DNA of 64,000 nucleotides from Bacillus sp. ISL-18 (GTDB taxonomy: Bacteria > Bacillota > Bacilli > Bacillales > Cytobacillaceae), in assembly GCF_018613415.1 (NCBI RefSeq), contig NZ_JAGGQG010000003.1:62001-126000 (forward strand), in the 5' to 3' direction. Below are positions 1 to 64,000 of the stretch, in pieces. The notes under the pieces were generated by a model that saw only the letters and a list, made by a program, of their open reading frames with translations, was not told the origin of the DNA and searched no databases. The position numbers and the translations under genes were made by a program. Every line of letters starts with the position of its first letter. Positions within the stretch are counted from its first letter, which is position 1.

Positions 1-392
1 ATAAACCAAAAGGCTGTGTGATCAAATCGGCCTGCAATCGTCTCAATTACTGGCTCCAATGCTTTTTCAAAAAGAACTACCTTTGGAGTGGCATCTGAAA
101 GAATAAACGCAACCTCTTCCGGCGTTAAACGGAAATTAATTGGATTAAATACCGCCCCGATTTTGGCGCAGGCAAAAAGGGCTGTTCCTAGTTCTTCGGT
201 ATTAAACATGAAGGTGGATACGCGGTCTCCTTTTTGGACCCCTTCTTTTAAAAGGGCATTGGCTAGCCGAGTCACTTGTTCGCTCCACTCTTGATAGGTA
301 TAACGGATATTTTTTCTCACATCGTAAATGGCCGGTTTGTTCGGAAACTTTTTCACGGTTAAATCAAAGATTTTGCCAATCGTTGTACTCAT
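1..392 (-). CDS. AMP-dependent acyl-CoA synthetase (N-terminal part, runs off window)
   Basis: The frame opens at an ATG (complement of 390-392) behind GGAGGCGG and stays open to base 1, giving about 130 residues. The start MSTTIGKIFDLTVKKFPNKP and the later stretch TALFACAKIGAVFNPINFRL are typical of the N-terminal lobe of the ANL/AMP-binding superfamily, which activates fatty or other carboxylic acids to acyl-AMP and then acyl-CoA. The P-loop-like and adenylation motifs would lie outside the window, so the substrate cannot be inferred. It is last in a minus-strand group with a thiolase and an acyl-CoA dehydrogenase, which favours fatty-acid degradation. Confidence 0.85.
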   Translation of the reverse strand, partial: MSTTIGKIFDLTVKKFPNKPAIYDVRKNIRYTYQEWSEQVTRLANALLKEGVQKGDRVSTFMFNTEELGTALFACAKIGAVFNPINFRLTPEEVAFILSDATPKVVLFEKALEPVIETIAGRFDHTAFWF

Positions 393-446
393 TAGGCCGC
401 CTCCAATAATTTACTTTTTGAGGATTTGGAACTGAAATTTTGTTTT

Positions 447-517
447 TCAGCGATTTTTTCATGGTTATCAGTGATTTTTCATGGTTATCAGCGATTTCCC
501 AGTACTATCAGCGAATC
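447..517. repeat. Degenerate tandem repeat, family A, period 20-21 bp
   Basis: Four units begin with TCAG(C/T)GA at about 447, 468, 488 and 508. The best-kept unit reads TCAGTGATTTTTCATGGTTA and the copies decay rightwards. It fills the gap between the acyl-CoA synthetase start and the thiolase stop. No coding or terminator function is evident. Confidence 0.75.
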
Positions 518-532
518 CAAATATTAACGCGA

Positions 533-1687
533 TTACAGCCTCTCAATAATTGTGGCATTTGCCATTCCATGACCTTCACACATGGTTTGTAATCCATATC
601 TCCCACCTGTCCGCTCAAGCTCATGCATCATCGTAACCATTAACCGTGCACCACTGCCGCCTAGAGGGTGTCCTAAGGCAATCGCACCTCCGTTCGGATT
701 TAACTTTTCTTGATTGGCACCGGTCTCCTTCAACCACGCCAAAGGTACTGGAGCAAAGGCTTCATTGACTTCAAATACATCGATATCATCAATCGATAAG
801 CCTGATTTTTCAAGCGCCTTTTGTGTGGCCGGGATTGGTCCTGTCAGCATTAAGGTGGGGTCTGATCCAACAACCACACGTGTGTGGACTCGAAAACGAG
901 GTTTCAAACCAAGTTCTTCTGCTTTTTCCCGAGACATCAGTAATAAGGCGGCAGCACCATCACTAATTTGGCTGGAATTCCCGGCATGAATGACCCCATC
1001 TTCTTTAAACGCTGGACGGAGACCGGCTAATGCTTCAAGAGAAGTTCCTTTTCTTGGACCCGAATCCTCCTTAATAACAGCCGTTGTTCCGTCAGGAAGG
1101 GTCACATCAATTGGAAAAATCTCTCTCGAAAAATATCCTTTTTCTTGCGCCTTAAGGGCCTTCTGGTGGCTCTCCAGTGCGAATTGGTCAAGTTCAGCGC
1201 GGGTAAACCCATATTTTTCAGCAATCCTCTCGGCCGACAGCCCCTGGTGAATCATTTCATACTTTGACCGTAACACCGGGCTAAATGGCTCTTCCACCCC
1301 CTTGTAGTTGGATCCCATTGGCACTCGGGACATACTTTCAACACCGCCAGCGATGACCACATCCATGTCTCCAGCAAGGATGGCTTGTGCCGCGAAATGA
1401 ACGGCCTGCTGGCTGGAGCCGCATTGGCGGTCAATCGTTGTTCCTGGAACTTCGATTGGGAATCCGGCAATTAATGCGGCAACCCTTGCTATATCTCCTG
1501 CCTGCTCTCCCGCTTGGGTCACACATCCTAAAATAACGTCATCAATGATTGCTGGATTGATTCCGGTCCTGTTAATAAGCTCTTTTAGGGTTAAACCTGC
1601 CAGGTCATCCGACCTGATATCTTTTAAAACCCCATTTTTTCTCCCAACCGGTGTACGAACGCCTTCTACAATGACAACTTCACGCAT
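533..1687 (-). CDS. Thiolase family acetyl-CoA acyltransferase
   Basis: A 384-residue thiolase, full length for the family. It should cleave 3-ketoacyl-CoA to acetyl-CoA and a shortened acyl-CoA (or run the reverse condensation). The nucleophilic cysteine is Cys89 in DRQCGSSQQA. The conserved NEAFAP, the GGAIALGHPLGGSGAR block and a C-terminal CEGHGMANA segment carrying the second catalytic cysteine are present. The ATG follows AGGGGGA. The gene starts 12 bp after the acyl-CoA dehydrogenase stop, so the two are probably cotranscribed. A FadA-type beta-oxidation role is inferred from neighbours; acetoacetyl-CoA thiolase is the alternative. Confidence 0.92.
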   Translation of the reverse strand: MREVVIVEGVRTPVGRKNGVLKDIRSDDLAGLTLKELINRTGINPAIIDDVILGCVTQAGEQAGDIARVAALIAGFPIEVPGTTIDRQCGSSQQAVHFAAQAILAGDMDVVIAGGVESMSRVPMGSNYKGVEEPFSPVLRSKYEMIHQGLSAERIAEKYGFTRAELDQFALESHQKALKAQEKGYFSREIFPIDVTLPDGTTAVIKEDSGPRKGTSLEALAGLRPAFKEDGVIHAGNSSQISDGAAALLLMSREKAEELGLKPRFRVHTRVVVGSDPTLMLTGPIPATQKALEKSGLSIDDIDVFEVNEAFAPVPLAWLKETGANQEKLNPNGGAIALGHPLGGSGARLMVTMMHELERTGGRYGLQTMCEGHGMANATIIERL

Positions 1688-1699
1688 GATTATTTCCCC

Positions 1700-2845
1700 C
1701 TATAATCCTAGATTTTTTGCAATAATTGTTTTCATGATTTCGTTTGTTCCAGCGTAAATACTAGAAACCTGGATGTCGCGGAACCGCCTCGCAATCTCGT
1801 ATTCTTCCATATAGCCATAGCCGCCGTGGAGCTGCATGCATTCAGAAGCGGTCCGTTTTGCTATGTCCGTTAGTTTCCATTTGGCCATCGACACCTTTGT
1901 TACCACGTTTTTCCCTTCGATGTGTTCGGCGATTAACTGATTTAAAAAGGCTCTGCCCATTTCAATTTCTGTTGCCATTTCAACAATCTTAAACTGGGAA
2001 TTTTGAAACTGGCTAACTCGTTTTCCAAAGGCTTCCCTGCTTTTCACATAGTCAATCGTCGTCTTAAGCATCACCTCAGCAGCTGTTTGTGCTCCAATTG
2101 CGACAAGAAGACGTTCTTGTTGAAGTTTTTCCATTAAATAAAGAAAGCCTTTGCCTTCCTCCCCCAGCAGGTTATCTTTCGGGACGCGGCAGTCTTCGAA
2201 AATTAGTTCAGCTGTATCTTGAGAATGCAGCCCCACCTTGTTCAGTTTCCTTCCTCGAGAAAATCCCGGTGTATCCCGCTCAATCATGAGAAGACTTACT
2301 CCTTTGTGTTTCGGAACTGCTTGTGGGTCGGTTTTGACCGCAACAAGGATCAAATCAGCTTGGATTCCGTTCGTGATGAAGGTCTTTTGGCCATTGACGA
2401 TATAACAGTCACCGTCCAGTTTGGCAGTAGTTTTAATGTTGGCTAAATCTGAGCCGGTTCCGGGCTCGGTCATTGCTATTGCAGTAATAATGTCACCTGT
2501 TACACACTTTGGCAGCCAGCGCTGTTTTTGTTCATCGGTTCCGTAAGAGGTTATATACGGAATGACAATATCACTGTGGAGCCCAATACCCACTAAGCCT
2601 GATCCGACTCGTTCAAGCTCCTCATTGATGATTACGGCAAATCCCCAGTCAACCTCGCTGCCGCCATACTTTTCATCAATATCCGGACACAGAAAGCCTT
2701 GCTCCCCCATCTTTTTCCAGAATGACCGCGGAATCATACGCTTTTCTTCCCACTGTTCATAGAAGGGATATGCTTCTTTTTCTAAAAACTTTCTTAATGA
2801 CTGACGAAAAATTTCGTGATCTTTGTTTAAATAGGGATGCTTCAT
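1700..2845 (-). CDS. Acyl-CoA dehydrogenase, LCAD/IVD-type catalytic arrangement
   Basis: A 381-residue FAD-dependent acyl-CoA dehydrogenase with the usual N-terminal helical, middle beta and C-terminal helical domains. FAD/substrate motifs include AMTEPGTGSDLA near residue 125 and QLHGGYGYMEEY near 340. In most members the catalytic base is the Glu of YEGT near the C-terminus; here that segment is YAGTNE. A glutamate is instead present at Glu244 in LQQERLL, the position used by long-chain and isovaleryl-CoA dehydrogenases. It introduces the trans-2 double bond in beta-oxidation or branched acyl-CoA breakdown. It is first in the unit with the thiolase, and a cre-like site lies just upstream. 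Confidence 0.93.
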   Translation of the reverse strand: MKHPYLNKDHEIFRQSLRKFLEKEAYPFYEQWEEKRMIPRSFWKKMGEQGFLCPDIDEKYGGSEVDWGFAVIINEELERVGSGLVGIGLHSDIVIPYITSYGTDEQKQRWLPKCVTGDIITAIAMTEPGTGSDLANIKTTAKLDGDCYIVNGQKTFITNGIQADLILVAVKTDPQAVPKHKGVSLLMIERDTPGFSRGRKLNKVGLHSQDTAELIFEDCRVPKDNLLGEEGKGFLYLMEKLQQERLLVAIGAQTAAEVMLKTTIDYVKSREAFGKRVSQFQNSQFKIVEMATEIEMGRAFLNQLIAEHIEGKNVVTKVSMAKWKLTDIAKRTASECMQLHGGYGYMEEYEIARRFRDIQVSSIYAGTNEIMKTIIAKNLGL

Positions 2846-2869
2846 TCTAGTAACCTCGCTTTCAATATT

Positions 2870-2883
2870 TGTAAACGCTTACT
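2870..2883. promoter_or_regulatory. CcpA cre-like site upstream of acyl-CoA dehydrogenase
   Basis: TGTAAACGCTTACT matches the cre consensus TGWAANCGNTNWCA except at the last base. It sits about 25 bp upstream of the acyl-CoA dehydrogenase ATG, which suits catabolite repression of fatty-acid degradation. Inferred from sequence match only. Confidence 0.55.
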
Positions 2884-2922
2884 TTGTCGATGTGAGTTTC
2901 AGACTTAAATGATTTTGTATGG

Positions 2923-3035
2923 ATTCTACAAATTTCTAAGGTTATTCTACAAATCTAAGACTTTTTCTACAAGAATAAAGAATAATTCTACGAAAAAGAC
3001 AGTAATTCAACAAAATAAAAAGTAATTCTACATTA
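2923..3035. repeat. Degenerate tandem repeat, family B (ATTCTAC), period 20-21 bp, locus 1
   Basis: ATTCTACAAAT-like cores begin near 2923, 2944, 2964, 2985, 3005 and 3025, giving six units 20-21 bp apart with A/T-rich filler. The same family occurs at 21222-21325 in the ilvB leader. It occupies most of the intergenic stretch 2846-3183; no other gene is visible there. Confidence 0.8.
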
Positions 3036-3183
3036 ATTGGAAAATATTTTCCAAATAAAGCTTATCTCCCCCTATTGTAGCAGATAAGAAAGATAATTTA
3101 GAATATTTTTACATTCAAATTTGCAACTTTTTCTAACCTCATTCGTAAATAATCTGAGATATCTAAACTTGGAGTTGATTGCG

Positions 3184-3390
3184 ATGAGTGAAAAAGGATG
3201 TATGAAATGCGGAAGCAGGGAAGCTGGAACAAAAGATGTAGCAATGACTGGAACAGGACTATCTAAGATGTTTGACCTTCAGCACAACACATTCACCGTT
3301 GTTTTTTGTAAGAAATGTGGATATTCAGAGTTTTATAATAAAAAAACATCGACCGCTTCAAACATTCTTGATTTGTTCTTTGGAGGATAA
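3184..3390 (+). CDS. Small zinc-ribbon protein
   Basis: A 68-residue protein with two CxxC knuckles, CMKCG (Cys6/Cys9) and CKKCG (Cys42/Cys45), forming a likely four-cysteine zinc ribbon. The ATG at 3184 is preferred because GGAG lies at 3171-3174; an upstream TTG at 3121 has no such support. The family is widespread in Bacilli and is usually annotated as a nucleic-acid-binding or hypothetical zinc-ribbon protein. The gene is oriented against its lipid-metabolism neighbours and is probably unrelated to them. Biochemical role unknown. Confidence 0.8.
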   Translation: MSEKGCMKCGSREAGTKDVAMTGTGLSKMFDLQHNTFTVVFCKKCGYSEFYNKKTSTASNILDLFFGG

Positions 3391-3401
3391 TTATTTCTGT
3401 A

Positions 3402-3427
3402 AGGGATTCTCCTAAGTGGGAATCCCT
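3402..3427. terminator. Hairpin between convergent genes
   Basis: AGGGATTC at 3402-3409 pairs with GAATCCCT at 3420-3427 between the convergent zinc-ribbon and SDR genes. There is no strong T-run on either side, so terminator function is only probable. Confidence 0.45.
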
Positions 3428-3459
3428 CCAATATGACACGATTAAAATAGATTCATATA

Positions 3460-4227
3460 TTACTTAGGCTGCATCCTGATTGCGCCATCAAGCCTGATGG
3501 TTTCACCATTTAGCATGGGGTTTTCAATTATACTCTGGACAAGCTGTGCGTATTCGCTTGGATACCCTAGGCGTGGAGGAAACGGCACCATTTTCCCAAG
3601 TGAACTTCTTGCTTCGTCTGGAAGAGTATCAAACATCGGTGTGTGGAACAATCCCGGAGCAATGGTCATTACGCGGATTCCGTACCGGGCTAACTCTCTC
3701 GCAATTGGCAAGGTCATGCCAACAATCCCGCCTTTAGAGGCACTATAGGCAGCTTGACCGATTTGTCCGTCAAAAGCGGCCACAGAGGCCGTGTTGATCA
3801 TAACACCGCGCTCGTTTTGTTCATTCACATTATTTCCAGACATTTTCGCTGCTGCCAAACGGATAACATTAAAGGTACCGATTAAATTTACTTGGATGAC
3901 CTTGGAGAAGAGCTCAAGATTATGTACCCCCTTCTTCCCCAATACTTTATCGGCAATCCCGATTCCTGCACAGTTCACTACTGTATTGATTTCACCCAAG
4001 AAATGAGCCGCTTGATTGATTGCCTCTTGAATCTCCTTTTCCTTGGTCACATCTGCTTTTAAAAATAAAGCAGCTTCACCTAATTCATTCTGAAGGCGAA
4101 AACCATTTTCCTCTGATTGGTCAAGGATAACAGTTTTTCCTCCTTTTCCAATGATGTTGCGAACAGTAGCCTCTCCAAGTCCGGAAGCGCCCCCTGTTAC
4201 AATGGCCCTGCATGATTGACTTTGCAT
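3460..4227 (-). CDS. SDR family 3-hydroxyacyl-CoA dehydrogenase-like protein
   Basis: A 255-residue classical short-chain dehydrogenase. TGGASGLG (residues 11-18) is the cofactor motif and Asp36 at the end of beta-2 predicts NAD preference. Catalytic Ser148, Tyr161 and Lys165 (YSASK) are present. The long segment after NCAGIG, with [13 protein letters not shown], and the [13 protein letters not shown] stretch resemble type-II (HSD17B10-like) 3-hydroxyacyl-CoA dehydrogenases, which oxidise 3-hydroxyacyl-CoA to 3-ketoacyl-CoA. That complements the neighbouring dehydrogenase and thiolase. The ATG follows GAGGGGG. Confidence 0.85.
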
Positions 4228-4371
4228 TTATTCATACCCCCTCATATTCAATTTCATATTCTTAGTTTGCAAGTTTTATGCTAGATCGGGTTTTTGCACG
4301 AGCTACATGGAAGTGCGATACGGTACACTTTTTTGATTGTTCTTGCAGACAAAAGGCTGTAACCGTAAGCC

Positions 4372-4660
4372 ATTCCTGTCCCCATGGAGCTCTCATGCGG
4401 ACAAAAACGATTACCACCAGCTATTCCTGTCCTCATGGAGCTCCCATGCGTACAAAAAACTCTTGCCTCCAGTTATTCCTGTCCCCATGGAGCTCTCATG
4501 CGGACAAAAAACGATTACCACCAGCTATTCCTGTCCTCATGGAGCTCCCATGCGTACAAAAAACTCTTGCCTCAGTTATTCCTGTCCTCATGGAGCTCTC
4601 ATGTGGACAAAAAACGGTTACCACCAGCTATTCTTGTCCTTATGAACAAAAATTCCTCCG
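4372..4660. repeat. Tandem repeat, family C, period 51-52 bp, with embedded palindrome
   Basis: Units start with ATTC(C/T)TGTCC at 4372, 4423, 4475, 4527, 4578 and 4630. Two variants alternate (CTCTCATGCGGAC versus CTCCCATGCGTAC), so the array is also a higher-order repeat of about 103 bp. Each full unit carries an imperfect palindrome, TGTCC-CATG-GAGCTC-CATG-GGACA. Open frames run through the array in all three forward frames because the period is nearly a multiple of three; they look like artefacts. The stretch 4228-4785 holds nothing else recognisable. Confidence 0.9.
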
Positions 4661-4785
4661 TAACATTTGGGCAGCCGCCAAGCAATAGTGTCTAAATTTT
4701 GTACACCACCCATTCAAAGAAACTATTAATATTTAATTATATATACGATATGATTAGTCTATATCAACATAAAGGTGGGAGTTAA

Positions 4786-5748
4786 ATGAGTAAACGGAAA
4801 ATAGTTATTACACAAAACTTAAAGCCAGAATACATAGCGAAAATTAAAAACATCATCCCTGATTGGGACGTAATCGCAGGCAAAGACCCATCTGTCTGGA
4901 AAGAACATGCGAAAGATGCAGAAGTCATTGCCGGCTGGAGAAAAGAGTTAGCTGATTATTGCCTTACCTCTGAATCAAAACTGCAATGGCTGCAAACCTG
5001 GAGTGCCGGGGTTGATTCGTTGCCTCTTGAGAAGCTGCAATCAAAACATATTAATGTAACCAGCGCCAACGGTGTACATGCTTATCCAATCTCTGAAACG
5101 ATCTTTGCCTTAATGCTCGGATTAACAAGAAAAATTCATACCTATGTAAAAAATCAACAAACGAAGACTTGGGACCATGCTCACTTAAGCCTCGAGATTC
5201 ATGAAAAAACAATTGGAGTAATTGGTGTCGGGGAAATTGGAAGAGAAACTGCTAAAATTGCCAAAGCATTTGGAATGACTGTACTTGGTGTCAGGCACTC
5301 TGGGAAACCAGCGGATTTTGTTGATGAAATGTATACACCAGACCAGTTAGACCAGGTACTGCCAAAATGTGATTATGTGGTCGTAACATTGCCGCATACA
5401 CAAGAAACTCATCACTTATTTGGGGAACAGCAGTTTACCCAAATGAAAAGATCTGCCTTTTTTATCAATATTGGCCGAGGTGAAATCGTGATTGAAGAGG
5501 ATTTAATTTCAGCTTTACAAGAAGGCACCATTGCGGGTGCCGGTCTGGATGTATTTGAAACAGAACCGCTAAGTACTGAAAGCCCCTTATGGGAAATGGA
5601 AAACGTTATTATAACGCCGCACACATCCGGGGCAACCGAGCATTATAATAAACGGGTCGTTGAAAACATCCTTATTCCCAATTTAAAGACGTATCTAACC
5701 GGACAGACACCAAGTACTAATCTAGTGAATTTTAGAAAAGGATATTAA
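4786..5748 (+). CDS. D-2-hydroxyacid dehydrogenase (NAD-dependent)
   Basis: A 320-residue D-isomer-specific 2-hydroxyacid dehydrogenase that interconverts 2-hydroxy and 2-keto acids. The Rossmann motif GVGEIG lies at residues 147-152. The catalytic triad appears as Arg231 (NIGRGE), Glu260 (VFETEP) and His279 (ITPHTSGAT). The start is ATG after AAAGGTGGGAG at 4771-4781. Upstream is the family C repeat. The gene stands alone, so the physiological acid (glyoxylate, hydroxypyruvate, phenylpyruvate or other) cannot be assigned. Confidence 0.9.
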   Translation: MSKRKIVITQNLKPEYIAKIKNIIPDWDVIAGKDPSVWKEHAKDAEVIAGWRKELADYCLTSESKLQWLQTWSAGVDSLPLEKLQSKHINVTSANGVHAYPISETIFALMLGLTRKIHTYVKNQQTKTWDHAHLSLEIHEKTIGVIGVGEIGRETAKIAKAFGMTVLGVRHSGKPADFVDEMYTPDQLDQVLPKCDYVVVTLPHTQETHHLFGEQQFTQMKRSAFFINIGRGEIVIEEDLISALQEGTIAGAGLDVFETEPLSTESPLWEMENVIITPHTSGATEHYNKRVVENILIPNLKTYLTGQTPSTNLVNFRKGY

Positions 5749-5921
5749 AAAAAGGCTATTGTTTAAACCAACCTGATTTCTGTTAAAAAGCGAAGAACAA
5801 TTAACATGTGTCCAATCTTTGAAACTATAAGTCCTGTTCATCAATCTTTCACATGCCCTTCTTTTTAGAGATGAGTTTTTGATTATAGTTAACTTATCTC
5901 TTATCAAAAGGAGGAACACCC

Positions 5922-7349
5922 ATGAAGAAATTATGGACAGCTTTTCTGCTAACGGCTTTAATTACGAGTGGATGCGGTTCAAATAATGCGCAGCAACAGA
6001 TAACTACAAAAGCTGAAAAAGTAACAAAGACAGCAAGCTTTGATGAGAAACTCGCTGGAGGTCAGCTTGGCAGTGAAACGATCGCTTTTGTAGGCGCCGG
6101 AACAGCCAATAAATTATGGGTCATTGATGGTAAGTATCATAAACTAGTCTCAACCATCGATGCAGGCGGCCCATATAATGAAAGAACCAATAAGGATTTT
6201 TATCCTAATTTAAATGACACCCACGCGATTGCTTTTACGAAAGACTTTAAAACTCTATTCACAGGAGATTGGTATAACTACGACGAACCATCCGATGTTA
6301 TTGCGATTGACCCAATTACGATGAGAGAAAAGTGGAGACGTCCAACCGGTAAAGGCGCACACCATATTGCCTTATCTCCTGATGACAAGTATCTATATGT
6401 AGCAAACCAGCATGAAGGCACCCTTTCCGTACTTGATTTAGCCGCAAGGAAAAAGATCAAAGATCTGCAGACAGGTAAAGGAACCTGCTATTTAAGTCCA
6501 ACAATGTATTGGGATGGAAAGGCCATTGATACACAGTACATGTTCTTAAGTGTTGAGAGCGAAAATAAAGTTGTTGCGATTGATATGGAGACGAATGAAA
6601 TCGTGAAAAACATTCCGGTTGGCGGAATGGTTCATGGTACAAACCTAACTCCAGATGGCAAATACGTTTGGGCAGCTGTTATGGGCGCAAAAAAGGTAGC
6701 CATCATTAATCCAAAAACACTTGAAGTTAATGGCGAAATTAAGTTAAAAGAGGGCCCGATTCACATTGCCTTTAGTCCCGACAGCAAATACGGGTATGTG
6801 ACAACAGGCGGAAACCAAATTTATAAAATTAATGTAAAAACTCATAAAATTGAGTGGAGCTCAACAGGGACAACAGTTCCCGCCCATGTTGGCGTAACTC
6901 CTGACGGTAAAGAGCTTTGGACACTAAACCATGGAATGGATAAGCGTTATCCTTATACGCTTGGCGGTGCCGCAGTAAGCGGGGTCCAGGTTTGGGATAC
7001 TGAGACAGGCAAATTAATTACAGAAATTGTCGCAGATGGCGTACCTCATGAAATCCAATTTGTTCCTTACGGTGTGTTTACACCGAAAACAGAAGCTGCA
7101 AAAGAGTCTTCTCATGGAAATCATGACACAGTATCCGCGGCAGAAGAGATTTTTAAGAAAACGTGCCTTAGCTGTCATGGAAATGATTTAAAAGGCGGAG
7201 CCGGTCCAGATATTTCTAAAGTGGGCAGTAAATACAGCGAGCAAGAAATCCTCAGCATTGTGAAAGATGGCAGAGGGATGATGCCAAGTAACTTGCTTTC
7301 TGACCAAGACTCTGAGAAAATCGCCAAATGGTTATCTGAGAAAAAATAA
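5922..7349 (+). CDS. Lipoprotein with YVTN-type beta-propeller and C-terminal cytochrome c domain
   Basis: A 475-residue exported protein. The N-terminus MKKLWTAFLLTALITSGC is a lipoprotein signal with the lipidated cysteine at Cys18, so it should be anchored to the outer face of the membrane. Residues about 55-385 are repeated beta-propeller blades (HHIALSPDDKYLYVANQ, VHGTNLTPDGKYVWAAV), similar to the heme-d1/NirN-type and YVTN propellers. The C-terminus holds one c-type heme site, CLSCH at 415-419, and a candidate axial Met in GRGMMPS near 453. A periplasmic-face redox or sensor role is likely; substrate unknown. Strong RBS AAAGGAGG. Confidence 0.88.
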   Translation: MKKLWTAFLLTALITSGCGSNNAQQQITTKAEKVTKTASFDEKLAGGQLGSETIAFVGAGTANKLWVIDGKYHKLVSTIDAGGPYNERTNKDFYPNLNDTHAIAFTKDFKTLFTGDWYNYDEPSDVIAIDPITMREKWRRPTGKGAHHIALSPDDKYLYVANQHEGTLSVLDLAARKKIKDLQTGKGTCYLSPTMYWDGKAIDTQYMFLSVESENKVVAIDMETNEIVKNIPVGGMVHGTNLTPDGKYVWAAVMGAKKVAIINPKTLEVNGEIKLKEGPIHIAFSPDSKYGYVTTGGNQIYKINVKTHKIEWSSTGTTVPAHVGVTPDGKELWTLNHGMDKRYPYTLGGAAVSGVQVWDTETGKLITEIVADGVPHEIQFVPYGVFTPKTEAAKESSHGNHDTVSAAEEIFKKTCLSCHGNDLKGGAGPDISKVGSKYSEQEILSIVKDGRGMMPSNLLSDQDSEKIAKWLSEKK

Positions 7350-7409
7350 TATAGATGTAAAAAAACCCTTAAAATAGATAAAAGATTTGAATACTCATCG
7401 TTAGTCCAA

Positions 7410-7438
7410 AAAAGGAGAACCCCAAAGGTTCTCCTTTT
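7410..7438. terminator. Bidirectional intrinsic terminator
   Basis: A perfect 12-bp stem, AAAAGGAGAACC with GGTTCTCCTTTT, and a 5-base loop. T-rich flanks on both strands serve the convergent cytochrome and dynamin genes. Confidence 0.9.
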
Positions 7439-7443
7439 AACTA

Positions 7444-10197
7444 TTAGTATACTGTTTGTATTCCTTTTCCGGCCACTGTCATCCATTCGAACTGTCGAAG
7501 CCTTACGCCGAATAAAGTTAATGGATCGCGGAACATTTCCGGATTGGTATTCATCTTATTAAGCTGCTCCTGGTTTGATTCAATTCCTAGCTTTGCCTCA
7601 TCTACTGCCGTGGTTAAATTCCTTAACGGGCTCTTGAAGAATAAGGTTACGTCACGCTCTAGAGATTTTTCAAACAGCTCAAACGGCTGGAAAAATTGCT
7701 TACTAACTTCTTCAATCGTTTCTGTGTAATCCTCATTCTCTACAAATGCTTTGTATTTGTTATAAAGCATTGCCTTGTTTTGCGATAGTGCCCCGAATAA
7801 TTTTCCGGCACTCTTTAATAAAAATTGCGAAGGCGTCCGGCGAAGGAGAATATTGACAGATTCCAGCTGGAATCTGCTTGTCATCCGGTCTGTGTCGCGA
7901 AGCCAATCATCGAGCACCTTGAAATCACAAGCAAGTGCCAGATGTTCTTCCCCGTACATCTGGTTAAAGCCATCAGCCATCTCATTTAAAAATTCCTGTG
8001 CCTGGTCAAACTCCTCTTTACTATAGCCAATCCAATCCTGTAAGGAACGATAGAATTTAGGCATCACGGTTTGTTCCAAGTATTCTTGTAGTCTCTTATT
8101 CATTTCTTCGTTCAGTTCTAAATGAATATTACTAAAATTGCTGTCTTCCTTAATAAGGGCGGAGCACTCTTTTAACATAGCAGGAATCGTGCTGGCCATA
8201 TCCTTATGAATGTTTTCCCTAATCGTTCGGTACGATTTCGTAATGGCCCTTGTTTTTTGTACTTCCGTATCCTTTAACTGATTAACGGCGCCATTTAATT
8301 TGATGTGCATATCTTCATTCCAGCGAATCGCTTCTACTAGTTGGTTTTCAACATCAATTCGTTTTTGCAATAAACTTGCGATAGTGGTCCGAATAAAAAA
8401 CAATAGCTTAGCCAGTCGTTTATCCTCTAGATTTCTAGTAACCTTGATCGATTGAATAAACTCTTTAATGTCCCTCATCTGCTGGCCGCGTTCATATTGC
8501 GAAGAAAAGGCAAACACGCTGGCATCCGGCATAATAGCGTGAATCCTCGACTTGGTTTCCTCATATATTCTTACCGCTTCCTGCTCACCAACAATCGTAT
8601 CCATTTTGCTTAATAGAAAGTGGACAGGAATATCAGGTGCTAATTCTTGTATTTGTACGAGCGCTCCTCGTTCTTTGTCGGTAAACGGAGAGTTTCCATC
8701 CAGCACAAACAAGACAGTGTCAGCTACTTGCAAGTTTTTTAATACTTCATAGCGATCATTGTGATTTCCCTTTAACCCGGGTGTATCAATAAAGGTCACT
8801 TTGTTTTCCTTCATAAATCCGTTAGGAAGCTTGAATTCGATAATGGATTCTAAGGCATTACGGCGGCGGTCCATTCGCTCTTGGAATTCAGTAAATCCTT
8901 CTAAGCTAGCAATCTGCCAATCAGTTATTTCGATTATTTCTTCTTCGTCACTATCTCTAAACATGACGAGTGATGACGTTGGGCTGTCTTGAAGGTCTTC
9001 TCCAAGAACGGTATTAACAAAGGTCGACTTTCCACTCCCGGTTAACCCAGTAATAAGGAGATGGTGTCTATCAAAATCCACCAGTTGCTCGACAAGCCAT
9101 TTATACCGGTTATTCTCGCCCATCTCATGTGCCGTTGCCCAATCGACGATGGTATCAAATAACGCCAGGCTCTCCTCGAGTTCATTGATGTCCGTCTCTG
9201 TTATGCTAATCAGCTGTTCCGCTTCAGAAACGATGGATAAGCTGATCGTGGCAGGGAACAATTCGTTCCAAGAAAGCACCGCAGCAGATGCTAACACGAC
9301 ATTTCTCTCATCCGCTAATCGAAGCCAGTTGGTCAACATGTCTGGAATAAATTCTTGGAGCATTTTAATAAAATATCTGCCTTCTATTAAATCGAAATAA
9401 GCATCTTTATGAAGCTTTGAAAGTTCATACCAGTTACTTTCTCTTTCGAGGTCAAGTTGTAATAATAGCTGGTTGATTTCTCTGATCCAAGAGAAATAAG
9501 ATTCTTCGTGTTCGTAACTTTTCCATAGTGAAGAGACGAGCTGTTCAAATTTTTTCTTATCGAGTTGAAACAAGCGAATTAAAGTTGGGGTGAAATAGCT
9601 CGGTGCATGTCTTTTTGTAACACCCTTGTCTACATAGCTATTTAGGATATGAAACCAACTTGGATCCTCCGAACGCATGGCTTCGGAGACGGCTAATTCA
9701 ACCGCATGCTCCCAATCCTGCTGTTCTTCGAAAAAAGTTCTGGCGATTTCGGTAACATTCGGATACTCCGGGTTTGCAGCAATTGTCCTTTTAATCGTGG
9801 CAACCGCTGACTCCAGCTTCCCACGTTCGATATAAAGCGAGAAAAGCTGTAATGCTACTTCAGTATTTAGTGTTGCATTATCGCTTGAGATTGCCGTATA
9901 AATATCCTCGGCAGTCGAAAGCAACCCTAGTTCATAATAGGCATCACCTGTATTTTTCTTTGCCCATGGAACGAGTTCATCGGTGATGTTTTCCCATTTA
10001 AAAATCGCCGTTTCATAGTCTTTATGGTGAAAATACACTTCTCCTTGGGCAAAGCGTATCGACGATAGGTTTGGAAGATCCTTTGCTGCCTCATCCTGAA
10101 ATGCCTCGCCTAGAACAAGAATCGGGTGAATGTCTTCATGCTCATCGATGAACATTTTATAATACGTTTTTTGTTTTAGCTGCTCTTCTAACGTCAT
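7444..10197 (-). CDS. TPR-dynamin family GTPase
   Basis: A 917-residue protein. About residues 30-170 contain TPR-like helical pairs (for example FAQGEVYFHHKDYETAIFKW). A dynamin-type GTPase follows: P-loop GLTGSGKST at 384-392, switch DTPG at 471-474, and SKMD at 530-533 in place of NKxD. The C-terminal third is helical, as expected for the stalk, with a weakly hydrophobic stretch (LLKSAGKLFGAL). The ATG at 10195-10197 is chosen because GGAGGG lies 7 bp upstream; a TTG 21 bp earlier overlaps that RBS. Bacterial dynamins act on membranes, but the exact role here is unknown. It differs from B. subtilis DynA, which has two GTPase halves. Confidence 0.85.
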   Translation of the reverse strand: MTLEEQLKQKTYYKMFIDEHEDIHPILVLGEAFQDEAAKDLPNLSSIRFAQGEVYFHHKDYETAIFKWENITDELVPWAKKNTGDAYYELGLLSTAEDIYTAISSDNATLNTEVALQLFSLYIERGKLESAVATIKRTIAANPEYPNVTEIARTFFEEQQDWEHAVELAVSEAMRSEDPSWFHILNSYVDKGVTKRHAPSYFTPTLIRLFQLDKKKFEQLVSSLWKSYEHEESYFSWIREINQLLLQLDLERESNWYELSKLHKDAYFDLIEGRYFIKMLQEFIPDMLTNWLRLADERNVVLASAAVLSWNELFPATISLSIVSEAEQLISITETDINELEESLALFDTIVDWATAHEMGENNRYKWLVEQLVDFDRHHLLITGLTGSGKSTFVNTVLGEDLQDSPTSSLVMFRDSDEEEIIEITDWQIASLEGFTEFQERMDRRRNALESIIEFKLPNGFMKENKVTFIDTPGLKGNHNDRYEVLKNLQVADTVLFVLDGNSPFTDKERGALVQIQELAPDIPVHFLLSKMDTIVGEQEAVRIYEETKSRIHAIMPDASVFAFSSQYERGQQMRDIKEFIQSIKVTRNLEDKRLAKLLFFIRTTIASLLQKRIDVENQLVEAIRWNEDMHIKLNGAVNQLKDTEVQKTRAITKSYRTIRENIHKDMASTIPAMLKECSALIKEDSNFSNIHLELNEEMNKRLQEYLEQTVMPKFYRSLQDWIGYSKEEFDQAQEFLNEMADGFNQMYGEEHLALACDFKVLDDWLRDTDRMTSRFQLESVNILLRRTPSQFLLKSAGKLFGALSQNKAMLYNKYKAFVENEDYTETIEEVSKQFFQPFELFEKSLERDVTLFFKSPLRNLTTAVDEAKLGIESNQEQLNKMNTNPEMFRDPLTLFGVRLRQFEWMTVAGKGIQTVY

Positions 10198-10411
10198 TTT
10201 CTTTCCCTCCAATTGCAAAACACTCTATGTCATTCATATGGAAAAGAGTCATATTTATTCCATATACTATTCGCAGTATGTATGGATTTTAAGTCCCAAT
10301 TATATCGATTCTAACAAAGGAATTTTTTAAAATGATGTCAGTTGTATTTCATTTTGAAGACAAACTCTCATTCTATGGTTAAAGGCATGAAAATTAGCTT
10401 CGGTCTTTTCT

Positions 10412-10440
10412 TCCTTTTATTCCAATTTTCAACGTATAAT
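10412..10440 (+). promoter_or_regulatory. Possible sigma-A promoter
   Basis: TATAAT at 10435-10440, followed by TGTAG, lies about 30 bp upstream of the TTG start at 10470. The -35 region (TCCTTT) is poor, so this rests on the -10 alone. Confidence 0.35.
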
Positions 10441-10469
10441 GTAGACAAATACCTAAAGGGGATATTCAT

Positions 10470-10979
10470 TTGGAAAAAAGTCAGGCAATTAATTTAAGCG
10501 GACAAATCGAACGCTCAAATCCAATAAGATATGAAATTAAGAAGCTAGAAACCGTGAGCGGGATGCTGCCAAAGTTCCATCAATGGACGAATGGCAAGCA
10601 AGTATTGGCCGCATATGAAGTATTCCGGCCAGAAAGTGAACTCGGCTATTATCTTTTATTCATAGACTGGCATCGCAATGACAACTATTATTTAGTGATC
10701 TATGCACATGATAAATCCACTACCTGTGCTGAGATACGGCAGATACAAGAATTGGAGGATAGACCTCATCTGGTTTGGTCCTATAAACCGTTTAAACGCG
10801 ACGGGAAAAACGACCAGAGAAAGGCATATTTTAAACAGATGTTTGGGTCGACAACCGTTTATATTAAATTGCCATCCTCACCTGCTAATGTGGAAGATTT
10901 CTTGACACAGCTGTTCAAGCTTTGCCAAAACCGGATTAAAGCGGATAAAATTACCGAAGTGTTTGATTTTGAAAATTGA
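10470..10979 (+). CDS. Hypothetical protein, 169 aa
   Basis: I do not recognise this family. The frame starts with TTG at 10470, preceded by AAAGGGGA at about 10456-10463. The product is soluble, with no signal peptide or transmembrane segment, and rich in aromatic and charged residues (YYLLFIDWHRNDNYYLVIY). The predicted pattern is alternating beta strands with a C-terminal helix ending KADKITEVFDFEN. It is flanked by the dynamin gene and a broken zinc-ribbon gene. No enzyme motif is visible. Confidence 0.65.
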   Translation: MEKSQAINLSGQIERSNPIRYEIKKLETVSGMLPKFHQWTNGKQVLAAYEVFRPESELGYYLLFIDWHRNDNYYLVIYAHDKSTTCAEIRQIQELEDRPHLVWSYKPFKRDGKNDQRKAYFKQMFGSTTVYIKLPSSPANVEDFLTQLFKLCQNRIKADKITEVFDFEN

Positions 10980-10993
10980 AATGGGTGTGGAAA

Positions 10994-11134
10994 ATGGGAG
11001 TTTACAAAAACTGTTAAAGGTGTGGGATGCCTTTAGCAAAAGATGAGTTAGGAGGCGGAACGGAGAAAAATGGAATCACAAGCATTAAATATTGCAGCCA
11101 CTGCTTTATGAATGGCGAATTTACTCTAGGTTAG
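10994..11134 (+). pseudogene. Broken zinc-ribbon (zf-ribbon_2-like) gene
   Basis: Reading from ATG at 10994 gives MGVYKNC, then an in-frame TAA at 11015-11017, then RCGMPLAKDELGGGTEKNG and KYCSHCFMNGEFTLG before a TAG at 11132-11134. The pattern CxxCGMP, GGGTEKNG, YCSHCFMNGEF matches the small putative zinc-ribbon family in which CxSCGMP is followed by YCxYCYxNGxF. The stop replaces the residue between the first two cysteines. The usual C-terminal helical tail is missing, and family D tandem repeats begin about 25 bp later. A functional short product from an internal ATG at 11027 is possible but would lose the first CxxC. Confidence 0.7.
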
Positions 11135-11159
11135 CACCCCATATAAAAAATTATTTTTT

Positions 11160-11403
11160 ATTTTGACCGTTCCACCCAATTCGGGGCTCCTGTGGGCACA
11201 ATTATCCTATATTTTGACCGTTCCACCCAAATTCCGGGATCCTGCGGGCACAAATATCTTTTATTTTGACCGTTCCACCCAAATTCGCGCTGCTGTGGGC
11301 ACAATATCTTTTATTTTGACCGTTCCACCCAAATTCGCGCTGCTGTGGGCACAAATATCCCTAAATTGACCGTTCCACCCAAAATTGGAGCTTCTCAGGC
11401 ACA
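11160..11403. repeat. Tandem repeat, family D, period 50-52 bp
   Basis: Five units begin with TTTTGACCGTTCCACCC at about 11161, 11212, 11264, 11314 and 11364 (the last starts AATTGACC). A variable middle is followed by TG(T/C)GGGCACAA. An open forward frame through the array reads repetitive TVPPKF-type peptide and looks like an artefact. The period is close to that of family C, but the sequence is different. Confidence 0.88.
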
Positions 11404-11430
11404 TTCCACCAGATACAAGACAAACAATTA

Positions 11431-11453
11431 GGGAGCCCCTGTGTCAGGCTCCC
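11431..11453 (-). terminator. Terminator hairpin after the amino-acid ABC operon
   Basis: GGGAGCC (11431-11437) pairs with GGCTCCC (11447-11453). On the minus strand it is followed by TAATTGTTTG. The loop contains GTGTCAGG, part of a 13-mer also found at 29934 and 35530. Confidence 0.65.
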
Positions 11454-11463
11454 AATAAACCAA

Positions 11464-12186
11464 CTATAATACCTTACTTAAAAACGCCTTCGTCCGCTCT
11501 TCTTGTGGATTGTCAAACAACTCAGCCGGAACCTTTTCTTCCACGATCAAGCCGCCGTCCATGAAGATAACCCGGTCTCCAACCTCTTTTGCAAACCCCA
11601 TCTCGTGGGTAACGACCACCATCGTCATTCCCTCTTTCGCAAGATCCTTCATTACTTCTAAAACCTCACCAACCATCTCTGGGTCTAGCGCAGAGGTTGG
11701 TTCATCAAACAGCATGATTTTCGGCTCCATCGCTAGTGCCCTGGCAATCGCTACCCGTTGCTTCTGCCCACCTGATAATGAATCCGGGTAGGCATCAGCT
11801 TTATCCTCAAGACCAACTTTTCGTAACAGTTCGATTGCTTTTGCTCTCGCCTTTTCAGCAGGAATGTTTCTTACCTTCATCGGAGCCAGCATAATATTAT
11901 CAATCACCTTTTTATGAGGGAAAAGATTAAATTGCTGAAACACCATTCCGACTTCCGTGCGAATTTTATTAATATCTGTTTTTTTATCCGTAATATCAAC
12001 GCCTTCTATTAGAACATGTCCGCCAGTAATGGTTTCTAGCATATTAATACAACGAAGAAAAGTTGATTTACCAGAACCAGACGGCCCAATAACAACCACC
12101 ACCTCTTGTGGTTTGACCGTTACGTTAATGTCTTTAAGAACCTCATTCGTCCCAAACGACTTTTTTAAATTTTTCACCTGAATCAT
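11464..12186 (-). CDS. Polar amino-acid ABC transporter, ATP-binding protein
   Basis: A 240-residue ABC ATPase with Walker [10 protein letters not shown] (about 33-41), Q-loop, signature [15 protein letters not shown], Walker [13 protein letters not shown] and the H-loop in VVVTHEM. The length and sequence fit the GlnQ/ArtP/HisP group that energises polar amino-acid uptake. Its start overlaps the permease stop by 4 bp, indicating translational coupling. The substrate cannot be read from this subunit; glutamine, arginine or cystine are the usual options. Confidence 0.95.
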
Positions 12187-12839
12187 TCTGTTGCAAACCT
12201 CCTTTCAAGTTTACCTAACAGGAAGTTAAGAGATAAGGTTAACACTAGATAAATAGCCGCTGATGATAGGTATGGTTCCCACGGACGCATATACTCCCCT
12301 TGCATTGCCTGTCCCCAGTACATTAATTCAGGAGCCGCTATCAGTGCCGCCAATGAAGAATCCTTGATTAAAACGATAAATTCATTCCCAAGCGGAGGAA
12401 TCATTCGTTTAAAGGCTTGAGGCAAAATTACATATCGCATAGCTTGTACATGTGTCATCCCAAGTGAACGGGCTGCCTCCATTTGGCCCTTATCAATCGA
12501 TTGAATTCCGGCCCGGAAGATTTCTGCCACATAGGCTGCCGAGTTTAAGGATAGTGCTAAAATGGCAGCAACGATGGCATTGGTGGAATGAAGAAATGCT
12601 GGTACAACGGCAAAATGAATTAATAGAATTTGGACCATTAACGGTGTGCCGCGGAAAAAGTTTATGTACCATCTAAATGGCAAGGAATATAACCTTTTTT
12701 TCGTCATTTTCCCTAAACCAACAAATAAACCAAGAATGGTACCAATTATAATACTTGCGATTGAAAAACCAATTGTTAATAATGTTCCCTTTAAAAGTAA
12801 GGGCGCATAATCTACTATGATATCCCACCTAAAATCCAT
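12183..12839 (-). CDS. Polar amino-acid ABC transporter, permease
   Basis: A 218-residue HisM/ArtQ-type permease with about five membrane spans and the conserved EAA-like motif [16 protein letters not shown] followed by [11 protein letters not shown]. The ATG at 12837-12839 has GGGGGGAT just upstream. A longer form would start 48 bp earlier with no clear RBS. It is the middle gene of a binding protein-permease-ATPase operon. The permeases of this type normally homodimerise. Confidence 0.93.
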
Positions 12840-12937
12840 TACGATCCCCCCGACACAATTGAGTAGGCTAATTCGTTTATTAAGCAAAAATTGCGTAACT
12901 GCCTATTATATAGAAGTTACGCAATTTCAGTAGAGTA

Positions 12938-13738
12938 CTATTGTTGGTCTTTCAATGTTTGTGTATCAGGTTCCACACCAAACCACTTTTTATAGATTTT
13001 TGTATATGTTCCGTTATCAATAACAGTCTTTACTGCTTTGTCTAATTCACCCTTCAGCTTACTGCCCTTTGGTAACAATAGACCATAAAATTCATTTGAA
13101 AAAGCAGCATCATCTTCTATGAATTTAAAGTTGTCTTTTGGATTGTTTTTAACATAGGTTTCAATAACCGAGTTATCAGCTACAACGGCATCTGCTCCGC
13201 CATTTTTCAATTCAAGAATGGCAAGATTGTTATTTTTAAACTTCTTAAGATTTTGGTTATTCTCCCCAAATAATTTTTCGACGACTTCCTGTCCAGTTGT
13301 TCCATTTTGAACGGCAATCTTTTTGCCTTCTAAATCCTTCGCTCTCTTTATAGAACTTTCTTTTGGCACTAAGATTTCATTTCTGGATAGGAAATATGGA
13401 ACGGTAAAGTCATAGCTCTGCTGACGTTCTGGCGTAATGGTAATCGCAGATACAGCGAAATCTGCTGTTTTCTTTTCAATCTCAACGAAAATTGGATCCC
13501 AGCCAACATGCTCAATATTCACCTTGTATCCAGCTTCCTTGGCAACTGCGTTAACAAAATCAACATCGAAACCAACGACTTTTCCTTTTTCTTGGTATTC
13601 AAATGGTGCATAGGCCGCATCGGTTACAACTCTTAGTGTTTTCTTCTCGCTTCCCCCTGTTTTACTAGTTCCACAAGCGGATAGCAGCAGGAGCAAACCT
13701 ACTACCATAAGAGTTGTTACTACCTTTAATTTTTTCAT
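12938..13738 (-). CDS. Amino-acid ABC transporter substrate-binding lipoprotein
   Basis: A 266-residue family 3 solute-binding protein. The signal peptide ends in the lipobox LLSAC with Cys22, so the mature protein is tethered to the membrane surface. The mature start TLRVVTDAAYAPFEYQEKG and GFDVDFVNAVAKEAGY are characteristic of binding proteins for polar amino acids. RBS is AGGAGGC. It precedes the permease by about 100 bp. A role in the uptake of arginine, glutamine or a similar amino acid is inferred from the family. Confidence 0.95.
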   Translation of the reverse strand: MKKLKVVTTLMVVGLLLLLSACGTSKTGGSEKKTLRVVTDAAYAPFEYQEKGKVVGFDVDFVNAVAKEAGYKVNIEHVGWDPIFVEIEKKTADFAVSAITITPERQQSYDFTVPYFLSRNEILVPKESSIKRAKDLEGKKIAVQNGTTGQEVVEKLFGENNQNLKKFKNNNLAILELKNGGADAVVADNSVIETYVKNNPKDNFKFIEDDAAFSNEFYGLLLPKGSKLKGELDKAVKTVIDNGTYTKIYKKWFGVEPDTQTLKDQQ

Positions 13739-14143
13739 GTTTAAGCCTCCTAATTATTTTTTATGAATACTATTTTTTAAACATTGAAAATTTTTAGACT
13801 ATAATGATTATAATATCTTTCGTGTTTTTATTCAATATTCTATTTTCTTACTATACTAATAAGTTAATAGGATAAAATCAATTATTACATAGAAGTTTTA
13901 ACCTAATTACAATAAGGTTATGGGCTCGTGAAATAGTAAAATCCATCTGAAATAAATCCAATAAAACTCTTTAATTTTTCCACCCAATCACCTTCCATTA
14001 TTATGAAAAATATAAATAATTTATAGATAGTAGATGAACAGGTCTATCTTCAGAATAAATTATCCTTTATAGGCATTCGCCGTTTCTCCAAACCTACCGT
14101 TACATAATCTATAGGGGAATATCACATAAGGAGAGATGCCTAA
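13739..14143. other. AT-rich intergenic region
   Basis: No gene is seen. It should hold the minus-strand promoter of the ABC operon near 13790-13830, where TATAAT-like sequences occur. An imperfect palindrome, AACCTAATTACAATAAGGTT, lies at 13900-13919. CATAATCTA at 14103-14111 resembles a sigma-K -10 (CATAnnnTA) upstream of the next gene, but no matching -35 is found. Confidence 0.4.
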
Positions 14144-14500
14144 ATGAATCCCTACGAATATTATCAAGTTCCACAAATGCCAATTGAGTATCATAGCTAT
14201 GTTCCTGCAGAACAATATTCATCCTACGTTCCAACAGAACCTATTCATACCTACGCGCCAATTGATCAAGTGAATCATTATGCGCCGCTTGACCCATATG
14301 ACCCAAATCGTCAGCCACAGCAGCTTGAACGCCGAGTGAGTCAGCTTGAAAGACAAAATGAACGTCAAATCAGAGAAATTACTCAACTCCAACGGGATGT
14401 AACTCAGCTCCAAAGACGTCTTGTACGCGTCAATCAGCGAGTAAGAGCAATTGAAAATCGTCTCCACATTCCCTTTACACCTTTTGAAGGAGAATTTTAA
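14144..14500 (+). CDS. Small coiled-coil protein with Tyr/Pro repeats
   Basis: A 118-residue protein in two parts. Residues 1-58 carry loosely repeated Y-x-P units (YVPAEQ, YVPTEP, YAPIDQ, YAPLDP). Residues 59-107 are a heptad-rich coiled coil heavy in Gln, Arg and Leu (LERRVSQLERQNERQIREI). RBS AAGGAGAG is well placed. The architecture, structural and without enzyme motifs, recalls small spore-coat or spore-associated proteins of Bacillus, but I do not recognise a named homologue. Confidence 0.75.
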   Translation: MNPYEYYQVPQMPIEYHSYVPAEQYSSYVPTEPIHTYAPIDQVNHYAPLDPYDPNRQPQQLERRVSQLERQNERQIREITQLQRDVTQLQRRLVRVNQRVRAIENRLHIPFTPFEGEF

Positions 14501-14510
14501 AGTCTCACGA

Positions 14511-14537
14511 AGAACCGGTCTTTTTCCGGTTCTTTTT
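14511..14537 (+). terminator. Intrinsic terminator
   Basis: AGAACCGG pairs with CCGGTTCT around a T-rich loop and is followed by TTTTTC, directly after the coiled-coil gene. Confidence 0.85.
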
Positions 14538-14670
14538 CATTAGTTAGAAATCCTTTCAAATCAATCCATGCCCAAGAAAAAATCCTGTTAACCTTTCTAA
14601 CATCTTCCCTGACAAGAGCTAAAAAATCAGGTAATTTTTGAATATAAACTTATCGAAGGGGAGAATTCAC

Positions 14671-14808
14671 ATGAATCAACGGCATGAAATCAAATTAGCG
14701 ATGCAAATCTTACAATTAGATAAATTACGTGATGAATTATATGAGGAACTCATGAAAACGATGGGCTCTAAAGGACATGAACTTTTACGAAAGCTGCAAA
14801 ACGCCTAA
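14671..14808 (+). CDS. Small hypothetical protein, 45 aa
   Basis: ATG at 14671 with GAAGGGGAG upstream opens a 45-codon frame, MNQRHEIKLAMQILQLDKLR onward, ending in TAA at 14806-14808. It is predicted to be all helical and amphipathic. The TTG start of the next small gene follows by 21 bp behind its own AAAGGAGGG, so the two are probably cotranscribed. It faintly resembles short Spo0E-like helical hairpins but lacks a clear signature, so no function is assigned. Confidence 0.6.
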   Translation: MNQRHEIKLAMQILQLDKLRDELYEELMKTMGSKGHELLRKLQNA

Positions 14809-14829
14809 TATCTAAAGGAGGGAAAGACG

Positions 14830-14988
14830 TTGACAACCCACTTACGAAGAGGCCTTGAACGACTAAAGCAGTTTTACATTAAAAAGCTAGCTGATTCAGA
14901 TATCTTTTATTCATCTGCCGAGCTTCAATCCCTTACCATCAGTGAACTGGAGATTCTTTATAAAAAGTCGAACCCCTCTAAAAAATAA
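14830..14988 (+). CDS. Small basic protein, Fur-regulated basic protein (Fbp)-like
   Basis: TTG at 14830 with AAAGGAGGG 6-7 bp upstream encodes 52 residues. A basic amphipathic helix (LRRGLERLKQFYIKKL) is followed by a strand and the segment LQSLTISELEILYKK. This L-T-x-S-E-L-x-x-x-Y pattern resembles the FbpA-type small basic proteins of Bacillus, which act with the iron-sparing FsrA RNA. No Fur box was identified here, so the assignment is tentative. Confidence 0.55.
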   Translation: MTTHLRRGLERLKQFYIKKLADSDIFYSSAELQSLTISELEILYKKSNPSKK

Positions 14989-15054
14989 CGTCCTCTACTC
15001 CTTTAAAAATTTATTTCATTAAATAATGCATATCAGTACAATTATCCATTTTCA

Positions 15055-15077
15055 TGTGAGAAAATGTAACGTATAAT
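15055..15077 (+). promoter_or_regulatory. TnrA/GlnR box and -10 upstream of tnrA
   Basis: TGTGAGAAAATGTAACG at 15055-15071 matches the TnrA/GlnR consensus TGTNANAWWWTMTNACA at all but two positions. TATAAT follows directly at 15072-15077. The box therefore covers the -35 region of the tnrA promoter, as expected for autoregulation or GlnR repression. Confidence 0.7.
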
Positions 15078-15127
15078 ATTAAAAATATTCTAACTATGGT
15101 AACAACGGGGTGTGGTGAGCGACTAAA

Positions 15128-15454
15128 ATGGGAAAAGATATGTCTTATAAAGATAAAAAAGTTATTACCATTGGTATTGTCAGAGATCTGACCGGGCTGT
15201 CCGAAAGACAAATCCGTTATTATGAAGAAAGAAAACTGATTTTCCCTGAACGGTCTCCAGGCGGGAGCCGTAAATTTTCCTTTACCGATGTCGAACTACT
15301 AATGGATATTGCCAACAAAATCGAGGATGGAATTCAAACACATGAAATTAGAAAGGAAATGCTGCGGGAACAGAAGAAACAGAATCAGGAGGATATTCGC
15401 AGGAAAATGATTCAAGGACAGCTTAATGCCCAGTTTGGTATACGAAAAAGGTAA
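15128..15454 (+). CDS. tnrA: Nitrogen-responsive MerR-family regulator TnrA
   Basis: A 108-residue MerR-type regulator. [40 protein letters not shown] and [18 protein letters not shown] align from memory with B. subtilis TnrA over the DNA-binding half. The short C-terminal tail, ending [12 protein letters not shown], matches the TnrA segment that contacts feedback-inhibited glutamine synthetase. The tail is shorter than in GlnR, and no glnA is adjacent, which favours TnrA over GlnR. It controls ammonium transport and nitrogen assimilation genes; amtB follows with its own box. Confidence 0.9.
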
Positions 15455-15464
15455 CACAGATTAG

Positions 15465-15503
15465 AAAAGGCCTCGATTCTTTTAGTAGAAACGAGGCTTT
15501 TTC
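15465..15503 (+). terminator. Intrinsic terminator after tnrA
   Basis: AAAAGGCCTCG pairs with CGAGGCTTTTT (one G-U pair) around a loop of about 16 bases and ends in a T-run. Confidence 0.85.
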
Positions 15504-15541
15504 TATGACTGCTTAGGGGAATCCCCCCCTCCTAAAAACCC

Positions 15542-15558
15542 TGTTAGAAAATCTCCCA
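15542..15558 (+). promoter_or_regulatory. TnrA box upstream of amtB
   Basis: TGTTAGAAAATCTCCCA matches TGTNANAWWWTMTNACA with one mismatch. A TAAAGT hexamer at 15588-15593 could serve as -10, placing the box centre near -50, the spacing used for activation at B. subtilis nrgAB. The -10 choice is inference. Confidence 0.75.
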
Positions 15559-15647
15559 CAATTATAGATACAATACCCTGATTGATGTAAAGTTACAACT
15601 ACAGAGGATGTTATAAAAATTAACATCATTAAAAAGGGGGAGTATAA

Positions 15648-16910
15648 ATGGATACGACATACTTAATGAACAGTCTATGGGTAATGTTAGGAGCAGTCCT
15701 CGTTATTTTAATGATCGGTGGTTTTATCTTATTAGAAACAGGATCAACCCGTATGAAAAATGCTGGACATATCGCTGGTAAAACCATCTTAACATTTAGT
15801 ATCAGTTCCATTATCTTTTGGGCAGTGGGTTTTGGTTTAATTTTTGGTAAGGGAAATGCACTGATTGGTTTCTCGAATTTCTTGTATTCAGGCTATGATA
15901 TGGATAGTTTATCACTCTCTGGTTCAGTTTTCTTTTTATTCCAATTAGCTTTTGCAGGTATTTCTTTAACGATTGCGTTTGGCGGGTTTGCAGAGCGGGC
16001 TAAACTAAGTGCTTACCTTGTCTTTGCTGTTCTTTTCTCAGTCATTGTGTATCCTCCAATCGCTCATTGGATTTGGGGCGGCGGCTGGTTAGCTGAGCAT
16101 GGTAAACAAGACTTCGCTGGTTCAACGGTTGTTCACTTAACCGGCGCAATGGCGGCACTTGCTGCTACCATTCTATTAAAGCCGCGGATTGGAAAATATA
16201 ACAAAGACGGTTCCGCTAATAATCTTGCCGGACACAACCAAGTATTTACAGCCTTAAGCGTCTTACTATTATGGGTTGGCTGGTTCGGATTCAATGCAGG
16301 CAGTACGTTATCGGTTGACAAAGGATTCTTCGGGTTTGTTGCCATGAATACCAATCTTGCTGCTGCAGCTGGAACAATTGCAGCCATGATCGTTTCTTGG
16401 ATCGTATTAGGGAAAGCAGATGTCCCCATGATGTTAAACGGTGCTTTAGCCGGCCTTGTAGCAATCACAGCATCCTGTGCTTTCGTAGAAACCTGGGCCG
16501 CCGTCCTTATTGGCTTTATCGCTGGAATATTAGTGTTTTATAGTATCAGATTTTTTGAGAAAGTTAAAATTGATGACCCGATTGCAGCTCTATCTGTTCA
16601 CGGGACCGCCGGAGTTTGGGGAACCTTATCGAACGGATTCTTCGCAACAAAAGAATTAGCCACTGTTGGTAAGCCAGGTTTATTTTACGGCGGCGGATTA
16701 CATCAGCTTGGTGTTCAAGCATTAGGGGTATTCACCTGTGCCGCCTTCGCCTTTATCGTTTCCTTCATTCTTCTAGCAGTAATGAAGAAAGTAATGAACG
16801 GATTACGTGTCACTGAAGAAGAGGAAATTATCGGTCTAGATATGAGCGAGCACGGCAGCTACGGTTACCCTGAATTGGTAAAAGCAGAACAGCAAATTAA
16901 AGTTCAATAA
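15648..16910 (+). CDS. amtB: Ammonium transporter
   Basis: A 420-residue Amt/Rh family channel with about 11 membrane spans. The N-terminal LMIGGFILLETGSTRMKNAG, the pore histidine in STVVHLTGAMAA, and the second pore histidine in SVHGTAGVWG are all visible. It imports ammonium when nitrogen is limiting. RBS is GGGGGAG. It sits behind a TnrA box and next to tnrA. In B. subtilis the homologue nrgA is followed by the PII gene nrgB; no PII gene is seen here. Confidence 0.96.
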   Translation: MDTTYLMNSLWVMLGAVLVILMIGGFILLETGSTRMKNAGHIAGKTILTFSISSIIFWAVGFGLIFGKGNALIGFSNFLYSGYDMDSLSLSGSVFFLFQLAFAGISLTIAFGGFAERAKLSAYLVFAVLFSVIVYPPIAHWIWGGGWLAEHGKQDFAGSTVVHLTGAMAALAATILLKPRIGKYNKDGSANNLAGHNQVFTALSVLLLWVGWFGFNAGSTLSVDKGFFGFVAMNTNLAAAAGTIAAMIVSWIVLGKADVPMMLNGALAGLVAITASCAFVETWAAVLIGFIAGILVFYSIRFFEKVKIDDPIAALSVHGTAGVWGTLSNGFFATKELATVGKPGLFYGGGLHQLGVQALGVFTCAAFAFIVSFILLAVMKKVMNGLRVTEEEEIIGLDMSEHGSYGYPELVKAEQQIKVQ

Positions 16911-16913
16911 TTG

Positions 16914-16941
16914 AAGGAATCAACAGCGGTCATTCCTTTTT
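16914..16941 (+). terminator. Terminator-like hairpin between amtB and the DUF294 gene
   Basis: AAGGAAT (16914-16920) pairs with ATTCCTT (16932-16938), followed by TT. It is weak (7 bp), so partial read-through from amtB into the next genes is plausible. Confidence 0.55.
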
Positions 16942-16977
16942 ACAGGGCATGACTGCTAGTTGATTTAGGGGGTGTAC

Positions 16978-17967
16978 ATGTTGCAGCATGACCCATATTC
17001 AGTATTAATTCAGATTAGAGACGAAAAACTGAAAAATGTTTGCCATAACCATTTTAAACTGAACGAGCTACATGATAATTTGATTCACCGGGTAGCAGCC
17101 ATCGCGATAAACCAGGTTTCGAGTCAACACGGACCTCCTCCATCACCATTTACATTCTTTGTCATGGGCAGCGCTGGCAGGATGGAACAATCGGTATGGA
17201 GCGACCAAGACCACGGAATGATTTATCTTGATTCATCGGACGATGCCAAATCATACTTTTTAACATTAGGAAAAGAAATTTCGAAAGGACTTTATCAAGC
17301 AGGATACAGATATTGTGACGGGGGCGTGATGGCCAGCAACCCATTCTGGTGTAAATCGATTAGTGAATGGGAGCAGCAATTATCAAACTGGATGATTGAA
17401 TCCACTTGGGAATCGATCCGTTATCTTCTCATATTTCTAGACGGAAGATCAATCTATGGAGAGAACACCTATGTTGAAAAGCTAAAGAACCATATTTATC
17501 AAAACATGAAGCAACATCATTTACTGCATAAATCACTAAGCAATACTCTCCATCTCAAAAAAGGAATCAACGTTTTAGGTCAGTTCTTAACAGAAACACA
17601 CGGAAATCATGCCGGTAAACTAAATATCAAAGAAATTGGTCTTTTTCCATATGTAAATGCGATTCGTCTCCTTTCGATGAAAGAAAGATTGCACGAATCC
17701 TCATCCCTTTTACGTCTCGACAAAATACCAGAGATGTATTTCCCTGCAAGTGACAAAGCTTTTTTCAAAAAGCAATTCTTAAAACTGCTATCCTACCGAT
17801 TATTATTTTCTGACCATAAAGATTATGATTCAGGTCATTATTTAACTGTCACCCAACTGACAAAAGAACAGGCTAGAGAGGTAAAGGAAATCATCAAAAA
17901 TGGCGCTGCTCTCTTTCATCATATGAAAAGGTTACTAGAAAAGGAGGATTCAGATGAGAATAAATAA
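16978..17967 (+). CDS. DUF294 nucleotidyltransferase-like protein (GlnD-like fold)
   Basis: A 329-residue protein made only of the DUF294 nucleotidyltransferase domain and its DUF294_C partner. The active-site pattern GSAGRME (64-70) and SDQDHG (75-80) has the glycine-serine and paired aspartates of GlnD-type nucleotidyltransferases. The cNMP/CBS sensor domains often fused in front of DUF294 are missing. The ATG at 16978 is preferred over a GTG at 16972 because AGGGGG lies about 5 bp upstream. Its last 14 bases overlap the exonuclease gene. The target protein or nucleotide is unknown. Confidence 0.85.
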   Translation: MLQHDPYSVLIQIRDEKLKNVCHNHFKLNELHDNLIHRVAAIAINQVSSQHGPPPSPFTFFVMGSAGRMEQSVWSDQDHGMIYLDSSDDAKSYFLTLGKEISKGLYQAGYRYCDGGVMASNPFWCKSISEWEQQLSNWMIESTWESIRYLLIFLDGRSIYGENTYVEKLKNHIYQNMKQHHLLHKSLSNTLHLKKGINVLGQFLTETHGNHAGKLNIKEIGLFPYVNAIRLLSMKERLHESSSLLRLDKIPEMYFPASDKAFFKKQFLKLLSYRLLFSDHKDYDSGHYLTVTQLTKEQAREVKEIIKNGAALFHHMKRLLEKEDSDENK

Positions 17968-18688
17968 TATGATCCAATTTTTTCGTCAAATATCTGGAAA
18001 AGCAAACTCAAACCTTTTCGCAAGTTTATCAGATCAATCCTCACTGCAGCAGAAGGCTTTCCTTAGAGAAATACAAAGAGAAATGAAAGAAAAGAACAGC
18101 TTAGACGTTCCGCTGAAAGAATTAAGGGTGGTCGTCTTTGATCTAGAAACGACCGGTTTTTATCCCGAGAAAGGTGACCAAATCATTTCCATTGGTGCGG
18201 TCAAAATGACAGGCGACCAACTAAAGGAACAGGAAACCTTTTATACATTAGTAAAATCGGATCTTCCACTATCAAATGAACTATCTGCTTTAACCAATAT
18301 TTATGAAGAGGACCTAAGCACTGCCCCGATTGCTCAAGAAGCACTACTGCAATTCTTTCAATTTATCAAAAGTGATCTTCTCGTTGCACACCATTCCAGT
18401 CACGAGCAGGCCTTTATGAAAAAAATCACAAGCGAGGTATTACGAACAAGATTCGACCATCGAATTGTCGATACTTCTTTTCTCATCCGCCTTTCAAACC
18501 CCTATATGAAATCCGCTCCACTAGAAGAGGTTTGCGAGATTTGCGGTATTGAGGTGGAGAATCGACACCACGCTCTCAGTGATGCCATCATGACAGCAAA
18601 AGTATGGAGATATTATTTACAGCTAGCAGAAGAAAAAGGCTTCCGCTATTTACGTCAGGTTTATGAATATTTAGCAAAAATCGGATGA
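17954..18688 (+). CDS. DnaQ-like 3'-5' exonuclease (DEDDh)
   Basis: A 244-residue protein with an N-terminal helical lead (1-55) and a DEDDh exonuclease domain. Exo I is DLETTG with Asp63 and Glu65. Exo III is HHALSDA with His205 and Asp210. Exo II, normally HNAxFDxxF, reads HHSSHEQAF, so the second catalytic Asp is replaced by Glu151. The ATG has AAGGAGGATTCAG upstream, inside the end of the DUF294 gene, so the two are translationally coupled. DUF294 genes are often paired with such exonucleases. Role unknown; it is too small to be a polymerase subunit. Confidence 0.85.
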   Translation: MRINNMIQFFRQISGKANSNLFASLSDQSSLQQKAFLREIQREMKEKNSLDVPLKELRVVVFDLETTGFYPEKGDQIISIGAVKMTGDQLKEQETFYTLVKSDLPLSNELSALTNIYEEDLSTAPIAQEALLQFFQFIKSDLLVAHHSSHEQAFMKKITSEVLRTRFDHRIVDTSFLIRLSNPYMKSAPLEEVCEICGIEVENRHHALSDAIMTAKVWRYYLQLAEEKGFRYLRQVYEYLAKIG

Positions 18689-18865
18689 TAAACTACTATT
18701 CTAGTCTAATATTTTCACCTATTAGCATAGTAGTTTCCATCTGGTCATTTATTCCCCTCTCCCTTACTTACTACTGAAATTTCTCCGAATTTCTTCTACT
18801 CACTAGTAACGAATAAAAAATTTTTTAAAAATTTTTTATTTACAAATTCCTTATCATACCAATAA

Positions 18866-18879
18866 TGAAAACGCTATCA
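18866..18879. promoter_or_regulatory. Perfect cre (CcpA) site upstream of ilvD promoter
   Basis: TGAAAACGCTATCA matches TGWAANCGNTNWCA at every position. Its centre lies about 78 bp upstream of the predicted ilvD start site, a position from which CcpA activates the ilv-leu operon in B. subtilis. Confidence 0.7.
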
Positions 18880-18915
18880 GATAAATTAATTTGTTAGAAT
18901 TGTCAGATTTCTATA

Positions 18916-18944
18916 TTGACCATGTTTTCAATTGGTTGTATGAT
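18916..18944 (+). promoter_or_regulatory. Sigma-A promoter of ilvD
   Basis: TTGACC (18916-18921) and TATGAT (18939-18944) are separated by exactly 17 bp. Predicted start is near 18951, leaving about 100 nt of untranslated leader before ilvD. Confidence 0.7.
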
Positions 18945-19052
18945 TACTGAAAATAAATCATCAATCATTTACAGACGATTTGTAACAATCGACGGAATGA
19001 CTTGTTACCCAGAAGGGGCAAACCATGCTATTGTCAGTTAGGAGCTAAGAAT

Positions 19053-20723
19053 ATGCGAAGCGATATGATTAAAAAGGGAATTGATCGTGCTCCCCACCGA
19101 AGTTTATTATATGCAACAGGGGTAAAAACGAGTGATTTGGAAAAACCATTTATCGGAGTTTGTAACTCGTATATTGACATTATCCCAGGACATAAACATC
19201 TTAATCATTTCGGGGAAATTGTGAAAGAGGCAATCCGGGAAGCCGGTGGTATTCCATTTGAGTTTAATACAATCGGCGTCGATGACGGAATTGCGATGGG
19301 TCATATAGGGATGCGCTACTCCCTTCCAAGCCGTGAAATTATCGCCGACAGTGCTGAAACAGTCATTAACGCACACTGGTTCGATGGTGTTTTTTATATC
19401 CCAAACTGTGACAAAATCACTCCAGGGATGTTAATGGCTGCCGCAAGAACTAACGTGCCATCTGTTTTTGTATCTGGCGGTCCAATGGAAGCTGGCGTTT
19501 CACCATCGACAGGTAAAAATCTTTCCCTTACTTCAGTTTTTGAAGGCGTAGGTGCTTACCACAACGGTACAATCAGCCAACAGCAACTGCTTGAAATTGA
19601 AACCAATGCCTGTCCTACATGCGGTTCCTGTTCCGGAATGTTTACCGCGAACTCCATGAACTGTTTAATGGAAGTTTTAGGAATGACGGTTCCTGGTAAC
19701 GGTACGATGGTTGCTACATCCGAAGAAAGACATGAACTCATTAGGCAAGCTGCTAGACATCTTATTGAATTAGTTAAAAATGATATTAAACCACGTGACA
19801 TCATTACTAGAGAAGCCATTGATAATGCCTTTGCACTAGATATGGCCATGGGCGGCTCCACTAATACCGTGTTACACACTTTAGCCATCGCCCATGAAGC
19901 CGGGATCGATTATGATCTTAGCGAAATTAATAAAATTGCTGAGAGGGTTCCATACCTTTCCAAGATTATGCCAGCATCTGATTATTCAATGGACGATGTT
20001 CATCGTGCCGGTGGTGTAAGTGCCATCATCAATGAACTTTATAAAGTTGAAGGTGCTTTGCATGATAACTGCCTAACGATTACAGGAAAAACTCTTCGTG
20101 AAAATGTGAAGGAAGCAACAATCACAAATGAAGCGGTCATCCGGACAAAAGATAATCCATATAGCCCAGTTGGTGGACTATCCATCCTATATGGAAACAT
20201 TGCTCCAGATGGTGCCGTCATCAAGGTTGGCGCTGTAGATCCTTCCATTAAGACATTCTTGGGAGAGGCAATCGTGTTTGATTCCCAAGATGAGGCTCAA
20301 GAAAACATTAATAACGGTACTGTAAAGGCAGGCCACGTAGTGGTTATCCGCTACGAAGGTCCTAAAGGCGGACCAGGAATGCCGGAAATGCTTGCTCCTA
20401 CTTCCGCTATTATGGGCCGGGGTTTAGGAAAAGAAGTTGCCCTAATCACAGACGGCCGCTTCTCAGGTGCAAGCCGTGGAATCTCGATCGGTCATATTTC
20501 ACCAGAAGCAGCAGAGGGTGGACCAATCGGTCTCGTTGAAAATGGTGACAAAATTTTAATCGACCTTGAAGCTCGTTCAATTGAACTTGTGGTTGATGAT
20601 GAAGTACTTGCCCAAAGACGTACGGCATGGGTAAAACCTGAGCCGAAAATTAAAACTGGTTATCTAGCGAAATATGCAAAGCTTGTTACATCTGCCAATA
20701 CTGGCGGAATTATGAAAATATAA
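19053..20723 (+). CDS. ilvD: Dihydroxy-acid dehydratase
   Basis: A 556-residue IlvD that dehydrates 2,3-dihydroxy-isovalerate and -methylvalerate to the keto acids of valine, leucine and isoleucine. Cluster cysteines Cys37 (VCNSYIDI), Cys119 (NCDKITPG) and Cys193 (CGSCSGM) are present, as expected for an Fe-S dehydratase. The ATG at 19053 is chosen because TTAGGAG sits 8 bp upstream; a longer frame from 19002 has no support. It has its own promoter and cre site, and lies upstream of the T-box-controlled ilvB operon. Confidence 0.97.
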
Positions 20724-20868
20724 AGTTTAGCATTCGTACTGGTTCTGCGGTCCATCCGTTGAGGTACCAAGCTAAATACGGGAAAAGTTAGTACCCCTCC
20801 CCTTCCCTAAGGAAGCTAAGGTACTAGAAGTGTTAAATGAAGACCATTTGACAAAATAATAGTTAAAT

Positions 20869-21182
20869 CGATGACGGGAATAAAGGAATAAGAACTTGTA
20901 TTTTCAGAGAGCTGGGGTTGCTGGAAGCCCAGTAATACAACTTATTCTGACATCATCCCTGAGTGTTGGGCTGAAATGGGTTATAAGTAGGCTCAATCAG
21001 GTGTAGTTTTTAAGCACCTGTTACCAAAAGAAGCGAATCTTTTTAGTTGTCGCTTCCTAAGACAGTATTCGTAAGGATACTGTAAAAACCGGGTGGTACC
21101 GAGAAATGAAAGGCCTTTTCTCCCCGATTATTCTGCACCGTTGTCTTGATTGCAGTTAATTCGAGGGGAATAGGTCTTTTTT
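20869..21182 (+). promoter_or_regulatory. T-box riboswitch leader of ilvB-leuD operon
   Basis: Stem I: GAATAAG pairs with CTTATTC and TTGTATT with AATACAA. It carries the AGAGAG bulge (20906-20911) and the apical hairpin CTGGG/CCCAG. The specifier loop reads TGACATCA on the 3' strand, suggesting specifier AUC (20952-20954, Ile). The T-box core AACCGGGTGGTACCGAG lies at 21087-21103. The terminator pairs CTCCCC and GGCCT with GGGGAA and AGGTC and ends in TTTTTTA at 21177-21183. Uncharged tRNA should favour antitermination. Confidence 0.93.
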
Positions 21183-21221
21183 ACTATGATGAAGCAGAAC
21201 AATTGGAAGGCTAGATTGTGA

Positions 21222-21325
21222 ATCTACAAAATTCTACGAATTATGAAAAGATTCTACAAAATCTGTAGATTATTCTACAAAAATAAGATATGATTCTACA
21301 AAATAGAGATTATTCCAAAAATAAG
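21222..21325. repeat. Tandem repeat, family B (ATTCTAC), locus 2, in ilvB leader
   Basis: ATTCTAC cores begin at 21231, 21251, 21272 and 21293, with decayed copies at 21222 and 21312, spaced 19-21 bp. It lies between the T-box terminator and the ilvB start, so it should be transcribed as part of the leader. It is the same family as 2923-3035. Confidence 0.82.
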
Positions 21326-21407
21326 AACAAAGCACCAATAAAATAAAAGACAACGATCTACCGTAAATTTTTCAAATTTTCAAATACCCTTAAGGAGGGA
21401 TTATGAC

Positions 21408-23135
21408 GTGAAAGTAGAAGCAAAAAAGCTTGACATCCAAACAACTACAGAGCCCAGAACCGGTGCAGACCTTCTCATCGACTTACTAAAAGAAGAAGGT
21501 GTAGAAACTCTGTTTGGATATCCCGGTGGTGCAGTGCTTCCAATATATGATGCCATTTACCGCGCACAGGATAGAATCAAGCATGTTCTCTTCCGACATG
21601 AACAAGGAATGATCCATGCAGCTGAAGGGTATGCCCGGGTAACCGGCAAACCTGGAGTCGTCATTGCCACATCCGGACCAGGAGCAACCAACCTTGTAAC
21701 AGGCATAACCGATGCAATGATGGATTCTCTGCCACTTGTTATCTTCACGGGGCAGGTTGCAAGAAACATCATCGGAACAGACGCCTTCCAAGAAGCGGAT
21801 ATTATGGCGATCACCACACCGATTACGAAACATAACTATCAGGTACAATCGATCGAAGACTTACCACGCATTGTCAAGGAAGCCTTTCATATTGCTTCTA
21901 CCGGACGGCCAGGGCCTGTCTTAGTCGATGTCCCTAAAGATATTTCCGCCGGATTTTTAACAGAAGAACCTGAAGAAGCGAGCATTAATTTGCCTGGATA
22001 CCAGCCAACAACAAAGCCAAATCCATTTCAAATTAAAAAACTTGCCGAATCCATTTCAAAGGCAATCAAGCCTGTCATTCTTTCTGGTGCCGGTGTTCTC
22101 CATGGAAGAGCATCAGCTGAATTAACGGCTTTTGCGGAAAAACACCAAATCCCAGTCATCACTACTTTACTTGGACTTGGTACCTTTCCTGCAGATAATC
22201 CCCTTTCGTTAGGAATGGGAGGAATGCACGGAACCTATGCAGCTAACATGGCCATTTACGAGTGTGACCTGCTTATCAACTTTGGGGCCCGATTCGATGA
22301 TAGGCTGACAGGCAATCTTAAACACTTCGCCCCATTTGCGAAGGTTGCTCATATTGACATCGATCCGGCTGAAATTGGTAAAAATGTTCCAACACATCTT
22401 CCAATCGTTTCTGATACGAAAGAGGCACTTAGTGAACTGCTTAATCAGGAAATTGAATCACCTAATGCTAGTGAATGGCTGGAAAAACTAAGCCAGAACA
22501 AACAGGAGTATCCGCTTTGGTATAAACATGATCCAAACGGAATGTGTCCGCAATGGGTGATTGAAGCAGTCCATAAAGTAACGAATGGTGATGCCATTGT
22601 CGCGACGGATGTCGGACAGCACCAAATGTGGGCCGCACAATATTACACCTTTAAGCAGCCGCACCGCTGGATTACTTCAGGTGGACTTGGAACAATGGGC
22701 TTTGGCTTCCCTGCCGCAATTGGCGCACAAATCGCCGAGCCGGATAGTACAGTCGTTGCGATTGTTGGTGATGGCGGCTTCCAAATGACACTTCAGGAAT
22801 TATCGATAATATATGAAAGAAATCTTCCGGTAAAAATTATTATTGTCAACAACGGCGCACTTGGAATGGTTCGCCAGTGGCAGGAACTATTACACGGAAA
22901 CAGGATTTCTGAATCGATTCTTCATACACAGCCTGATTTTGTCAAACTTGCTGACAGTTATTCGATTAAGGGTTTTCGGGTGAACAATCAGGAAGAATTA
23001 ATTACCGTTTTACCAGAAGTATTTGCTCATAATGGTCCGGTATTAGTTGATTGCCGTGTTCTTCAGCAAGAAAAGGTATTCCCGATGATTGCCCCTGGTA
23101 AAGGAATTCATGAAATGTTAGGGGTGAAACCATGA
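21408..23135 (+). CDS. ilvB: Acetolactate synthase, large (catalytic) subunit
   Basis: A 575-residue ThDP-dependent enzyme condensing two pyruvates (or pyruvate with 2-ketobutyrate). The N-terminal ThDP motif [15 protein letters not shown], with its catalytic Glu upstream of [18 protein letters not shown], and the C-terminal [14 protein letters not shown]hDP/Mg motif are present. It starts with GTG at 21408, since AAGGAGGG precedes it and the ATG at 21403 hits a stop after two codons. It overlaps ilvN by 4 bp. Confidence 0.97.
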
Positions 23136-23653
23136 AACGGATCATAACAGCAACCGTTCAAGACCGAAGCGGTGTCTTAAACCGGGTCACCGGCCTTTTG
23201 CAAAGACGCCAGTTCAATATTGAAAGCATTTCAGTTGGTCCATCCGAAACTGAAGGTATTTCAAAAATGACCTTGGTGGTTGAAGTGGAAGACGAACAAC
23301 GCCTTGAACAGGTGACGAAACAATTAAACAAGCAAATTGATGTTTTAAAAGTTTCCGATATTACTGATAAGGCAATTGTCGCTCGTGAGCTGGCCTTAAT
23401 TAAAGTAGCCTCAAGCAGCCATTTACGCAGTGAAATCAACGGAATTATTGATCCGTTCCGTGCCTTAATTATTGATGTAAGTAAGGACAGTCTCGCTGTT
23501 CAAATTACAGGTCGTCCTGATAAAATCGATGCCCTGATTGAGATGCTCCGCCCTTACGGTATTAAAGAAATTGCCAGAACCGGACTGACTGCCCTCCAAC
23601 GCGGGCACCAGCCGCAAGTAAACGATCTAGCAACACATTCACTATTAAAATAA
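23132..23653 (+). CDS. ilvN: Acetolactate synthase, small (regulatory) subunit
   Basis: A 173-residue regulatory subunit (ilvH in B. subtilis naming). The N-terminal ACT domain ([20 protein letters not shown]) binds valine for feedback inhibition, and a C-terminal ACT-like domain follows. The 4-bp overlap with ilvB couples the translation of the two subunits. Confidence 0.96.
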
Positions 23654-23673
23654 CAATATATTTGAGAGGATGA

Positions 23674-26242
<2,569 letters not shown>

Positions 26243-26263
26243 AAAAGTATTAGCAAAAATTAA

Positions 26264-26281
26264 GGCGTCTACATAGACGCC
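26264..26281 (+). other. Short hairpin between leuA and leuB
   Basis: GGCGTCT pairs with AGACGCC around ACAT. No T-run follows, so an RNA-stability or processing role is more likely than termination. Confidence 0.55.
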
Positions 26282-26317
26282 CTCTCGTAAAACAAAAAAA
26301 TGAGGAGGTTGCTTCTA

Positions 26318-27424
26318 ATGAAAAAACATATTGTCTTACTTCCCGGGGATGGGATTGGCAAGGAAGTTATTAATTCAGCAAAAGATGTGTTACATGCGAT
26401 TGCTGAAGAATTTAACCACAGTTTTAGCTTTGAAACCCATGAAATCGGAGGAGCAGCCATTGACCAATATGGCACTCCCCTTCCGGATTCAACAGTAGAT
26501 GCCTGTAAACAGGCAGATGCTGTTTTACTAGGAGCGGTAGGCGGACCTAAGTGGGATCAAAATCCTTCTCATCTTCGCCCCGAACGCGGTTTGCTTGGTA
26601 TCCGAAAAGCGCTGGACTTATATGCAAATTTAAGGCCAATTAAGGGATTTAAGAACCTGCTCCATGCCTCCCCTCTAAAAGAAGAAGTGGTGGCAGGAAG
26701 CGATCTCCTCATTGTACGTGAATTAACGGGCGGGCTTTATTTTGGTACACCAAGTGAACGGCGTGATAATGGAAATGCTGTAGTAGACACACTTTCTTAT
26801 ACACGTAAGGAAATTGAACGAATTGTCGATAAAGGCTTTCTGGCTGCTCAGCAGCGCTCGGGGCATCTTACTTCGGTTGATAAAGCCAATGTCCTTGAGT
26901 CCAGTAAGATGTGGCGTGAAGTCGTAGAGGAAAAGAAAGCACAATATCCTGATGTTGTGGTAGAACATTTGTTAGTTGATGCTGCCGCAATGAAATTAAT
27001 CACGAATCCAACACAGTTTGATGTTATTGTGACAGAAAATCTTTTCGGCGATATTTTAAGTGATGAAGCTTCTGTTTTAACTGGCTCGATTGGTATGCTC
27101 CCTTCTGCAAGCTTGCGTGAAGATGGTGTTGGTCTGTATGAACCCGTTCACGGTTCCGCACCTGACATCGCCGGCAAAGGAATTGCCAATCCATCTGCGA
27201 TGATTTTATCAGCTGCCATGATGCTGAGATATTCGTTTGATTTAAATAATGAAGCCAAAGTGATTGAAGATGCCGTGCAGTCGGTTCTCGATTCTGGTTT
27301 CCATACAGGGGACCTTCAAATCGAAGAAGGACGCCAAGTCGGAACCGCTGAAATGACGAAATTAATTGTCGACTACATTAAATCACAGCATGCATCCAAG
27401 TGTATCGCCAGCTGTTATTATTAA
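26318..27424 (+). CDS. leuB: 3-isopropylmalate dehydrogenase
   Basis: A 368-residue NAD-dependent decarboxylating dehydrogenase. The start is HIVLLPGDGIGKEV, with the substrate-binding Arg cluster around RPERGLLGIRKAL, TENLFGDILSDEAS for metal binding, and PVHGSAPDIAGKGIANP. The ATG at 26318 is chosen because GAGGAGG precedes it; an earlier ATG at 26300 overlaps that RBS. The C-terminus, SQHASKCIASCYY, is unusual for the family and may be a recent extension. Confidence 0.95.
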   Translation: MKKHIVLLPGDGIGKEVINSAKDVLHAIAEEFNHSFSFETHEIGGAAIDQYGTPLPDSTVDACKQADAVLLGAVGGPKWDQNPSHLRPERGLLGIRKALDLYANLRPIKGFKNLLHASPLKEEVVAGSDLLIVRELTGGLYFGTPSERRDNGNAVVDTLSYTRKEIERIVDKGFLAAQQRSGHLTSVDKANVLESSKMWREVVEEKKAQYPDVVVEHLLVDAAAMKLITNPTQFDVIVTENLFGDILSDEASVLTGSIGMLPSASLREDGVGLYEPVHGSAPDIAGKGIANPSAMILSAAMMLRYSFDLNNEAKVIEDAVQSVLDSGFHTGDLQIEEGRQVGTAEMTKLIVDYIKSQHASKCIASCYY

Positions 27425-27434
27425 TTCAATTACA

Positions 27435-27473
27435 GGGTAAACCATTGTCTTAATGGTTTACCCACAATTTTTC
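27435..27473 (+). terminator. Terminator-like hairpin inside the operon, leuB/leuC gap
   Basis: A perfect 12-bp stem, GGGTAAACCATT (27435-27446) with AATGGTTTACCC (27452-27463), is followed by ACAATTTTTCT. It has all the marks of an intrinsic terminator but lies between leuB and leuC, so it may set a lower level of leuCD or protect an upstream mRNA end. Confidence 0.75.
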
Positions 27474-27504
27474 TATAAATCTATTATCGTGAGGAAGTGT
27501 GGCT

Positions 27505-28923
27505 ATGCAAACACCAAAAACGATTATCCAAAAAATTTGGGAACAACATGTCGTTCATCAAGAAGAAGGAAAACCAGATTTACTTTATATTGATTTACAT
27601 CTAGTTCATGAAGTAACTTCCCCTCAAGCGTTCGAGGGCTTACGGATGAACGGGCGCAAGGTTCGCCGCCCTGACCTTACTTTTGCAACAATGGATCATA
27701 ATGTACCAACCCGTCAGAGACTGACTATTAATGATCCTGTTTCAAAAAATCAGATCGATACCTTACAAAAAAATTGTCAGGAATTCGGAGTAACCCTTGC
27801 CGACATTCATCATCCAGACAACGGTATTGTCCACGTTATCGGACCTGAGCTTGGTCTTACACAGCCTGGTAAGACGATTGTCTGTGGCGATAGTCATACT
27901 TCTACCCACGGTGCATTTGGTGCTCTTGCCTTTGGTATTGGAACCAGCGAAGTGGAACATGTGCTTGCTACTCAAACGCTATGGCAGGCAAAACCAAAAA
28001 CCCTTAATGTAAAGGTAAATGGAAAACTTGGGACAGGTGTTACCGCGAAAGATCTAATTCTAGCGATTATTGGTAAATTTGGTGTTCAATTTGGTACTGG
28101 CTATGTAATTGAATACACTGGTGAGGCCATCCGCTCTCTTTCCATGGATGAGCGCATGACAGTCTGCAACATGTCGATTGAAGCTGGTGCTAGAGCAGGA
28201 TTAATTACGCCGGATGAAACTACTTTTGAATACTTACGCGGACGCAGACATGCGCCTCAAGGCGAAGAGTTTGAGAAAGCTGTCGAAAAATGGCGTGCCC
28301 TAGCAACCGATGAAGGTGCAGTCTATGATACTGTTGTGGAAATAGATGCAGCTGAAGTTGAACCGCAGGTTACATGGGGAACCAACCCTGGTATGTGTAT
28401 CCCGGTTACAGCAAACGTACCAAGCCCTGATGACAGCGATAAGCCAAGTGAAAAAGACGAAATTAGCCGCGCCCTTGAATATATGGGTCTTGAAGCTGGA
28501 CAGCCTCTATCAAGTGTGGTCATCGATCACGTCTTTATTGGTTCTTGTACAAATTCAAGATTAAGCGATTTACGTAAAGCTGCTGAAGTTATTCGTGGCC
28601 GCAAAGTAAATCCTGGTGTTACAGCGATTGTTGTTCCAGGATCATTTAGTATTAAACTTGCCGCTGAAAAAGAAGGTATTGATCAGGTGTTTATCGAAGC
28701 CGGTTTTGAATGGCGTGAAGCTGGCTGCAGTATGTGTCTTGCGATGAATGATGATATTGTACCTCCAGGTGGTCGCTGTGCTTCTACCTCTAACCGTAAC
28801 TTTGAAGGACGCCAAGGAAATGGTGCCCGCACCCACCTTGTAAGTCCAGAAATGGCAGCTGCCGCAGCGGTAGCCGGTCATTTTGTAGATGTCCGTCAAT
28901 TTACTGCACAGGAGGTAATTTAA
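27505..28923 (+). CDS. leuC: 3-isopropylmalate dehydratase, large subunit
   Basis: A 472-residue aconitase-family large subunit. The 4Fe-4S ligands are the Cys of FIGSCTNSR and the CxxC of [33 protein letters not shown] is the signature block. The ATG at 27505 is preferred to a GTG at 27499 because GAGGAAG is 8-10 bp upstream of it. It works with LeuD to isomerise 2- to 3-isopropylmalate. Confidence 0.96.
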
Positions 28924-28924
28924 A

Positions 28925-29509
28925 ATGGAACCGTTACGCGTCCATCAAGGCCTTGTTTATCCAATAAACCGTTCTAATATTGATACTGACCAGATTATCC
29001 CTAAGCAATTTTTAAAACGGATAGAACGCAGTGGTTTCGGCCAATTTCTATTTTATAACTGGCGTTTTGATGACAACGGCAATCCTCGCCCTGATTTTTC
29101 ATTGAATGCGCCGAAATATAAAGGCGCATCGATCATTGTTGCCGGCGAGAATTTTGGCTGTGGCTCTTCTCGTGAGCATGCCCCATGGGCAGTTCAGGAT
29201 TTCGGCTTCAAGGTCATCATTGCCCCAAGTTATGCCGATATTTTTAAGAACAATTGTGTAAAAAACGGCATACTCGCGATTGTAGCTAGTGAGGATCAGG
29301 TTCAGACAATTATTAAAAAGGCAGAGTCCACTGAATATACATTAACAGTAGACCTTGAAGAACAGAAAGTATACGACAATGAAGGCTTTGAGCTATCCTT
29401 CGATATCGCTCCATACCCTAAGCAAATGCTGCTTAATGGCTGGGATGAAATTGGCGTTACTTTAACTTACGAGGATAAAATTAAGCAATATGAAACAATA
29501 AATAATTAG
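28925..29509 (+). CDS. leuD: 3-isopropylmalate dehydratase, small subunit
   Basis: A 194-residue swivel domain with the hallmark GENFGCGSSREHAPWA and NIDTDQIIPKQFLK. It begins one base after the leuC stop codon, so the two subunits are cotranslated. It is the last gene of the operon, followed by a strong terminator. Confidence 0.97.
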   Translation: MEPLRVHQGLVYPINRSNIDTDQIIPKQFLKRIERSGFGQFLFYNWRFDDNGNPRPDFSLNAPKYKGASIIVAGENFGCGSSREHAPWAVQDFGFKVIIAPSYADIFKNNCVKNGILAIVASEDQVQTIIKKAESTEYTLTVDLEEQKVYDNEGFELSFDIAPYPKQMLLNGWDEIGVTLTYEDKIKQYETINN

Positions 29510-29512
29510 AAT

Positions 29513-29543
29513 AATGCGCTGGGCGTTGCCCAAGCGCATTTTT
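29513..29543 (+). terminator. Intrinsic terminator of the ilv-leu operon
   Basis: AATGCGCTGGGC pairs with GCCC(A)AGCGCATT with a single bulged A and a GTT loop, followed by TTT. A typical strong operon end. Confidence 0.9.
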
Positions 29544-29551
29544 ACTTACAA

Positions 29552-29866
29552 TTAAAATTCAGGGAGCTGATCAAGGTTATTTTCCTTAATACCGTCAGGC
29601 TCACTCCGAATAATGTCTCGGCCATATTTATGAAATACATCTACATGGGCGAGTTTCCCTGCCTTCGCTTCATTTAAAGCCGTTAGATAATCTAATTCCC
29701 GCCCAGAACTCGTTCTGAACGCGATGATGTCGCCATCATTATTTTTCCTAACTGCAACAAATTCCTCTTTTCCGGAGCTATTGCCTTGTTGTGCTTCGAT
29801 TTGTGCCTGCTGCTCACTTTGTGCCTTATACTCTTCATAAATTTTTTGATAATCCTTTTGTTCCAT
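29552..29866 (-). CDS. DUF3892-type protein
   Basis: A 104-residue protein. An acidic/Gln-rich N-terminal helix (1-33, KIYEEYKAQSEQQAQIEAQ) precedes a compact domain, EEFVAVRKNNDGDIIAFRTS to LDQLPEF, typical of the DUF3892 family of Bacilli. RBS GGAGGTGG. Function unknown. It converges with leuD across the operon terminator. Confidence 0.75.
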   Translation of the reverse strand: MEQKDYQKIYEEYKAQSEQQAQIEAQQGNSSGKEEFVAVRKNNDGDIIAFRTSSGRELDYLTALNEAKAGKLAHVDVFHKYGRDIIRSEPDGIKENNLDQLPEF

Positions 29867-29912
29867 TCATTCCACCTCCGAACATTTGTTAGTATTTTTC
29901 ATTTTCCTTAAT

Positions 29913-30803
29913 TTATCCTTTTGTAAAAAAGTCGGTGCCTGACACCTCTTTTACGTTTTTCAAGATGAGTACCATGGTATAGAGGAAAACGATGTTGATG
30001 AGGAGGACGATACAGATAAACACTAGGCTAATTTGGACACCTATTGCGACTAGTCGAATGACCATGGCGGAGAGGGCTGTTACTAGTGTAACATCTTTAA
30101 AGGTAATCACTGCTGCAAGGAGGTAGCCAAATGGTCTTCGTTTCATGAGTAATATGGCAGCTATGAATCCAACTGGAATAACAAAGCCTAGGTCTAGTGC
30201 CTGTATAATAAGGGTTGTGTAATGTTCCAAGCCGACCGGTTGAGAACCGTGGATCACCCCTGGTACTACTTTTCCAAGCCACATCAAGCAAAATACAGAT
30301 GAGACAACGAATAAGAAGCCGCTGATAAAAGTAACAGGTAGTGTCTCGTTAAATATTTGTGGTAACTTAGGAATATCAAAGGACATCATCGCAAGTATAA
30401 ACCCAAAGAAACTAGCTGACATGATGATGATATAAACTAGGAACATGGAGTTGTACATGGAAAGAAACGAATATGAGGAGTAGGTGTATAAGAAGTAGCC
30501 AAGCGTTCCTGTAAGAAGCAGCTTCCCCTTTACCAATCCTTTTGTAGTTAGAACAAGTGAAATAATGAGCAATGGTATAGCTAAAAATAAGGTCACATAA
30601 TCTTGTGCAAGTGCTTGTGTGGCCATTGATACGGAATCATGCTGATAGAGTCCCCTTCCATAAATGTCCACATTTTCACTAAATATTGATTTATATTTGT
30701 ATGGACCTTTACCTTGGTGTGAAACAAGCGCGTATGTTGTGGCAGCAAAAGACAATAACGAAATAAGTACGGCTAAAAAGCTGATCGATTTTTGATTTTT
30801 CAT
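29913..30803 (-). CDS. Multi-pass membrane protein, unknown
   Basis: A 296-residue protein with an N-terminal hydrophobic helix, an exposed loop (about 28-70) and then about seven more membrane spans. No transporter or enzyme motif is recognised. RBS AAAGGAGGG. Its last codons (EVSGTDFF) are encoded by the 13-mer GGTGYCWGRCACC, so the C-terminus appears to run into a dispersed intergenic repeat. Confidence 0.7.
   Translation of the reverse strand: MKNQKSISFLAVLISLLSFAATTYALVSHQGKGPYKYKSIFSENVDIYGRGLYQHDSVSMATQALAQDYVTLFLAIPLLIISLVLTTKGLVKGKLLLTGTLGYFLYTYSSYSFLSMYNSMFLVYIIIMSASFFGFILAMMSFDIPKLPQIFNETLPVTFISGFLFVVSSVFCLMWLGKVVPGVIHGSQPVGLEHYTTLIIQALDLGFVIPVGFIAAILLMKRRPFGYLLAAVITFKDVTLVTALSAMVIRLVAIGVQISLVFICIVLLINIVFLYTMVLILKNVKEVSGTDFFTKG
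29934..29946. repeat. Dispersed 13-mer (GGTGCCTGACACC)
   Basis: An imperfect palindrome with a GGTG/CACC stem. The inverse copy GGTGTCAGGCACC is at 35530-35542 and a related GTGTCAGGCTCC at 11441-11452. Here it overlaps the 3' end of a coding frame. Confidence 0.6.
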
Positions 30804-30992
30804 TTCTTATCCCTCCTTTGAATGGTGAGTTTCAATTCCTCTTTATCGTAAACCAAATAATTCCTCTGACCTACAAAGATTATCTCTGTTCACAAAAGAT
30901 TCAGAAATTGACTTACATTTGAATGACCCACACTTTTTGACAAAGGCTGAACAGGGTATACTAGTTTCATAAGATTTTACGGAGTGAAAAAT

Positions 30993-32537
30993 ATGCTGAA
31001 TTTTGATAAAACACATGATCCGCGTCAGAATAAGATGCTGATTGACCAAATCACCGAAAACAAGCTACCTTTAAAAGAACTAATCCAAGAAACCGAGACC
31101 CTGTTTCAGCAATCACGAAACCTTGCAAGTGCCCCCCCACCAGAAGCAAGTTCATCGCCTTCTACTTCAAAAAAACTGGAAGGCGGGATTTTTCGTCTTA
31201 CTGCTGAGCAGTCTCAGATTTTAGAACCTACCCGCATTTTGCTGGACCAGGATGATGGAAATGTCGTTCCCGATTGGAAAGACAAACTTGATGTGGAGTA
31301 CAAGCGATTACTATCAACGATCACAAAGGAAATAAATGTAGTAGATTGTGGTGCGGTTGGGGATGGAAAAACGGATTGCACTGCTGCTTTTAAAAAAGCA
31401 CTCGGTAGTGGGCAGGTAAAGGTAATGGTTCCTCCTGGGATTTATATCACAAAGGGAATCACACTGCCGTCTTGGACATGGCTGGTTGGCTCAGGCCCCG
31501 GCATCACCACGATTAAATTACATGATAATGCCCCAAAGGGTACAAGACTTCTCACAAACGCTAACCATTGGAAAGGCAATCATCACCTTCTCGTCCAAGG
31601 TTTAAGTTTGGATTGGAATGTCGAAAGGCTCGGTAATATTCCAAAAACAAGTACATGGGGCAACCATTCAAGCTGTTTAACCTACGCTAATGTTACCTAC
31701 GGATGGGTGAAAGAGGTAGAAGGAATAAATCCTGGGCTTCATTGTTTTGATATTTCTTCAACCCTTTACAATTATGCGGGTGACGGATATCGGGGCCTTA
31801 GAGGCAGTAAGTATGTCTGGCTCGATCATGTAACTGGGTATGGTTTCGGTGATGATGGCCTTACCACACACCACAGTGATTATATTTTTATCTCTAATTC
31901 GCATATGTGTGACCCAAGCGGCCGGGCCCATCAACAAGGATTCTCTAATTCGAACGGATTTGAAATCGATGATGGTTCTAGAAATGTTTTATTAGTGAAT
32001 AATTCAAGTGCCAGGTGCTTTGGCGGAGTTGAAATAAAGGCCCACGAGAATTCCTCAGCAGCCTCAAACGTAATAATTATTGGACATCTATCGATGAATG
32101 ACAATCGAGCTTTTAACTTCCGGCATATTGGTCATCATAAACTAAACGATGAAGAATCAAGGACTGCCTACAATATTATTGCTGCCAATCTCGCAGCAAT
32201 TGCACCGGTATATTCGGATTTATATAAAGATTCAGCACCGCGTGGAATGGTAATTTCCGCTTATAAAAATGTGGTCGTTAATCAACTGACAGTCATTGGC
32301 AACCCTGAGTACGATTTTAAAGGTAATCCGGTTATTGCTATTCAATATCGCGCGCGAAATGTAATTCTGAACAGGATCACAGTTAAGAATTTTACGAATC
32401 GAGGAGCGTGTATAAAGGTTTACGGCGGCGATAATCGAGCTGATTCGCTAAAAATTCAAGCTTGCGATCCGGAAGAAATTGAGGTTGGAAAAGCTGTACA
32501 AGATGTTAGGATTGAAGCAGAATCTTCCTTTCATTGA
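30993..32537 (+). CDS. Right-handed beta-helix (pectate lyase_3-like) protein
   Basis: A 514-residue protein. Residues 1-90 are helical and polar with a proline-rich stretch (APPPEASSSP). From about residue 112 a Pectate_lyase_3 domain begins (VVDCGAVGDGKTDCTAAFKKAL), followed by many short beta-helix coils (YGFGDDGLTTHHSDYIFISNSH, NVIIIGHLSMNDN). No signal peptide or sorting signal is present, so the cell location is unclear. ATG at 30993 follows ACGGAGTG. Similar folds are phage tailspikes, polysaccharide lyases and spore or capsule enzymes. Confidence 0.75.
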   Translation: MLNFDKTHDPRQNKMLIDQITENKLPLKELIQETETLFQQSRNLASAPPPEASSSPSTSKKLEGGIFRLTAEQSQILEPTRILLDQDDGNVVPDWKDKLDVEYKRLLSTITKEINVVDCGAVGDGKTDCTAAFKKALGSGQVKVMVPPGIYITKGITLPSWTWLVGSGPGITTIKLHDNAPKGTRLLTNANHWKGNHHLLVQGLSLDWNVERLGNIPKTSTWGNHSSCLTYANVTYGWVKEVEGINPGLHCFDISSTLYNYAGDGYRGLRGSKYVWLDHVTGYGFGDDGLTTHHSDYIFISNSHMCDPSGRAHQQGFSNSNGFEIDDGSRNVLLVNNSSARCFGGVEIKAHENSSAASNVIIIGHLSMNDNRAFNFRHIGHHKLNDEESRTAYNIIAANLAAIAPVYSDLYKDSAPRGMVISAYKNVVVNQLTVIGNPEYDFKGNPVIAIQYRARNVILNRITVKNFTNRGACIKVYGGDNRADSLKIQACDPEEIEVGKAVQDVRIEAESSFH

Positions 32538-32566
32538 CACAGTTGCAGCTGCGCTAAAAGTATTAA

Positions 32567-32597
32567 GAAAGCGTCAAGCCTTACTTTTGACGCTTTC
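32567..32597. terminator. Bidirectional terminator
   Basis: GAAAGCGTCAA (32567-32577) pairs perfectly with TTGACGCTTTC (32587-32597). TTCTTTTTC follows on plus. The stop codon of the minus-strand DUF1836 gene lies in the loop. Confidence 0.85.
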
Positions 32598-33171
32598 CTT
32601 CTTTTTCACCAACTATTTCATCTACTAGTTTTTCAGCTGCTTTTCTGTATAAATTACTCATATGGACTAATGACGAAATCATCAGCACCCTCTCTAAATA
32701 AGCTGCGTCTTCCTGGTGGTCATCCGTAATTTCCTCCATAACAGCCGTTACCCGTTCTTCGATATCTTCCTTAAAATCAGCAACGTTTTGGCCGGTTAAA
32801 TCTAAGTAACTCATATAAAAAGAAGCTAAATCCATTTCATCATTTATTATTTTTTTGTTCATTCCACTAAGGGTGATTTTAATATCATTGATCGACAGTG
32901 CCCCCTTTAGCTGGTAGATCAAGCTCATTAGGATCAAATGCTCTTTTGAATACTTTTTATTTTGTATCGGAAAAATCAATTTTCCCTTTGCATAGTTATT
33001 GATCATCGTTTTCGTAAGAATCTTATCTTCTTGATTCCGCTTTGATTCATTGAATTTATTTTCGAATAACTGAATAACCTGGTCCATATATAAATCAATG
33101 TTTGGAATATCATCCAGTGTTAAATTTGTCTCAAGACTTAATGAATCAAGGATTTGTTTGATGTTTTCCAT
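32581..33171 (-). CDS. DUF1836 protein
   Basis: A 196-residue soluble protein. The central part, LTKTMINNYAKGKLIFPIQNKKYSKEHLILM, is the DUF1836 hallmark and resembles a MerR-like winged helix that could bind DNA. The C-terminal half is helical and acidic. RBS GGGGGC. Function is unproven; a transcriptional regulator is likely from the fold. Confidence 0.75.
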   Translation of the reverse strand: MENIKQILDSLSLETNLTLDDIPNIDLYMDQVIQLFENKFNESKRNQEDKILTKTMINNYAKGKLIFPIQNKKYSKEHLILMSLIYQLKGALSINDIKITLSGMNKKIINDEMDLASFYMSYLDLTGQNVADFKEDIEERVTAVMEEITDDHQEDAAYLERVLMISSLVHMSNLYRKAAEKLVDEIVGEKEGKRQK

Positions 33172-33302
33172 GTAAATAGCCCCCGCTAACTTAATCGATA
33201 TTCTTATTATACATAATGAGATAAAGATTGACTAGATTCCGTTTTATCAGTATTATTATAAGTAGTTATTAAAACTACATGTTGCGTCAGGGAGGCAATA
33301 AA

Positions 33303-33950
33303 ATGCATAATTATATCCGAGAACCCATTAATGGATTAACCCATTTAGCGGGAGCTGTTTTATCATTTGTCGGTTTGCTCATGATGGTCATAAAAGCCTC
33401 GATGACAAACCCAACCCCGCTTGAGATTACCGCCGTAATTATTTTTGGTGTCAGTATGATCCTTCTCTACTCTGCTTCAGCAACTTATCACATGGTGATG
33501 GCCCGTGATAAGGTGATTGCCTTTTTACGAAGACTCGATCATTCAATGATTTTTGTGCTGATTGCGGGAACGTACACGCCTTTTTGTTTTATTAGTCTGA
33601 ACGGAAAGACAGGGGCTATGTTATTTTCGATTATCTCGGCGGTTGCGATTAGCGGGGTTGTTTTTAAAATGGTCTGGTTTGCATGTCCGCGCTGGATTTC
33701 GACAACTTTGTATATCGCGATGGGTTGGATGATTGTGTTTGTCTTCTCACCACTGACTGGAAGTTTAAACCCAGTTGGACTGTTCTTACTGATCCTCGGA
33801 GGAATTTTCTATACGATAGGCGGCGTGATTTACGGGGCAAAACCGAAATTTCTTGAAACAAAGTATTTAGGCTTTCACGAGATTTTCCATATCTTTATTT
33901 TGTTCGGAACCCTGTCCCATTTCTTATCGGTATACTTATATGTGATTTAA
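33303..33950 (+). CDS. trhA: Hemolysin III/PAQR family membrane protein
   Basis: A 215-residue seven-helix membrane protein. REPINGLTHLAGAVLS at the start, SATYHM and LDHSMIFVLIAGTYTPF, and the C-terminal GFHEIFHIFILFGTLSHF carry the conserved Ser/His/Asp residues thought to bind zinc in PAQR proteins. ATG at 33303 has GGGAGG upstream. The family is linked to membrane-fluidity homeostasis (TrhA) rather than haemolysis. Confidence 0.88.
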   Translation: MHNYIREPINGLTHLAGAVLSFVGLLMMVIKASMTNPTPLEITAVIIFGVSMILLYSASATYHMVMARDKVIAFLRRLDHSMIFVLIAGTYTPFCFISLNGKTGAMLFSIISAVAISGVVFKMVWFACPRWISTTLYIAMGWMIVFVFSPLTGSLNPVGLFLLILGGIFYTIGGVIYGAKPKFLETKYLGFHEIFHIFILFGTLSHFLSVYLYVI

Positions 33951-33956
33951 GTTTAG

Positions 33957-33982
33957 ACGCCTTTGATCCTAGGCGTTTTTTA
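33957..33982 (+). terminator. Intrinsic terminator
   Basis: ACGCCT pairs with AGGCGT, followed by TTTTTTAT, directly after trhA. Confidence 0.8.
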
Positions 33983-34162
33983 TTTAGAATTCTTTTATAC
34001 AAATTTATAACATTAAATTTTTTTTAAGGCTCAAACTAAAATAAAGTTTTTTATAAGGTGAATTTTTTCTGCTTCTTATGGGTTTTGCCCACTTCGATTC
34101 TGGACATAAGAACTATCAAGTGACCGTGGACAAATGGCTTAAATATGACTGAGGTGTTTTCT

Positions 34163-34984
34163 TTGTTTCGATTACTTTTTCAAATCATCGTCATCGGGCT
34201 ATCAGCCATCCTTTTCGGCTTTTCCTTTAATTCCTTCCTCATTCCACATAAGCTGACTTCAGGAGGCGTAACAGGGATCTCCTTCTTAATTCAGCACTTT
34301 ACCCATATCAATACGGGATTAATTATTTTAGCCATTAATATTCCATTATTTTTTGTTGGGATCAAATATTTAGGGAAAAGATTTGTCCTGTTTACTGGTT
34401 ATGCGGTATTGGTTTTATCGCTTAGTATGCGATTCATTCCCATTCGGGCGATTAGTCCTGATATTCTTTTATCTTCGATTATCGGTGGTGCCCTCTATGG
34501 AATCGCTGTTGGGCTTATTATCCGCCAAGGCGGATCGACGGGCGGGACTGATATTATCAGCTTAACACTGGCTAAAAAGAAGAATATTCAGGTTGGCTTT
34601 TTAAATACGACTATGAATCTTTTTGTCGTGGGGAGTTCGGGATTGATTTTCGGATGGAATATTACTCTTTATACGATTATTGCGATCTATGTGGCTGGCC
34701 GTGCTGTTGATATGGTTTATACGAATCAAAATAAGTTAACGATCACGATTATTACGGATAAGTATCACGAACTGACCGATTCCTTATTTAAGCTCCATGC
34801 TAGAGGGGTAACGGTAACAGATGTCGAGGGGGCTTACACTCATAAGCAACGGAAGATGTTAACGACGGTTATTACTAAATTTGAGCTGAATGAAACCAAG
34901 CACACGATAAAAAATGTCGATCCACATGCATTTGTGAATATCATGCAAACGATGGAAGTCATGGGACGATTCCGGAAAAATTAA
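34163..34984 (+). CDS. YitT-type membrane protein with DUF2179 domain
   Basis: A protein of about 273 residues. Five or so membrane spans (about 1-165, with IPHKLTSGGVTGISF and RQGGSTGGTDIIS) are followed by a cytoplasmic DUF2179 domain (about 185-270). The TTG at 34163 is preferred because GAGGTG lies 6 bp upstream; an ATG at 34145 in the same frame has no RBS. The family is common in Bacilli, with several paralogues per genome; no transport substrate is established. Confidence 0.85.
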   Translation: MFRLLFQIIVIGLSAILFGFSFNSFLIPHKLTSGGVTGISFLIQHFTHINTGLIILAINIPLFFVGIKYLGKRFVLFTGYAVLVLSLSMRFIPIRAISPDILLSSIIGGALYGIAVGLIIRQGGSTGGTDIISLTLAKKKNIQVGFLNTTMNLFVVGSSGLIFGWNITLYTIIAIYVAGRAVDMVYTNQNKLTITIITDKYHELTDSLFKLHARGVTVTDVEGAYTHKQRKMLTTVITKFELNETKHTIKNVDPHAFVNIMQTMEVMGRFRKN

Positions 34985-35045
34985 AAGCAGAGGGCCGTTG
35001 GGATTTTGGCCTTCTGCTTCTTGAAGACAGATACGTCTTTTTTTT
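34985..35045 (+). terminator. Double hairpin terminator
   Basis: AAGCAGAGGGCC (34985-34996) pairs with GGCCTTCTGCTT (35008-35019) with one G-U pair. A second small stem, AAGAC/GTCTT, ends in a run of T. Confidence 0.75.
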
Positions 35046-35084
35046 TGCTAGCTTTGTCCTCATGAACACTCAATGAGGACCCAT

Positions 35085-35462
35085 TTACTCTTTAGTCTCT
35101 AATGTTTGTCTTTTAAGCTCCTCCAGCAACACTTGAGCATGATTAAAGATAGGTTCCTTAGCCCCATATAAAAGAGTCACCCGATCCTTCTCAGCGAGCT
35201 CAAGTATTTCCCTGACCAACCCATGCTTTTCCTCATCCGTCCGAAGCTCTTTAAGATAGTTTTTACGAAACTCTTCAAAAAGCTCCGGCACATGACAAAA
35301 CGACTTCCGCAGCTCATTACTAGGTGCGACCTCTTTAAACCAATACGACAGACGCGCAGCATCCTTCGAAATCCCCCGCGGCCACAACCGGTCAACCAAA
35401 ATCCGGCAGCCATCCAACTCATCATATGGTTCATATACCCTTTTAATAAAAATAGTAGCCAA
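35085..35462 (-). CDS. DUF488 family protein
   Basis: A 125-residue YeaO/DUF488 protein. The signature ILVDRLWPRGISKD is near residue 20 and LLYGAKEPIFNHAQVLLEEL is near the C-terminus. It begins with TTG behind GTGAGGTG. Function unknown; conserved across bacteria. Confidence 0.85.
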   Translation of the reverse strand: MATIFIKRVYEPYDELDGCRILVDRLWPRGISKDAARLSYWFKEVAPSNELRKSFCHVPELFEEFRKNYLKELRTDEEKHGLVREILELAEKDRVTLLYGAKEPIFNHAQVLLEELKRQTLETKE

Positions 35463-35497
35463 AAGTAATCACCTCACTAAGCTATAAACACCCCTCA

Positions 35498-35544
35498 CTG
35501 TCCTTTCCAAATGGACAGTGTCCACGAATGGTGTCAGGCACCAT
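35498..35544 (-). repeat. Palindromic element with CTGTCC/GGACAG stem and GGTGTCAGGCACC 13-mer
   Basis: CTGTCC (35498-35503) pairs with GGACAG (35513-35518). ATGGTG-TCAGG-CACCAT (35528-35544) forms a second hairpin that touches the stop codon of the HTH gene. It may terminate that gene on the minus strand. The 13-mer recurs at 29934 in inverse orientation. Confidence 0.6.
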
Positions 35545-35774
35545 TAATCTTCGTCCTTTACGTCAATGCTTTCTGGTATAGGTTCGTTCAGGTATTCTTC
35601 GACGAGCTGTTTGTATTTTTCTACTTGTTTTAAATGGGTGGCAAATTGTTCTTTGTAAATGAGGTATTGTTCGCCGTCAAATAGCGCTCGGATTTTCTTT
35701 TTTTGGATCAGGCTCTTGACGGTTGCCTCTGGTACCGCTAAATATTCCGCTGTTTCTTCTATTGTCAGATACAC
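35544..35774 (-). CDS. Small excisionase-type helix-turn-helix protein
   Basis: A 76-residue protein starting with GTG. MYLTIEETAEYLAVPEATVKSLI and the following KKKIRALFDGEQYLIYKEQF form the HTH_17 (excisionase/MerR-like) DNA-binding fold. An acidic tail follows. There is no integrase or other prophage gene nearby, so it is probably a stand-alone regulator rather than a true excisionase. Confidence 0.75.
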   Translation of the reverse strand: MYLTIEETAEYLAVPEATVKSLIQKKKIRALFDGEQYLIYKEQFATHLKQVEKYKQLVEEYLNEPIPESIDVKDED

Positions 35775-35801
35775 TATAATAATATCCCCTTTTAATCTAG
35801 A

Positions 35802-36737
35802 TTACCGCTCAATTCCCGGCCGGTGATTAAGAAAGTTTTCACAGGCAAAGCCTCTTACCTCTTCCTCTTTAAAATGCTTTAACAACTCATTGATCAGATT
35901 TTGACTCTTAGAGGCATCATCCAGCTCTCTTACAAAAGTAGTGATGCCATCAAAGTCAGATCCAAAACCGATTTGTTTCACGCCGCCTAAACCACAAAAA
36001 TGATCAATATGTTTGACCAAGTCTGAAATGATTACCTCTCCTCTTTCCTTAATAAACGGAGGATTATAAACCACGTGGACCAATCCCCCCCTTGCAAACA
36101 TCGCCTTCGCCTGTTCATCGGTAAGGTTCCGGGGATGCTCGCAAAGAGCCCGGGCATTGGAATGGCTGGCAATCGGATATTTTGCTAATTCGATCACATC
36201 CCAAATTCCTTTGTCACTCAAATGAGATACATCCGTAAGGATTTGATGCTGATTATTAAACTCTACAATCTCCTTGCCAAAGACGGTCAGCCCTCCGCCG
36301 CGCGGTTCCCCTGCACCATCGGCAGCAAGATTGGCCTGGTTCCAAGTCAATCCCACCGACCGGACCCCCAGCTGGTGAAGGATATGAAGCTTCGCTAAAT
36401 CATTCCCGATGGCATCAACACCCTCAAGCGTTAACATTGCTCCTATCTGCCCAAGCTTCAAACGGTCAAAGTCCGACCAGGCTTTAATATGAACTATATC
36501 AGGATTACGACCGAGAACTTCCTTATAAAAATAATCAATTTGCTCAAGTGCAACCTGAAACTTCTGATCACCTTTAATGTCCGGCTCGATAAATATCGCA
36601 TAGCATTGCACTTTAACTTTGCCCGCTTGCAACCGATTCTTATTGGTTTCGAGTTCTTTTGCATCGGCAAATCGCAAAGCTCCCTTTGCTTCCTGGAGTT
36701 TCATCAAGGCATCACAATGCAGATCAATAATATTCAT
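35802..36737 (-). CDS. Membrane-dipeptidase-like M19 peptidase
   Basis: A 311-residue zinc dipeptidase of the renal dipeptidase family. The metal-binding pattern is visible: HCD at the N-terminus (IIDLHCDAL), the bridging Glu of MLTLEGVDAIG, the His residues of TDVSHLSDKG and IASHSNARAL, and the late GFGSDFDG. ATG at 36737 is preferred over a TTG nine bases upstream because AAGGAG then has normal spacing. It hydrolyses dipeptides, often with D- or dehydro-residues at the C-terminus. It is cytoplasmic, as no signal is seen. Confidence 0.88.
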   Translation of the reverse strand: MNIIDLHCDALMKLQEAKGALRFADAKELETNKNRLQAGKVKVQCYAIFIEPDIKGDQKFQVALEQIDYFYKEVLGRNPDIVHIKAWSDFDRLKLGQIGAMLTLEGVDAIGNDLAKLHILHQLGVRSVGLTWNQANLAADGAGEPRGGGLTVFGKEIVEFNNQHQILTDVSHLSDKGIWDVIELAKYPIASHSNARALCEHPRNLTDEQAKAMFARGGLVHVVYNPPFIKERGEVIISDLVKHIDHFCGLGGVKQIGFGSDFDGITTFVRELDDASKSQNLINELLKHFKEEEVRGFACENFLNHRPGIER

Positions 36738-36809
36738 GGTTTCCAAAACTCCTTTTTATAAAAAGTGTACCATAATAAAAAAAGGCCAAGTATAAAAAAT
36801 ACTCAGCCA

Positions 36810-37265
36810 CTAAAACTCTTCCGCTATCCTTTTAATCTTTGGCAGGACCTTATCCCAGATTTCTGCGCTAGCATCTCGATAGAACTGACCATTCGTCATC
36901 GCATAAAAATCACCTTGTAAAATATGAAGGGTCGTCTTTCCTTCAACTTCAGCTAAATGAAAGGTGATTCCATCTTCCTCTGTAACCTCGGGTCTTTCTT
37001 CCATTCGGACATCAAAAACAGTAAAACGAAGAAGTTTATCCTGCTTAACAGCAGTTACATTCCCTTCAACAATGACGGTCCCATCCTGACCTTTCCAATA
37101 AACCGGACTTGCTAACTCCCAGGTTGATTCCAGGTGAAACTCCGGACCGCCGCTTGAAAACTCGATTGCCCACTGGCAATTTAATTCACTTTTAGTTAAG
37201 ACATCCCAAACATTTGAAGCAGGAGCATTAATTGCAATCGTCTTGTCCACGAATAATTTAGTCAT
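36810..37265 (-). CDS. SRPBCC (START/AHSA1-like) domain protein
   Basis: A 151-residue protein forming a single SRPBCC helix-grip fold: KTIAINAPASNVWDVLTKSEL at the start and a long C-terminal helix (SAEIWDKVLPKIKRIAEEF). ATG at 37265 is chosen because GGAGGG lies 5 bp upstream. Such proteins bind hydrophobic ligands or chaperones; the ligand here is unknown. Confidence 0.8.
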   Translation of the reverse strand: MTKLFVDKTIAINAPASNVWDVLTKSELNCQWAIEFSSGGPEFHLESTWELASPVYWKGQDGTVIVEGNVTAVKQDKLLRFTVFDVRMEERPEVTEEDGITFHLAEVEGKTTLHILQGDFYAMTNGQFYRDASAEIWDKVLPKIKRIAEEF

Positions 37266-37303
37266 ATGACCCTCCAAAGCTGGTATTGGTTATCTCTATT
37301 ATA

Positions 37304-37340
37304 AGAAAAAATCGGAGATGGTCCAAGCCACCTGCCGATT
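37304..37340 (-). terminator. Terminator of the puc operon
   Basis: On the minus strand AATCGG, GGTGG pair with CCATC, CCGATT and are followed by TTTTTTCTT. It lies about 95 bp beyond the allantoinase stop. Confidence 0.7.
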
Positions 37341-37432
37341 AATATTTTCTTAGAAATACAGGATCTGTTTTCAATATCTTCCGGCGGATGGCTTCTTAAC
37401 AGTTCATTTCGGTCACCTCTCTCGCTTCCTCC

Positions 37433-38833
37433 TTAAAGGCAGACTCCCCATTTTTCTTCTGTTACACCCTTTTGATCATCATAAATCACCTTGCCACGCA
37501 GCATCGTCTTTTTAACCTTGGTAGAAAATACTCGGCCCTCATAGGGAGAATAAGCATTGCGAAAGCCAAAGGACTCCTTATTCGCAACCGTTGTTTCATC
37601 TAAACAAATGAGGACTAAGTCTGCGTCGAGTCCCGGACTAATTCTTCCCTTTTTGTGCCTGATTCCAAACCGGTCTGCCACATTAGAGGTACCTAAAGGT
37701 AAGACCCGTTTTAAAGATATTTTCCGTTTTAGCGCCTCATCAAGCATGGCCAGCCATGTGAATTGAACCCCCTGAATACCGCCCCAGGAATCCCAAATGC
37801 TATTGGTTGTTTTCATCGAATAAAGACATGGAGAATGATCGGACCCAATCGTATCAATCATCCCGTTTGCAAGACAGTCCCATAATCCTTCTACCTCTTC
37901 CCGTAGTCTTAACGGCGGTGCACATTTTAAGATGGCCCCCTCCCGGTGAAAATCCTCTTCATCAAATAGTAAATAATGCGGGCAGGTCTCGACTGTTACG
38001 TTTACACCGCTTTTTTTCGCCTGGTCAATCAGCCTGACTACTTTCGGTGAACTGATATGAACAAAATGAAGAGCGGTTCCGTATTTAGCAGCAAGCTCTA
38101 ATGCATAGCTAACTGCCTTTTCTTCGGCAGAAATCGGCCTGCTTGCTAAAAAAGCACTTCGTTCATCCAACCGCGGATCCTGTTTATATAAAGCTGTCAG
38201 TCTAGCAATATCCTCTTCCCATTCCGCATGGAGGGCGAGGATTTTATCATGGTCCATTGCCGCTTGCATCGCTTGTTTCAAATCATCTGGAGATAAGTGT
38301 TGAAAATCATCAATCCCACTTTCACTCATAAACGACTTCCAGGCAATTACGCCCTCACTCATTTGCACTAATTCCTGCCTATTAGATAGATTGGTACCAG
38401 TCATCCCGCCCCAGAGGGCATAGTCAATATGGGATAAGGAGGATAAATACTCTCTCTTTTCAGTTAAATTTTGTAGGTTAATTGTCGATGGGGAACAATT
38501 CAAAGGCATATCAAAAATGGTGGTCGTCCCTCCCATTGCGGCAGCCCGGCTCCCTGTCTCAATCCCTTCCCAATCCGTCCTGCCTGGGTCATTAAAATGA
38601 ACATGGGCATCAATAAACCCTGGAACCACAAGACAACCGCTTGCATCTATGATGTTTTCCTCTGTCTCTAAGATTGGACCTGCATCCTCCTCCACAAGCG
38701 AGACAATCTTTTCAGCGATAATTTTAATGGTTACCTCACGAAAGCCTTCTTCCGTATAGACCAGGCCATTTTTCACCAATAGCTCTGTTGTCTCCTTCTC
38801 CTTCTTGACTACTTCGGTTAATACTTTAGCCAT
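37433..38833 (-). CDS. pucH: Allantoinase
   Basis: A 466-residue cyclic amidohydrolase opening allantoin to allantoate. Metal-binding GFIDAHVHFNDPGRTDWEG, the carboxylated lysine in WKSFMSESG, His of LALHAEWEED, VHISSP and the catalytic Asp of TIGSDHSPC are all present. Compared with dihydroorotases and hydantoinases the combination, plus the xanthine dehydrogenase neighbours, favours allantoinase. It is the last gene of the minus-strand purine operon. Urate oxidase and HIU hydrolase genes are not in the window. Confidence 0.9.
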   Translation of the reverse strand: MAKVLTEVVKKEKETTELLVKNGLVYTEEGFREVTIKIIAEKIVSLVEEDAGPILETEENIIDASGCLVVPGFIDAHVHFNDPGRTDWEGIETGSRAAAMGGTTTIFDMPLNCSPSTINLQNLTEKREYLSSLSHIDYALWGGMTGTNLSNRQELVQMSEGVIAWKSFMSESGIDDFQHLSPDDLKQAMQAAMDHDKILALHAEWEEDIARLTALYKQDPRLDERSAFLASRPISAEEKAVSYALELAAKYGTALHFVHISSPKVVRLIDQAKKSGVNVTVETCPHYLLFDEEDFHREGAILKCAPPLRLREEVEGLWDCLANGMIDTIGSDHSPCLYSMKTTNSIWDSWGGIQGVQFTWLAMLDEALKRKISLKRVLPLGTSNVADRFGIRHKKGRISPGLDADLVLICLDETTVANKESFGFRNAYSPYEGRVFSTKVKKTMLRGKVIYDDQKGVTEEKWGVCL

Positions 38834-38841
38834 TCAGTAAA

Positions 38842-39372
38842 TCACTCCTTGATGTTAGTAACCTGTTTTTCTTGTAAGCTTGTAATCGCCTTTTCAACAG
38901 CACGAATAATGCCGCCATATCCCGTACAACGGCATAAATTTCCGGATAGTGCTTCAACGATTTGTTGTTTCGCCGGGTTTGGGTTTGTATCCAGCAATGC
39001 CTTAACGGCCATAATCATCCCCGGGGTGCAATACCCGCATTGAAATCCTCCCTCTTCTAAGAAGGCTTTTTGAATCGGATCGTCCTCCAAACTCTCAATC
39101 GTATAGATAGAAGCCTCATTTGCTTGGTAGGCCATAACCAAACAGGAGTTAACCAAATGACCATTCATATGAACGGCACACGCACCGCAGCGGCCAATTT
39201 CACAAGACATTTTTGTACCTGTCAATCCTAAGTCTTCTCGCAAAATATCGACTAACCTTGCAGCTGGTGCCGCCTCTAACTGTTGGGGGTTTCCATTTAC
39301 AGTCAGCATAAGCTCTATTTTAGGGGTCATTGCTGGTAGTTCTGCACGTTGGATGACATCTTTCATATCCAT
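38842..39372 (-). CDS. pucE: Xanthine dehydrogenase, 2Fe-2S subunit
   Basis: A 176-residue small subunit with two 2Fe-2S clusters. The plant-ferredoxin-like site is CEIGRCGAC followed by a distal Cys (NSCLVM). The second helical site is CGYC with CRC (SGNLCRCTGYGG). It passes electrons from the molybdenum centre to the FAD subunit. Start ATG behind AGGAGAGG; it overlaps the pucD end by 10 bp. Confidence 0.95.
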   Translation of the reverse strand: MDMKDVIQRAELPAMTPKIELMLTVNGNPQQLEAAPAARLVDILREDLGLTGTKMSCEIGRCGACAVHMNGHLVNSCLVMAYQANEASIYTIESLEDDPIQKAFLEEGGFQCGYCTPGMIMAVKALLDTNPNPAKQQIVEALSGNLCRCTGYGGIIRAVEKAITSLQEKQVTNIKE

Positions 39373-41654
39373 GGTCTCACCTCTCCTAAACGATCAGATT
39401 TTAATAAGAATTCAGGAGAAACCGGCAACTTGTTCACCCAACAGCCAGTCGCATCAAAAATAGCCCGAACAATTGCAGGAGAAACCGCAACCGTTCCGAT
39501 TTCTCCTACCCCTCTTGGACCAAATGGGTCGCCATCCACTAGTTTTTCGATTGCTTCAACACTTGTTTTGTAGGGAACATCACATATGGTCGGAATCAAA
39601 TAGGTATCAAAGTTATCAGTCATATAGATGCCATTCTCCATGATGGCTTCCTCCATCAAGGTATAGCCTAAGGCCATTACACCGCCACCCTCAATTTGCC
39701 CTAAATACCCCAGCGAGCTGACAACGGGACCTGCTGCGACCGATTGATCAATGGCGTTCACTTTCACTTTGCCTGTTAGCAAATCCACTTCGACTCGTGC
39801 CATAACAGCTGCAAAGGCATAGAGATAATGGCTTCCTCCCACTGTTGCATCCGGACTCGTTGGAAAGTTAAACGAAGTATGGACATTAATCGAACGACCG
39901 CTTGGCATACGTTCTGCCAGTTCCTTAAAAGTAATACAAGGACCCGCGGCAGCCATATCTTCCTTTAGCCATATCCCGCTTGGCCCCATCTGAAGGTGAT
40001 CAGCAGTGATACCCGTAAGAAGCTGGGCTAGTTCTAAAACTTCCTTTCGAAACGAGCCCCTCATTCTTTGCAGTGCCTGCCATACCATACTTGTCGATCG
40101 GGAAGCAGTTGAGGAACCGCTCACGGGTACCAAGGCGGTATCTCCGATCACAATCTTAATATCTGTTTCTGCACACGAGAATTCCTCGATAAGCAGGGTT
40201 TCAATCACTCCCAAAAGACCTTGACCACATTCTTCAAAACCAAAGGCGGCTTCGATTTTCCCTGCCTTTGTAAAAGAAAGTCGTCCGCCTGCGGGATCCA
40301 TTCGGTCTATCCCAAGTCCCCCTCCGTGCATCGTAATGGCAATTCCAGTCCCTCTCACTTTCCATTTATCTGAGGTTTCCTGCTGCCAGCGCTTGGCTTT
40401 TTCAGCATGTGAGTGTTCAATGGCCTGAAGAACGTCCAATGCTCCATTAGTCGGAGCAATTTTTTGACCTAATGGTCCAGGATCTTCTGGCTTCCTTAAA
40501 TTCTTTAAACGGAATACAAGAGGATCCATGTTCAGCTTATCGGCAAGCCTGTCGATTTGTCCCTCTAACGCAAAGGTGATCTGGTTTCCGCCAAAGCCCC
40601 GAAACTCACCCGCTACGCCGTTATTAGTAAAAACAGATAATCCCTCTATTTCTAGATGAGGGATGATATAGGGGCCAGGAGCATGCTCAACTGCAAAATC
40701 TAACACAGCAGGACCTAAAGTGGCATATGCTCCGGTATCCGCAATAATTTTTACCTTGTGAGCAAGAATATTTCCCTCTTGATCCACCCCTGTTTTCATC
40801 GTTATTTTCATAGGGTGGCGCTTAAGGCCCGCCCTCACCGATTCTTGTCTGCTGTTATGGATTTTGACAGGGCAGTTTGTGGCGAGTGCAAGTAATGCTC
40901 CGTAAGGCTGAATGTTTAATTCATCCTTCCCTCCAAACGATCCGCCCATGGGACTCGAAACCACCCGGATATCCGATTCCGGCATATCAAGAATTCTTGC
41001 TAATTGAAACCGATCCTTGAAGCCATGCTGCGTCCCCACGTATATCGTTAATTTCCCATCGGGTTCCGGGACAATCACACCGCCCTCTGTTTCCATATAG
41101 GCATGCATTTGCCTTGGCAATTCGTAGGTTTCCTCAACCACAAAAGCAGAATCAAAAAAACCCGTTTCCACATCCCCCTTTATAAACTGAGGATGATGAA
41201 GAATATTTCCACCAGGATGTAGCAGCGGAGCATCGGGCTGAAGGGCCTTTTCGGGAGTGTCAAGCACTGGAAGCTTCTTATATTCAACCTTTATTAAGCG
41301 CAAGGCCTGTTCGGCAATTTCCTCTGTATCCGCCGCGACCGCCGCAAGAGCATCCCCGACATATCGTACGCGATTTCCACAAAGTACAGGCTGGTCTGGA
41401 AAAATAAGTCCAAAACCGTTTAATCCGGGAACGTCCTTGTGGGTCAATACAGCCCTTACACCAGGAAGCTTCTTTGCTTCCTCGACCGAAATAGTTAAAA
41501 TCTCAGCATGCGGCTCCTTGCTTCTTAAAACTTTTCCATACAGCATGTTAGGAAACGTTAAATCAGTGAGGTATTTCATTCTGCCGGTCACTTTTTCGGG
41601 ACCATCAGGACGTATCCTCTTTTTCATCGCTGATAGGTTCGTTTTTGATGACAT
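39363..41654 (-). CDS. pucD: Xanthine dehydrogenase, molybdopterin-binding subunit
   Basis: A 763-residue catalytic subunit that hydroxylates hypoxanthine and xanthine to urate. Features are RPDGPEKVTGRMKYLTD at the start, the molybdopterin-contact motifs GGSFGGKDE and GEFRGFGGNQ, and the catalytic Glu in GPRGVGEIGTVAVSPA near the C-terminus. Size and order match bacterial three-subunit xanthine dehydrogenases. RBS AAAGGAGGG. Confidence 0.94.
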   Translation of the reverse strand: MSSKTNLSAMKKRIRPDGPEKVTGRMKYLTDLTFPNMLYGKVLRSKEPHAEILTISVEEAKKLPGVRAVLTHKDVPGLNGFGLIFPDQPVLCGNRVRYVGDALAAVAADTEEIAEQALRLIKVEYKKLPVLDTPEKALQPDAPLLHPGGNILHHPQFIKGDVETGFFDSAFVVEETYELPRQMHAYMETEGGVIVPEPDGKLTIYVGTQHGFKDRFQLARILDMPESDIRVVSSPMGGSFGGKDELNIQPYGALLALATNCPVKIHNSRQESVRAGLKRHPMKITMKTGVDQEGNILAHKVKIIADTGAYATLGPAVLDFAVEHAPGPYIIPHLEIEGLSVFTNNGVAGEFRGFGGNQITFALEGQIDRLADKLNMDPLVFRLKNLRKPEDPGPLGQKIAPTNGALDVLQAIEHSHAEKAKRWQQETSDKWKVRGTGIAITMHGGGLGIDRMDPAGGRLSFTKAGKIEAAFGFEECGQGLLGVIETLLIEEFSCAETDIKIVIGDTALVPVSGSSTASRSTSMVWQALQRMRGSFRKEVLELAQLLTGITADHLQMGPSGIWLKEDMAAAGPCITFKELAERMPSGRSINVHTSFNFPTSPDATVGGSHYLYAFAAVMARVEVDLLTGKVKVNAIDQSVAAGPVVSSLGYLGQIEGGGVMALGYTLMEEAIMENGIYMTDNFDTYLIPTICDVPYKTSVEAIEKLVDGDPFGPRGVGEIGTVAVSPAIVRAIFDATGCWVNKLPVSPEFLLKSDRLGEVRPWI

Positions 41655-41669
41655 AAGATCCCTCCTTTT

Positions 41670-42530
41670 CTAACCAGCAAAACTAGCAATCTTTGAAACC
41701 ATCATATTGGCCGCAACTGTCTTTTTATAAGCTGATGTTGTAAACACATCAGTAGCAGCATTAAATTCCTCTTTTATCCCCTGAAAAAGTTTTTTTAAAA
41801 GGTCATTGGTTAAGGTTAAGCCCGCTGCTAATCTTTCACACTCTGTTAATCTTTGATACGGCGTTGTGCCTCCACCTGCCGCTAGACGAATGTATTTCAC
41901 CTCATTTTGTTCACCCAGCTGGCAACAGCCGGAGATTGTGACAATACTAGGTGTAAAAGCTTCCCTAAACCCCAGCTTTTTGTAAAAAAAGCTCTTCTTA
42001 TCCAATTTCAGATTGTCATGGACATAAATAGCAGTAAGAATGAAATCGTTGGAGGCAGTCCCCTCTCTTATCCAATCAGATAATGGCTTAAATAGAAGTT
42101 TGCTGCCATCATAAAGGGATAACGTGGTGTCCAGCGCCAAGAGGGCAGGAGTTAAATCGCCAAATCTGCCCGCAATATTCCCCCCAATCGTTGCCCTGTT
42201 ACGAATAGCGGGAGCAGCGACATTTCTTACTGCCTCTTCTAATAGGGGAAATTGTTTCAAAAGTGAAGGGTGTTCCTTACATGCAGCTAGTGTGGTTAAT
42301 GCACCAATCCGGATACCAGCTTCTCCGGAATACTTAGCGTTTTCACAGACTTGCATTTCTTTTATTTTTTCCAAACTGATTAAATGACGTGGACAATCCG
42401 CACCTTTTTGCCACTGGGTCTGCATGAGAGTCCCACCTGCAATAAAACAAGACTCTCCACGAAATTGCTGTTTTAATTTCCAGGCTGCCGAAAGATCATC
42501 CGGAAGCCAAACTTCTGGTGAGTTCAACAT
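41670..42530 (-). CDS. pucC: Xanthine dehydrogenase, FAD subunit
   Basis: A subunit of about 286 residues that carries FAD. FIAGGTLMQTQW and the ATIGGNIAGRFGD block are the FAD-binding motifs of this family; the CO-dehydrogenase-type C-terminal domain follows. ATG at 42530 has GGGAG 5 bp upstream; a second ATG at 42551 overlaps the pucA stop and uses AAAGGAG at longer spacing. Either way it is tightly coupled to pucA. Confidence 0.93.
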   Translation of the reverse strand: MLNSPEVWLPDDLSAAWKLKQQFRGESCFIAGGTLMQTQWQKGADCPRHLISLEKIKEMQVCENAKYSGEAGIRIGALTTLAACKEHPSLLKQFPLLEEAVRNVAAPAIRNRATIGGNIAGRFGDLTPALLALDTTLSLYDGSKLLFKPLSDWIREGTASNDFILTAIYVHDNLKLDKKSFFYKKLGFREAFTPSIVTISGCCQLGEQNEVKYIRLAAGGGTTPYQRLTECERLAAGLTLTNDLLKKLFQGIKEEFNAATDVFTTSAYKKTVAANMMVSKIASFAG

Positions 42531-42543
42531 CGCTGCTCCCTGC

Positions 42544-43620
42544 CTAATCATATATCGGACCAGCTCCTTTCAGTTGCCTTACCTGTTCAGGCCTTTGCCT
42601 CTTTAAGCGCTGCCTCTGAATTAATTCTGCTACAATACTAACCGCAATCTCCTCTGGACCCTCCGCTCCGATTCGAAGACCCACAGGACTGTTAATTTCC
42701 GGTGGAATTTCCCTGCCATCCAATAAGCGTTGAGTCCTCGCTTTTGATCCAAGTACCCCTAAATACCTTAATTTCTGTCCTTTTAAAAGATTTAGTAATT
42801 CCCTGTCCCAATGAAAATGATGGGTAAGAATGATGATGGAGTCTAGCTTAGACAAAGCCAGCATCGGCACCACTTCGCCTGGAAATCCTTCGATTAATTG
42901 ATCAGCGTCTGGAAAAAATTCCTCTTTACACAGGGACGAGCGCCAATCAGATACAAGTACGGAAAAGCCAGCTTGTGAGGCCATCTTGACTAATGGCACT
43001 GCATCCCTGCCAGCGCCAAAGACAATTAACCGCGGCTTAGGCTCAAAGCAATGGATATAAAATTCAGCTGATAATCTCGAAAAAAAGGTAACTCCACTAT
43101 TGGGAGATGTTTGCTGGATATCATTTAATAGTTTTTTAATTTGCGAGGGTACTCTTCCATGCCACTTTCCAAACAGCTGCTGATCATCTGTCATAAACAA
43201 ATAATCGGAAACCGAATCGTCTGCTGCTAATCTTTTTATGACCGTAACTCGGTTCCCATTATTAAGGTGAAACTTTAATTTACTAAGGTGCTCACGAAGA
43301 CAGGCATCAATCGGTTCCAAAAGGACACTAATCACCCCATTGCAGCCTGCTCCCTGTCCCCATGACAGATCATCCTCATCCCTTAAGTCATATACAACGG
43401 TTTTTGTCGTTCGCTGATTAAGAACATCTTGAACTTGATAAGACAAATCTGTCTCTAGACAGCCAGCACTTAAAAGACCTATTTGCTTCCCGTCTCCCCG
43501 GAACAGCATGGAAGTTCCCTCTTTTCGGTAAGCTGATCCTTCTACCCGAATAATGGTAGCAAGGACATTATCATTAATCGACCCATCCATAGCGTCTAAA
43601 ATCTCGTGTATCCCGTCCAT
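42544..43620 (-). CDS. pucA: XdhC-family molybdenum cofactor insertion protein
   Basis: A 358-residue XdhC/CoxI protein. The N-terminal XdhC domain has LLSAGCLETDL and WGQGAGCNGVISVLLEP. The C-terminal Rossmann domain (RLIVFGAGRDAVPLV, YLGVLGSKAR) is typical. It binds and delivers sulfurated molybdenum cofactor to the xanthine dehydrogenase. It is the first gene of the operon. The usual partner pucB (MobA-like cytidylyltransferase) is absent between pucA and pucC. Confidence 0.92.
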   Translation of the reverse strand: MDGIHEILDAMDGSINDNVLATIIRVEGSAYRKEGTSMLFRGDGKQIGLLSAGCLETDLSYQVQDVLNQRTTKTVVYDLRDEDDLSWGQGAGCNGVISVLLEPIDACLREHLSKLKFHLNNGNRVTVIKRLAADDSVSDYLFMTDDQQLFGKWHGRVPSQIKKLLNDIQQTSPNSGVTFFSRLSAEFYIHCFEPKPRLIVFGAGRDAVPLVKMASQAGFSVLVSDWRSSLCKEEFFPDADQLIEGFPGEVVPMLALSKLDSIIILTHHFHWDRELLNLLKGQKLRYLGVLGSKARTQRLLDGREIPPEINSPVGLRIGAEGPEEIAVSIVAELIQRQRLKRQRPEQVRQLKGAGPIYD

Positions 43621-44092
43621 ACAAGACCCCCTCTATTTCATTTATTTATAGACCTCCTAAAAAACCATCCATGTTCTATCTCTAAATATGGGCTCAAGTG
43701 GATAGGTGAGATTATGTAACTAAGGATAATGTTAATGTTTCTATCATCAGCCTTTCACTTATGATATCCAAAAGGGGAAATTGCTTCTACAATGGCGTTA
43801 TATAATCTAACATGGAAATTTTTTGCTGGATTCAAAAAGCGAAGCCGCCTGAAGCGAAAATCAACATTCAAGATAAAAACAGCCTTAGGATTACATGTTT
43901 GGAATTTTTTCTAACGAGAATCAATTTGAAAAAGAATGTCAGATAGCCTTACAACAAAAGAGAAAATATCCGGGTGTTATAGAATAATAAATCTCAAGTT
44001 TAAAGGGGAAATTTTGCTTTCCCCTTTCACAAGGTAGGTATAAACCCATAATGACTAACGTTTAATATATAAAGTAGATTGGAGAGATTGTA
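43621..44092. other. Divergent intergenic region between puc operon and guaD
   Basis: This stretch must hold the promoters of both purine units. I found no PucR box or purine riboswitch. Two short overlapping open frames (43812-43946 and 43895-43987) have no recognised homologue or convincing RBS. A hairpin at 44002-44027 is listed separately. Confidence 0.5.
44002..44027 (+). other. Hairpin upstream of guaD
   Basis: AAAGGGGAAA pairs perfectly with TTTCCCCTTT around TTTTGC. It is followed by CACAAGG rather than a T-run, so an attenuator or a protein-binding element is as likely as a terminator. Confidence 0.55.
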
Positions 44093-44563
44093 ATGTCGGC
44101 TGACAAATTTATGGAAGAAGCAATTGATGAAGCTCTCACCAATGTGATGACTAGTCATGGTGGACCGTTTGGAGCAATCGTTGTCAAAGACGGGAAAATT
44201 ATCGGCAGAGGCCGGAATGAAGTTACTTCCTCAAACGACCCGACAGCCCATGCCGAAGTTCAGGCAATTCGCGAAGCCTGCCAAGCTCTTAAAAGCTATC
44301 AGCTTGAGGACTGTGACATCTATACGAGCTGCGAACCCTGCCCAATGTGCATTGGCGCCATCTATTGGGCTCGTCCAAAGGCTGTTTATTATGCCTGTAC
44401 CAAAGAAGACGCAGCAAAAATTGGCTTTGATGATCAATTTATTTATGAACAACTCGCATTACCTTACGAAGCGCGAAAAATCCCAATGAAACAAATTTTC
44501 CCTGTAAATGGCGACCTGCCGTTTAGAACCTGGGAGAAATCACACACTAAGGTTGAATATTAA
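44093..44563 (+). CDS. guaD: Guanine deaminase
   Basis: A 156-residue cytidine-deaminase-fold enzyme converting guanine to xanthine, the substrate of the neighbouring dehydrogenase. Zinc ligands are His in PTAHAEVQA (with catalytic Glu) and the cysteines of SCEPCPMCIGA. The C-terminal domain-swapped tail ending in KVEY matches the B. subtilis enzyme, which has the same length. RBS GGAGAG. It lies 24 bp upstream of ade. Confidence 0.95.
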   Translation: MSADKFMEEAIDEALTNVMTSHGGPFGAIVVKDGKIIGRGRNEVTSSNDPTAHAEVQAIREACQALKSYQLEDCDIYTSCEPCPMCIGAIYWARPKAVYYACTKEDAAKIGFDDQFIYEQLALPYEARKIPMKQIFPVNGDLPFRTWEKSHTKVEY

Positions 44564-44587
44564 TCTGATAAAAAGAGGATGTTGAAG

Positions 44588-46324
44588 ATGGAGAGAAATC
44601 AATTAGAAAGAAGAATCTCTGTGGCATCTGGAAACGAACTTGCAGATACTGTTATTAAGAATGGAAAAATAATCGATGTCTTTAACGGTGAAATAATCGA
44701 AGCTGACATTGCCATTGTAGACGGATATTTTGCAGGAATAGGAGAATATAGCGGAAAAAATATCATTGATGCAAATGGCAGTTATGTTTCTCCTGCTTTC
44801 ATTGATGGCCATGTCCATATTGAATCCTCTACGGTAACAGCCGGGGAATTCTCCAAAGTCCTTCTCCTTCATGGGGTTACGACCGTCATTGCGGATCCCC
44901 ATGAAATTGCGAATGTCTCAGGAGCGGCAGGTCTTCAATATATGCTGGATTCTACGGAAGGCCTTGCATTTGACTTTTACTTTATGCTTCCCTCCTGCGT
45001 ACCCGCAACAGCCTTTGAACATTCTGGCGCTATTCTTATGGCCGAGGATTTAAAGCCTTTTTATAAGCATCCGCGCGTCCTCGGGTTAGCAGAAGTAATG
45101 AATTACCCTGCCGTGGTAAATGCAGACCAAGATATGATCGATAAACTATCAGATGCAAAGAACTTAGGAAAAAAAATCGATGGTCATGCTGCTGGACTAA
45201 AAGCCGATGATTTAAACGTATATATGTCTGCGGGCATTCGAACTGACCACGAAAGTACAACGGCTGATGAAGCAAAAGAGCGTCTTCGTAGAGGAATGTA
45301 CTTGATGATTCGTCAAGGGACTGTTGCCAAGGACTTACATCAGTTAATTGCTGTTGTGAATGAACATAATACCAGGCGCTGTCTGTTTGTAACAGATGAT
45401 AAGCACCTAGACGACCTTGTTCAGGAAGGCAGTATTGACCATAATGTCCGGCTGGCGATTGCCTCTGGGATTTCCCCAGTCACTGCAATTCAAATGGCCT
45501 CTATTAATGCGGCCGAATGTTATGGCCTTGAAGAAAAAGGAGCTATTGCCCCCGGTTACAAAGCGGATTTCATCCTTTTCGATCACCTCGAAACCATCCA
45601 AATAACGAATGTATACAAAGATGGACTTGCGGTTGTCAAGGATGGCTTGCTAATCAATGAACCAAAAAGTCTGACTTTCCCCATCCCTGCATCCATAAGA
45701 GAATCGGTTCGCTTTCACGAGCTTGAAGAGGATAGTTTTCAGTTCCTTATTAAGGGCACGAAGGCCAATATTATTGAAATTATCCCTAACAGTCTCGTAA
45801 CGATCCATCAAATAGAACAGGTGGATACGTGTGAACTTGGATTATTTCGACCATCCATTATTGCTGATCAATTAAAGCTGGCTGTCATTGAACGCCATCA
45901 GCTGACAGGGGAAATAGGTTTGGGGATTGTGAAAGGCTTGGGACTAAAATCAGGAGCCATCGCGACCACTATCGCCCATGATTCACATAACCTTATCATC
46001 GCAGGCACCAATAATAAGGATATGGTTGTGGCCGCAAATGCAATCAAAGATATGCAGGGTGGTATGGTTGTCGTTAATCAAGGAGAAGTAGTCGCCTCTT
46101 TAGAGCTTTCTATTGCAGGATTAATGTCTGATCGGCCATACAAGGAGGTGTACAGCAAGCTAAATGAAATCAATCTTGCTCTTAAGAAGATTGGAGCTAA
46201 CGACCACCTTAATCCATTCTTAACACTATCTTTTTTATCTCTACCGGTTATTCCAGAGCTAAAGCTAACTGATCAAGGGCTATTCCAGGTGTCAACATTC
46301 AAGCATATTGGGATTAATTCATAA
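44588..46324 (+). CDS. ade: Adenine deaminase
   Basis: A 578-residue metal-dependent amidohydrolase converting adenine to hypoxanthine. FIDGHVHIESS and the metal-site ADPHEIANVSG and DGHAAGL segments, with a C-terminal ade-specific domain (LGIVKGLGLKSGAIATTIAHDSHN), identify it. ATG at 44588 is chosen because GAGG then has 9-bp spacing; an ATG at 44579 abuts the RBS. With guaD and xanthine dehydrogenase it feeds purine bases into urate formation. Confidence 0.95.
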   Translation: MERNQLERRISVASGNELADTVIKNGKIIDVFNGEIIEADIAIVDGYFAGIGEYSGKNIIDANGSYVSPAFIDGHVHIESSTVTAGEFSKVLLLHGVTTVIADPHEIANVSGAAGLQYMLDSTEGLAFDFYFMLPSCVPATAFEHSGAILMAEDLKPFYKHPRVLGLAEVMNYPAVVNADQDMIDKLSDAKNLGKKIDGHAAGLKADDLNVYMSAGIRTDHESTTADEAKERLRRGMYLMIRQGTVAKDLHQLIAVVNEHNTRRCLFVTDDKHLDDLVQEGSIDHNVRLAIASGISPVTAIQMASINAAECYGLEEKGAIAPGYKADFILFDHLETIQITNVYKDGLAVVKDGLLINEPKSLTFPIPASIRESVRFHELEEDSFQFLIKGTKANIIEIIPNSLVTIHQIEQVDTCELGLFRPSIIADQLKLAVIERHQLTGEIGLGIVKGLGLKSGAIATTIAHDSHNLIIAGTNNKDMVVAANAIKDMQGGMVVVNQGEVVASLELSIAGLMSDRPYKEVYSKLNEINLALKKIGANDHLNPFLTLSFLSLPVIPELKLTDQGLFQVSTFKHIGINS

Positions 46325-46327
46325 TAA

Positions 46328-46354
46328 AAAGCCAGTTTTTTCACAACTGACTTT
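46328..46354. terminator. Bidirectional terminator
   Basis: AAAGCCAGTT pairs with AACTGACTTT with one mismatch, between the convergent ade and transporter genes. Confidence 0.7.
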
Positions 46355-46359
46355 CCCAT

Positions 46360-47331
46360 TTATAACGCAATCGATTCCTGACTGTCGATGGCTTTTTTAC
46401 TATAATAACGTTCTACAAAATGACCATTTAACGACGCCAGCACTTGCTGGAATAGCATAGCAACTACAACCGGAACTGCTACTGCTGCAGGAAAAAACGA
46501 GACCGCTAAAACAGCACCGGCACTAATATTTCTCATCCCGCCTGTAAACGTCAAAGTGATAACAGTTCCTTGTCCTCTCTTCATCAAGCGTCCAATAAAG
46601 AAGGAAAACAAGTAGCCCGTTAAGGCAATGAAAAAGACAACTACTATTATACTAACCAGCTTAAAGCTAAAATTTTTCAAATAAGGCGCCACAACAGACC
46701 CATTCAGCATCACAACAATACCTAAACAAAGTTTTGAAAAAGGGGCAAGATTTGGTCCGATTTGTTCTTTCACTTTCCCCTTTGTAAGCTGGTTTAAAGT
46801 CATCCCAACCAATGATGGGATCACCACCATTCCCAACATACCTTTCATAATACTCATTGTATCCATATCGACCTTTTGACCGATAAATAATGTCAAAGTT
46901 AATGGAACAATAATCGGTGATAATAAAGTATCAATTAAGATAACCGATAAAACCAAAGGAATATTTCCTTTATAAATCGATACCCAAATGAAACTCGTGA
47001 CACCCGTTGGAATAACCATGCCGAGAACAAGACCAGTGATGGTATAGGCATCTCCTGAAAAAGCAGCATGACCAATCCCCCAAGCCCAAAGCGGCATAAT
47101 GACGTGTAAAATCATCAGGGCTAGGAATATAGGAAATGGATGTGTAATAACATCCTTTAATGATCGGAAGTTTGAACTTAAACTGCCTTCAAAAGTCATA
47201 AAGGCAAAAATCCAAGGAATTAAATAAGAAAACTCTTTTATATAAGTGCTTAAAAGAACGCCTAAAATCACGCTAACTGGAGTGATCAACGGCATAATTT
47301 TGACAAGTCGTTTATTTAAACTTTGCAGCAT
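46360..47331 (-). CDS. Bile acid:sodium symporter family transporter
   Basis: A 323-residue SBF/BASS-type secondary transporter with about nine or ten membrane spans. GLVLGMVIPTGVTSFIWVSI and FTGGMRNISAGAVLAVSFFP correspond to the crossed helices that bind sodium and substrate. ATG at 47331 has GGGAGGAG upstream. Substrate unknown; adjacency to purine genes is not evidence of purine transport, as the genes converge. Confidence 0.85.
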   Translation of the reverse strand: MLQSLNKRLVKIMPLITPVSVILGVLLSTYIKEFSYLIPWIFAFMTFEGSLSSNFRSLKDVITHPFPIFLALMILHVIMPLWAWGIGHAAFSGDAYTITGLVLGMVIPTGVTSFIWVSIYKGNIPLVLSVILIDTLLSPIIVPLTLTLFIGQKVDMDTMSIMKGMLGMVVIPSLVGMTLNQLTKGKVKEQIGPNLAPFSKLCLGIVVMLNGSVVAPYLKNFSFKLVSIIVVVFFIALTGYLFSFFIGRLMKRGQGTVITLTFTGGMRNISAGAVLAVSFFPAAVAVPVVVAMLFQQVLASLNGHFVERYYSKKAIDSQESIAL

Positions 47332-47412
47332 GTAAATCTCCTCCCTACCAAAGGATACCATAATTTCTTTAGAGGGAATGAAAAAAACTTCGTAAACCGA
47401 AAAAATTTTCCC

Positions 47413-47748
47413 TTAGTGTCTCGGTGCCCAAAGGATCACCGTCACGCCAATCAAACAAATCAACGTACCAATCCAATCATACATATCAGGGGTCTTTTTA
47501 TCGATTCCCCACCCCCAGAGTACAGCTAGAAGAATAAAGACTCCCCCATATGCAGCGTATACCCTTCCAAACGAAGGGAATTTTTGAAACGTTGGGATTA
47601 CGCCGTATGCGACTAAGACAATTGCGCCCGAAATTCCAAACCACCATGGCTTATCCTCACGAAGCCACAGCCAAATCAAGTACCCTCCGCCAATCTCTGC
47701 AAGTCCAGCTAGAATAAATAAAATAATGGTCTGAATAACAGAAATCAC
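47413..47748 (-). CDS. YnfA/UPF0060 family membrane protein
   Basis: About 111 residues with four membrane spans. The hallmark [19 protein letters not shown] and [21 protein letters not shown] are clear. The GTG at 47748 gives the normal family length and follows AAGGATATAGAAAGGAGA. A longer frame from a TTG at 47808 lacks an RBS. It resembles small multidrug resistance-type folds, but function is unproven. Confidence 0.85.
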
Positions 47749-47943
47749 TCTCCTTTCTATATCCTTATCCTTTAATTTTAGCTCACTCCTCCACTTTAAT
47801 AAAATCAAGAGGATTTTAAGATATAGTTAAAGTCTTAGATATCCCCTATATTGATCCCCCTGCTTCCTTCTATCGGCACAAAAGTCCACCTTCTGTCATA
47901 CCGTATATTGCCTTGTGTTTTTATTTATGGAAGGAGAGAAAGC

Positions 47944-48333
47944 ATGTACTACAACCCTTTTTATTATCCGGCTATTCCTCCCAATCAGGTTTATCCGACC
48001 TATACACTAAACGCTCCCATCCCACGCATGTATCCACCTGTCGATATCAATATATTTGAAACGTCCGTCAAAACCTTTCGTCTGTTAATGGCGCAGGGAA
48101 GTATACTTTTAGACCGCCTCGGTGATGCTCAATTTTCACGAAAGGTTATGAGTGCGGCCCAGCAAGGAAAACAGACTGAAGTTGATCAATTGATAAAATC
48201 AATTGGTTTAAGAGTACCTGTTCAGTCTAGATTCACACCTACTGGCGTGAATTTTACCCTTGCCACCCACCCTAGCCAGCTGCAATCAGTCAACTGCTGC
48301 ACCTTAACCATTGCGATGAAATGGGGGAGATAA
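47944..48333 (+). CDS. Putative spore-associated small protein
   Basis: A 129-residue protein. A Tyr/Pro/Asn-rich start (MYYNPFYYPAIPPNQVYPTY) precedes a helical middle (FETSVKTFRLLMAQGSILLDRL) and a C-terminal beta segment with a CC pair (SVNCCTLTIAMKWGR). ATG at 47944 follows AAGGAGAG. The composition and layout resemble inner spore-coat proteins of the YuzC type, but this is from memory and not certain. Confidence 0.65.
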   Translation: MYYNPFYYPAIPPNQVYPTYTLNAPIPRMYPPVDINIFETSVKTFRLLMAQGSILLDRLGDAQFSRKVMSAAQQGKQTEVDQLIKSIGLRVPVQSRFTPTGVNFTLATHPSQLQSVNCCTLTIAMKWGR

Positions 48334-48359
48334 TCCCTTCTCCATTTTTTCAAGACTAG

Positions 48360-48393
48360 CTGACTCGCAGATTAAGGAGTCAGTCTATTTTTT
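48360..48393 (+). terminator. Intrinsic terminator
   Basis: CTGACTC pairs with GAGTCAG, then TCTATTTTTTTATC. A weaker GGAGA/TCTCC stem with a T-run sits just before it. Confidence 0.85.
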
Positions 48394-48528
48394 TATCATG
48401 TCTTATACAAGCCTCTATCGAATATGGTAAGAGAGACCGAGTGAGATTTCCACTATTTTTATCAGTCAGTTGGGTGTACAATGGAAGTTATGTTTTAATA
48501 AGTTACTAGAGCAAAGGGGTATAAAAGT

Positions 48529-49890
48529 TTGGAGGAAAAATCATATAAATATCAAGAACAATCTCTATTCAGTATTTCTTGGCCGCTTTTTATTGAACTT
48601 TCCCTGCATATGGGAATCGGTATTATCGCGACCTTCATGTTGGGGCATTTCTCGGATTCAGCGGCTGCCGGTGTTGGGGTTGCCAATCAGCTTTTAAATA
48701 TATTTATTCTCGTCTTTAATGTGACTTCGATCGGGGGAACAGTTTTAATAAGCCAAAAACTCGGTGCCGGCCGTTTGAAAGATGCTAGACAGTTAGGACG
48801 CACAGTATTTGGACTGAACGTTTGGTTCGGCCTCATTGTAGCCTTCATCGTTTTCTTCTTCGGCGAACAGCTTTTACAACTATTTGATATCCATGGAAAA
48901 GTATATGACTACGGATTGACCTTTCTTCGTATATGCGGAATTTCGCTTTTCTTTGAATCTATTTCTCTTGCATTAAGTGCTATCTTACGAAGCCATGGGT
49001 ATACAAAAGAATCAATGTTCGTAACAATGATGATGGATTTTATCAGTATAGGCGGAAATATCCTTGCTATAACAGGGATTTTCGGTTTACCGATTACCGG
49101 TGTCACAGGTGTGGCCTGGGCGATTGTTGTGGCACGTGCCTTTGCCGTTTGTGCTTTACTATATTTTGTATATAACCGGATGGCACTAAGACTGGAATTA
49201 AAAGATGTTATGACTGCTAAAAAAGAAGATATTAAGGGGCTGCTCGGTATTGGGATTCCCTCAGCGGGTGAGAATCTTTCTTATCAATTCTCACAGCTGA
49301 TTATTACCAGTTTTGTTGTATCCATGGGTACAGCATCACTTGCGGCACGTGTCTATGTTTTAAATATAAACTATATTTGTTTTCTATTTACTGTGGCAAT
49401 CGCCCAAGGGACGCAGTTGTTAGTGGCCCGGTACATTGGCGGCAGGCAGTATGACCGGGCTTTAAAGCGAGGCATTAAGACCTTGAAAATTGCCATGGCC
49501 GCCTCCACCTTAACCTCGTTAATAATCGCTTTGATTGGGTCGCCTTTACTAGAAACGTTTACAAAAAACCCGGAAATTATCGCTGTCGGCCTGCCTGTCT
49601 TATGGGCCATTGTCTTTGTGGAACCAGGCAGAGCGATGAATATTGTTTTAATGAATTCCCTTAAATCGGCGGGTGATGTTCGTTTCCCAGTGGTGATGGG
49701 CGTACTGTCGATGTGGGGAATAGCCGTCTCCCTCAGCTATCTGCTTGGAGTGCACTATGGACTTGGATTATTAGGTGTTTGGCTTGCCCAGGGTGCAGAT
49801 GAATGGCTGCGCGGTTGTTTCGCCTTAAAACGCTGGTCTATGAAACCATGGGAGCGGCGCAAGGCTGCAAAAGCGGAACTTTCGATATAA
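48529..49890 (+). CDS. MATE family multidrug efflux protein
   Basis: A 453-residue, 12-helix MATE transporter. GVGVANQLLNIFILVFN, VLISQKLGAGRLKDARQLG and the second-half repeat AARVYVLNINYICFLF, TQLLVARYIGGRQYDRALK are characteristic. It exports organic cations or other toxic compounds using Na+ or H+ gradients. The TTG start at 48529 follows AAAGGGG at 48513-48519; no ATG is suitably placed. Confidence 0.88.
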   Translation: MEEKSYKYQEQSLFSISWPLFIELSLHMGIGIIATFMLGHFSDSAAAGVGVANQLLNIFILVFNVTSIGGTVLISQKLGAGRLKDARQLGRTVFGLNVWFGLIVAFIVFFFGEQLLQLFDIHGKVYDYGLTFLRICGISLFFESISLALSAILRSHGYTKESMFVTMMMDFISIGGNILAITGIFGLPITGVTGVAWAIVVARAFAVCALLYFVYNRMALRLELKDVMTAKKEDIKGLLGIGIPSAGENLSYQFSQLIITSFVVSMGTASLAARVYVLNINYICFLFTVAIAQGTQLLVARYIGGRQYDRALKRGIKTLKIAMAASTLTSLIIALIGSPLLETFTKNPEIIAVGLPVLWAIVFVEPGRAMNIVLMNSLKSAGDVRFPVVMGVLSMWGIAVSLSYLLGVHYGLGLLGVWLAQGADEWLRGCFALKRWSMKPWERRKAAKAELSI

Positions 49891-49893
49891 AAC

Positions 49894-49936
49894 AAAAAGT
49901 GGCAATCAGTTCAAAAGAACTGGCTGCCACTTTTTT
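49894..49936 (+). terminator. Intrinsic terminator
   Basis: AAAAAGTGGCA and TCAGTTC pair with GAACTG and TGCCACTTTTTT around AAAA, with one internal mismatch. Confidence 0.88.
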
Positions 49937-50079
49937 ATTTAATGGATTGTGATGTTCAATAGTTTGCCATAACATTTCGAACAAACTTTGAACTTATCAC
50001 TATAACCATGTTTTTAACAATAAAAAGGAATATAGTAGAACCATAAAGAACAAACAAAAATAGAAGGGCGGAATCATTT

Positions 50080-50598
50080 ATGTTTAACAAATTTTTAAGA
50101 GAGAATAAAATTGCAGCAGTGATCTTAACTGTTTTACGTGTATATCTTGGTTACTCTTGGGTTACAGCCGGTATAGGAAAATTAACGAGCGGAGGATTCG
50201 ATGCTTCTGGTTTTATAAAAGGAGCGATTGCAAATCCAGTTAAAGGTCCAGACGGTGTAGTCGTTTTTGGCTGGTATGTTGATTTCTTAAAACACTTTGC
50301 ATTGCCAAACGTTGATATCTTTAATATAGTCGTACCGGTTGGGGAAACTTTAATAGGTTTAGGTTTAATCCTTGGCTGCTTAACAACTGCAGCAATGTTC
50401 TTTGGTCTAGTCATGAACTTTACTTTCTTCCTAGCAGGAACCGTATCTCATAACCCTAGAGACATTTTCTTAGGCTTTATCATCTTAACTGCAGGCTATA
50501 ACGCTGGTAAAATTGGTTTAGACCGCTGGGTTGTTCCTTTTATTAGAAAGATGAGTAACAGAAATGCAAATCCTGATAAAGCAAAAGCAACCGTGTAA
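50080..50598 (+). CDS. DoxX family membrane protein
   Basis: A 172-residue protein with four membrane spans. LRVYLGYSWVTAGIGKLTSG and GETLIGLGLILGCLTTAA are typical DoxX-like segments, and the exposed loop after the first helix is long. RBS AGGGCGG. The family often accompanies redox or stress functions; a specific role is not indicated. Confidence 0.8.
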   Translation: MFNKFLRENKIAAVILTVLRVYLGYSWVTAGIGKLTSGGFDASGFIKGAIANPVKGPDGVVVFGWYVDFLKHFALPNVDIFNIVVPVGETLIGLGLILGCLTTAAMFFGLVMNFTFFLAGTVSHNPRDIFLGFIILTAGYNAGKIGLDRWVVPFIRKMSNRNANPDKAKATV

Positions 50599-50612
50599 AG
50601 ATAGATATATAT

Positions 50613-50644
50613 AAAAGACGATTCGGATTTTCGAATCGTCTTTT
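50613..50644. terminator. Bidirectional terminator
   Basis: A perfect 13-bp stem, AAAAGACGATTCG with CGAATCGTCTTTT and a 6-base loop. It serves both the DoxX gene and the convergent glucosidase gene. Confidence 0.92.
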
Positions 50645-50663
50645 ATTTTGAATAAACCCGAAC

Positions 50664-52334
50664 TTACTTCAACAGATATACCCTTGTTTCATAAGGCTTT
50701 AGGTTGAATTCTCTACTTAATTTTTTGTCTGCTGTGTCATAATTGTTTAAAACCAATTCAGAACCCGTATAGGAGACACTCGTTGGAACTTTAAATCTAG
50801 TTGATTTTTCACTAAAGTTATTAATCACAATCGCCTTACGGCTTCCATGGCGACGGGTGTAAACAAATAAATGTTTATGGTTTGGTAATAACAAGTCGTA
50901 AGTTCCATATACAAACAGCGGGTTATCTTTCCGTAGTCGAATTAACTTTTTATAAAAAGATAAAATAGAGTCAGGATCATTTAGTTGAGACTCAACATTA
51001 ATCTCTTTATAGTTTGGATTAATTCCCAGCCAGGTTTGATTTGCGGAAGTAAATCCTCCCATATTGGAAGCATTCCATTGCATCGGAGTCCGAGCGTTGT
51101 CACGGCACTGTTTCCAAATAATCTCCATAATCTCATCATGGGAACGGCCGTTTGCTGTTTCAACCTTGTAATAGTTAAGCATTCCAACATCATTATAATC
51201 CTCTATGGAAGGGAACTGGACATTGGTCATTCCGATTTCCTGACCTTGATAGATAAATGGCGTTCCTTTCATGAGAAAGTAAAGGGCGCCCAGCATTTTG
51301 GCGCTTTCTTTCCAAAGCTTGCGGTCATTCCCCCAACTTGAAACGCGGCGCGGCTGGTCATGGTTTTCAATGAATAAAGCGTTCCACCCTCTGCCCTCCA
51401 ACCCTTTCTGCCATTTGGTCAGATTCTTCTTCAAGGCACGTACATCCACACGGTCATCTGCATCCTTATCCCAGAGACCTAGGAATTCAAATTGGAAAAT
51501 CATATTAAAGTAGCCGTTGTCTTCACCGACCCATTTATCCGCATCGTCCAGCCCAACACCATTAGCTTCCCCAACCGTCATAATATCGTAGTTTTTAATC
51601 GTTTTTTGTGAGAATTCAGTTAGGAATTCATCAATCCCATCCACGTTCATCATTTTCGGAAAGCATGGGACAAAGTCTAGATTCTCAGGATTTGGCATAT
51701 CGGGGAATCCGGGTTCTTTTTTTATGTGAGAAATCGCATCGACACGGAATCCATCTATGCCCTTATCAAGCCACCAATTGACCATGTCATATAAGGCATT
51801 TCTGACCTCAGGGTTTTCCCAATTTAAATCCGGCTGGCGTGGTGAAAAGATGTGCATGAAATATTGTTCAGTTTCTTTATCATATCTCCAGGCCGGTCCG
51901 CTAAAAATAGATTCCCAGTTATTTGGTGCCTTACCATCAATACCGTCTCTCCAAATGTACCAATCACGCTTTGGATTATCCTTGGAAGATCGTGACTCAA
52001 TAAACCATGGATGCTCGTCACTTGTATGGTTAATAACCAAATCAAGTATTAATTTCATCCCGCGCTGATGAACTCCCTCAAGGAGCTCATCAAAATCAGC
52101 CATTGTTCCAAACTCATCCATAATATCTTGATAATCGGAAATGTCATAGCCATTATCATCATTGGGGGATTTGAACATTGGCGATAACCAAATCACATCA
52201 ATGCCAAGCTCTTTTAAGTAATCTAACTTGGAAGTTACCCCCTTTAGATCGCCAATTCCGTCACCATTGCTGTCCACGAAGCTTCTAGGATAAACCTGAT
52301 AGGCCACGCTTTCTTTCCACCACTTTTTATTCAT
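50664..52334 (-). CDS. GH13 alpha-glucosidase
   Basis: A 556-residue oligo-1,6-glucosidase/alpha-glucosidase-type glycoside hydrolase. Catalytic residues are Asp199 (DGFRVDAI), Glu256 (TVGEANG) and Asp326 (ENHDQPR). The calcium-site start DSNGDGIGDLKG is present. The residue after the nucleophile is Ala200, whereas Val is typical of alpha-1,6-specific members, so alpha-1,4 or broader specificity is possible. It is intracellular, with no signal. It ends the sugar locus, 36 bp after the TIM-barrel isomerase-like gene. Confidence 0.92.
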   Translation of the reverse strand: MNKKWWKESVAYQVYPRSFVDSNGDGIGDLKGVTSKLDYLKELGIDVIWLSPMFKSPNDDNGYDISDYQDIMDEFGTMADFDELLEGVHQRGMKLILDLVINHTSDEHPWFIESRSSKDNPKRDWYIWRDGIDGKAPNNWESIFSGPAWRYDKETEQYFMHIFSPRQPDLNWENPEVRNALYDMVNWWLDKGIDGFRVDAISHIKKEPGFPDMPNPENLDFVPCFPKMMNVDGIDEFLTEFSQKTIKNYDIMTVGEANGVGLDDADKWVGEDNGYFNMIFQFEFLGLWDKDADDRVDVRALKKNLTKWQKGLEGRGWNALFIENHDQPRRVSSWGNDRKLWKESAKMLGALYFLMKGTPFIYQGQEIGMTNVQFPSIEDYNDVGMLNYYKVETANGRSHDEIMEIIWKQCRDNARTPMQWNASNMGGFTSANQTWLGINPNYKEINVESQLNDPDSILSFYKKLIRLRKDNPLFVYGTYDLLLPNHKHLFVYTRRHGSRKAIVINNFSEKSTRFKVPTSVSYTGSELVLNNYDTADKKLSREFNLKPYETRVYLLK

Positions 52335-52370
52335 TTGGCACCTCTAATTCTTAGATGTTTTTCTTAGGAG

Positions 52371-53339
52371 TTATACCCACCACATTTGTGAAACAGGCTG
52401 CTCAATTAAGACAGATTTTAAATTGTTTACAGCTCGCGTAAATCCTTCCTCTATCGACATGATTGGATCTTCATGCTCGATACTAACCACATAATCATAA
52501 CCATATGTGCGAAGGGCGCTCATCATGTCAGACCATTCTTTTAAACCATGTCCACAGCCAACCGAACGGAACGTCCATGCCCGCGAACGTACTTCTCCGT
52601 ATGGCTGCATATCTGTTAATCCATACATATTCACATTTTCTTGATCAATGTATGTGTCCTTTGCATGGAAATGATGGATGGCATTTTCTTTTGCTAAAAT
52701 CTTAATGGCCGCTACAGGGTCAATTCCTTGCCACCATAAGTGACTTGGGTCTAAGTTAGCCCCAATTGCATCACAGGTTTCTTCACGTAATTTTAATAAC
52801 GTATATGGGGTATGGACTAAAAAGCCGCCATGTAGTTCAAGACCGATTTTGACATTGTTATCTTTAGCATATTGGCCAACTTCTTTCCAATAGGGAATCA
52901 GCTTTTCTTCCCATTGCCATTTTTTAACGTCGCCATATTCATTTGGCCAAGGGGTAACAGGCCAGTTCGGATACTTTGCTCCTTCATGGTCTCCAGCTGT
53001 ACCTGAAAAACAGTTAACAACCGGTACATTCAGTAACGATGCCAATTTAATTGTTTTTATAAGTGTTTCATGTGAGCTTTGAGCAAATTCTTTTTCAGGA
53101 GAAATCGGATTGCCATGGCAGCTGAACGCACTGATCGTTAATCCGCGTTCCTCTACTTTTTGAAAATATTCACTTCTTGCCTTTTCGTCTTCTAGTAGTA
53201 AATCTACATCACAGTGGCTGTTTCCTGGGTAGCAGCCGGTTCCAATTTCAACCGCATGTAATCCGGCCTTTTGAACAGTATCTAACATTTCCTCGAAAGT
53301 TTTTTCAGCAAACAATACAGTAAAGACGCCTAGTTTCAT
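52371..53339 (-). CDS. Sugar phosphate isomerase/epimerase-like TIM barrel
   Basis: A 322-residue AP-endonuclease-2/xylose-isomerase-like protein. The predicted divalent-metal ligands are Glu in IGLELHGG, Asp/His in ANLDPSHLWWQG, His in HFHAKD and Glu in VSIEHED. RBS GAGGAG. It follows the ThuB-like oxidoreductase and precedes the glucosidase. Such proteins isomerise, epimerise or cleave keto-sugars; here action on an oxidised glycoside is inferred. Confidence 0.85.
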   Translation of the reverse strand: MKLGVFTVLFAEKTFEEMLDTVQKAGLHAVEIGTGCYPGNSHCDVDLLLEDEKARSEYFQKVEERGLTISAFSCHGNPISPEKEFAQSSHETLIKTIKLASLLNVPVVNCFSGTAGDHEGAKYPNWPVTPWPNEYGDVKKWQWEEKLIPYWKEVGQYAKDNNVKIGLELHGGFLVHTPYTLLKLREETCDAIGANLDPSHLWWQGIDPVAAIKILAKENAIHHFHAKDTYIDQENVNMYGLTDMQPYGEVRSRAWTFRSVGCGHGLKEWSDMMSALRTYGYDYVVSIEHEDPIMSIEEGFTRAVNNLKSVLIEQPVSQMWWV

Positions 53340-53390
53340 ATTATAATCTCCTCACTTTTATTAACATTTTTTGATTACAATAAATAGTAC

Positions 53391-53421
53391 AGAGTTGACC
53401 GCTATGTTTGCTGTCAACTCT
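53391..53421 (-). terminator. Hairpin between ThuB-like and TIM-barrel genes
   Basis: AGAGTTGAC (53391-53399) pairs with GTCAACTCT (53413-53421). The minus-strand flank is only moderately T-rich, so read-through is likely. Confidence 0.5.
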
Positions 53422-53434
53422 ATGTTTTTAATCG

Positions 53435-54463
53435 TTATCTTACTTTGACAATTTGCTTCGTTTCGTTTGACTTCAGTGCTCCTAGAATCACCTCTAGTGA
53501 TTTCATTCCTTCTTCGCCAGGTACTGCAGGCTCTTCATCTAGCAGAATAGCATTTACAAAATGCTCGATGACATGGGTATTGTTTTGCCCCCCCGCTTCA
53601 TTTGATTGAATTTTCCCTAGCTCATATTTCACTACTTCGCCATTGCTATATTGAACAACAAGAGAATTGATTGGATCATCTTCTAATCGCAGGATAGCCT
53701 TCTCGCCGTAAATAATGGTAGAGTTATCTTCCTTGCCGGTGTAAGCCCAACTGGCGGCGAGTGTACCGATAATGCCGCTTTCTGTTTTCAATACACAAAC
53801 GGCATTGTCATCCACGTCAGCAAAATCCTTTGCATTCGTTTCAACAAAGGCGCCTACTTCAACAATTTCTTCTCCTAATACATAGCGCAATAAATCTGTT
53901 TTATGGACACCTAAGTCACCCATAGCACCGACAAACGCTTTTTCTTTTTCGAAAAACCAGCTTTCTTTTCCGTCAACACTCCAGCCTTCCGGACCGCCGT
54001 GACCAAACGCTGTACGGAAGCTGTAAATTCTGCCAGCTTCTCCGTTTGCAATCAGCTTGCGGGCTTTTTGATGGGACGGAACAAAACGCTGATTATGACC
54101 AATCATTAATTTTTTTCCGTTTTTCTCAGCTGCTGCAATCATCGCTTCAGCTTCTTCTTTAGAGGTTGCCATCGGCTTCTCGCAAAGGACATGAAGACCT
54201 GCTTCTAAAGCAGCAATGGTGATAGGGGCATGGAGATAGTTTGGTGTACAAACACTTACTGCGTCCACCTCACCACTTTTTAGCAACTCGTTAAAATCCG
54301 TATAGGAAAGAACACCGTATTTTTCGGCTGTTTCGATTGCCCGCTCTTGATTAATATCACAAACGGCCGTAAGCTCTACATTTGGATTTACTTGGTACTC
54401 TGGTAAATGACGATGCTGGGCAATACTGCCGCAGCCGATTACGCCTACTCTGATCTTTTTCAT
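53435..54463 (-). CDS. Gfo/Idh/MocA oxidoreductase (ThuB-like)
   Basis: A 342-residue NAD(P)-dependent sugar oxidoreductase. The Rossmann start VGVIGCGSIAQHRHLPEY, the catalytic lysine of CEKPMAT and the GDLGVHKTDLLRY motif are present. ATG at 54463 follows GGGAGGAAAC, immediately after the ThuA-like stop. In rhizobia the ThuA-ThuB pair oxidises trehalose and related disaccharides to 3-keto forms; the adjacency here supports a similar step. Confidence 0.88.
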   Translation of the reverse strand: MKKIRVGVIGCGSIAQHRHLPEYQVNPNVELTAVCDINQERAIETAEKYGVLSYTDFNELLKSGEVDAVSVCTPNYLHAPITIAALEAGLHVLCEKPMATSKEEAEAMIAAAEKNGKKLMIGHNQRFVPSHQKARKLIANGEAGRIYSFRTAFGHGGPEGWSVDGKESWFFEKEKAFVGAMGDLGVHKTDLLRYVLGEEIVEVGAFVETNAKDFADVDDNAVCVLKTESGIIGTLAASWAYTGKEDNSTIIYGEKAILRLEDDPINSLVVQYSNGEVVKYELGKIQSNEAGGQNNTHVIEHFVNAILLDEEPAVPGEEGMKSLEVILGALKSNETKQIVKVR

Positions 54464-54464
54464 A

Positions 54465-55190
54465 TTAGTTTCCTCCCTTAATTTCCTCAAGTGGTTTAGA
54501 ATTTCCGTATACCGGCCGTTCTCGTTTAACTGGCTGCGCCCATTTAACCGCGTTAATAATTACTCGCTGAATTTGTTGATTATGATAGGTAGGATAGGTT
54601 TCATGACCTGGTCTGAAATAAAATACTTTTCCGTTTCCGCGCTTGTATGTACAGCCGCTGCGGAATACTTCGCCGCCCTCAAACCAGCTAGTGAAAATTA
54701 GTTCATCTGGCTGCGGGATATCAAAATGCTCGCCATACATTTCCTCATGCTCTAATTCGATATATTCAGGGATTCCTTCTGTAATTGGATGACTCGGACT
54801 CACGACCCAAAGTCGTTCCTTTTCGCCCGCTTCGCGCCATTTTAAATCACAGCTTGTTCCCATTAAGGTCTTAAAAATTTTTGAAAAATGCCCGGAGTGA
54901 AGGACGATTAGCCCCATTCCATCAAGGACGCGCTGGCGCACCTTCTCCACGATTTCATCGTTTACTTCACTATGAGCGACATGCCCCCACCAAACTAATA
55001 CATCTGTGGTATTGAGGACATCATCCGTCAAACCATGTTCAGGCTCATCAAGGGTAGCTGTTCTTGTATCAAAGCCTTCCGACTGAAGGAATTCAGCGAT
55101 GGCTCCATGGATTCCCTTAGGATAAATATCCCTTACGACAGGATCTTTTTGTTCATGACGGTTTTCATTCCACACGGTTACATTCAACAT
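54465..55190 (-). CDS. ThuA-like (trehalose utilisation) protein
   Basis: A 241-residue glutamine-amidotransferase-like fold protein of the ThuA family. [23 protein letters not shown] at the start, [24 protein letters not shown] and [14 protein letters not shown] are family hallmarks. ATG at 55190 follows AAGGAGTG. It directly precedes the ThuB-like oxidoreductase and is most likely coexpressed with it. Confidence 0.9.
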
Positions 55191-55303
55191 GTTTGAACAC
55201 TCCTTCTCGTTGTTCACTTTATCTATTATTTTAGAGAATACCAGAATAATTGAAACTGCTTACATTGACAAATAGGGTGAAAAATATTGAACAAAATGAT
55301 TTA

Positions 55304-56065
55304 CTAGCGACGCGGCAGTTTTGTTTTCAAATAATTGATACTAATTTCGATACTTTCTAGAGGTGTCCGCCGGCTTACATCCTGCTCGACCACCCACCAT
55401 TGAATATCAACTTGTTCGCCCTTCTTAAGCACAGCTTCTAGGTCAACGCCGCCTGTGCCAAGTTCTGCGAAGAATTGTTCGTCATCGATTGTCATGTCTT
55501 TCAAGTGAATTAATGGTGTTCGATTTTGATATCGTTCTATCCACTCTGCCGGCTTTTGGCCCGCTTTAGTCAGCCAGTAAATATCAAGCTCTGCCTTTAC
55601 CATGTCAGGGTTTGATTCTTCAAAAATCGCTTCAAGCGCCATTCTTCCATCAGATAAGCGCTCAAGTTCAAAATCGTGATTATGATAGCAAAGGGAAATC
55701 CCCTCCTGACGACAAATCTCACCTGCATGTTCTAAAAATGAAATAAGGGCTTTGTAGTCACTTTCACTGCGGCGATCTGGCATTAGATAGGGACATACAA
55801 CATACTTACTTCCTAATATCTTTTGATCTTCAATGACCTGTGCCAGGTTGTTTTCTAACTGCTCAAGCGGCACATGGCAGGCAGCTGTTTTAAGTCCAAG
55901 CTCATCTAATAACTCTCTTATTTCCATCGGAGTTAATCCATGGTAACCAGCAAGCTCAACACCATCAAAGCCAAGCTCTGACACTTTTTTTAGGGTACCT
56001 GTAAAATCTTTTGCACTTTCTTCCCTTAATGTGAACATTTGTACCGCTACTGGAATATTTCTCAT
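55304..56065 (-). CDS. Sugar phosphate isomerase/epimerase-like TIM barrel (IolE-like)
   Basis: A 253-residue xylose-isomerase-like TIM barrel. Metal ligands are predicted at SLCYHNHDFEL, VKAELDIYWLTKAG, LIHLKDM and VVEQD. RBS GGAGGAC. It is only about 38% the length-identical type to the second barrel at 52371 by eye, so the two probably catalyse different steps. The divergent AraC gene starts 126 bp upstream, with the duplicated 41-bp element in between. Confidence 0.83.
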   Translation of the reverse strand: MRNIPVAVQMFTLREESAKDFTGTLKKVSELGFDGVELAGYHGLTPMEIRELLDELGLKTAACHVPLEQLENNLAQVIEDQKILGSKYVVCPYLMPDRRSESDYKALISFLEHAGEICRQEGISLCYHNHDFELERLSDGRMALEAIFEESNPDMVKAELDIYWLTKAGQKPAEWIERYQNRTPLIHLKDMTIDDEQFFAELGTGGVDLEAVLKKGEQVDIQWWVVEQDVSRRTPLESIEISINYLKTKLPRR

Positions 56066-56130
56066 CCTTAGTCCTCCATTTCTAGAAACCTAGCTCATTT
56101 GATTACATCTTATATTTTATTTCTACTACT

Positions 56131-56171
56131 AAACATAGATGATATAATTAAAACATCTACTATTCTGCTAT
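56131..56171 (-). promoter_or_regulatory. Duplicated promoter/operator element, copy 1
   Basis: A 41-bp segment starting AAACATAGAT and ending TATTCTGCTAT shares all but about six bases with 58213-58253. On the minus strand it has a TAT(A/C)AT-like -10 preceded by AATAGT and TTTTAA(C/T). It lies 66 bp upstream of the TIM-barrel gene and 21 bp upstream of the divergent AraC gene. Confidence 0.65.
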
Positions 56172-56191
56172 CTTTTGCGAAGAGGAAAATT

Positions 56192-56965
56192 ATGACCACA
56201 AACATACTTTTTTGCGGCTACTCCTATCATACAAAGGGATATCACTCCCAACATAAATCCGGATACCCTTCCTATCTTTTTCGACTGCAAACAGAAGGGC
56301 TATGCGAGGTAGTCGTAAAAGGAACCAAAATGGAACTTAAGAAGGGCGATCTCCTTCTAATTAAACCAGGCGATCATTACGAACTACTTGTTAATGAAGG
56401 GCAAATTAGCGGAGACTATCACATCGGATGTGAGGGAGCATGGCTCGACGAATGGTGGAACCGTTCCGCTAAGCCTCCCATTTCCCGTATTGAATTAGAT
56501 GAAAAGCTGCTGCTCCTATGGCGTCAGATATTAATTGAAAAGAGACGTCCTGGTTCCAATCAGAATGAGGAACTTGCTGACTATCTAGTCCGAGCCCTTT
56601 GTTTAACGCTTGAACGTGCTGTTAGTGAAACAGTCCCTTCCTACCATTATCCATATCCAGTAACACGGATGATGAGATACATTGAGGAGCATGCGACAAT
56701 CCAGTTTAAAGTCGAGGATGTAGCACGCCATTCAGGATTGAGTGTCTCCCGGTCGGTTCATCTTTTTAAAAGCAGTGTGGGAAAAACGATCATGGAATAC
56801 ACGCAGGAAATTCGCTTATCCGCTGCCCTTGAACGGATGAAGTACACTGCGCTAACACTTGAACAAATCGCTGAAGACTGTGGTTTTGGCACCTATCCCT
56901 ATTTTCATCGTGTGTTTAAAAAGAAGTATGGTATTGCCCCTGGTATGTACCGCCGGCTTGAATAA
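56192..56965 (+). CDS. AraC family transcriptional regulator
   Basis: A 257-residue regulator: an N-terminal cupin ligand-binding domain (EVVVKGTKMELKKGDLLLIK) and a C-terminal double helix-turn-helix (VEDVARHSGLSVSRSVHLFK; LEQIAEDCGFGTYPYFHRVF). ATG at 56192 has GAAGAGG upstream; the longer frame from 56099 has no RBS. It is divergent from the sugar genes and likely senses a sugar to activate them. Confidence 0.88.
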   Translation: MTTNILFCGYSYHTKGYHSQHKSGYPSYLFRLQTEGLCEVVVKGTKMELKKGDLLLIKPGDHYELLVNEGQISGDYHIGCEGAWLDEWWNRSAKPPISRIELDEKLLLLWRQILIEKRRPGSNQNEELADYLVRALCLTLERAVSETVPSYHYPYPVTRMMRYIEEHATIQFKVEDVARHSGLSVSRSVHLFKSSVGKTIMEYTQEIRLSAALERMKYTALTLEQIAEDCGFGTYPYFHRVFKKKYGIAPGMYRRLE

Positions 56966-56971
56966 TAGATG

Positions 56972-57007
56972 GAAAAGGTTAGAAAACATCAGTTTTCTAG
57001 CCTTTTC
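56972..57007. terminator. Bidirectional terminator
   Basis: GAAAAGGTTAGAAAAC pairs with GTTTTCTAGCCTTTTC (one G-U) around ATCA, between the convergent AraC and oxidoreductase genes. Confidence 0.9.
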
Positions 57008-57025
57008 GATTTCTTATTAACTAAC

Positions 57026-58102
57026 TTAATTCAATTTTGAAGGTACAAGATCAAAGTCTTTAATGACTTGGTTAGTTTCGGCTGATTTAAAAATTGTTTC
57101 CATTAATCGCAGGACACGTAAGACTTCCTCGTTTTTCACGATTGGTTCAGCATTCCCTGCCACTACTGAAACAACATTTTCATAAAAGCTTTCCATTGTT
57201 TTTTCTACTTTAGGTAAATCAGATGTAGTCACAGACTTTTCAGACGGAGGTGCCATTGTCTTCGTTAAGCCCTGTCCAGCCTTAATCGGTTTAGGGGCTT
57301 CTACTTCGCCCAGATTCTGAGTGACAACTTTACCATTAATATCCCAATCGTTAATGACTGCTGTACCTTTGGTTCCTTTTGTATACCAACGCGGCAGTTG
57401 AATAAAATTGGTGGTTCCAACCTCTATCAATGAAGTGATACCGTTTTCAAATGTAATAAACACTTGAAATCCATCATCTACCTCGTCCCCCAGAATGTAA
57501 CTTAAATTAGCAAAGACACTTGTAATCTTGCTATCAACCATAAATAAGAGCTGATCTAATAGATGGACACCCCAGTCAAGCAGCATCCCGCCGCCAAATT
57601 CTTTCAAGTGACGCCAGTCTCCAGGAATTCCATTTGCTCCTTGAACCCGTGATTCGATATGAAAAACATCTCCGATTATCTGTTCATCGTAAATCTTTTT
57701 CATCGTTAGGAAGTCTTCATCCCACCTGCGGTTCTGGTGGACAATAAAGGCACGGTCATTAATTTTTGCGGCTTCCATAATCTCAAGCAACTCTTCACTG
57801 TAAATAGTAACCGGCTTTTCACAAATTACATCCTTACCTGCGTTCAAAGCTGCGATAGCAATTTCTTTATGTACATCATTAGGGGTAGCAATTAGAACAA
57901 AATCAACAACATCGTCAGACAAAACGGCAGATAAACTTTCATAGACCTTGTAGCCGTCTGCCAAAGAAGCTGTTCTTCTATCCTCAGATATGTCATAGGT
58001 TCCAACAACCTCAATGTTTTGGTTTTCTTTTAATAGCTTTGCATGATAGCTTCCCATACCGCCGTAACCAACAATAACTAAATGATAGTGTTTATTCGTC
58101 AT
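57026..58102 (-). CDS. Gfo/Idh/MocA oxidoreductase, second copy
   Basis: A 358-residue sugar oxidoreductase with VIVGYGGMGSYHAKLL as the nucleotide-binding start, CEKPVTIYSEE with the catalytic Lys, and GGGMLLDWGVHLLDQLLFM. It differs clearly from the ThuB-like protein at 53435. RBS AAGGAG. It follows the permease genes after 150 bp that include copy 2 of the duplicated element, so it may have its own promoter. Confidence 0.9.
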   Translation of the reverse strand: MTNKHYHLVIVGYGGMGSYHAKLLKENQNIEVVGTYDISEDRRTASLADGYKVYESLSAVLSDDVVDFVLIATPNDVHKEIAIAALNAGKDVICEKPVTIYSEELLEIMEAAKINDRAFIVHQNRRWDEDFLTMKKIYDEQIIGDVFHIESRVQGANGIPGDWRHLKEFGGGMLLDWGVHLLDQLLFMVDSKITSVFANLSYILGDEVDDGFQVFITFENGITSLIEVGTTNFIQLPRWYTKGTKGTAVINDWDINGKVVTQNLGEVEAPKPIKAGQGLTKTMAPPSEKSVTTSDLPKVEKTMESFYENVVSVVAGNAEPIVKNEEVLRVLRLMETIFKSAETNQVIKDFDLVPSKLN

Positions 58103-58212
58103 CTTATTTTCTCCTTTTTTTACACCTATTCTCCTACAGGCATTTTGGTATTCTCATAAACTTATAAAAACATTTCATAATTGATTCCATCTTATTATGA
58201 ACATGCGAATTA

Positions 58213-58253
58213 AAACATAGATTATATAGTTAAAAGATGAACTATTTTGCTAT
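58213..58253 (-). promoter_or_regulatory. Duplicated promoter/operator element, copy 2
   Basis: It matches 56131-56171 at about 35 of 41 positions. On the minus strand TATAAT is embedded (complement of about 58221-58226), with CTATTTTGC-complement repeats upstream. It lies about 110 bp upstream of the Gfo/Idh gene start. Confidence 0.65.
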
Positions 58254-59080
58254 TATTCTTTAACTGAGCCCGAGGTTAAACCGGATACAATCCTTCGTTG
58301 AAAGATTAGAACCATAATAACCAGTGGAACACTTACTACAACTGTAGCGGCTGCAATCTCACCCCATGGAATGGTAAATTGCCCTTGGAACATGGCAATT
58401 CCAATCGGTACGGTCTTATACTTATCATCCGTATTAATGGTAAGGGCAAAAAAGAACTCATTCCAGGCGGCAATGAAAACAAGGATCGCAGTTGTAAATA
58501 TTCCCGGTAACGCCAGCGGCATGATGACCTTCCAATAAGTTTGCATTAAAGTTGCTCCGTCAATTTTTGCTGCTTCTTCAAGATCCAGTGGTATCTTACG
58601 AAAGAAAGTGACTAGAATCCAAATGGACAGCGGCAGCGTAAAGGTTGAATAAGGAATAATCAATCCTAAATAGGAGTTCGTTAATCCAAGGTTCTTTAAA
58701 AAGATATAAATTGGTGTAATGGTTGCAATTTGTGGAAACATCGAAACAGATAGGACAATCCCAAGAATAAATGTTTTTCCTTTAAATTGAAGCCTCGCAA
58801 TCGCATAGGCAGCAAACGAAGCAACGGTCACGGCATACACAGTTGTAACAGTTGAAACCACAATACTGTTCCATAAATATTTTAAAAACGGATGTTCAAA
58901 GAAGACGGATTTATAATTCTCCATTGTCGGATGTGAAGTATAAGGAGTAAAAGCCTTGTCCCCGAAAAGTTCAGTTGCTGGTTTTATCGAACTAATCAGC
59001 ATCCATAAAAATGGGAACATGACAACAAAGACAAAGACGATCAGAAACACATAAAAGAATGGACTCGCTTTTTTCTGCAT
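58253..59080 (-). CDS. Carbohydrate ABC transporter permease (MalG type)
   Basis: A 275-residue permease with six membrane spans and the EAA loop LEEAAKIDGATLMQTYWKVI that docks on the ATPase. RBS GGGAGGA. It pairs with the MalF-type permease upstream. No ATPase gene is in the window; such systems usually share a distant MsmX-like ATPase. Confidence 0.93.
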   Translation of the reverse strand: MQKKASPFFYVFLIVFVFVVMFPFLWMLISSIKPATELFGDKAFTPYTSHPTMENYKSVFFEHPFLKYLWNSIVVSTVTTVYAVTVASFAAYAIARLQFKGKTFILGIVLSVSMFPQIATITPIYIFLKNLGLTNSYLGLIIPYSTFTLPLSIWILVTFFRKIPLDLEEAAKIDGATLMQTYWKVIMPLALPGIFTTAILVFIAAWNEFFFALTINTDDKYKTVPIGIAMFQGQFTIPWGEIAAATVVVSVPLVIMVLIFQRRIVSGLTSGSVKE

Positions 59081-59123
59081 GTTAAAATTCCTCCCTCAAA
59101 AATGGCGTTCTTCCCAAACTACC

Positions 59124-60488
59124 TTATCTGTCATTTAGCAAGTCTCTACCCAGAAATTTGATATAAATCATGGAAATGATGGCGACACAAATAAATACAA
59201 TGACAGAGAGGGCAGAACCATCACCAAAATTCGTTTGAGAAAACATCACTTTATAAGCGAGGATAGAAATAGTTTCGGTAGAATTGGCAGGCCCGCCACC
59301 GGTTAGAACGTAAATTAAGTCAAAAACACGGAATGCATCAAGCGTTCTAAAAAGAAGTGCAACAAGTATGCTTGACTTTAATAGTGGTAAAGTAATTTTT
59401 GTGAATTGCTTCCACTTTCCTGCTCCATCAATGGAAGCTGCCTCGTATAGTGAATCTGGAATCGTTTGAAGTCCTGCCAATAACAGTAATGACATATAGG
59501 GAGTGGTTTTCCATACATCAGAAAAGATAACTGAAAACATGGCACCTGTATCTGTTACTAGAAGTTTTTCCATCTTATCAACCAAACCGAAATCGGCAAA
59601 CAGTTTGGCGATAATCCCATTCTGCCCATCATATAAAAACTTCCACATAAGGGCAGAAACAGCGGTCGGAATAGCCCAGGGGATCAGAATACTCGCCCTA
59701 ATCAGCCCTCTACCAATGAATGCCTTATTGATTAATAGGGCAATAGCCAGTCCTAAAACTAGTTCCGCCAAAACAGAAATGATGGTAAATGTAGTAGTAT
59801 TTCCAATCGCTTTCCACATTCTGCTTGAGCTTAAATTATCTTTGTAATGCTGCAAACCAATAAAGTTAGGTTGAATGAGAGCATCGCCATATCCAGCAGC
59901 TAAACCTAAAAGTTTCTTCTCTTGTGTAAACTTAACTTTAAGGGACAATGCCTTTATTTTTTTATTAATCTTTAATGAGGTTTTTTCATATTCATTTGGC
60001 ATTGTTCGATCAATCTTTGCAATGCTAATTTCGGAGTTGACCTGTTCAAAATTCATTAGCTTATCATTTACAGTAGTATATTTCGAGCTGATTTCAGATT
60101 TGCTTTGAATCTTTTTATCCAATGATTGCAGTTGATTTTTAATAGCTTGAAGCTCTTCAGCTCCGTTCCCACTCTTGATTTCATTGTCAATCGTACCAAT
60201 TAAAAACGGATAGTTATTCAGATATCGTTCTAAGTCGAGATTATAACTTAAGTGGACTTCCGATTTAGTGGGGTTGTTTAATTTTAAATCAAATAAACTG
60301 AAATAAAAGGATTGCAGAACAGGCCATATCGCAATGAGGAAAATTAATATCATAGCAGGGGCGACAAGATAATACCCTGCTGTTTTCTCTGTAAAAATCC
60401 TCTTTCTTTTCTTTTTCGGGGTAATAGAAGTATTTGTAACTGATGTTTGATAATCATCTGTTTTTATATTAAGGTCATTATTTTTCAT
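59124..60488 (-). CDS. Carbohydrate ABC transporter permease (MalF type) with large insertion
   Basis: A 454-residue permease. After TM1 (about 38-60) comes an insertion of about 130 residues (72-205), polar and helical with heptad-like leucines (AIKNQLQSLDKKIQSK), then the normal NFIGLQHYKDNL and five further spans. The EAA loop YEAASIDGAGKWKQFTKI is normal. MalF of E. coli also has a large external loop here that contacts the binding protein; this one is different and coiled-coil-like. Confidence 0.9.
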   Translation of the reverse strand: MKNNDLNIKTDDYQTSVTNTSITPKKKRKRIFTEKTAGYYLVAPAMILIFLIAIWPVLQSFYFSLFDLKLNNPTKSEVHLSYNLDLERYLNNYPFLIGTIDNEIKSGNGAEELQAIKNQLQSLDKKIQSKSEISSKYTTVNDKLMNFEQVNSEISIAKIDRTMPNEYEKTSLKINKKIKALSLKVKFTQEKKLLGLAAGYGDALIQPNFIGLQHYKDNLSSSRMWKAIGNTTTFTIISVLAELVLGLAIALLINKAFIGRGLIRASILIPWAIPTAVSALMWKFLYDGQNGIIAKLFADFGLVDKMEKLLVTDTGAMFSVIFSDVWKTTPYMSLLLLAGLQTIPDSLYEAASIDGAGKWKQFTKITLPLLKSSILVALLFRTLDAFRVFDLIYVLTGGGPANSTETISILAYKVMFSQTNFGDGSALSVIVFICVAIISMIYIKFLGRDLLNDR

Positions 60489-60517
60489 GTTAACCCCTCC
60501 TTTTTAGGGAATAAAGA

Positions 60518-60546
60518 GGATTAGCCTTCAAGGTGAATGCTAATCC
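60518..60546 (-). terminator. Partial terminator between binding protein and permease
   Basis: GGATTAGC pairs with GCTAATCC; on the minus strand it is followed by TCTTTATT. It lies right after the binding-protein gene, a common arrangement that keeps binding protein more abundant than permeases. Confidence 0.6.
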
Positions 60547-60560
60547 CCTAGCTTCTAATG

Positions 60561-61874
60561 TTATTGATTTAGGGCCGCCTTCATTTCTTTTTCCATTGTT
60601 TGAGCCGCTTGTTCAACGGTTTGTTCCCCTGCAATGGCTTTTGATATATTAATTTGAATAATCTCAGAAATTTCTGGATAATTTGGAGCTACTGGTCGAG
60701 AAACTGCTGCACTTAAGCCATCTACGAAGCCTTTATCAGCAAAAGTTGGATTAGCTTTTAGAATCTCTTGATCTTGGTAAAGCTTTGTAATCGTTGGGGC
60801 ATGTCCGCCATAAATTGCATCAATCTTTTGACCTTCAGCACCAGCCATGAACTTTAAGAATTCCCAGGCTTCTTTTGGATGTTTAGAATACTTATTGATA
60901 CCAGCCATCCAGCCGCCTAATGCCGCCGCAGATCCTTTGTCACCTGCTGGAAGAGGTGCTACACCTACCTGGTCTACGATTTTGGATTTTTCTTTGTCGT
61001 TAGCACTTGCATATTCATATGGCCAGTTACGTAAGAACACGGTTTGGCCTTCAATAAAGGCTTGGTCTGATTCAATTTCAGTAAAAGTAGTAACGTTACC
61101 AGGTACTACATCGGACTTGGCCACTTCTACTAATTTCTTTAAACCTTTGATTGCTTCAGGACTATTCACGGCTACGTTACCACTCTTATCGATAAACGCT
61201 CCTCCATAAGAAGCAACAAATTCTACAGCGTTACACACAAGTCCTTCATACTGTTTTGATTGAAAAACATAACCAAATTTGGTGTTGCCCTGTCCCTTTT
61301 TTTCCTTTGCCTTTGCCAATAGCTCATCCCACGTCTTCGGTACTTCGTCTGCTTTTACTAAATCTTTTCGATAGAAAAGAAGTCCTGCATCAACAAATTT
61401 AGGAAGGGCCCATTGTTTGCCGTTAAACTGGGCTGCACCTAATGCTCCCTGGTTATATTCATTTAAGTCAATTCCATCTTGTTGGATAAAGCGGTCAAGT
61501 GGAAGCACATAGCCAGCTTGAGCAAATTCAGCAGGCCAAATTACATCCATATCAATAACATCAATTTCGGAGGATTTTGCATTAAAAGCGGTTATATATG
61601 CATCATGCTGCTTTCCAGTATCGGAGGGCATTTCCCGGAACTCAATATCAATATTCGGATGTGTCGCTTCAAACGCTTCGACCATTTTTTCTGTTCCCTT
61701 TGTAACATCCTTTCCGCGTGCATAAACGAGTTTTACTTTTTGCTCGGCCGAAGTCTTTGTCTTGTCACCAGCTGGCTTTTCCTTTGTGCTTGTTTGATCG
61801 GAACTACAGGCAGCAAGTGCCAAGGATAAAGTGGCAAATACGGCTAAAAGTTTGGCTTTATTAGACTTTTTCAT
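60561..61874 (-). CDS. Carbohydrate ABC transporter substrate-binding lipoprotein
   Basis: A 437-residue family 1 solute-binding protein. The lipobox ALAAC gives lipid-modified Cys23. The domain LVYARGKDVTKGTEKMVEAF and DVIDMDVIWPAEFAQAGYV fit binding proteins for oligosaccharides such as trehalose/maltose (ThuE/MalE-like). RBS GGGGGAAG lies next to a LacI-type operator. First transport gene of the operon. Confidence 0.93.
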   Translation of the reverse strand: MKKSNKAKLLAVFATLSLALAACSSDQTSTKEKPAGDKTKTSAEQKVKLVYARGKDVTKGTEKMVEAFEATHPNIDIEFREMPSDTGKQHDAYITAFNAKSSEIDVIDMDVIWPAEFAQAGYVLPLDRFIQQDGIDLNEYNQGALGAAQFNGKQWALPKFVDAGLLFYRKDLVKADEVPKTWDELLAKAKEKKGQGNTKFGYVFQSKQYEGLVCNAVEFVASYGGAFIDKSGNVAVNSPEAIKGLKKLVEVAKSDVVPGNVTTFTEIESDQAFIEGQTVFLRNWPYEYASANDKEKSKIVDQVGVAPLPAGDKGSAAALGGWMAGINKYSKHPKEAWEFLKFMAGAEGQKIDAIYGGHAPTITKLYQDQEILKANPTFADKGFVDGLSAAVSRPVAPNYPEISEIIQINISKAIAGEQTVEQAAQTMEKEMKAALNQ

Positions 61875-61884
61875 GTTCTTCCCC

Positions 61885-62898
61885 CTATATTGAAAACGAT
61901 TTCAATTTTGACATTGTTGAATCTCTAATTACCAAATCATAGGGTAATAGAATCTCTTGGTGGTTGAGTTCTTTCTTAAAAGCAATAAGATCAATCATTA
62001 CTTCCATTGCTGTTGTTCCAAGTTCTTCAATGGGTTGTCTAATGGTTGTGAGAGCGGGTTCTACCACTTTGCAAATTGGCTGGTCATCAAAGCCAATGAT
62101 TGCAATATCACCCGGCACACTTTTACCCATCGCCTTAGCGGCAATAATCATTCCAGCCGCCACTTGGTCACTTCCCGTAAAAACTGCCGTAGGTGCTTCT
62201 TTCAAATACATCATTGTTCTAAAAACCCTTTTACCGTCTTCAAGGTCGAATACATTTGAAAATATCCATTCGTCTTGAACCAATAGTCCTTTTTCCGCCA
62301 GTGCTTTCCTGAACCCGGCCTGTCTATCCTTAGCTAAGTTACTTTTATCGCCACAGGTGCATGCGATTCGCTCATGCCCTTGTTCGATCAAGTGCCGTGT
62401 TCCTATGTAGCCGGCCTCAAATTGATCCATTCGAATGATGGGCACTTTTGTATTTCTTTCATATTCATTGCATAAAACCATGGGGCCAAACGATGCAAAT
62501 GGTTCAATTTTTTTCCATTCATTTTCATAGGAAGTTAAGATTAAACCATCTACTTGTTTTGTTCTTAATAGCTCCAGAAAATCAAGTTCTTTCTGTTTGC
62601 TATATCTCGTTTGGCAAATAAGTAACTGAAGATGGTTCTTAGTTGCTACCATATCCATCGATTCCAGTAAGTAAGCAAAAAATGGATTTGTAAGGACTGG
62701 AACTATTATGGCGATGGTGTCCGTTCTTTGATTTCGAAGCCGCTGAGCTGTTGTGTTTGGAACATAATTTAACGACTCCATTGCTTCATGAACTAACCTT
62801 TTTTTACCTTCTGTAACATTCGGGTGATTGTTAAGCACCCTAGAAACGGTAGCTCTTGATAGCCCTGCTCTTTTTGCTACATCAGCAATGGTTGCCAA
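61885..62898 (-). CDS. LacI family transcriptional repressor
   Basis: A 337-residue LacI/GalR repressor. The helix-turn-helix and hinge ATIADVAKRAGLSRATVSRVL and YVPNTTAQRLRNQRT lead into the periplasmic-binding-protein-like sensor domain. The start is TTG at 62898 behind GGGGGGG. Operators lie at both ends of the gene, including one overlapping its last codons, so it probably represses itself and the transport operon. Confidence 0.93.
   Translation of the reverse strand: MATIADVAKRAGLSRATVSRVLNNHPNVTEGKKRLVHEAMESLNYVPNTTAQRLRNQRTDTIAIIVPVLTNPFFAYLLESMDMVATKNHLQLLICQTRYSKQKELDFLELLRTKQVDGLILTSYENEWKKIEPFASFGPMVLCNEYERNTKVPIIRMDQFEAGYIGTRHLIEQGHERIACTCGDKSNLAKDRQAGFRKALAEKGLLVQDEWIFSNVFDLEDGKRVFRTMMYLKEAPTAVFTGSDQVAAGMIIAAKAMGKSVPGDIAIIGFDDQPICKVVEPALTTIRQPIEELGTTAMEVMIDLIAFKKELNHQEILLPYDLVIRDSTMSKLKSFSI
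61891..61904. promoter_or_regulatory. LacI/cre-type operator before the binding-protein gene
   Basis: TGAAAACGATTTCA matches TGWAANCGNTNWCA fully and is nearly palindromic. It overlaps the end of the lacI gene and ends about 15 bp before the binding-protein ATG. It could bind the local LacI protein, CcpA, or both. Confidence 0.7.
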
Positions 62899-62945
62899 AC
62901 AAAATCCCCCCCTTTTCCCTCCTTTAAATAGATATTCTTTTTCTA

Positions 62946-62980
62946 TGTAATCGATTTCAACAATAAAGAAAGCGATTACA
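62946..62980. promoter_or_regulatory. Two LacI/cre-type operators upstream of the lacI gene
   Basis: TGTAATCGATTTCA (62946-62959) is a perfect match to TGWAANCGNTNWCA and AGAAAGCGATTACA (62967-62980) has one mismatch. Centres are 21 bp apart, two helical turns, so repressor dimers could bind the same face. Confidence 0.7.
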
Positions 62981-63122
62981 TTTTTACTTTAATGGATTTC
63001 TATTCCAAATTCAATAAATATTTACAGAAAAGTGATAGATTTCAAAAATATATTTAAAGGTTTAATACTTTTCCTAAATTATAACTTCATGAATGAAAAA
63101 CGTTTACTTATATAAGGATAAA

Positions 63123-63157
63123 AAATAAGCAGGATCCGATTTCGGCCCTGCTTATTT
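63123..63157 (-). terminator. Terminator of the YesN-like gene
   Basis: AAATAAGCAGG pairs with CCTGCTTATTT (11 bp); the minus strand ends in TTTTTTA. The gene's stop codon lies within the stem. Confidence 0.85.
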
Positions 63158-64000
63158 CTGATTAATATGTAATTCCCGATACTCATTGGGCGTTACGCCT
63201 TCAACCTTTTTAAATACCTTTCGAAAATACTTGTCGTCCTGGTAACCGATCATATTGGCAATTTCATAGATTTTCAGCTCACTATTTCTTAATAATGATT
63301 TTGCCCGCTCCATGCGGATCTTGATCACATACTCGGAAATATTAACATTAAACTCTTGCTTGAATTTTCTCGAAATATATTCTCTGCTAATATAAAATTG
63401 GTCTGATATCTCTTGGAGCTTTACATCCCGATCAAAGTTCGCCTGTAAATATTTCTCTATCTCATATATGACATTGTTGCCTTTCTGAACTGTCTTTCGC
63501 TTCACTCTCTTTAAAAAGATGGAAACTTCCCGTAACGTGCGCTCAATATAGGCTTCGAGCTCGAATGTACCATACTGGTTAAAAAATGAATCGACCCGAT
63601 ATTCAATATGATTCGACACTTTCACGGCTAAATCAAAATGTTTAAACCAGCGATTACTAATATTGAGATACTCATTCTCAAGCAGGAGCAGCTGGCTCCA
63701 GGCTAAATAATGGCCTTCCGTATAATCTTTAGAAATTTTCTTAATCAAATCTTCAAAAGCTCTGATCTCACTTGCTTGCACAGCTAATTCAATTTCCGAT
63801 GAATAGGCATAAAGATTTTTTAATTCAGGCGTATGAAGAACATCTTGCCGGTAAACCTTGTTCTCCATACTATCTAATACATTGCTGTTTAATAGGACCT
63901 GCTTGGCATGTTGATAAGAATTCAATAATTTGTTCCTTTTATTTACCTCTATTCCAACTGCAATATGACATGAAACATTTATGACATTCAGAATCGCTTT
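63152..64000 (-). CDS. YesN/AraC-type response regulator (C-terminal part, runs off window)
   Basis: The frame is open to the right edge (about 282 residues visible). The visible N-terminal part, SCHIAVGIEVNKRNKLLNSY followed by QHAKQVL, matches the middle region of YesN-like response regulators (SxGIG, then SYxxAxxAL). The C-terminus has a double AraC HTH (KLQEISDQFYISREYISRKF; YEIANMIGYQDDKYFRKVF). A TTG at 63925 is not needed as a start, since codons continue upstream. The receiver domain and histidine kinase partner would lie outside the window. It probably responds to an extracellular sugar. Confidence 0.8.
   Translation of the reverse strand, partial: KAILNVINVSCHIAVGIEVNKRNKLLNSYQHAKQVLLNSNVLDSMENKVYRQDVLHTPELKNLYAYSSEIELAVQASEIRAFEDLIKKISKDYTEGHYLAWSQLLLLENEYLNISNRWFKHFDLAVKVSNHIEYRVDSFFNQYGTFELEAYIERTLREVSIFLKRVKRKTVQKGNNVIYEIEKYLQANFDRDVKLQEISDQFYISREYISRKFKQEFNVNISEYVIKIRMERAKSLLRNSELKIYEIANMIGYQDDKYFRKVFKKVEGVTPNEYRELHINQK

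Follow-up and report, generated by a model that had tools for sequence, protein, structure and literature searches.

A conserved Amt-DUF294-exonuclease operon, free of PII at its locus, encodes a predicted nucleotidyltransferase

Introduction

Why does an ammonium channel gene of a Bacillus-like bacterium stand in front of genes for a DUF294 protein and a DnaQ-like exonuclease, with no PII gene beside it? The question was raised by a window of 64,000 nucleotides (the whole stretch of DNA that was analysed) from Bacillus sp. ISL-18, in which the original prediction saw a possible new nucleotide-modification module tied to ammonium. Here we compared the locus across genome samples and analysed the proteins that it encodes. 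We tentatively favour an operon under nitrogen control, where a single Amt clade is equipped with a two-enzyme module in place of PII and control resembles that by GlnE or GlnD.

Results

According to reading frames and domain scans, the tnrA-like gene, amtB, the DUF294 gene and the exonuclease gene lie on one strand, and the open reading frames originally assigned to the last three were correctly placed. The features of the locus are as follows.

15128..15454, + strand: TnrA-like MerR regulator gene (NF053740 TransRegTnrAGPos, 179 bits, cut-off 140)
15542..15558, + strand: TnrA/GlnR-type box candidate, one mismatch to the consensus TGTNANAWWWTNTNACA
15609..15625, + strand: second TnrA/GlnR-type box candidate, TGTTATAAAAATTAACA, one mismatch to this consensus, by eye
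15648..16910, + strand: amtB, ammonium channel gene, DUF294-linked clade of Amts (TIGR00836, 402.9 bits)
16860..16868, + strand: codons of Y405-G406-Y407 in the amtB C-terminal tail (Amt alignment)
16917..16966, + strand: intercistronic hairpin, one long stem with no T run after it (folding of the 61-base gap)
16972..17967, + strand: short DUF294 protein gene, nucleotidyltransferase and DUF294_C (Pfam PF03445, PF10335)
17167..17217, + strand: nucleotidyltransferase motif GSxGRxEQ...SDQDHG, residues 66-82 (residue conservation)
17521..17904, + strand: DUF294_C domain, residues 184-311 (Pfam)
17954..18688, + strand: DnaQ-like RNase_T exonuclease gene (NCBIfam PRK07740)

The DUF294 and exonuclease frames overlap by 14 bases, and the exonuclease gene has its own ribosome site, AAGGAGG, at 17941-17947. 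The DUF294 gene is likelier to start at ATG 16978 than at the listed GTG 16972, because the latter overlaps the ribosome site AGGGGG. The host genome (6.2 Mb, from an assembly flagged as 8.27% contaminated) has one DUF294 copy, and the closest named relative among the matches listed is Neobacillus drentensis JC05, with a DUF294 protein that is 96% identical.

A family sample of 121 genomes, drawn evenly, was surveyed, and DUF294 was found in 100 of them. The matches were split by open frame into 94 short copies (in 93 genomes), 45 long copies or long fragments and one 42-aa remnant; this remnant (G053) and two broken long copies (G027 and G061) were excluded from the short class. At least 93 of the 94 short copies had an Amt gene upstream on the same strand, and at least 93 had an exonuclease gene downstream, a conservation that excludes chance for the gene row. 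The one short copy without a listed Amt (G031) is accompanied by an Amt that is broken in frame, the only possible case in this sample of a module without Amt, and the one without an exonuclease (G047:C16) lies in a genome that holds a second, complete set. Short DUF294 and the exonuclease (at least 250 bits) occurred together in 93 genomes and were both missing from the remaining 28.

No strong PII match was found within 3 kb of any of the 94 short copies, and all 23 strong PII genes of the family sample lay beside an Amt (matches of 5e-12 or weaker in the family, and of 6e-10 or weaker in the class, were excluded). Among the 150 Amts listed for the family, 93 were accompanied by DUF294, 23 by PII, 34 by neither and none by both. 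Strong PII matches were missing from 76 of the 93 module genomes, while 17 had both systems at different places; PII alone was found in 3 further genomes. The host genome contains three Amt genes and two PII genes (on C19 and C11), each PII gene beside another Amt, and the amtB at 15648-16910 has no adjacent PII gene of the NrgAB kind. The predicted lack of PII is thus true of the locus only and not of the genome.

The class survey covered 200 genomes, 3 of them from the family, with three weak DUF294 rows excluded from its counts. Here the 150 Amts listed comprised 66 with DUF294, 39 with PII, 44 with neither and one with both; in the genome of the last (G364), the PII match is weak, 2.4 kb away and on the other strand. 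Among copies shorter than 500 aa, at least 67 of 86 (at least 64 of 83 outside the family) had one of the listed Amts no more than 3 kb away, and none of the 30 long copies was near any of the Amts listed. The other 19 short copies include at least two true exceptions (G470 and G397), as the only Amt of each genome lies elsewhere, and one copy (G186) that was counted as without Amt and was found adjacent to one by a separate check. DUF294 was present in 39 of 199 genomes of a phylum sample. With six weak matches (E 5e-5 to 5e-4, short frames) excluded, the short form was found there only in this genome and in three genomes of another family of the class, beside an Amt in 4 of 4, and all three genomes of the second family kept the order Amt-DUF294-exonuclease. 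Among named genomes, at least 596 stretches matched the patterns and 540 encode a relative; in the best 80 of these loci, an Amt was upstream in all 80, an exonuclease was downstream in 79, a tnrA-like gene was in the stretch in 62 (58 on the same strand, 4 on the opposite strand) and no PII was detected with a profile built from 13 sequences. From these sequence comparisons, we regard a conserved operon and its partition from PII as almost certain. The survey that had been proposed for the pair thus ties it to amt genes, with the locus free of PII.

A tree of 90 Amts placed the DUF294-linked Amts and nine orphans, that is, Amts of this clade in genomes without both enzymes, in one clade of 53 rows (support 100/98), and 18 of the 19 PII-linked Amts in one separate clade (support 100/99). 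Ten orphans were inspected, of which one had a DUF294 remnant and one had remnants of both enzyme genes. The existence of orphans indicates that an Amt can outlive the module.

Longer DUF294 relatives accompany sodium:solute symporters, indicating that the module is not restricted to ammonium. Within the family, 43 genomes have a long copy, and in all 20 loci fetched the symporter, long DUF294 and exonuclease genes stood in a row, with DUF4212 ahead of the symporter in 19 (the Pfam names come from one locus and were given to the others by similarity). Ten annotated plasmid loci, chosen from 40 of 61 records, all had an exonuclease gene at most 4 genes from DUF294. A symporter was directly upstream in six of them (Ruegeria, Paracoccus denitrificans, Rhizobium, Microvirga, Pseudomonas aeruginosa and Salinivibrio) and absent from that position in four (Hymenobacter, Vibrio tritonius, Paracoccus aminovorans and a Cytobacillus plasmid). 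Profiles detected an exonuclease in 11 and a symporter in 5 of 17 long loci from other classes of the phylum, some of which end at contig ends. Some symporter-linked long loci also contain acetate genes. In P. aeruginosa, we take PA3233 to be the DUF294 protein and PA3232 to be the nuclease. The PA3232-PA3235 genes, which include an ActP homologue, were up about 16-fold on propionate as carbon source, adding propionate lowered PA3233-PA3235 transcripts 2-fold, and a strain deleted for the ActP homologue showed no growth defect on propionate (PMC9765439).

The DUF294 protein of this locus (331 aa) matched PF03445 at 126.2 bits (cut-off 21, E 1.1e-36) and PF10335 (DUF294_C) at 55.1 bits (cut-off 22.5, E 9.7e-15), and no further Pfam domain, for example HD or ACT, was found in it at E 0.001. 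Residues G66, S67, G69, R70, E72, S77, D78, Q79, D80 and G82 were invariant in all 41 short DUF294 proteins; D157 was also invariant in the short form but is Ser in the 20 Bacillaceae long forms, which counts against the favoured reading. The GlnD-like nucleotidyltransferase site without sensor domains, as originally described, is therefore borne out by an intact motif and by the finding of DUF294 and DUF294_C only. Both GlnD motifs, GxxGRxExxxxSDxD and [DE]xRxxxG, are present. The predicted model of the protein (pLDDT 92.8) shows the fold of a GlnE catalytic half, and glutamine-synthetase adenylyltransferase is among the solved structures closest to it; matches to the folds of CD-NTase, CutA and TUTase were weak rows only. 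Alignment to the GlnD and GlnE profiles with hhalign was weak (probability at most 2%; GlnD, 2%, E 0.024), and a PDB sequence search with the DUF294 profile gave no match at E up to 1. DUF294_C has been grouped with the C-terminal domains of GlnD and GlnE (PMC3710099). Motif and model together suggest that the DUF294 protein is probably a protein nucleotidyltransferase of the GlnE/GlnD type, and its predicted fold is best read as part of a module for nucleotide modification.

Such an enzyme might modify a nitrogen-related soluble protein (TnrA, GlnR or, like GlnE, glutamine synthetase), and Amt would then be no more than its operon partner, passing on the nitrogen signal. The adenylyltransferase among the nearest folds and the same-strand tnrA-like gene in 58 of the 80 named loci are consistent with this, and the two GlnA proteins of the genome read NIYVMSKEE and DIFHMNDEE at the position of the adenylylation loop, which is NLYDLPPEE in the E. 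coli glutamine synthetase. However, the long relatives accompany symporters, some of them with acetate genes, neither glnA of this genome lies on the DUF294 contig, and the GlnA of B. subtilis has a Tyr loop too, although B. subtilis, used as a control, gave no DUF294 match. We consider a soluble target unlikely.

The exonuclease scored over the Pfam cut-off for RNase_T, and its model has a DnaQ-like fold with PolC, DinG and DnaQ nucleases as best matches. Canonical DEDDh exonucleases have the five catalytic residues D, E, D, H and D. Here D63, E65, H205 and D210 are present and the ExoII Asp is replaced by E151; all five residues were invariant in 40 of 40 short-form-linked exonucleases, the Glu included, whereas the Asp is kept in 20 of 20 Bacillaceae long-form exonucleases. 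The replacement might weaken catalysis. Tentatively, the exonuclease may reverse the modification. The pair could alternatively make and destroy a small nucleotide signal, or modify the 3' ends of RNA (tRNA or other), tuned to the state of the transporter. A nucleotidyltransferase fold with a nuclease is a synthase-plus-degrader layout as well, and the best matches of the exonuclease model are nucleases; RNA as the DUF294 substrate is disfavoured by the predicted fold match, and we rate this alternative as improbable.

The C-terminal tail of the Amt reads VTEEEEIIGLDMSEHGSYGYPE. Y405, Y407, P408 and E409 were invariant in all 41 DUF294-linked Amts, whereas position 405 of the PII-linked Amts was Tyr in 0 of 20 and P, R or K in all 20. 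The second residue after HG was Tyr in all 79 readable named loci, the frame of one further locus (L187) ending early, and three Amts of the second family read YGYPEQM. The invariant Y405 would fit a tyrosine target and may also simply be a mark of the clade: orphan Amts keep it in 10 of 10 and the YPE motif in 9 of 10, and because all ten keep Y405 we consider Amt as the target the weakest step of our reading. Orphan tails were more changed than linked tails (p 0.006) and orphan bodies likewise (p 0.0002), and a relaxation of the tail beyond the rest of the protein in module-free Amts was rejected (4:19 vs 1:23, p 0.19), all of these p values being optimistic, with related rows. A common tail motif was also rejected as proof of a target. 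RYPEQM is present in the tail of 20 of 20 Bacillaceae symporters linked to long DUF294, but such symporters share 87-95% identity with the query in any case, and those of two genomes without long DUF294 (G025 and G042) keep the same motif. Where DUF294-linked symporters come from other classes or from alphaproteobacterial plasmids, their tails end differently, and no tyrosine was common to the tails across phyla. Judged by sequence, Amt is a doubtful direct target. We consider it rather unlikely that the whole is a PII-free covalent switch in which the DUF294 protein nucleotidylates the Amt tail (at Y405 or Y407 as candidates) and the exonuclease de-nucleotidylates it, and which serves sodium:solute symporters elsewhere with cNMP and CBS sensors.

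In 74 of 81 loci, the 250 bases upstream of amtB contain a TnrA/GlnR-type site with at most 2 mismatches to TGTNANAWWWTNTNACA, presumably the consensus of this box, versus 8% of mononucleotide shuffles. Nitrogen control of the amtB-DUF294-exonuclease operon, for which these boxes are candidate sites, is part of the favoured reading. The 61-base gap at 16911-16971 folds at -25.8 kcal/mol (z -6.5), and none of 200 shuffles was as good. The terminator-like hairpin of the original prediction is thus strong rather than weak, and the stretch of the gap that holds the short stem first noticed is not unusual alone (z -0.7). Without a T run after it, the hairpin at 16917-16966 is no clear terminator, and no terminator was called in the amtB-DUF294 gap. 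Folding of the gap plus short flanks gave z < -3 in 28 of the 81 loci (versus mononucleotide shuffles), with sequences that differ between loci, and no Rfam family was found within 14000-19500. Expression of the two enzymes may be reduced by the hairpin, or uncoupled by it. Simple co-expression of the pair with a housekeeping role for the nuclease, the genes being kept near Amt by joint nitrogen control and not by a function on Amt, would agree with the box in 74 of 81 loci, which could alone hold the genes together, and with how common other exonucleases of the superfamily are, the exonuclease model having a match at 1e-30 in all 121 genomes (28 with weaker paralogues only), but has little probability against the strict joint presence and absence of exonuclease and nucleotidyltransferase, the near-exclusive split with PII in two surveys and the parallel association with another transporter class.

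Discussion

The favoured reading, a nitrogen-controlled operon with two enzymes in place of PII, comprises four steps. By comparison of genomes, amtB, short DUF294 and the exonuclease gene form a row in the family sample, and both enzymes are present or absent together. The DUF294 protein, with its confident predicted fold and intact motif, would be a protein nucleotidyltransferase of the GlnE/GlnD type that lacks the sensor domains of its symporter-linked relatives. The exonuclease would cleave the protein-nucleotide phosphodiester or trim a short nucleotide chain, making the modification reversible. In the last and weakest step, the target would be Amt, most simply its C-terminal tail, and uptake would be controlled without PII.

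In the 76 of the 93 module genomes of the family sample that are without PII by the cut used, control of Amt would have to proceed without PII. If the scheme is true, a channel would be under covalent control by enzymes, the Pfam family that still bears the name DUF294 would gain a function, and the recurrence of the same two enzymes beside sodium symporters elsewhere would be accounted for. Bacillus-like bacteria may thus have an on-off control of a transporter that has not been described before.

An amtB-DUF294-dnaQ operon in Bacillales was noted in 2012 in footnote d of Table 1 of PMC3412718, a footnote attached to eight Bacillales rows, of which six list no glnK; Geobacillus and Paenibacillus polymyxa are among the hosts of the operon given there. 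The same three genes are meant; in the available extract of that paper they are given as a footnote, without analysis of the enzymes, the coupling, the PII split or the symporter relatives. The suggestion of a new nucleotide-modification module tied to ammonium thus survives as the best reading of the fold and in the link to amt, but not as ammonium-specific, nor as an operon new to print. A search of the open-licence literature found no tested function for the DUF294-exonuclease pair and, as far as that search went, no publication brings together the strict coupling, the PII split, the GlnE-like fold and the relatives beside symporters.

The NrgA-NrgB and AmtB-GlnK systems likewise pair the Amt gene with a small gene for a dedicated regulator, but here two enzymes replace PII, and the Amts linked to them fall into a clade of their own (100/98). 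GlnE is one protein with two catalytic halves, whereas the DUF294 protein has one nucleotidyltransferase domain in its 331 aa; reversal would need a separate enzyme here, and no glnA lies on the DUF294 contig. GlnD carries HD hydrolase and ACT sensor domains. It shares the GxxGRxExxxxSDxD and [DE]xRxxxG motifs with the DUF294 protein, which differs in having no further Pfam domain (HD, ACT) and no PII at its locus. The cNMP-CBS-DUF294 protein, which we take to be of the COG2905 type, and PA3232-PA3235 likewise have transporter, DUF294 and RNase_T exonuclease genes (nearly) in a row; the COG2905-type protein has N-terminal CBS and cNMP-type domains that are absent from the short form, and goes with another transporter family. 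In the MntA-HepT system, which acts by protein polyadenylylation, a nucleotidyltransferase of the GSx10DxD type acts on a protein tyrosine (PMC7641770), and the DUF294 protein likewise has G66 S67 x10 D78 x D80.

In the gap between amtB and the DUF294 gene lies a highly stable hairpin (window 16917-16966) that is not followed by a T run. When folding stability was compared with that of shuffled sequences, the gap with its flanks gave z < -3 in 28 of the 81 loci. The position of the hairpin is alike in many relatives, and the hairpin itself is different. Farther upstream in the window, before tnrA, a small protein (14144-14500) is rich in Tyr and Pro at its N-terminus and in Gln and Arg throughout its C-terminal half.

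The source genome possesses an additional Amt (G000:C11; L266, L092), which contains a single in-frame TGA and is followed immediately by a PII gene; the source assembly carries a contamination flag (8.27%). A second Amt-DUF294 pair, without the exonuclease, was found in genome G047 (contig C16; L043 and L218 are one locus). In the Amt tree, the branch that carries the Amt of this pair is long, and the G047 genome additionally holds a complete Amt-DUF294-exonuclease set.

The long DUF294 gene adjoins an aconitase gene in L250 and L253 and acetyl-CoA synthetase and PEP carboxykinase genes in L252, all from other classes of the phylum. The exonucleases of the alphaproteobacterial loci L231, L232 and L233 are 479-659 aa in length, with long N-terminal parts. 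The Pfam scan detected no match in these N-terminal parts, nor in the 172-aa (L231) and 165-aa (L232) proteins encoded between DUF294 and the exonuclease.

Examination of the transporter tails identified RYPEQM in all 20 symporters of the Bacillaceae loci (L071-L090) and YGYPEQM in all three Amts of the second family (L240-L242). This likeness between symporter and Amt tail sequences is possibly the result of convergence; it does not prove that the motif is a shared target signal.
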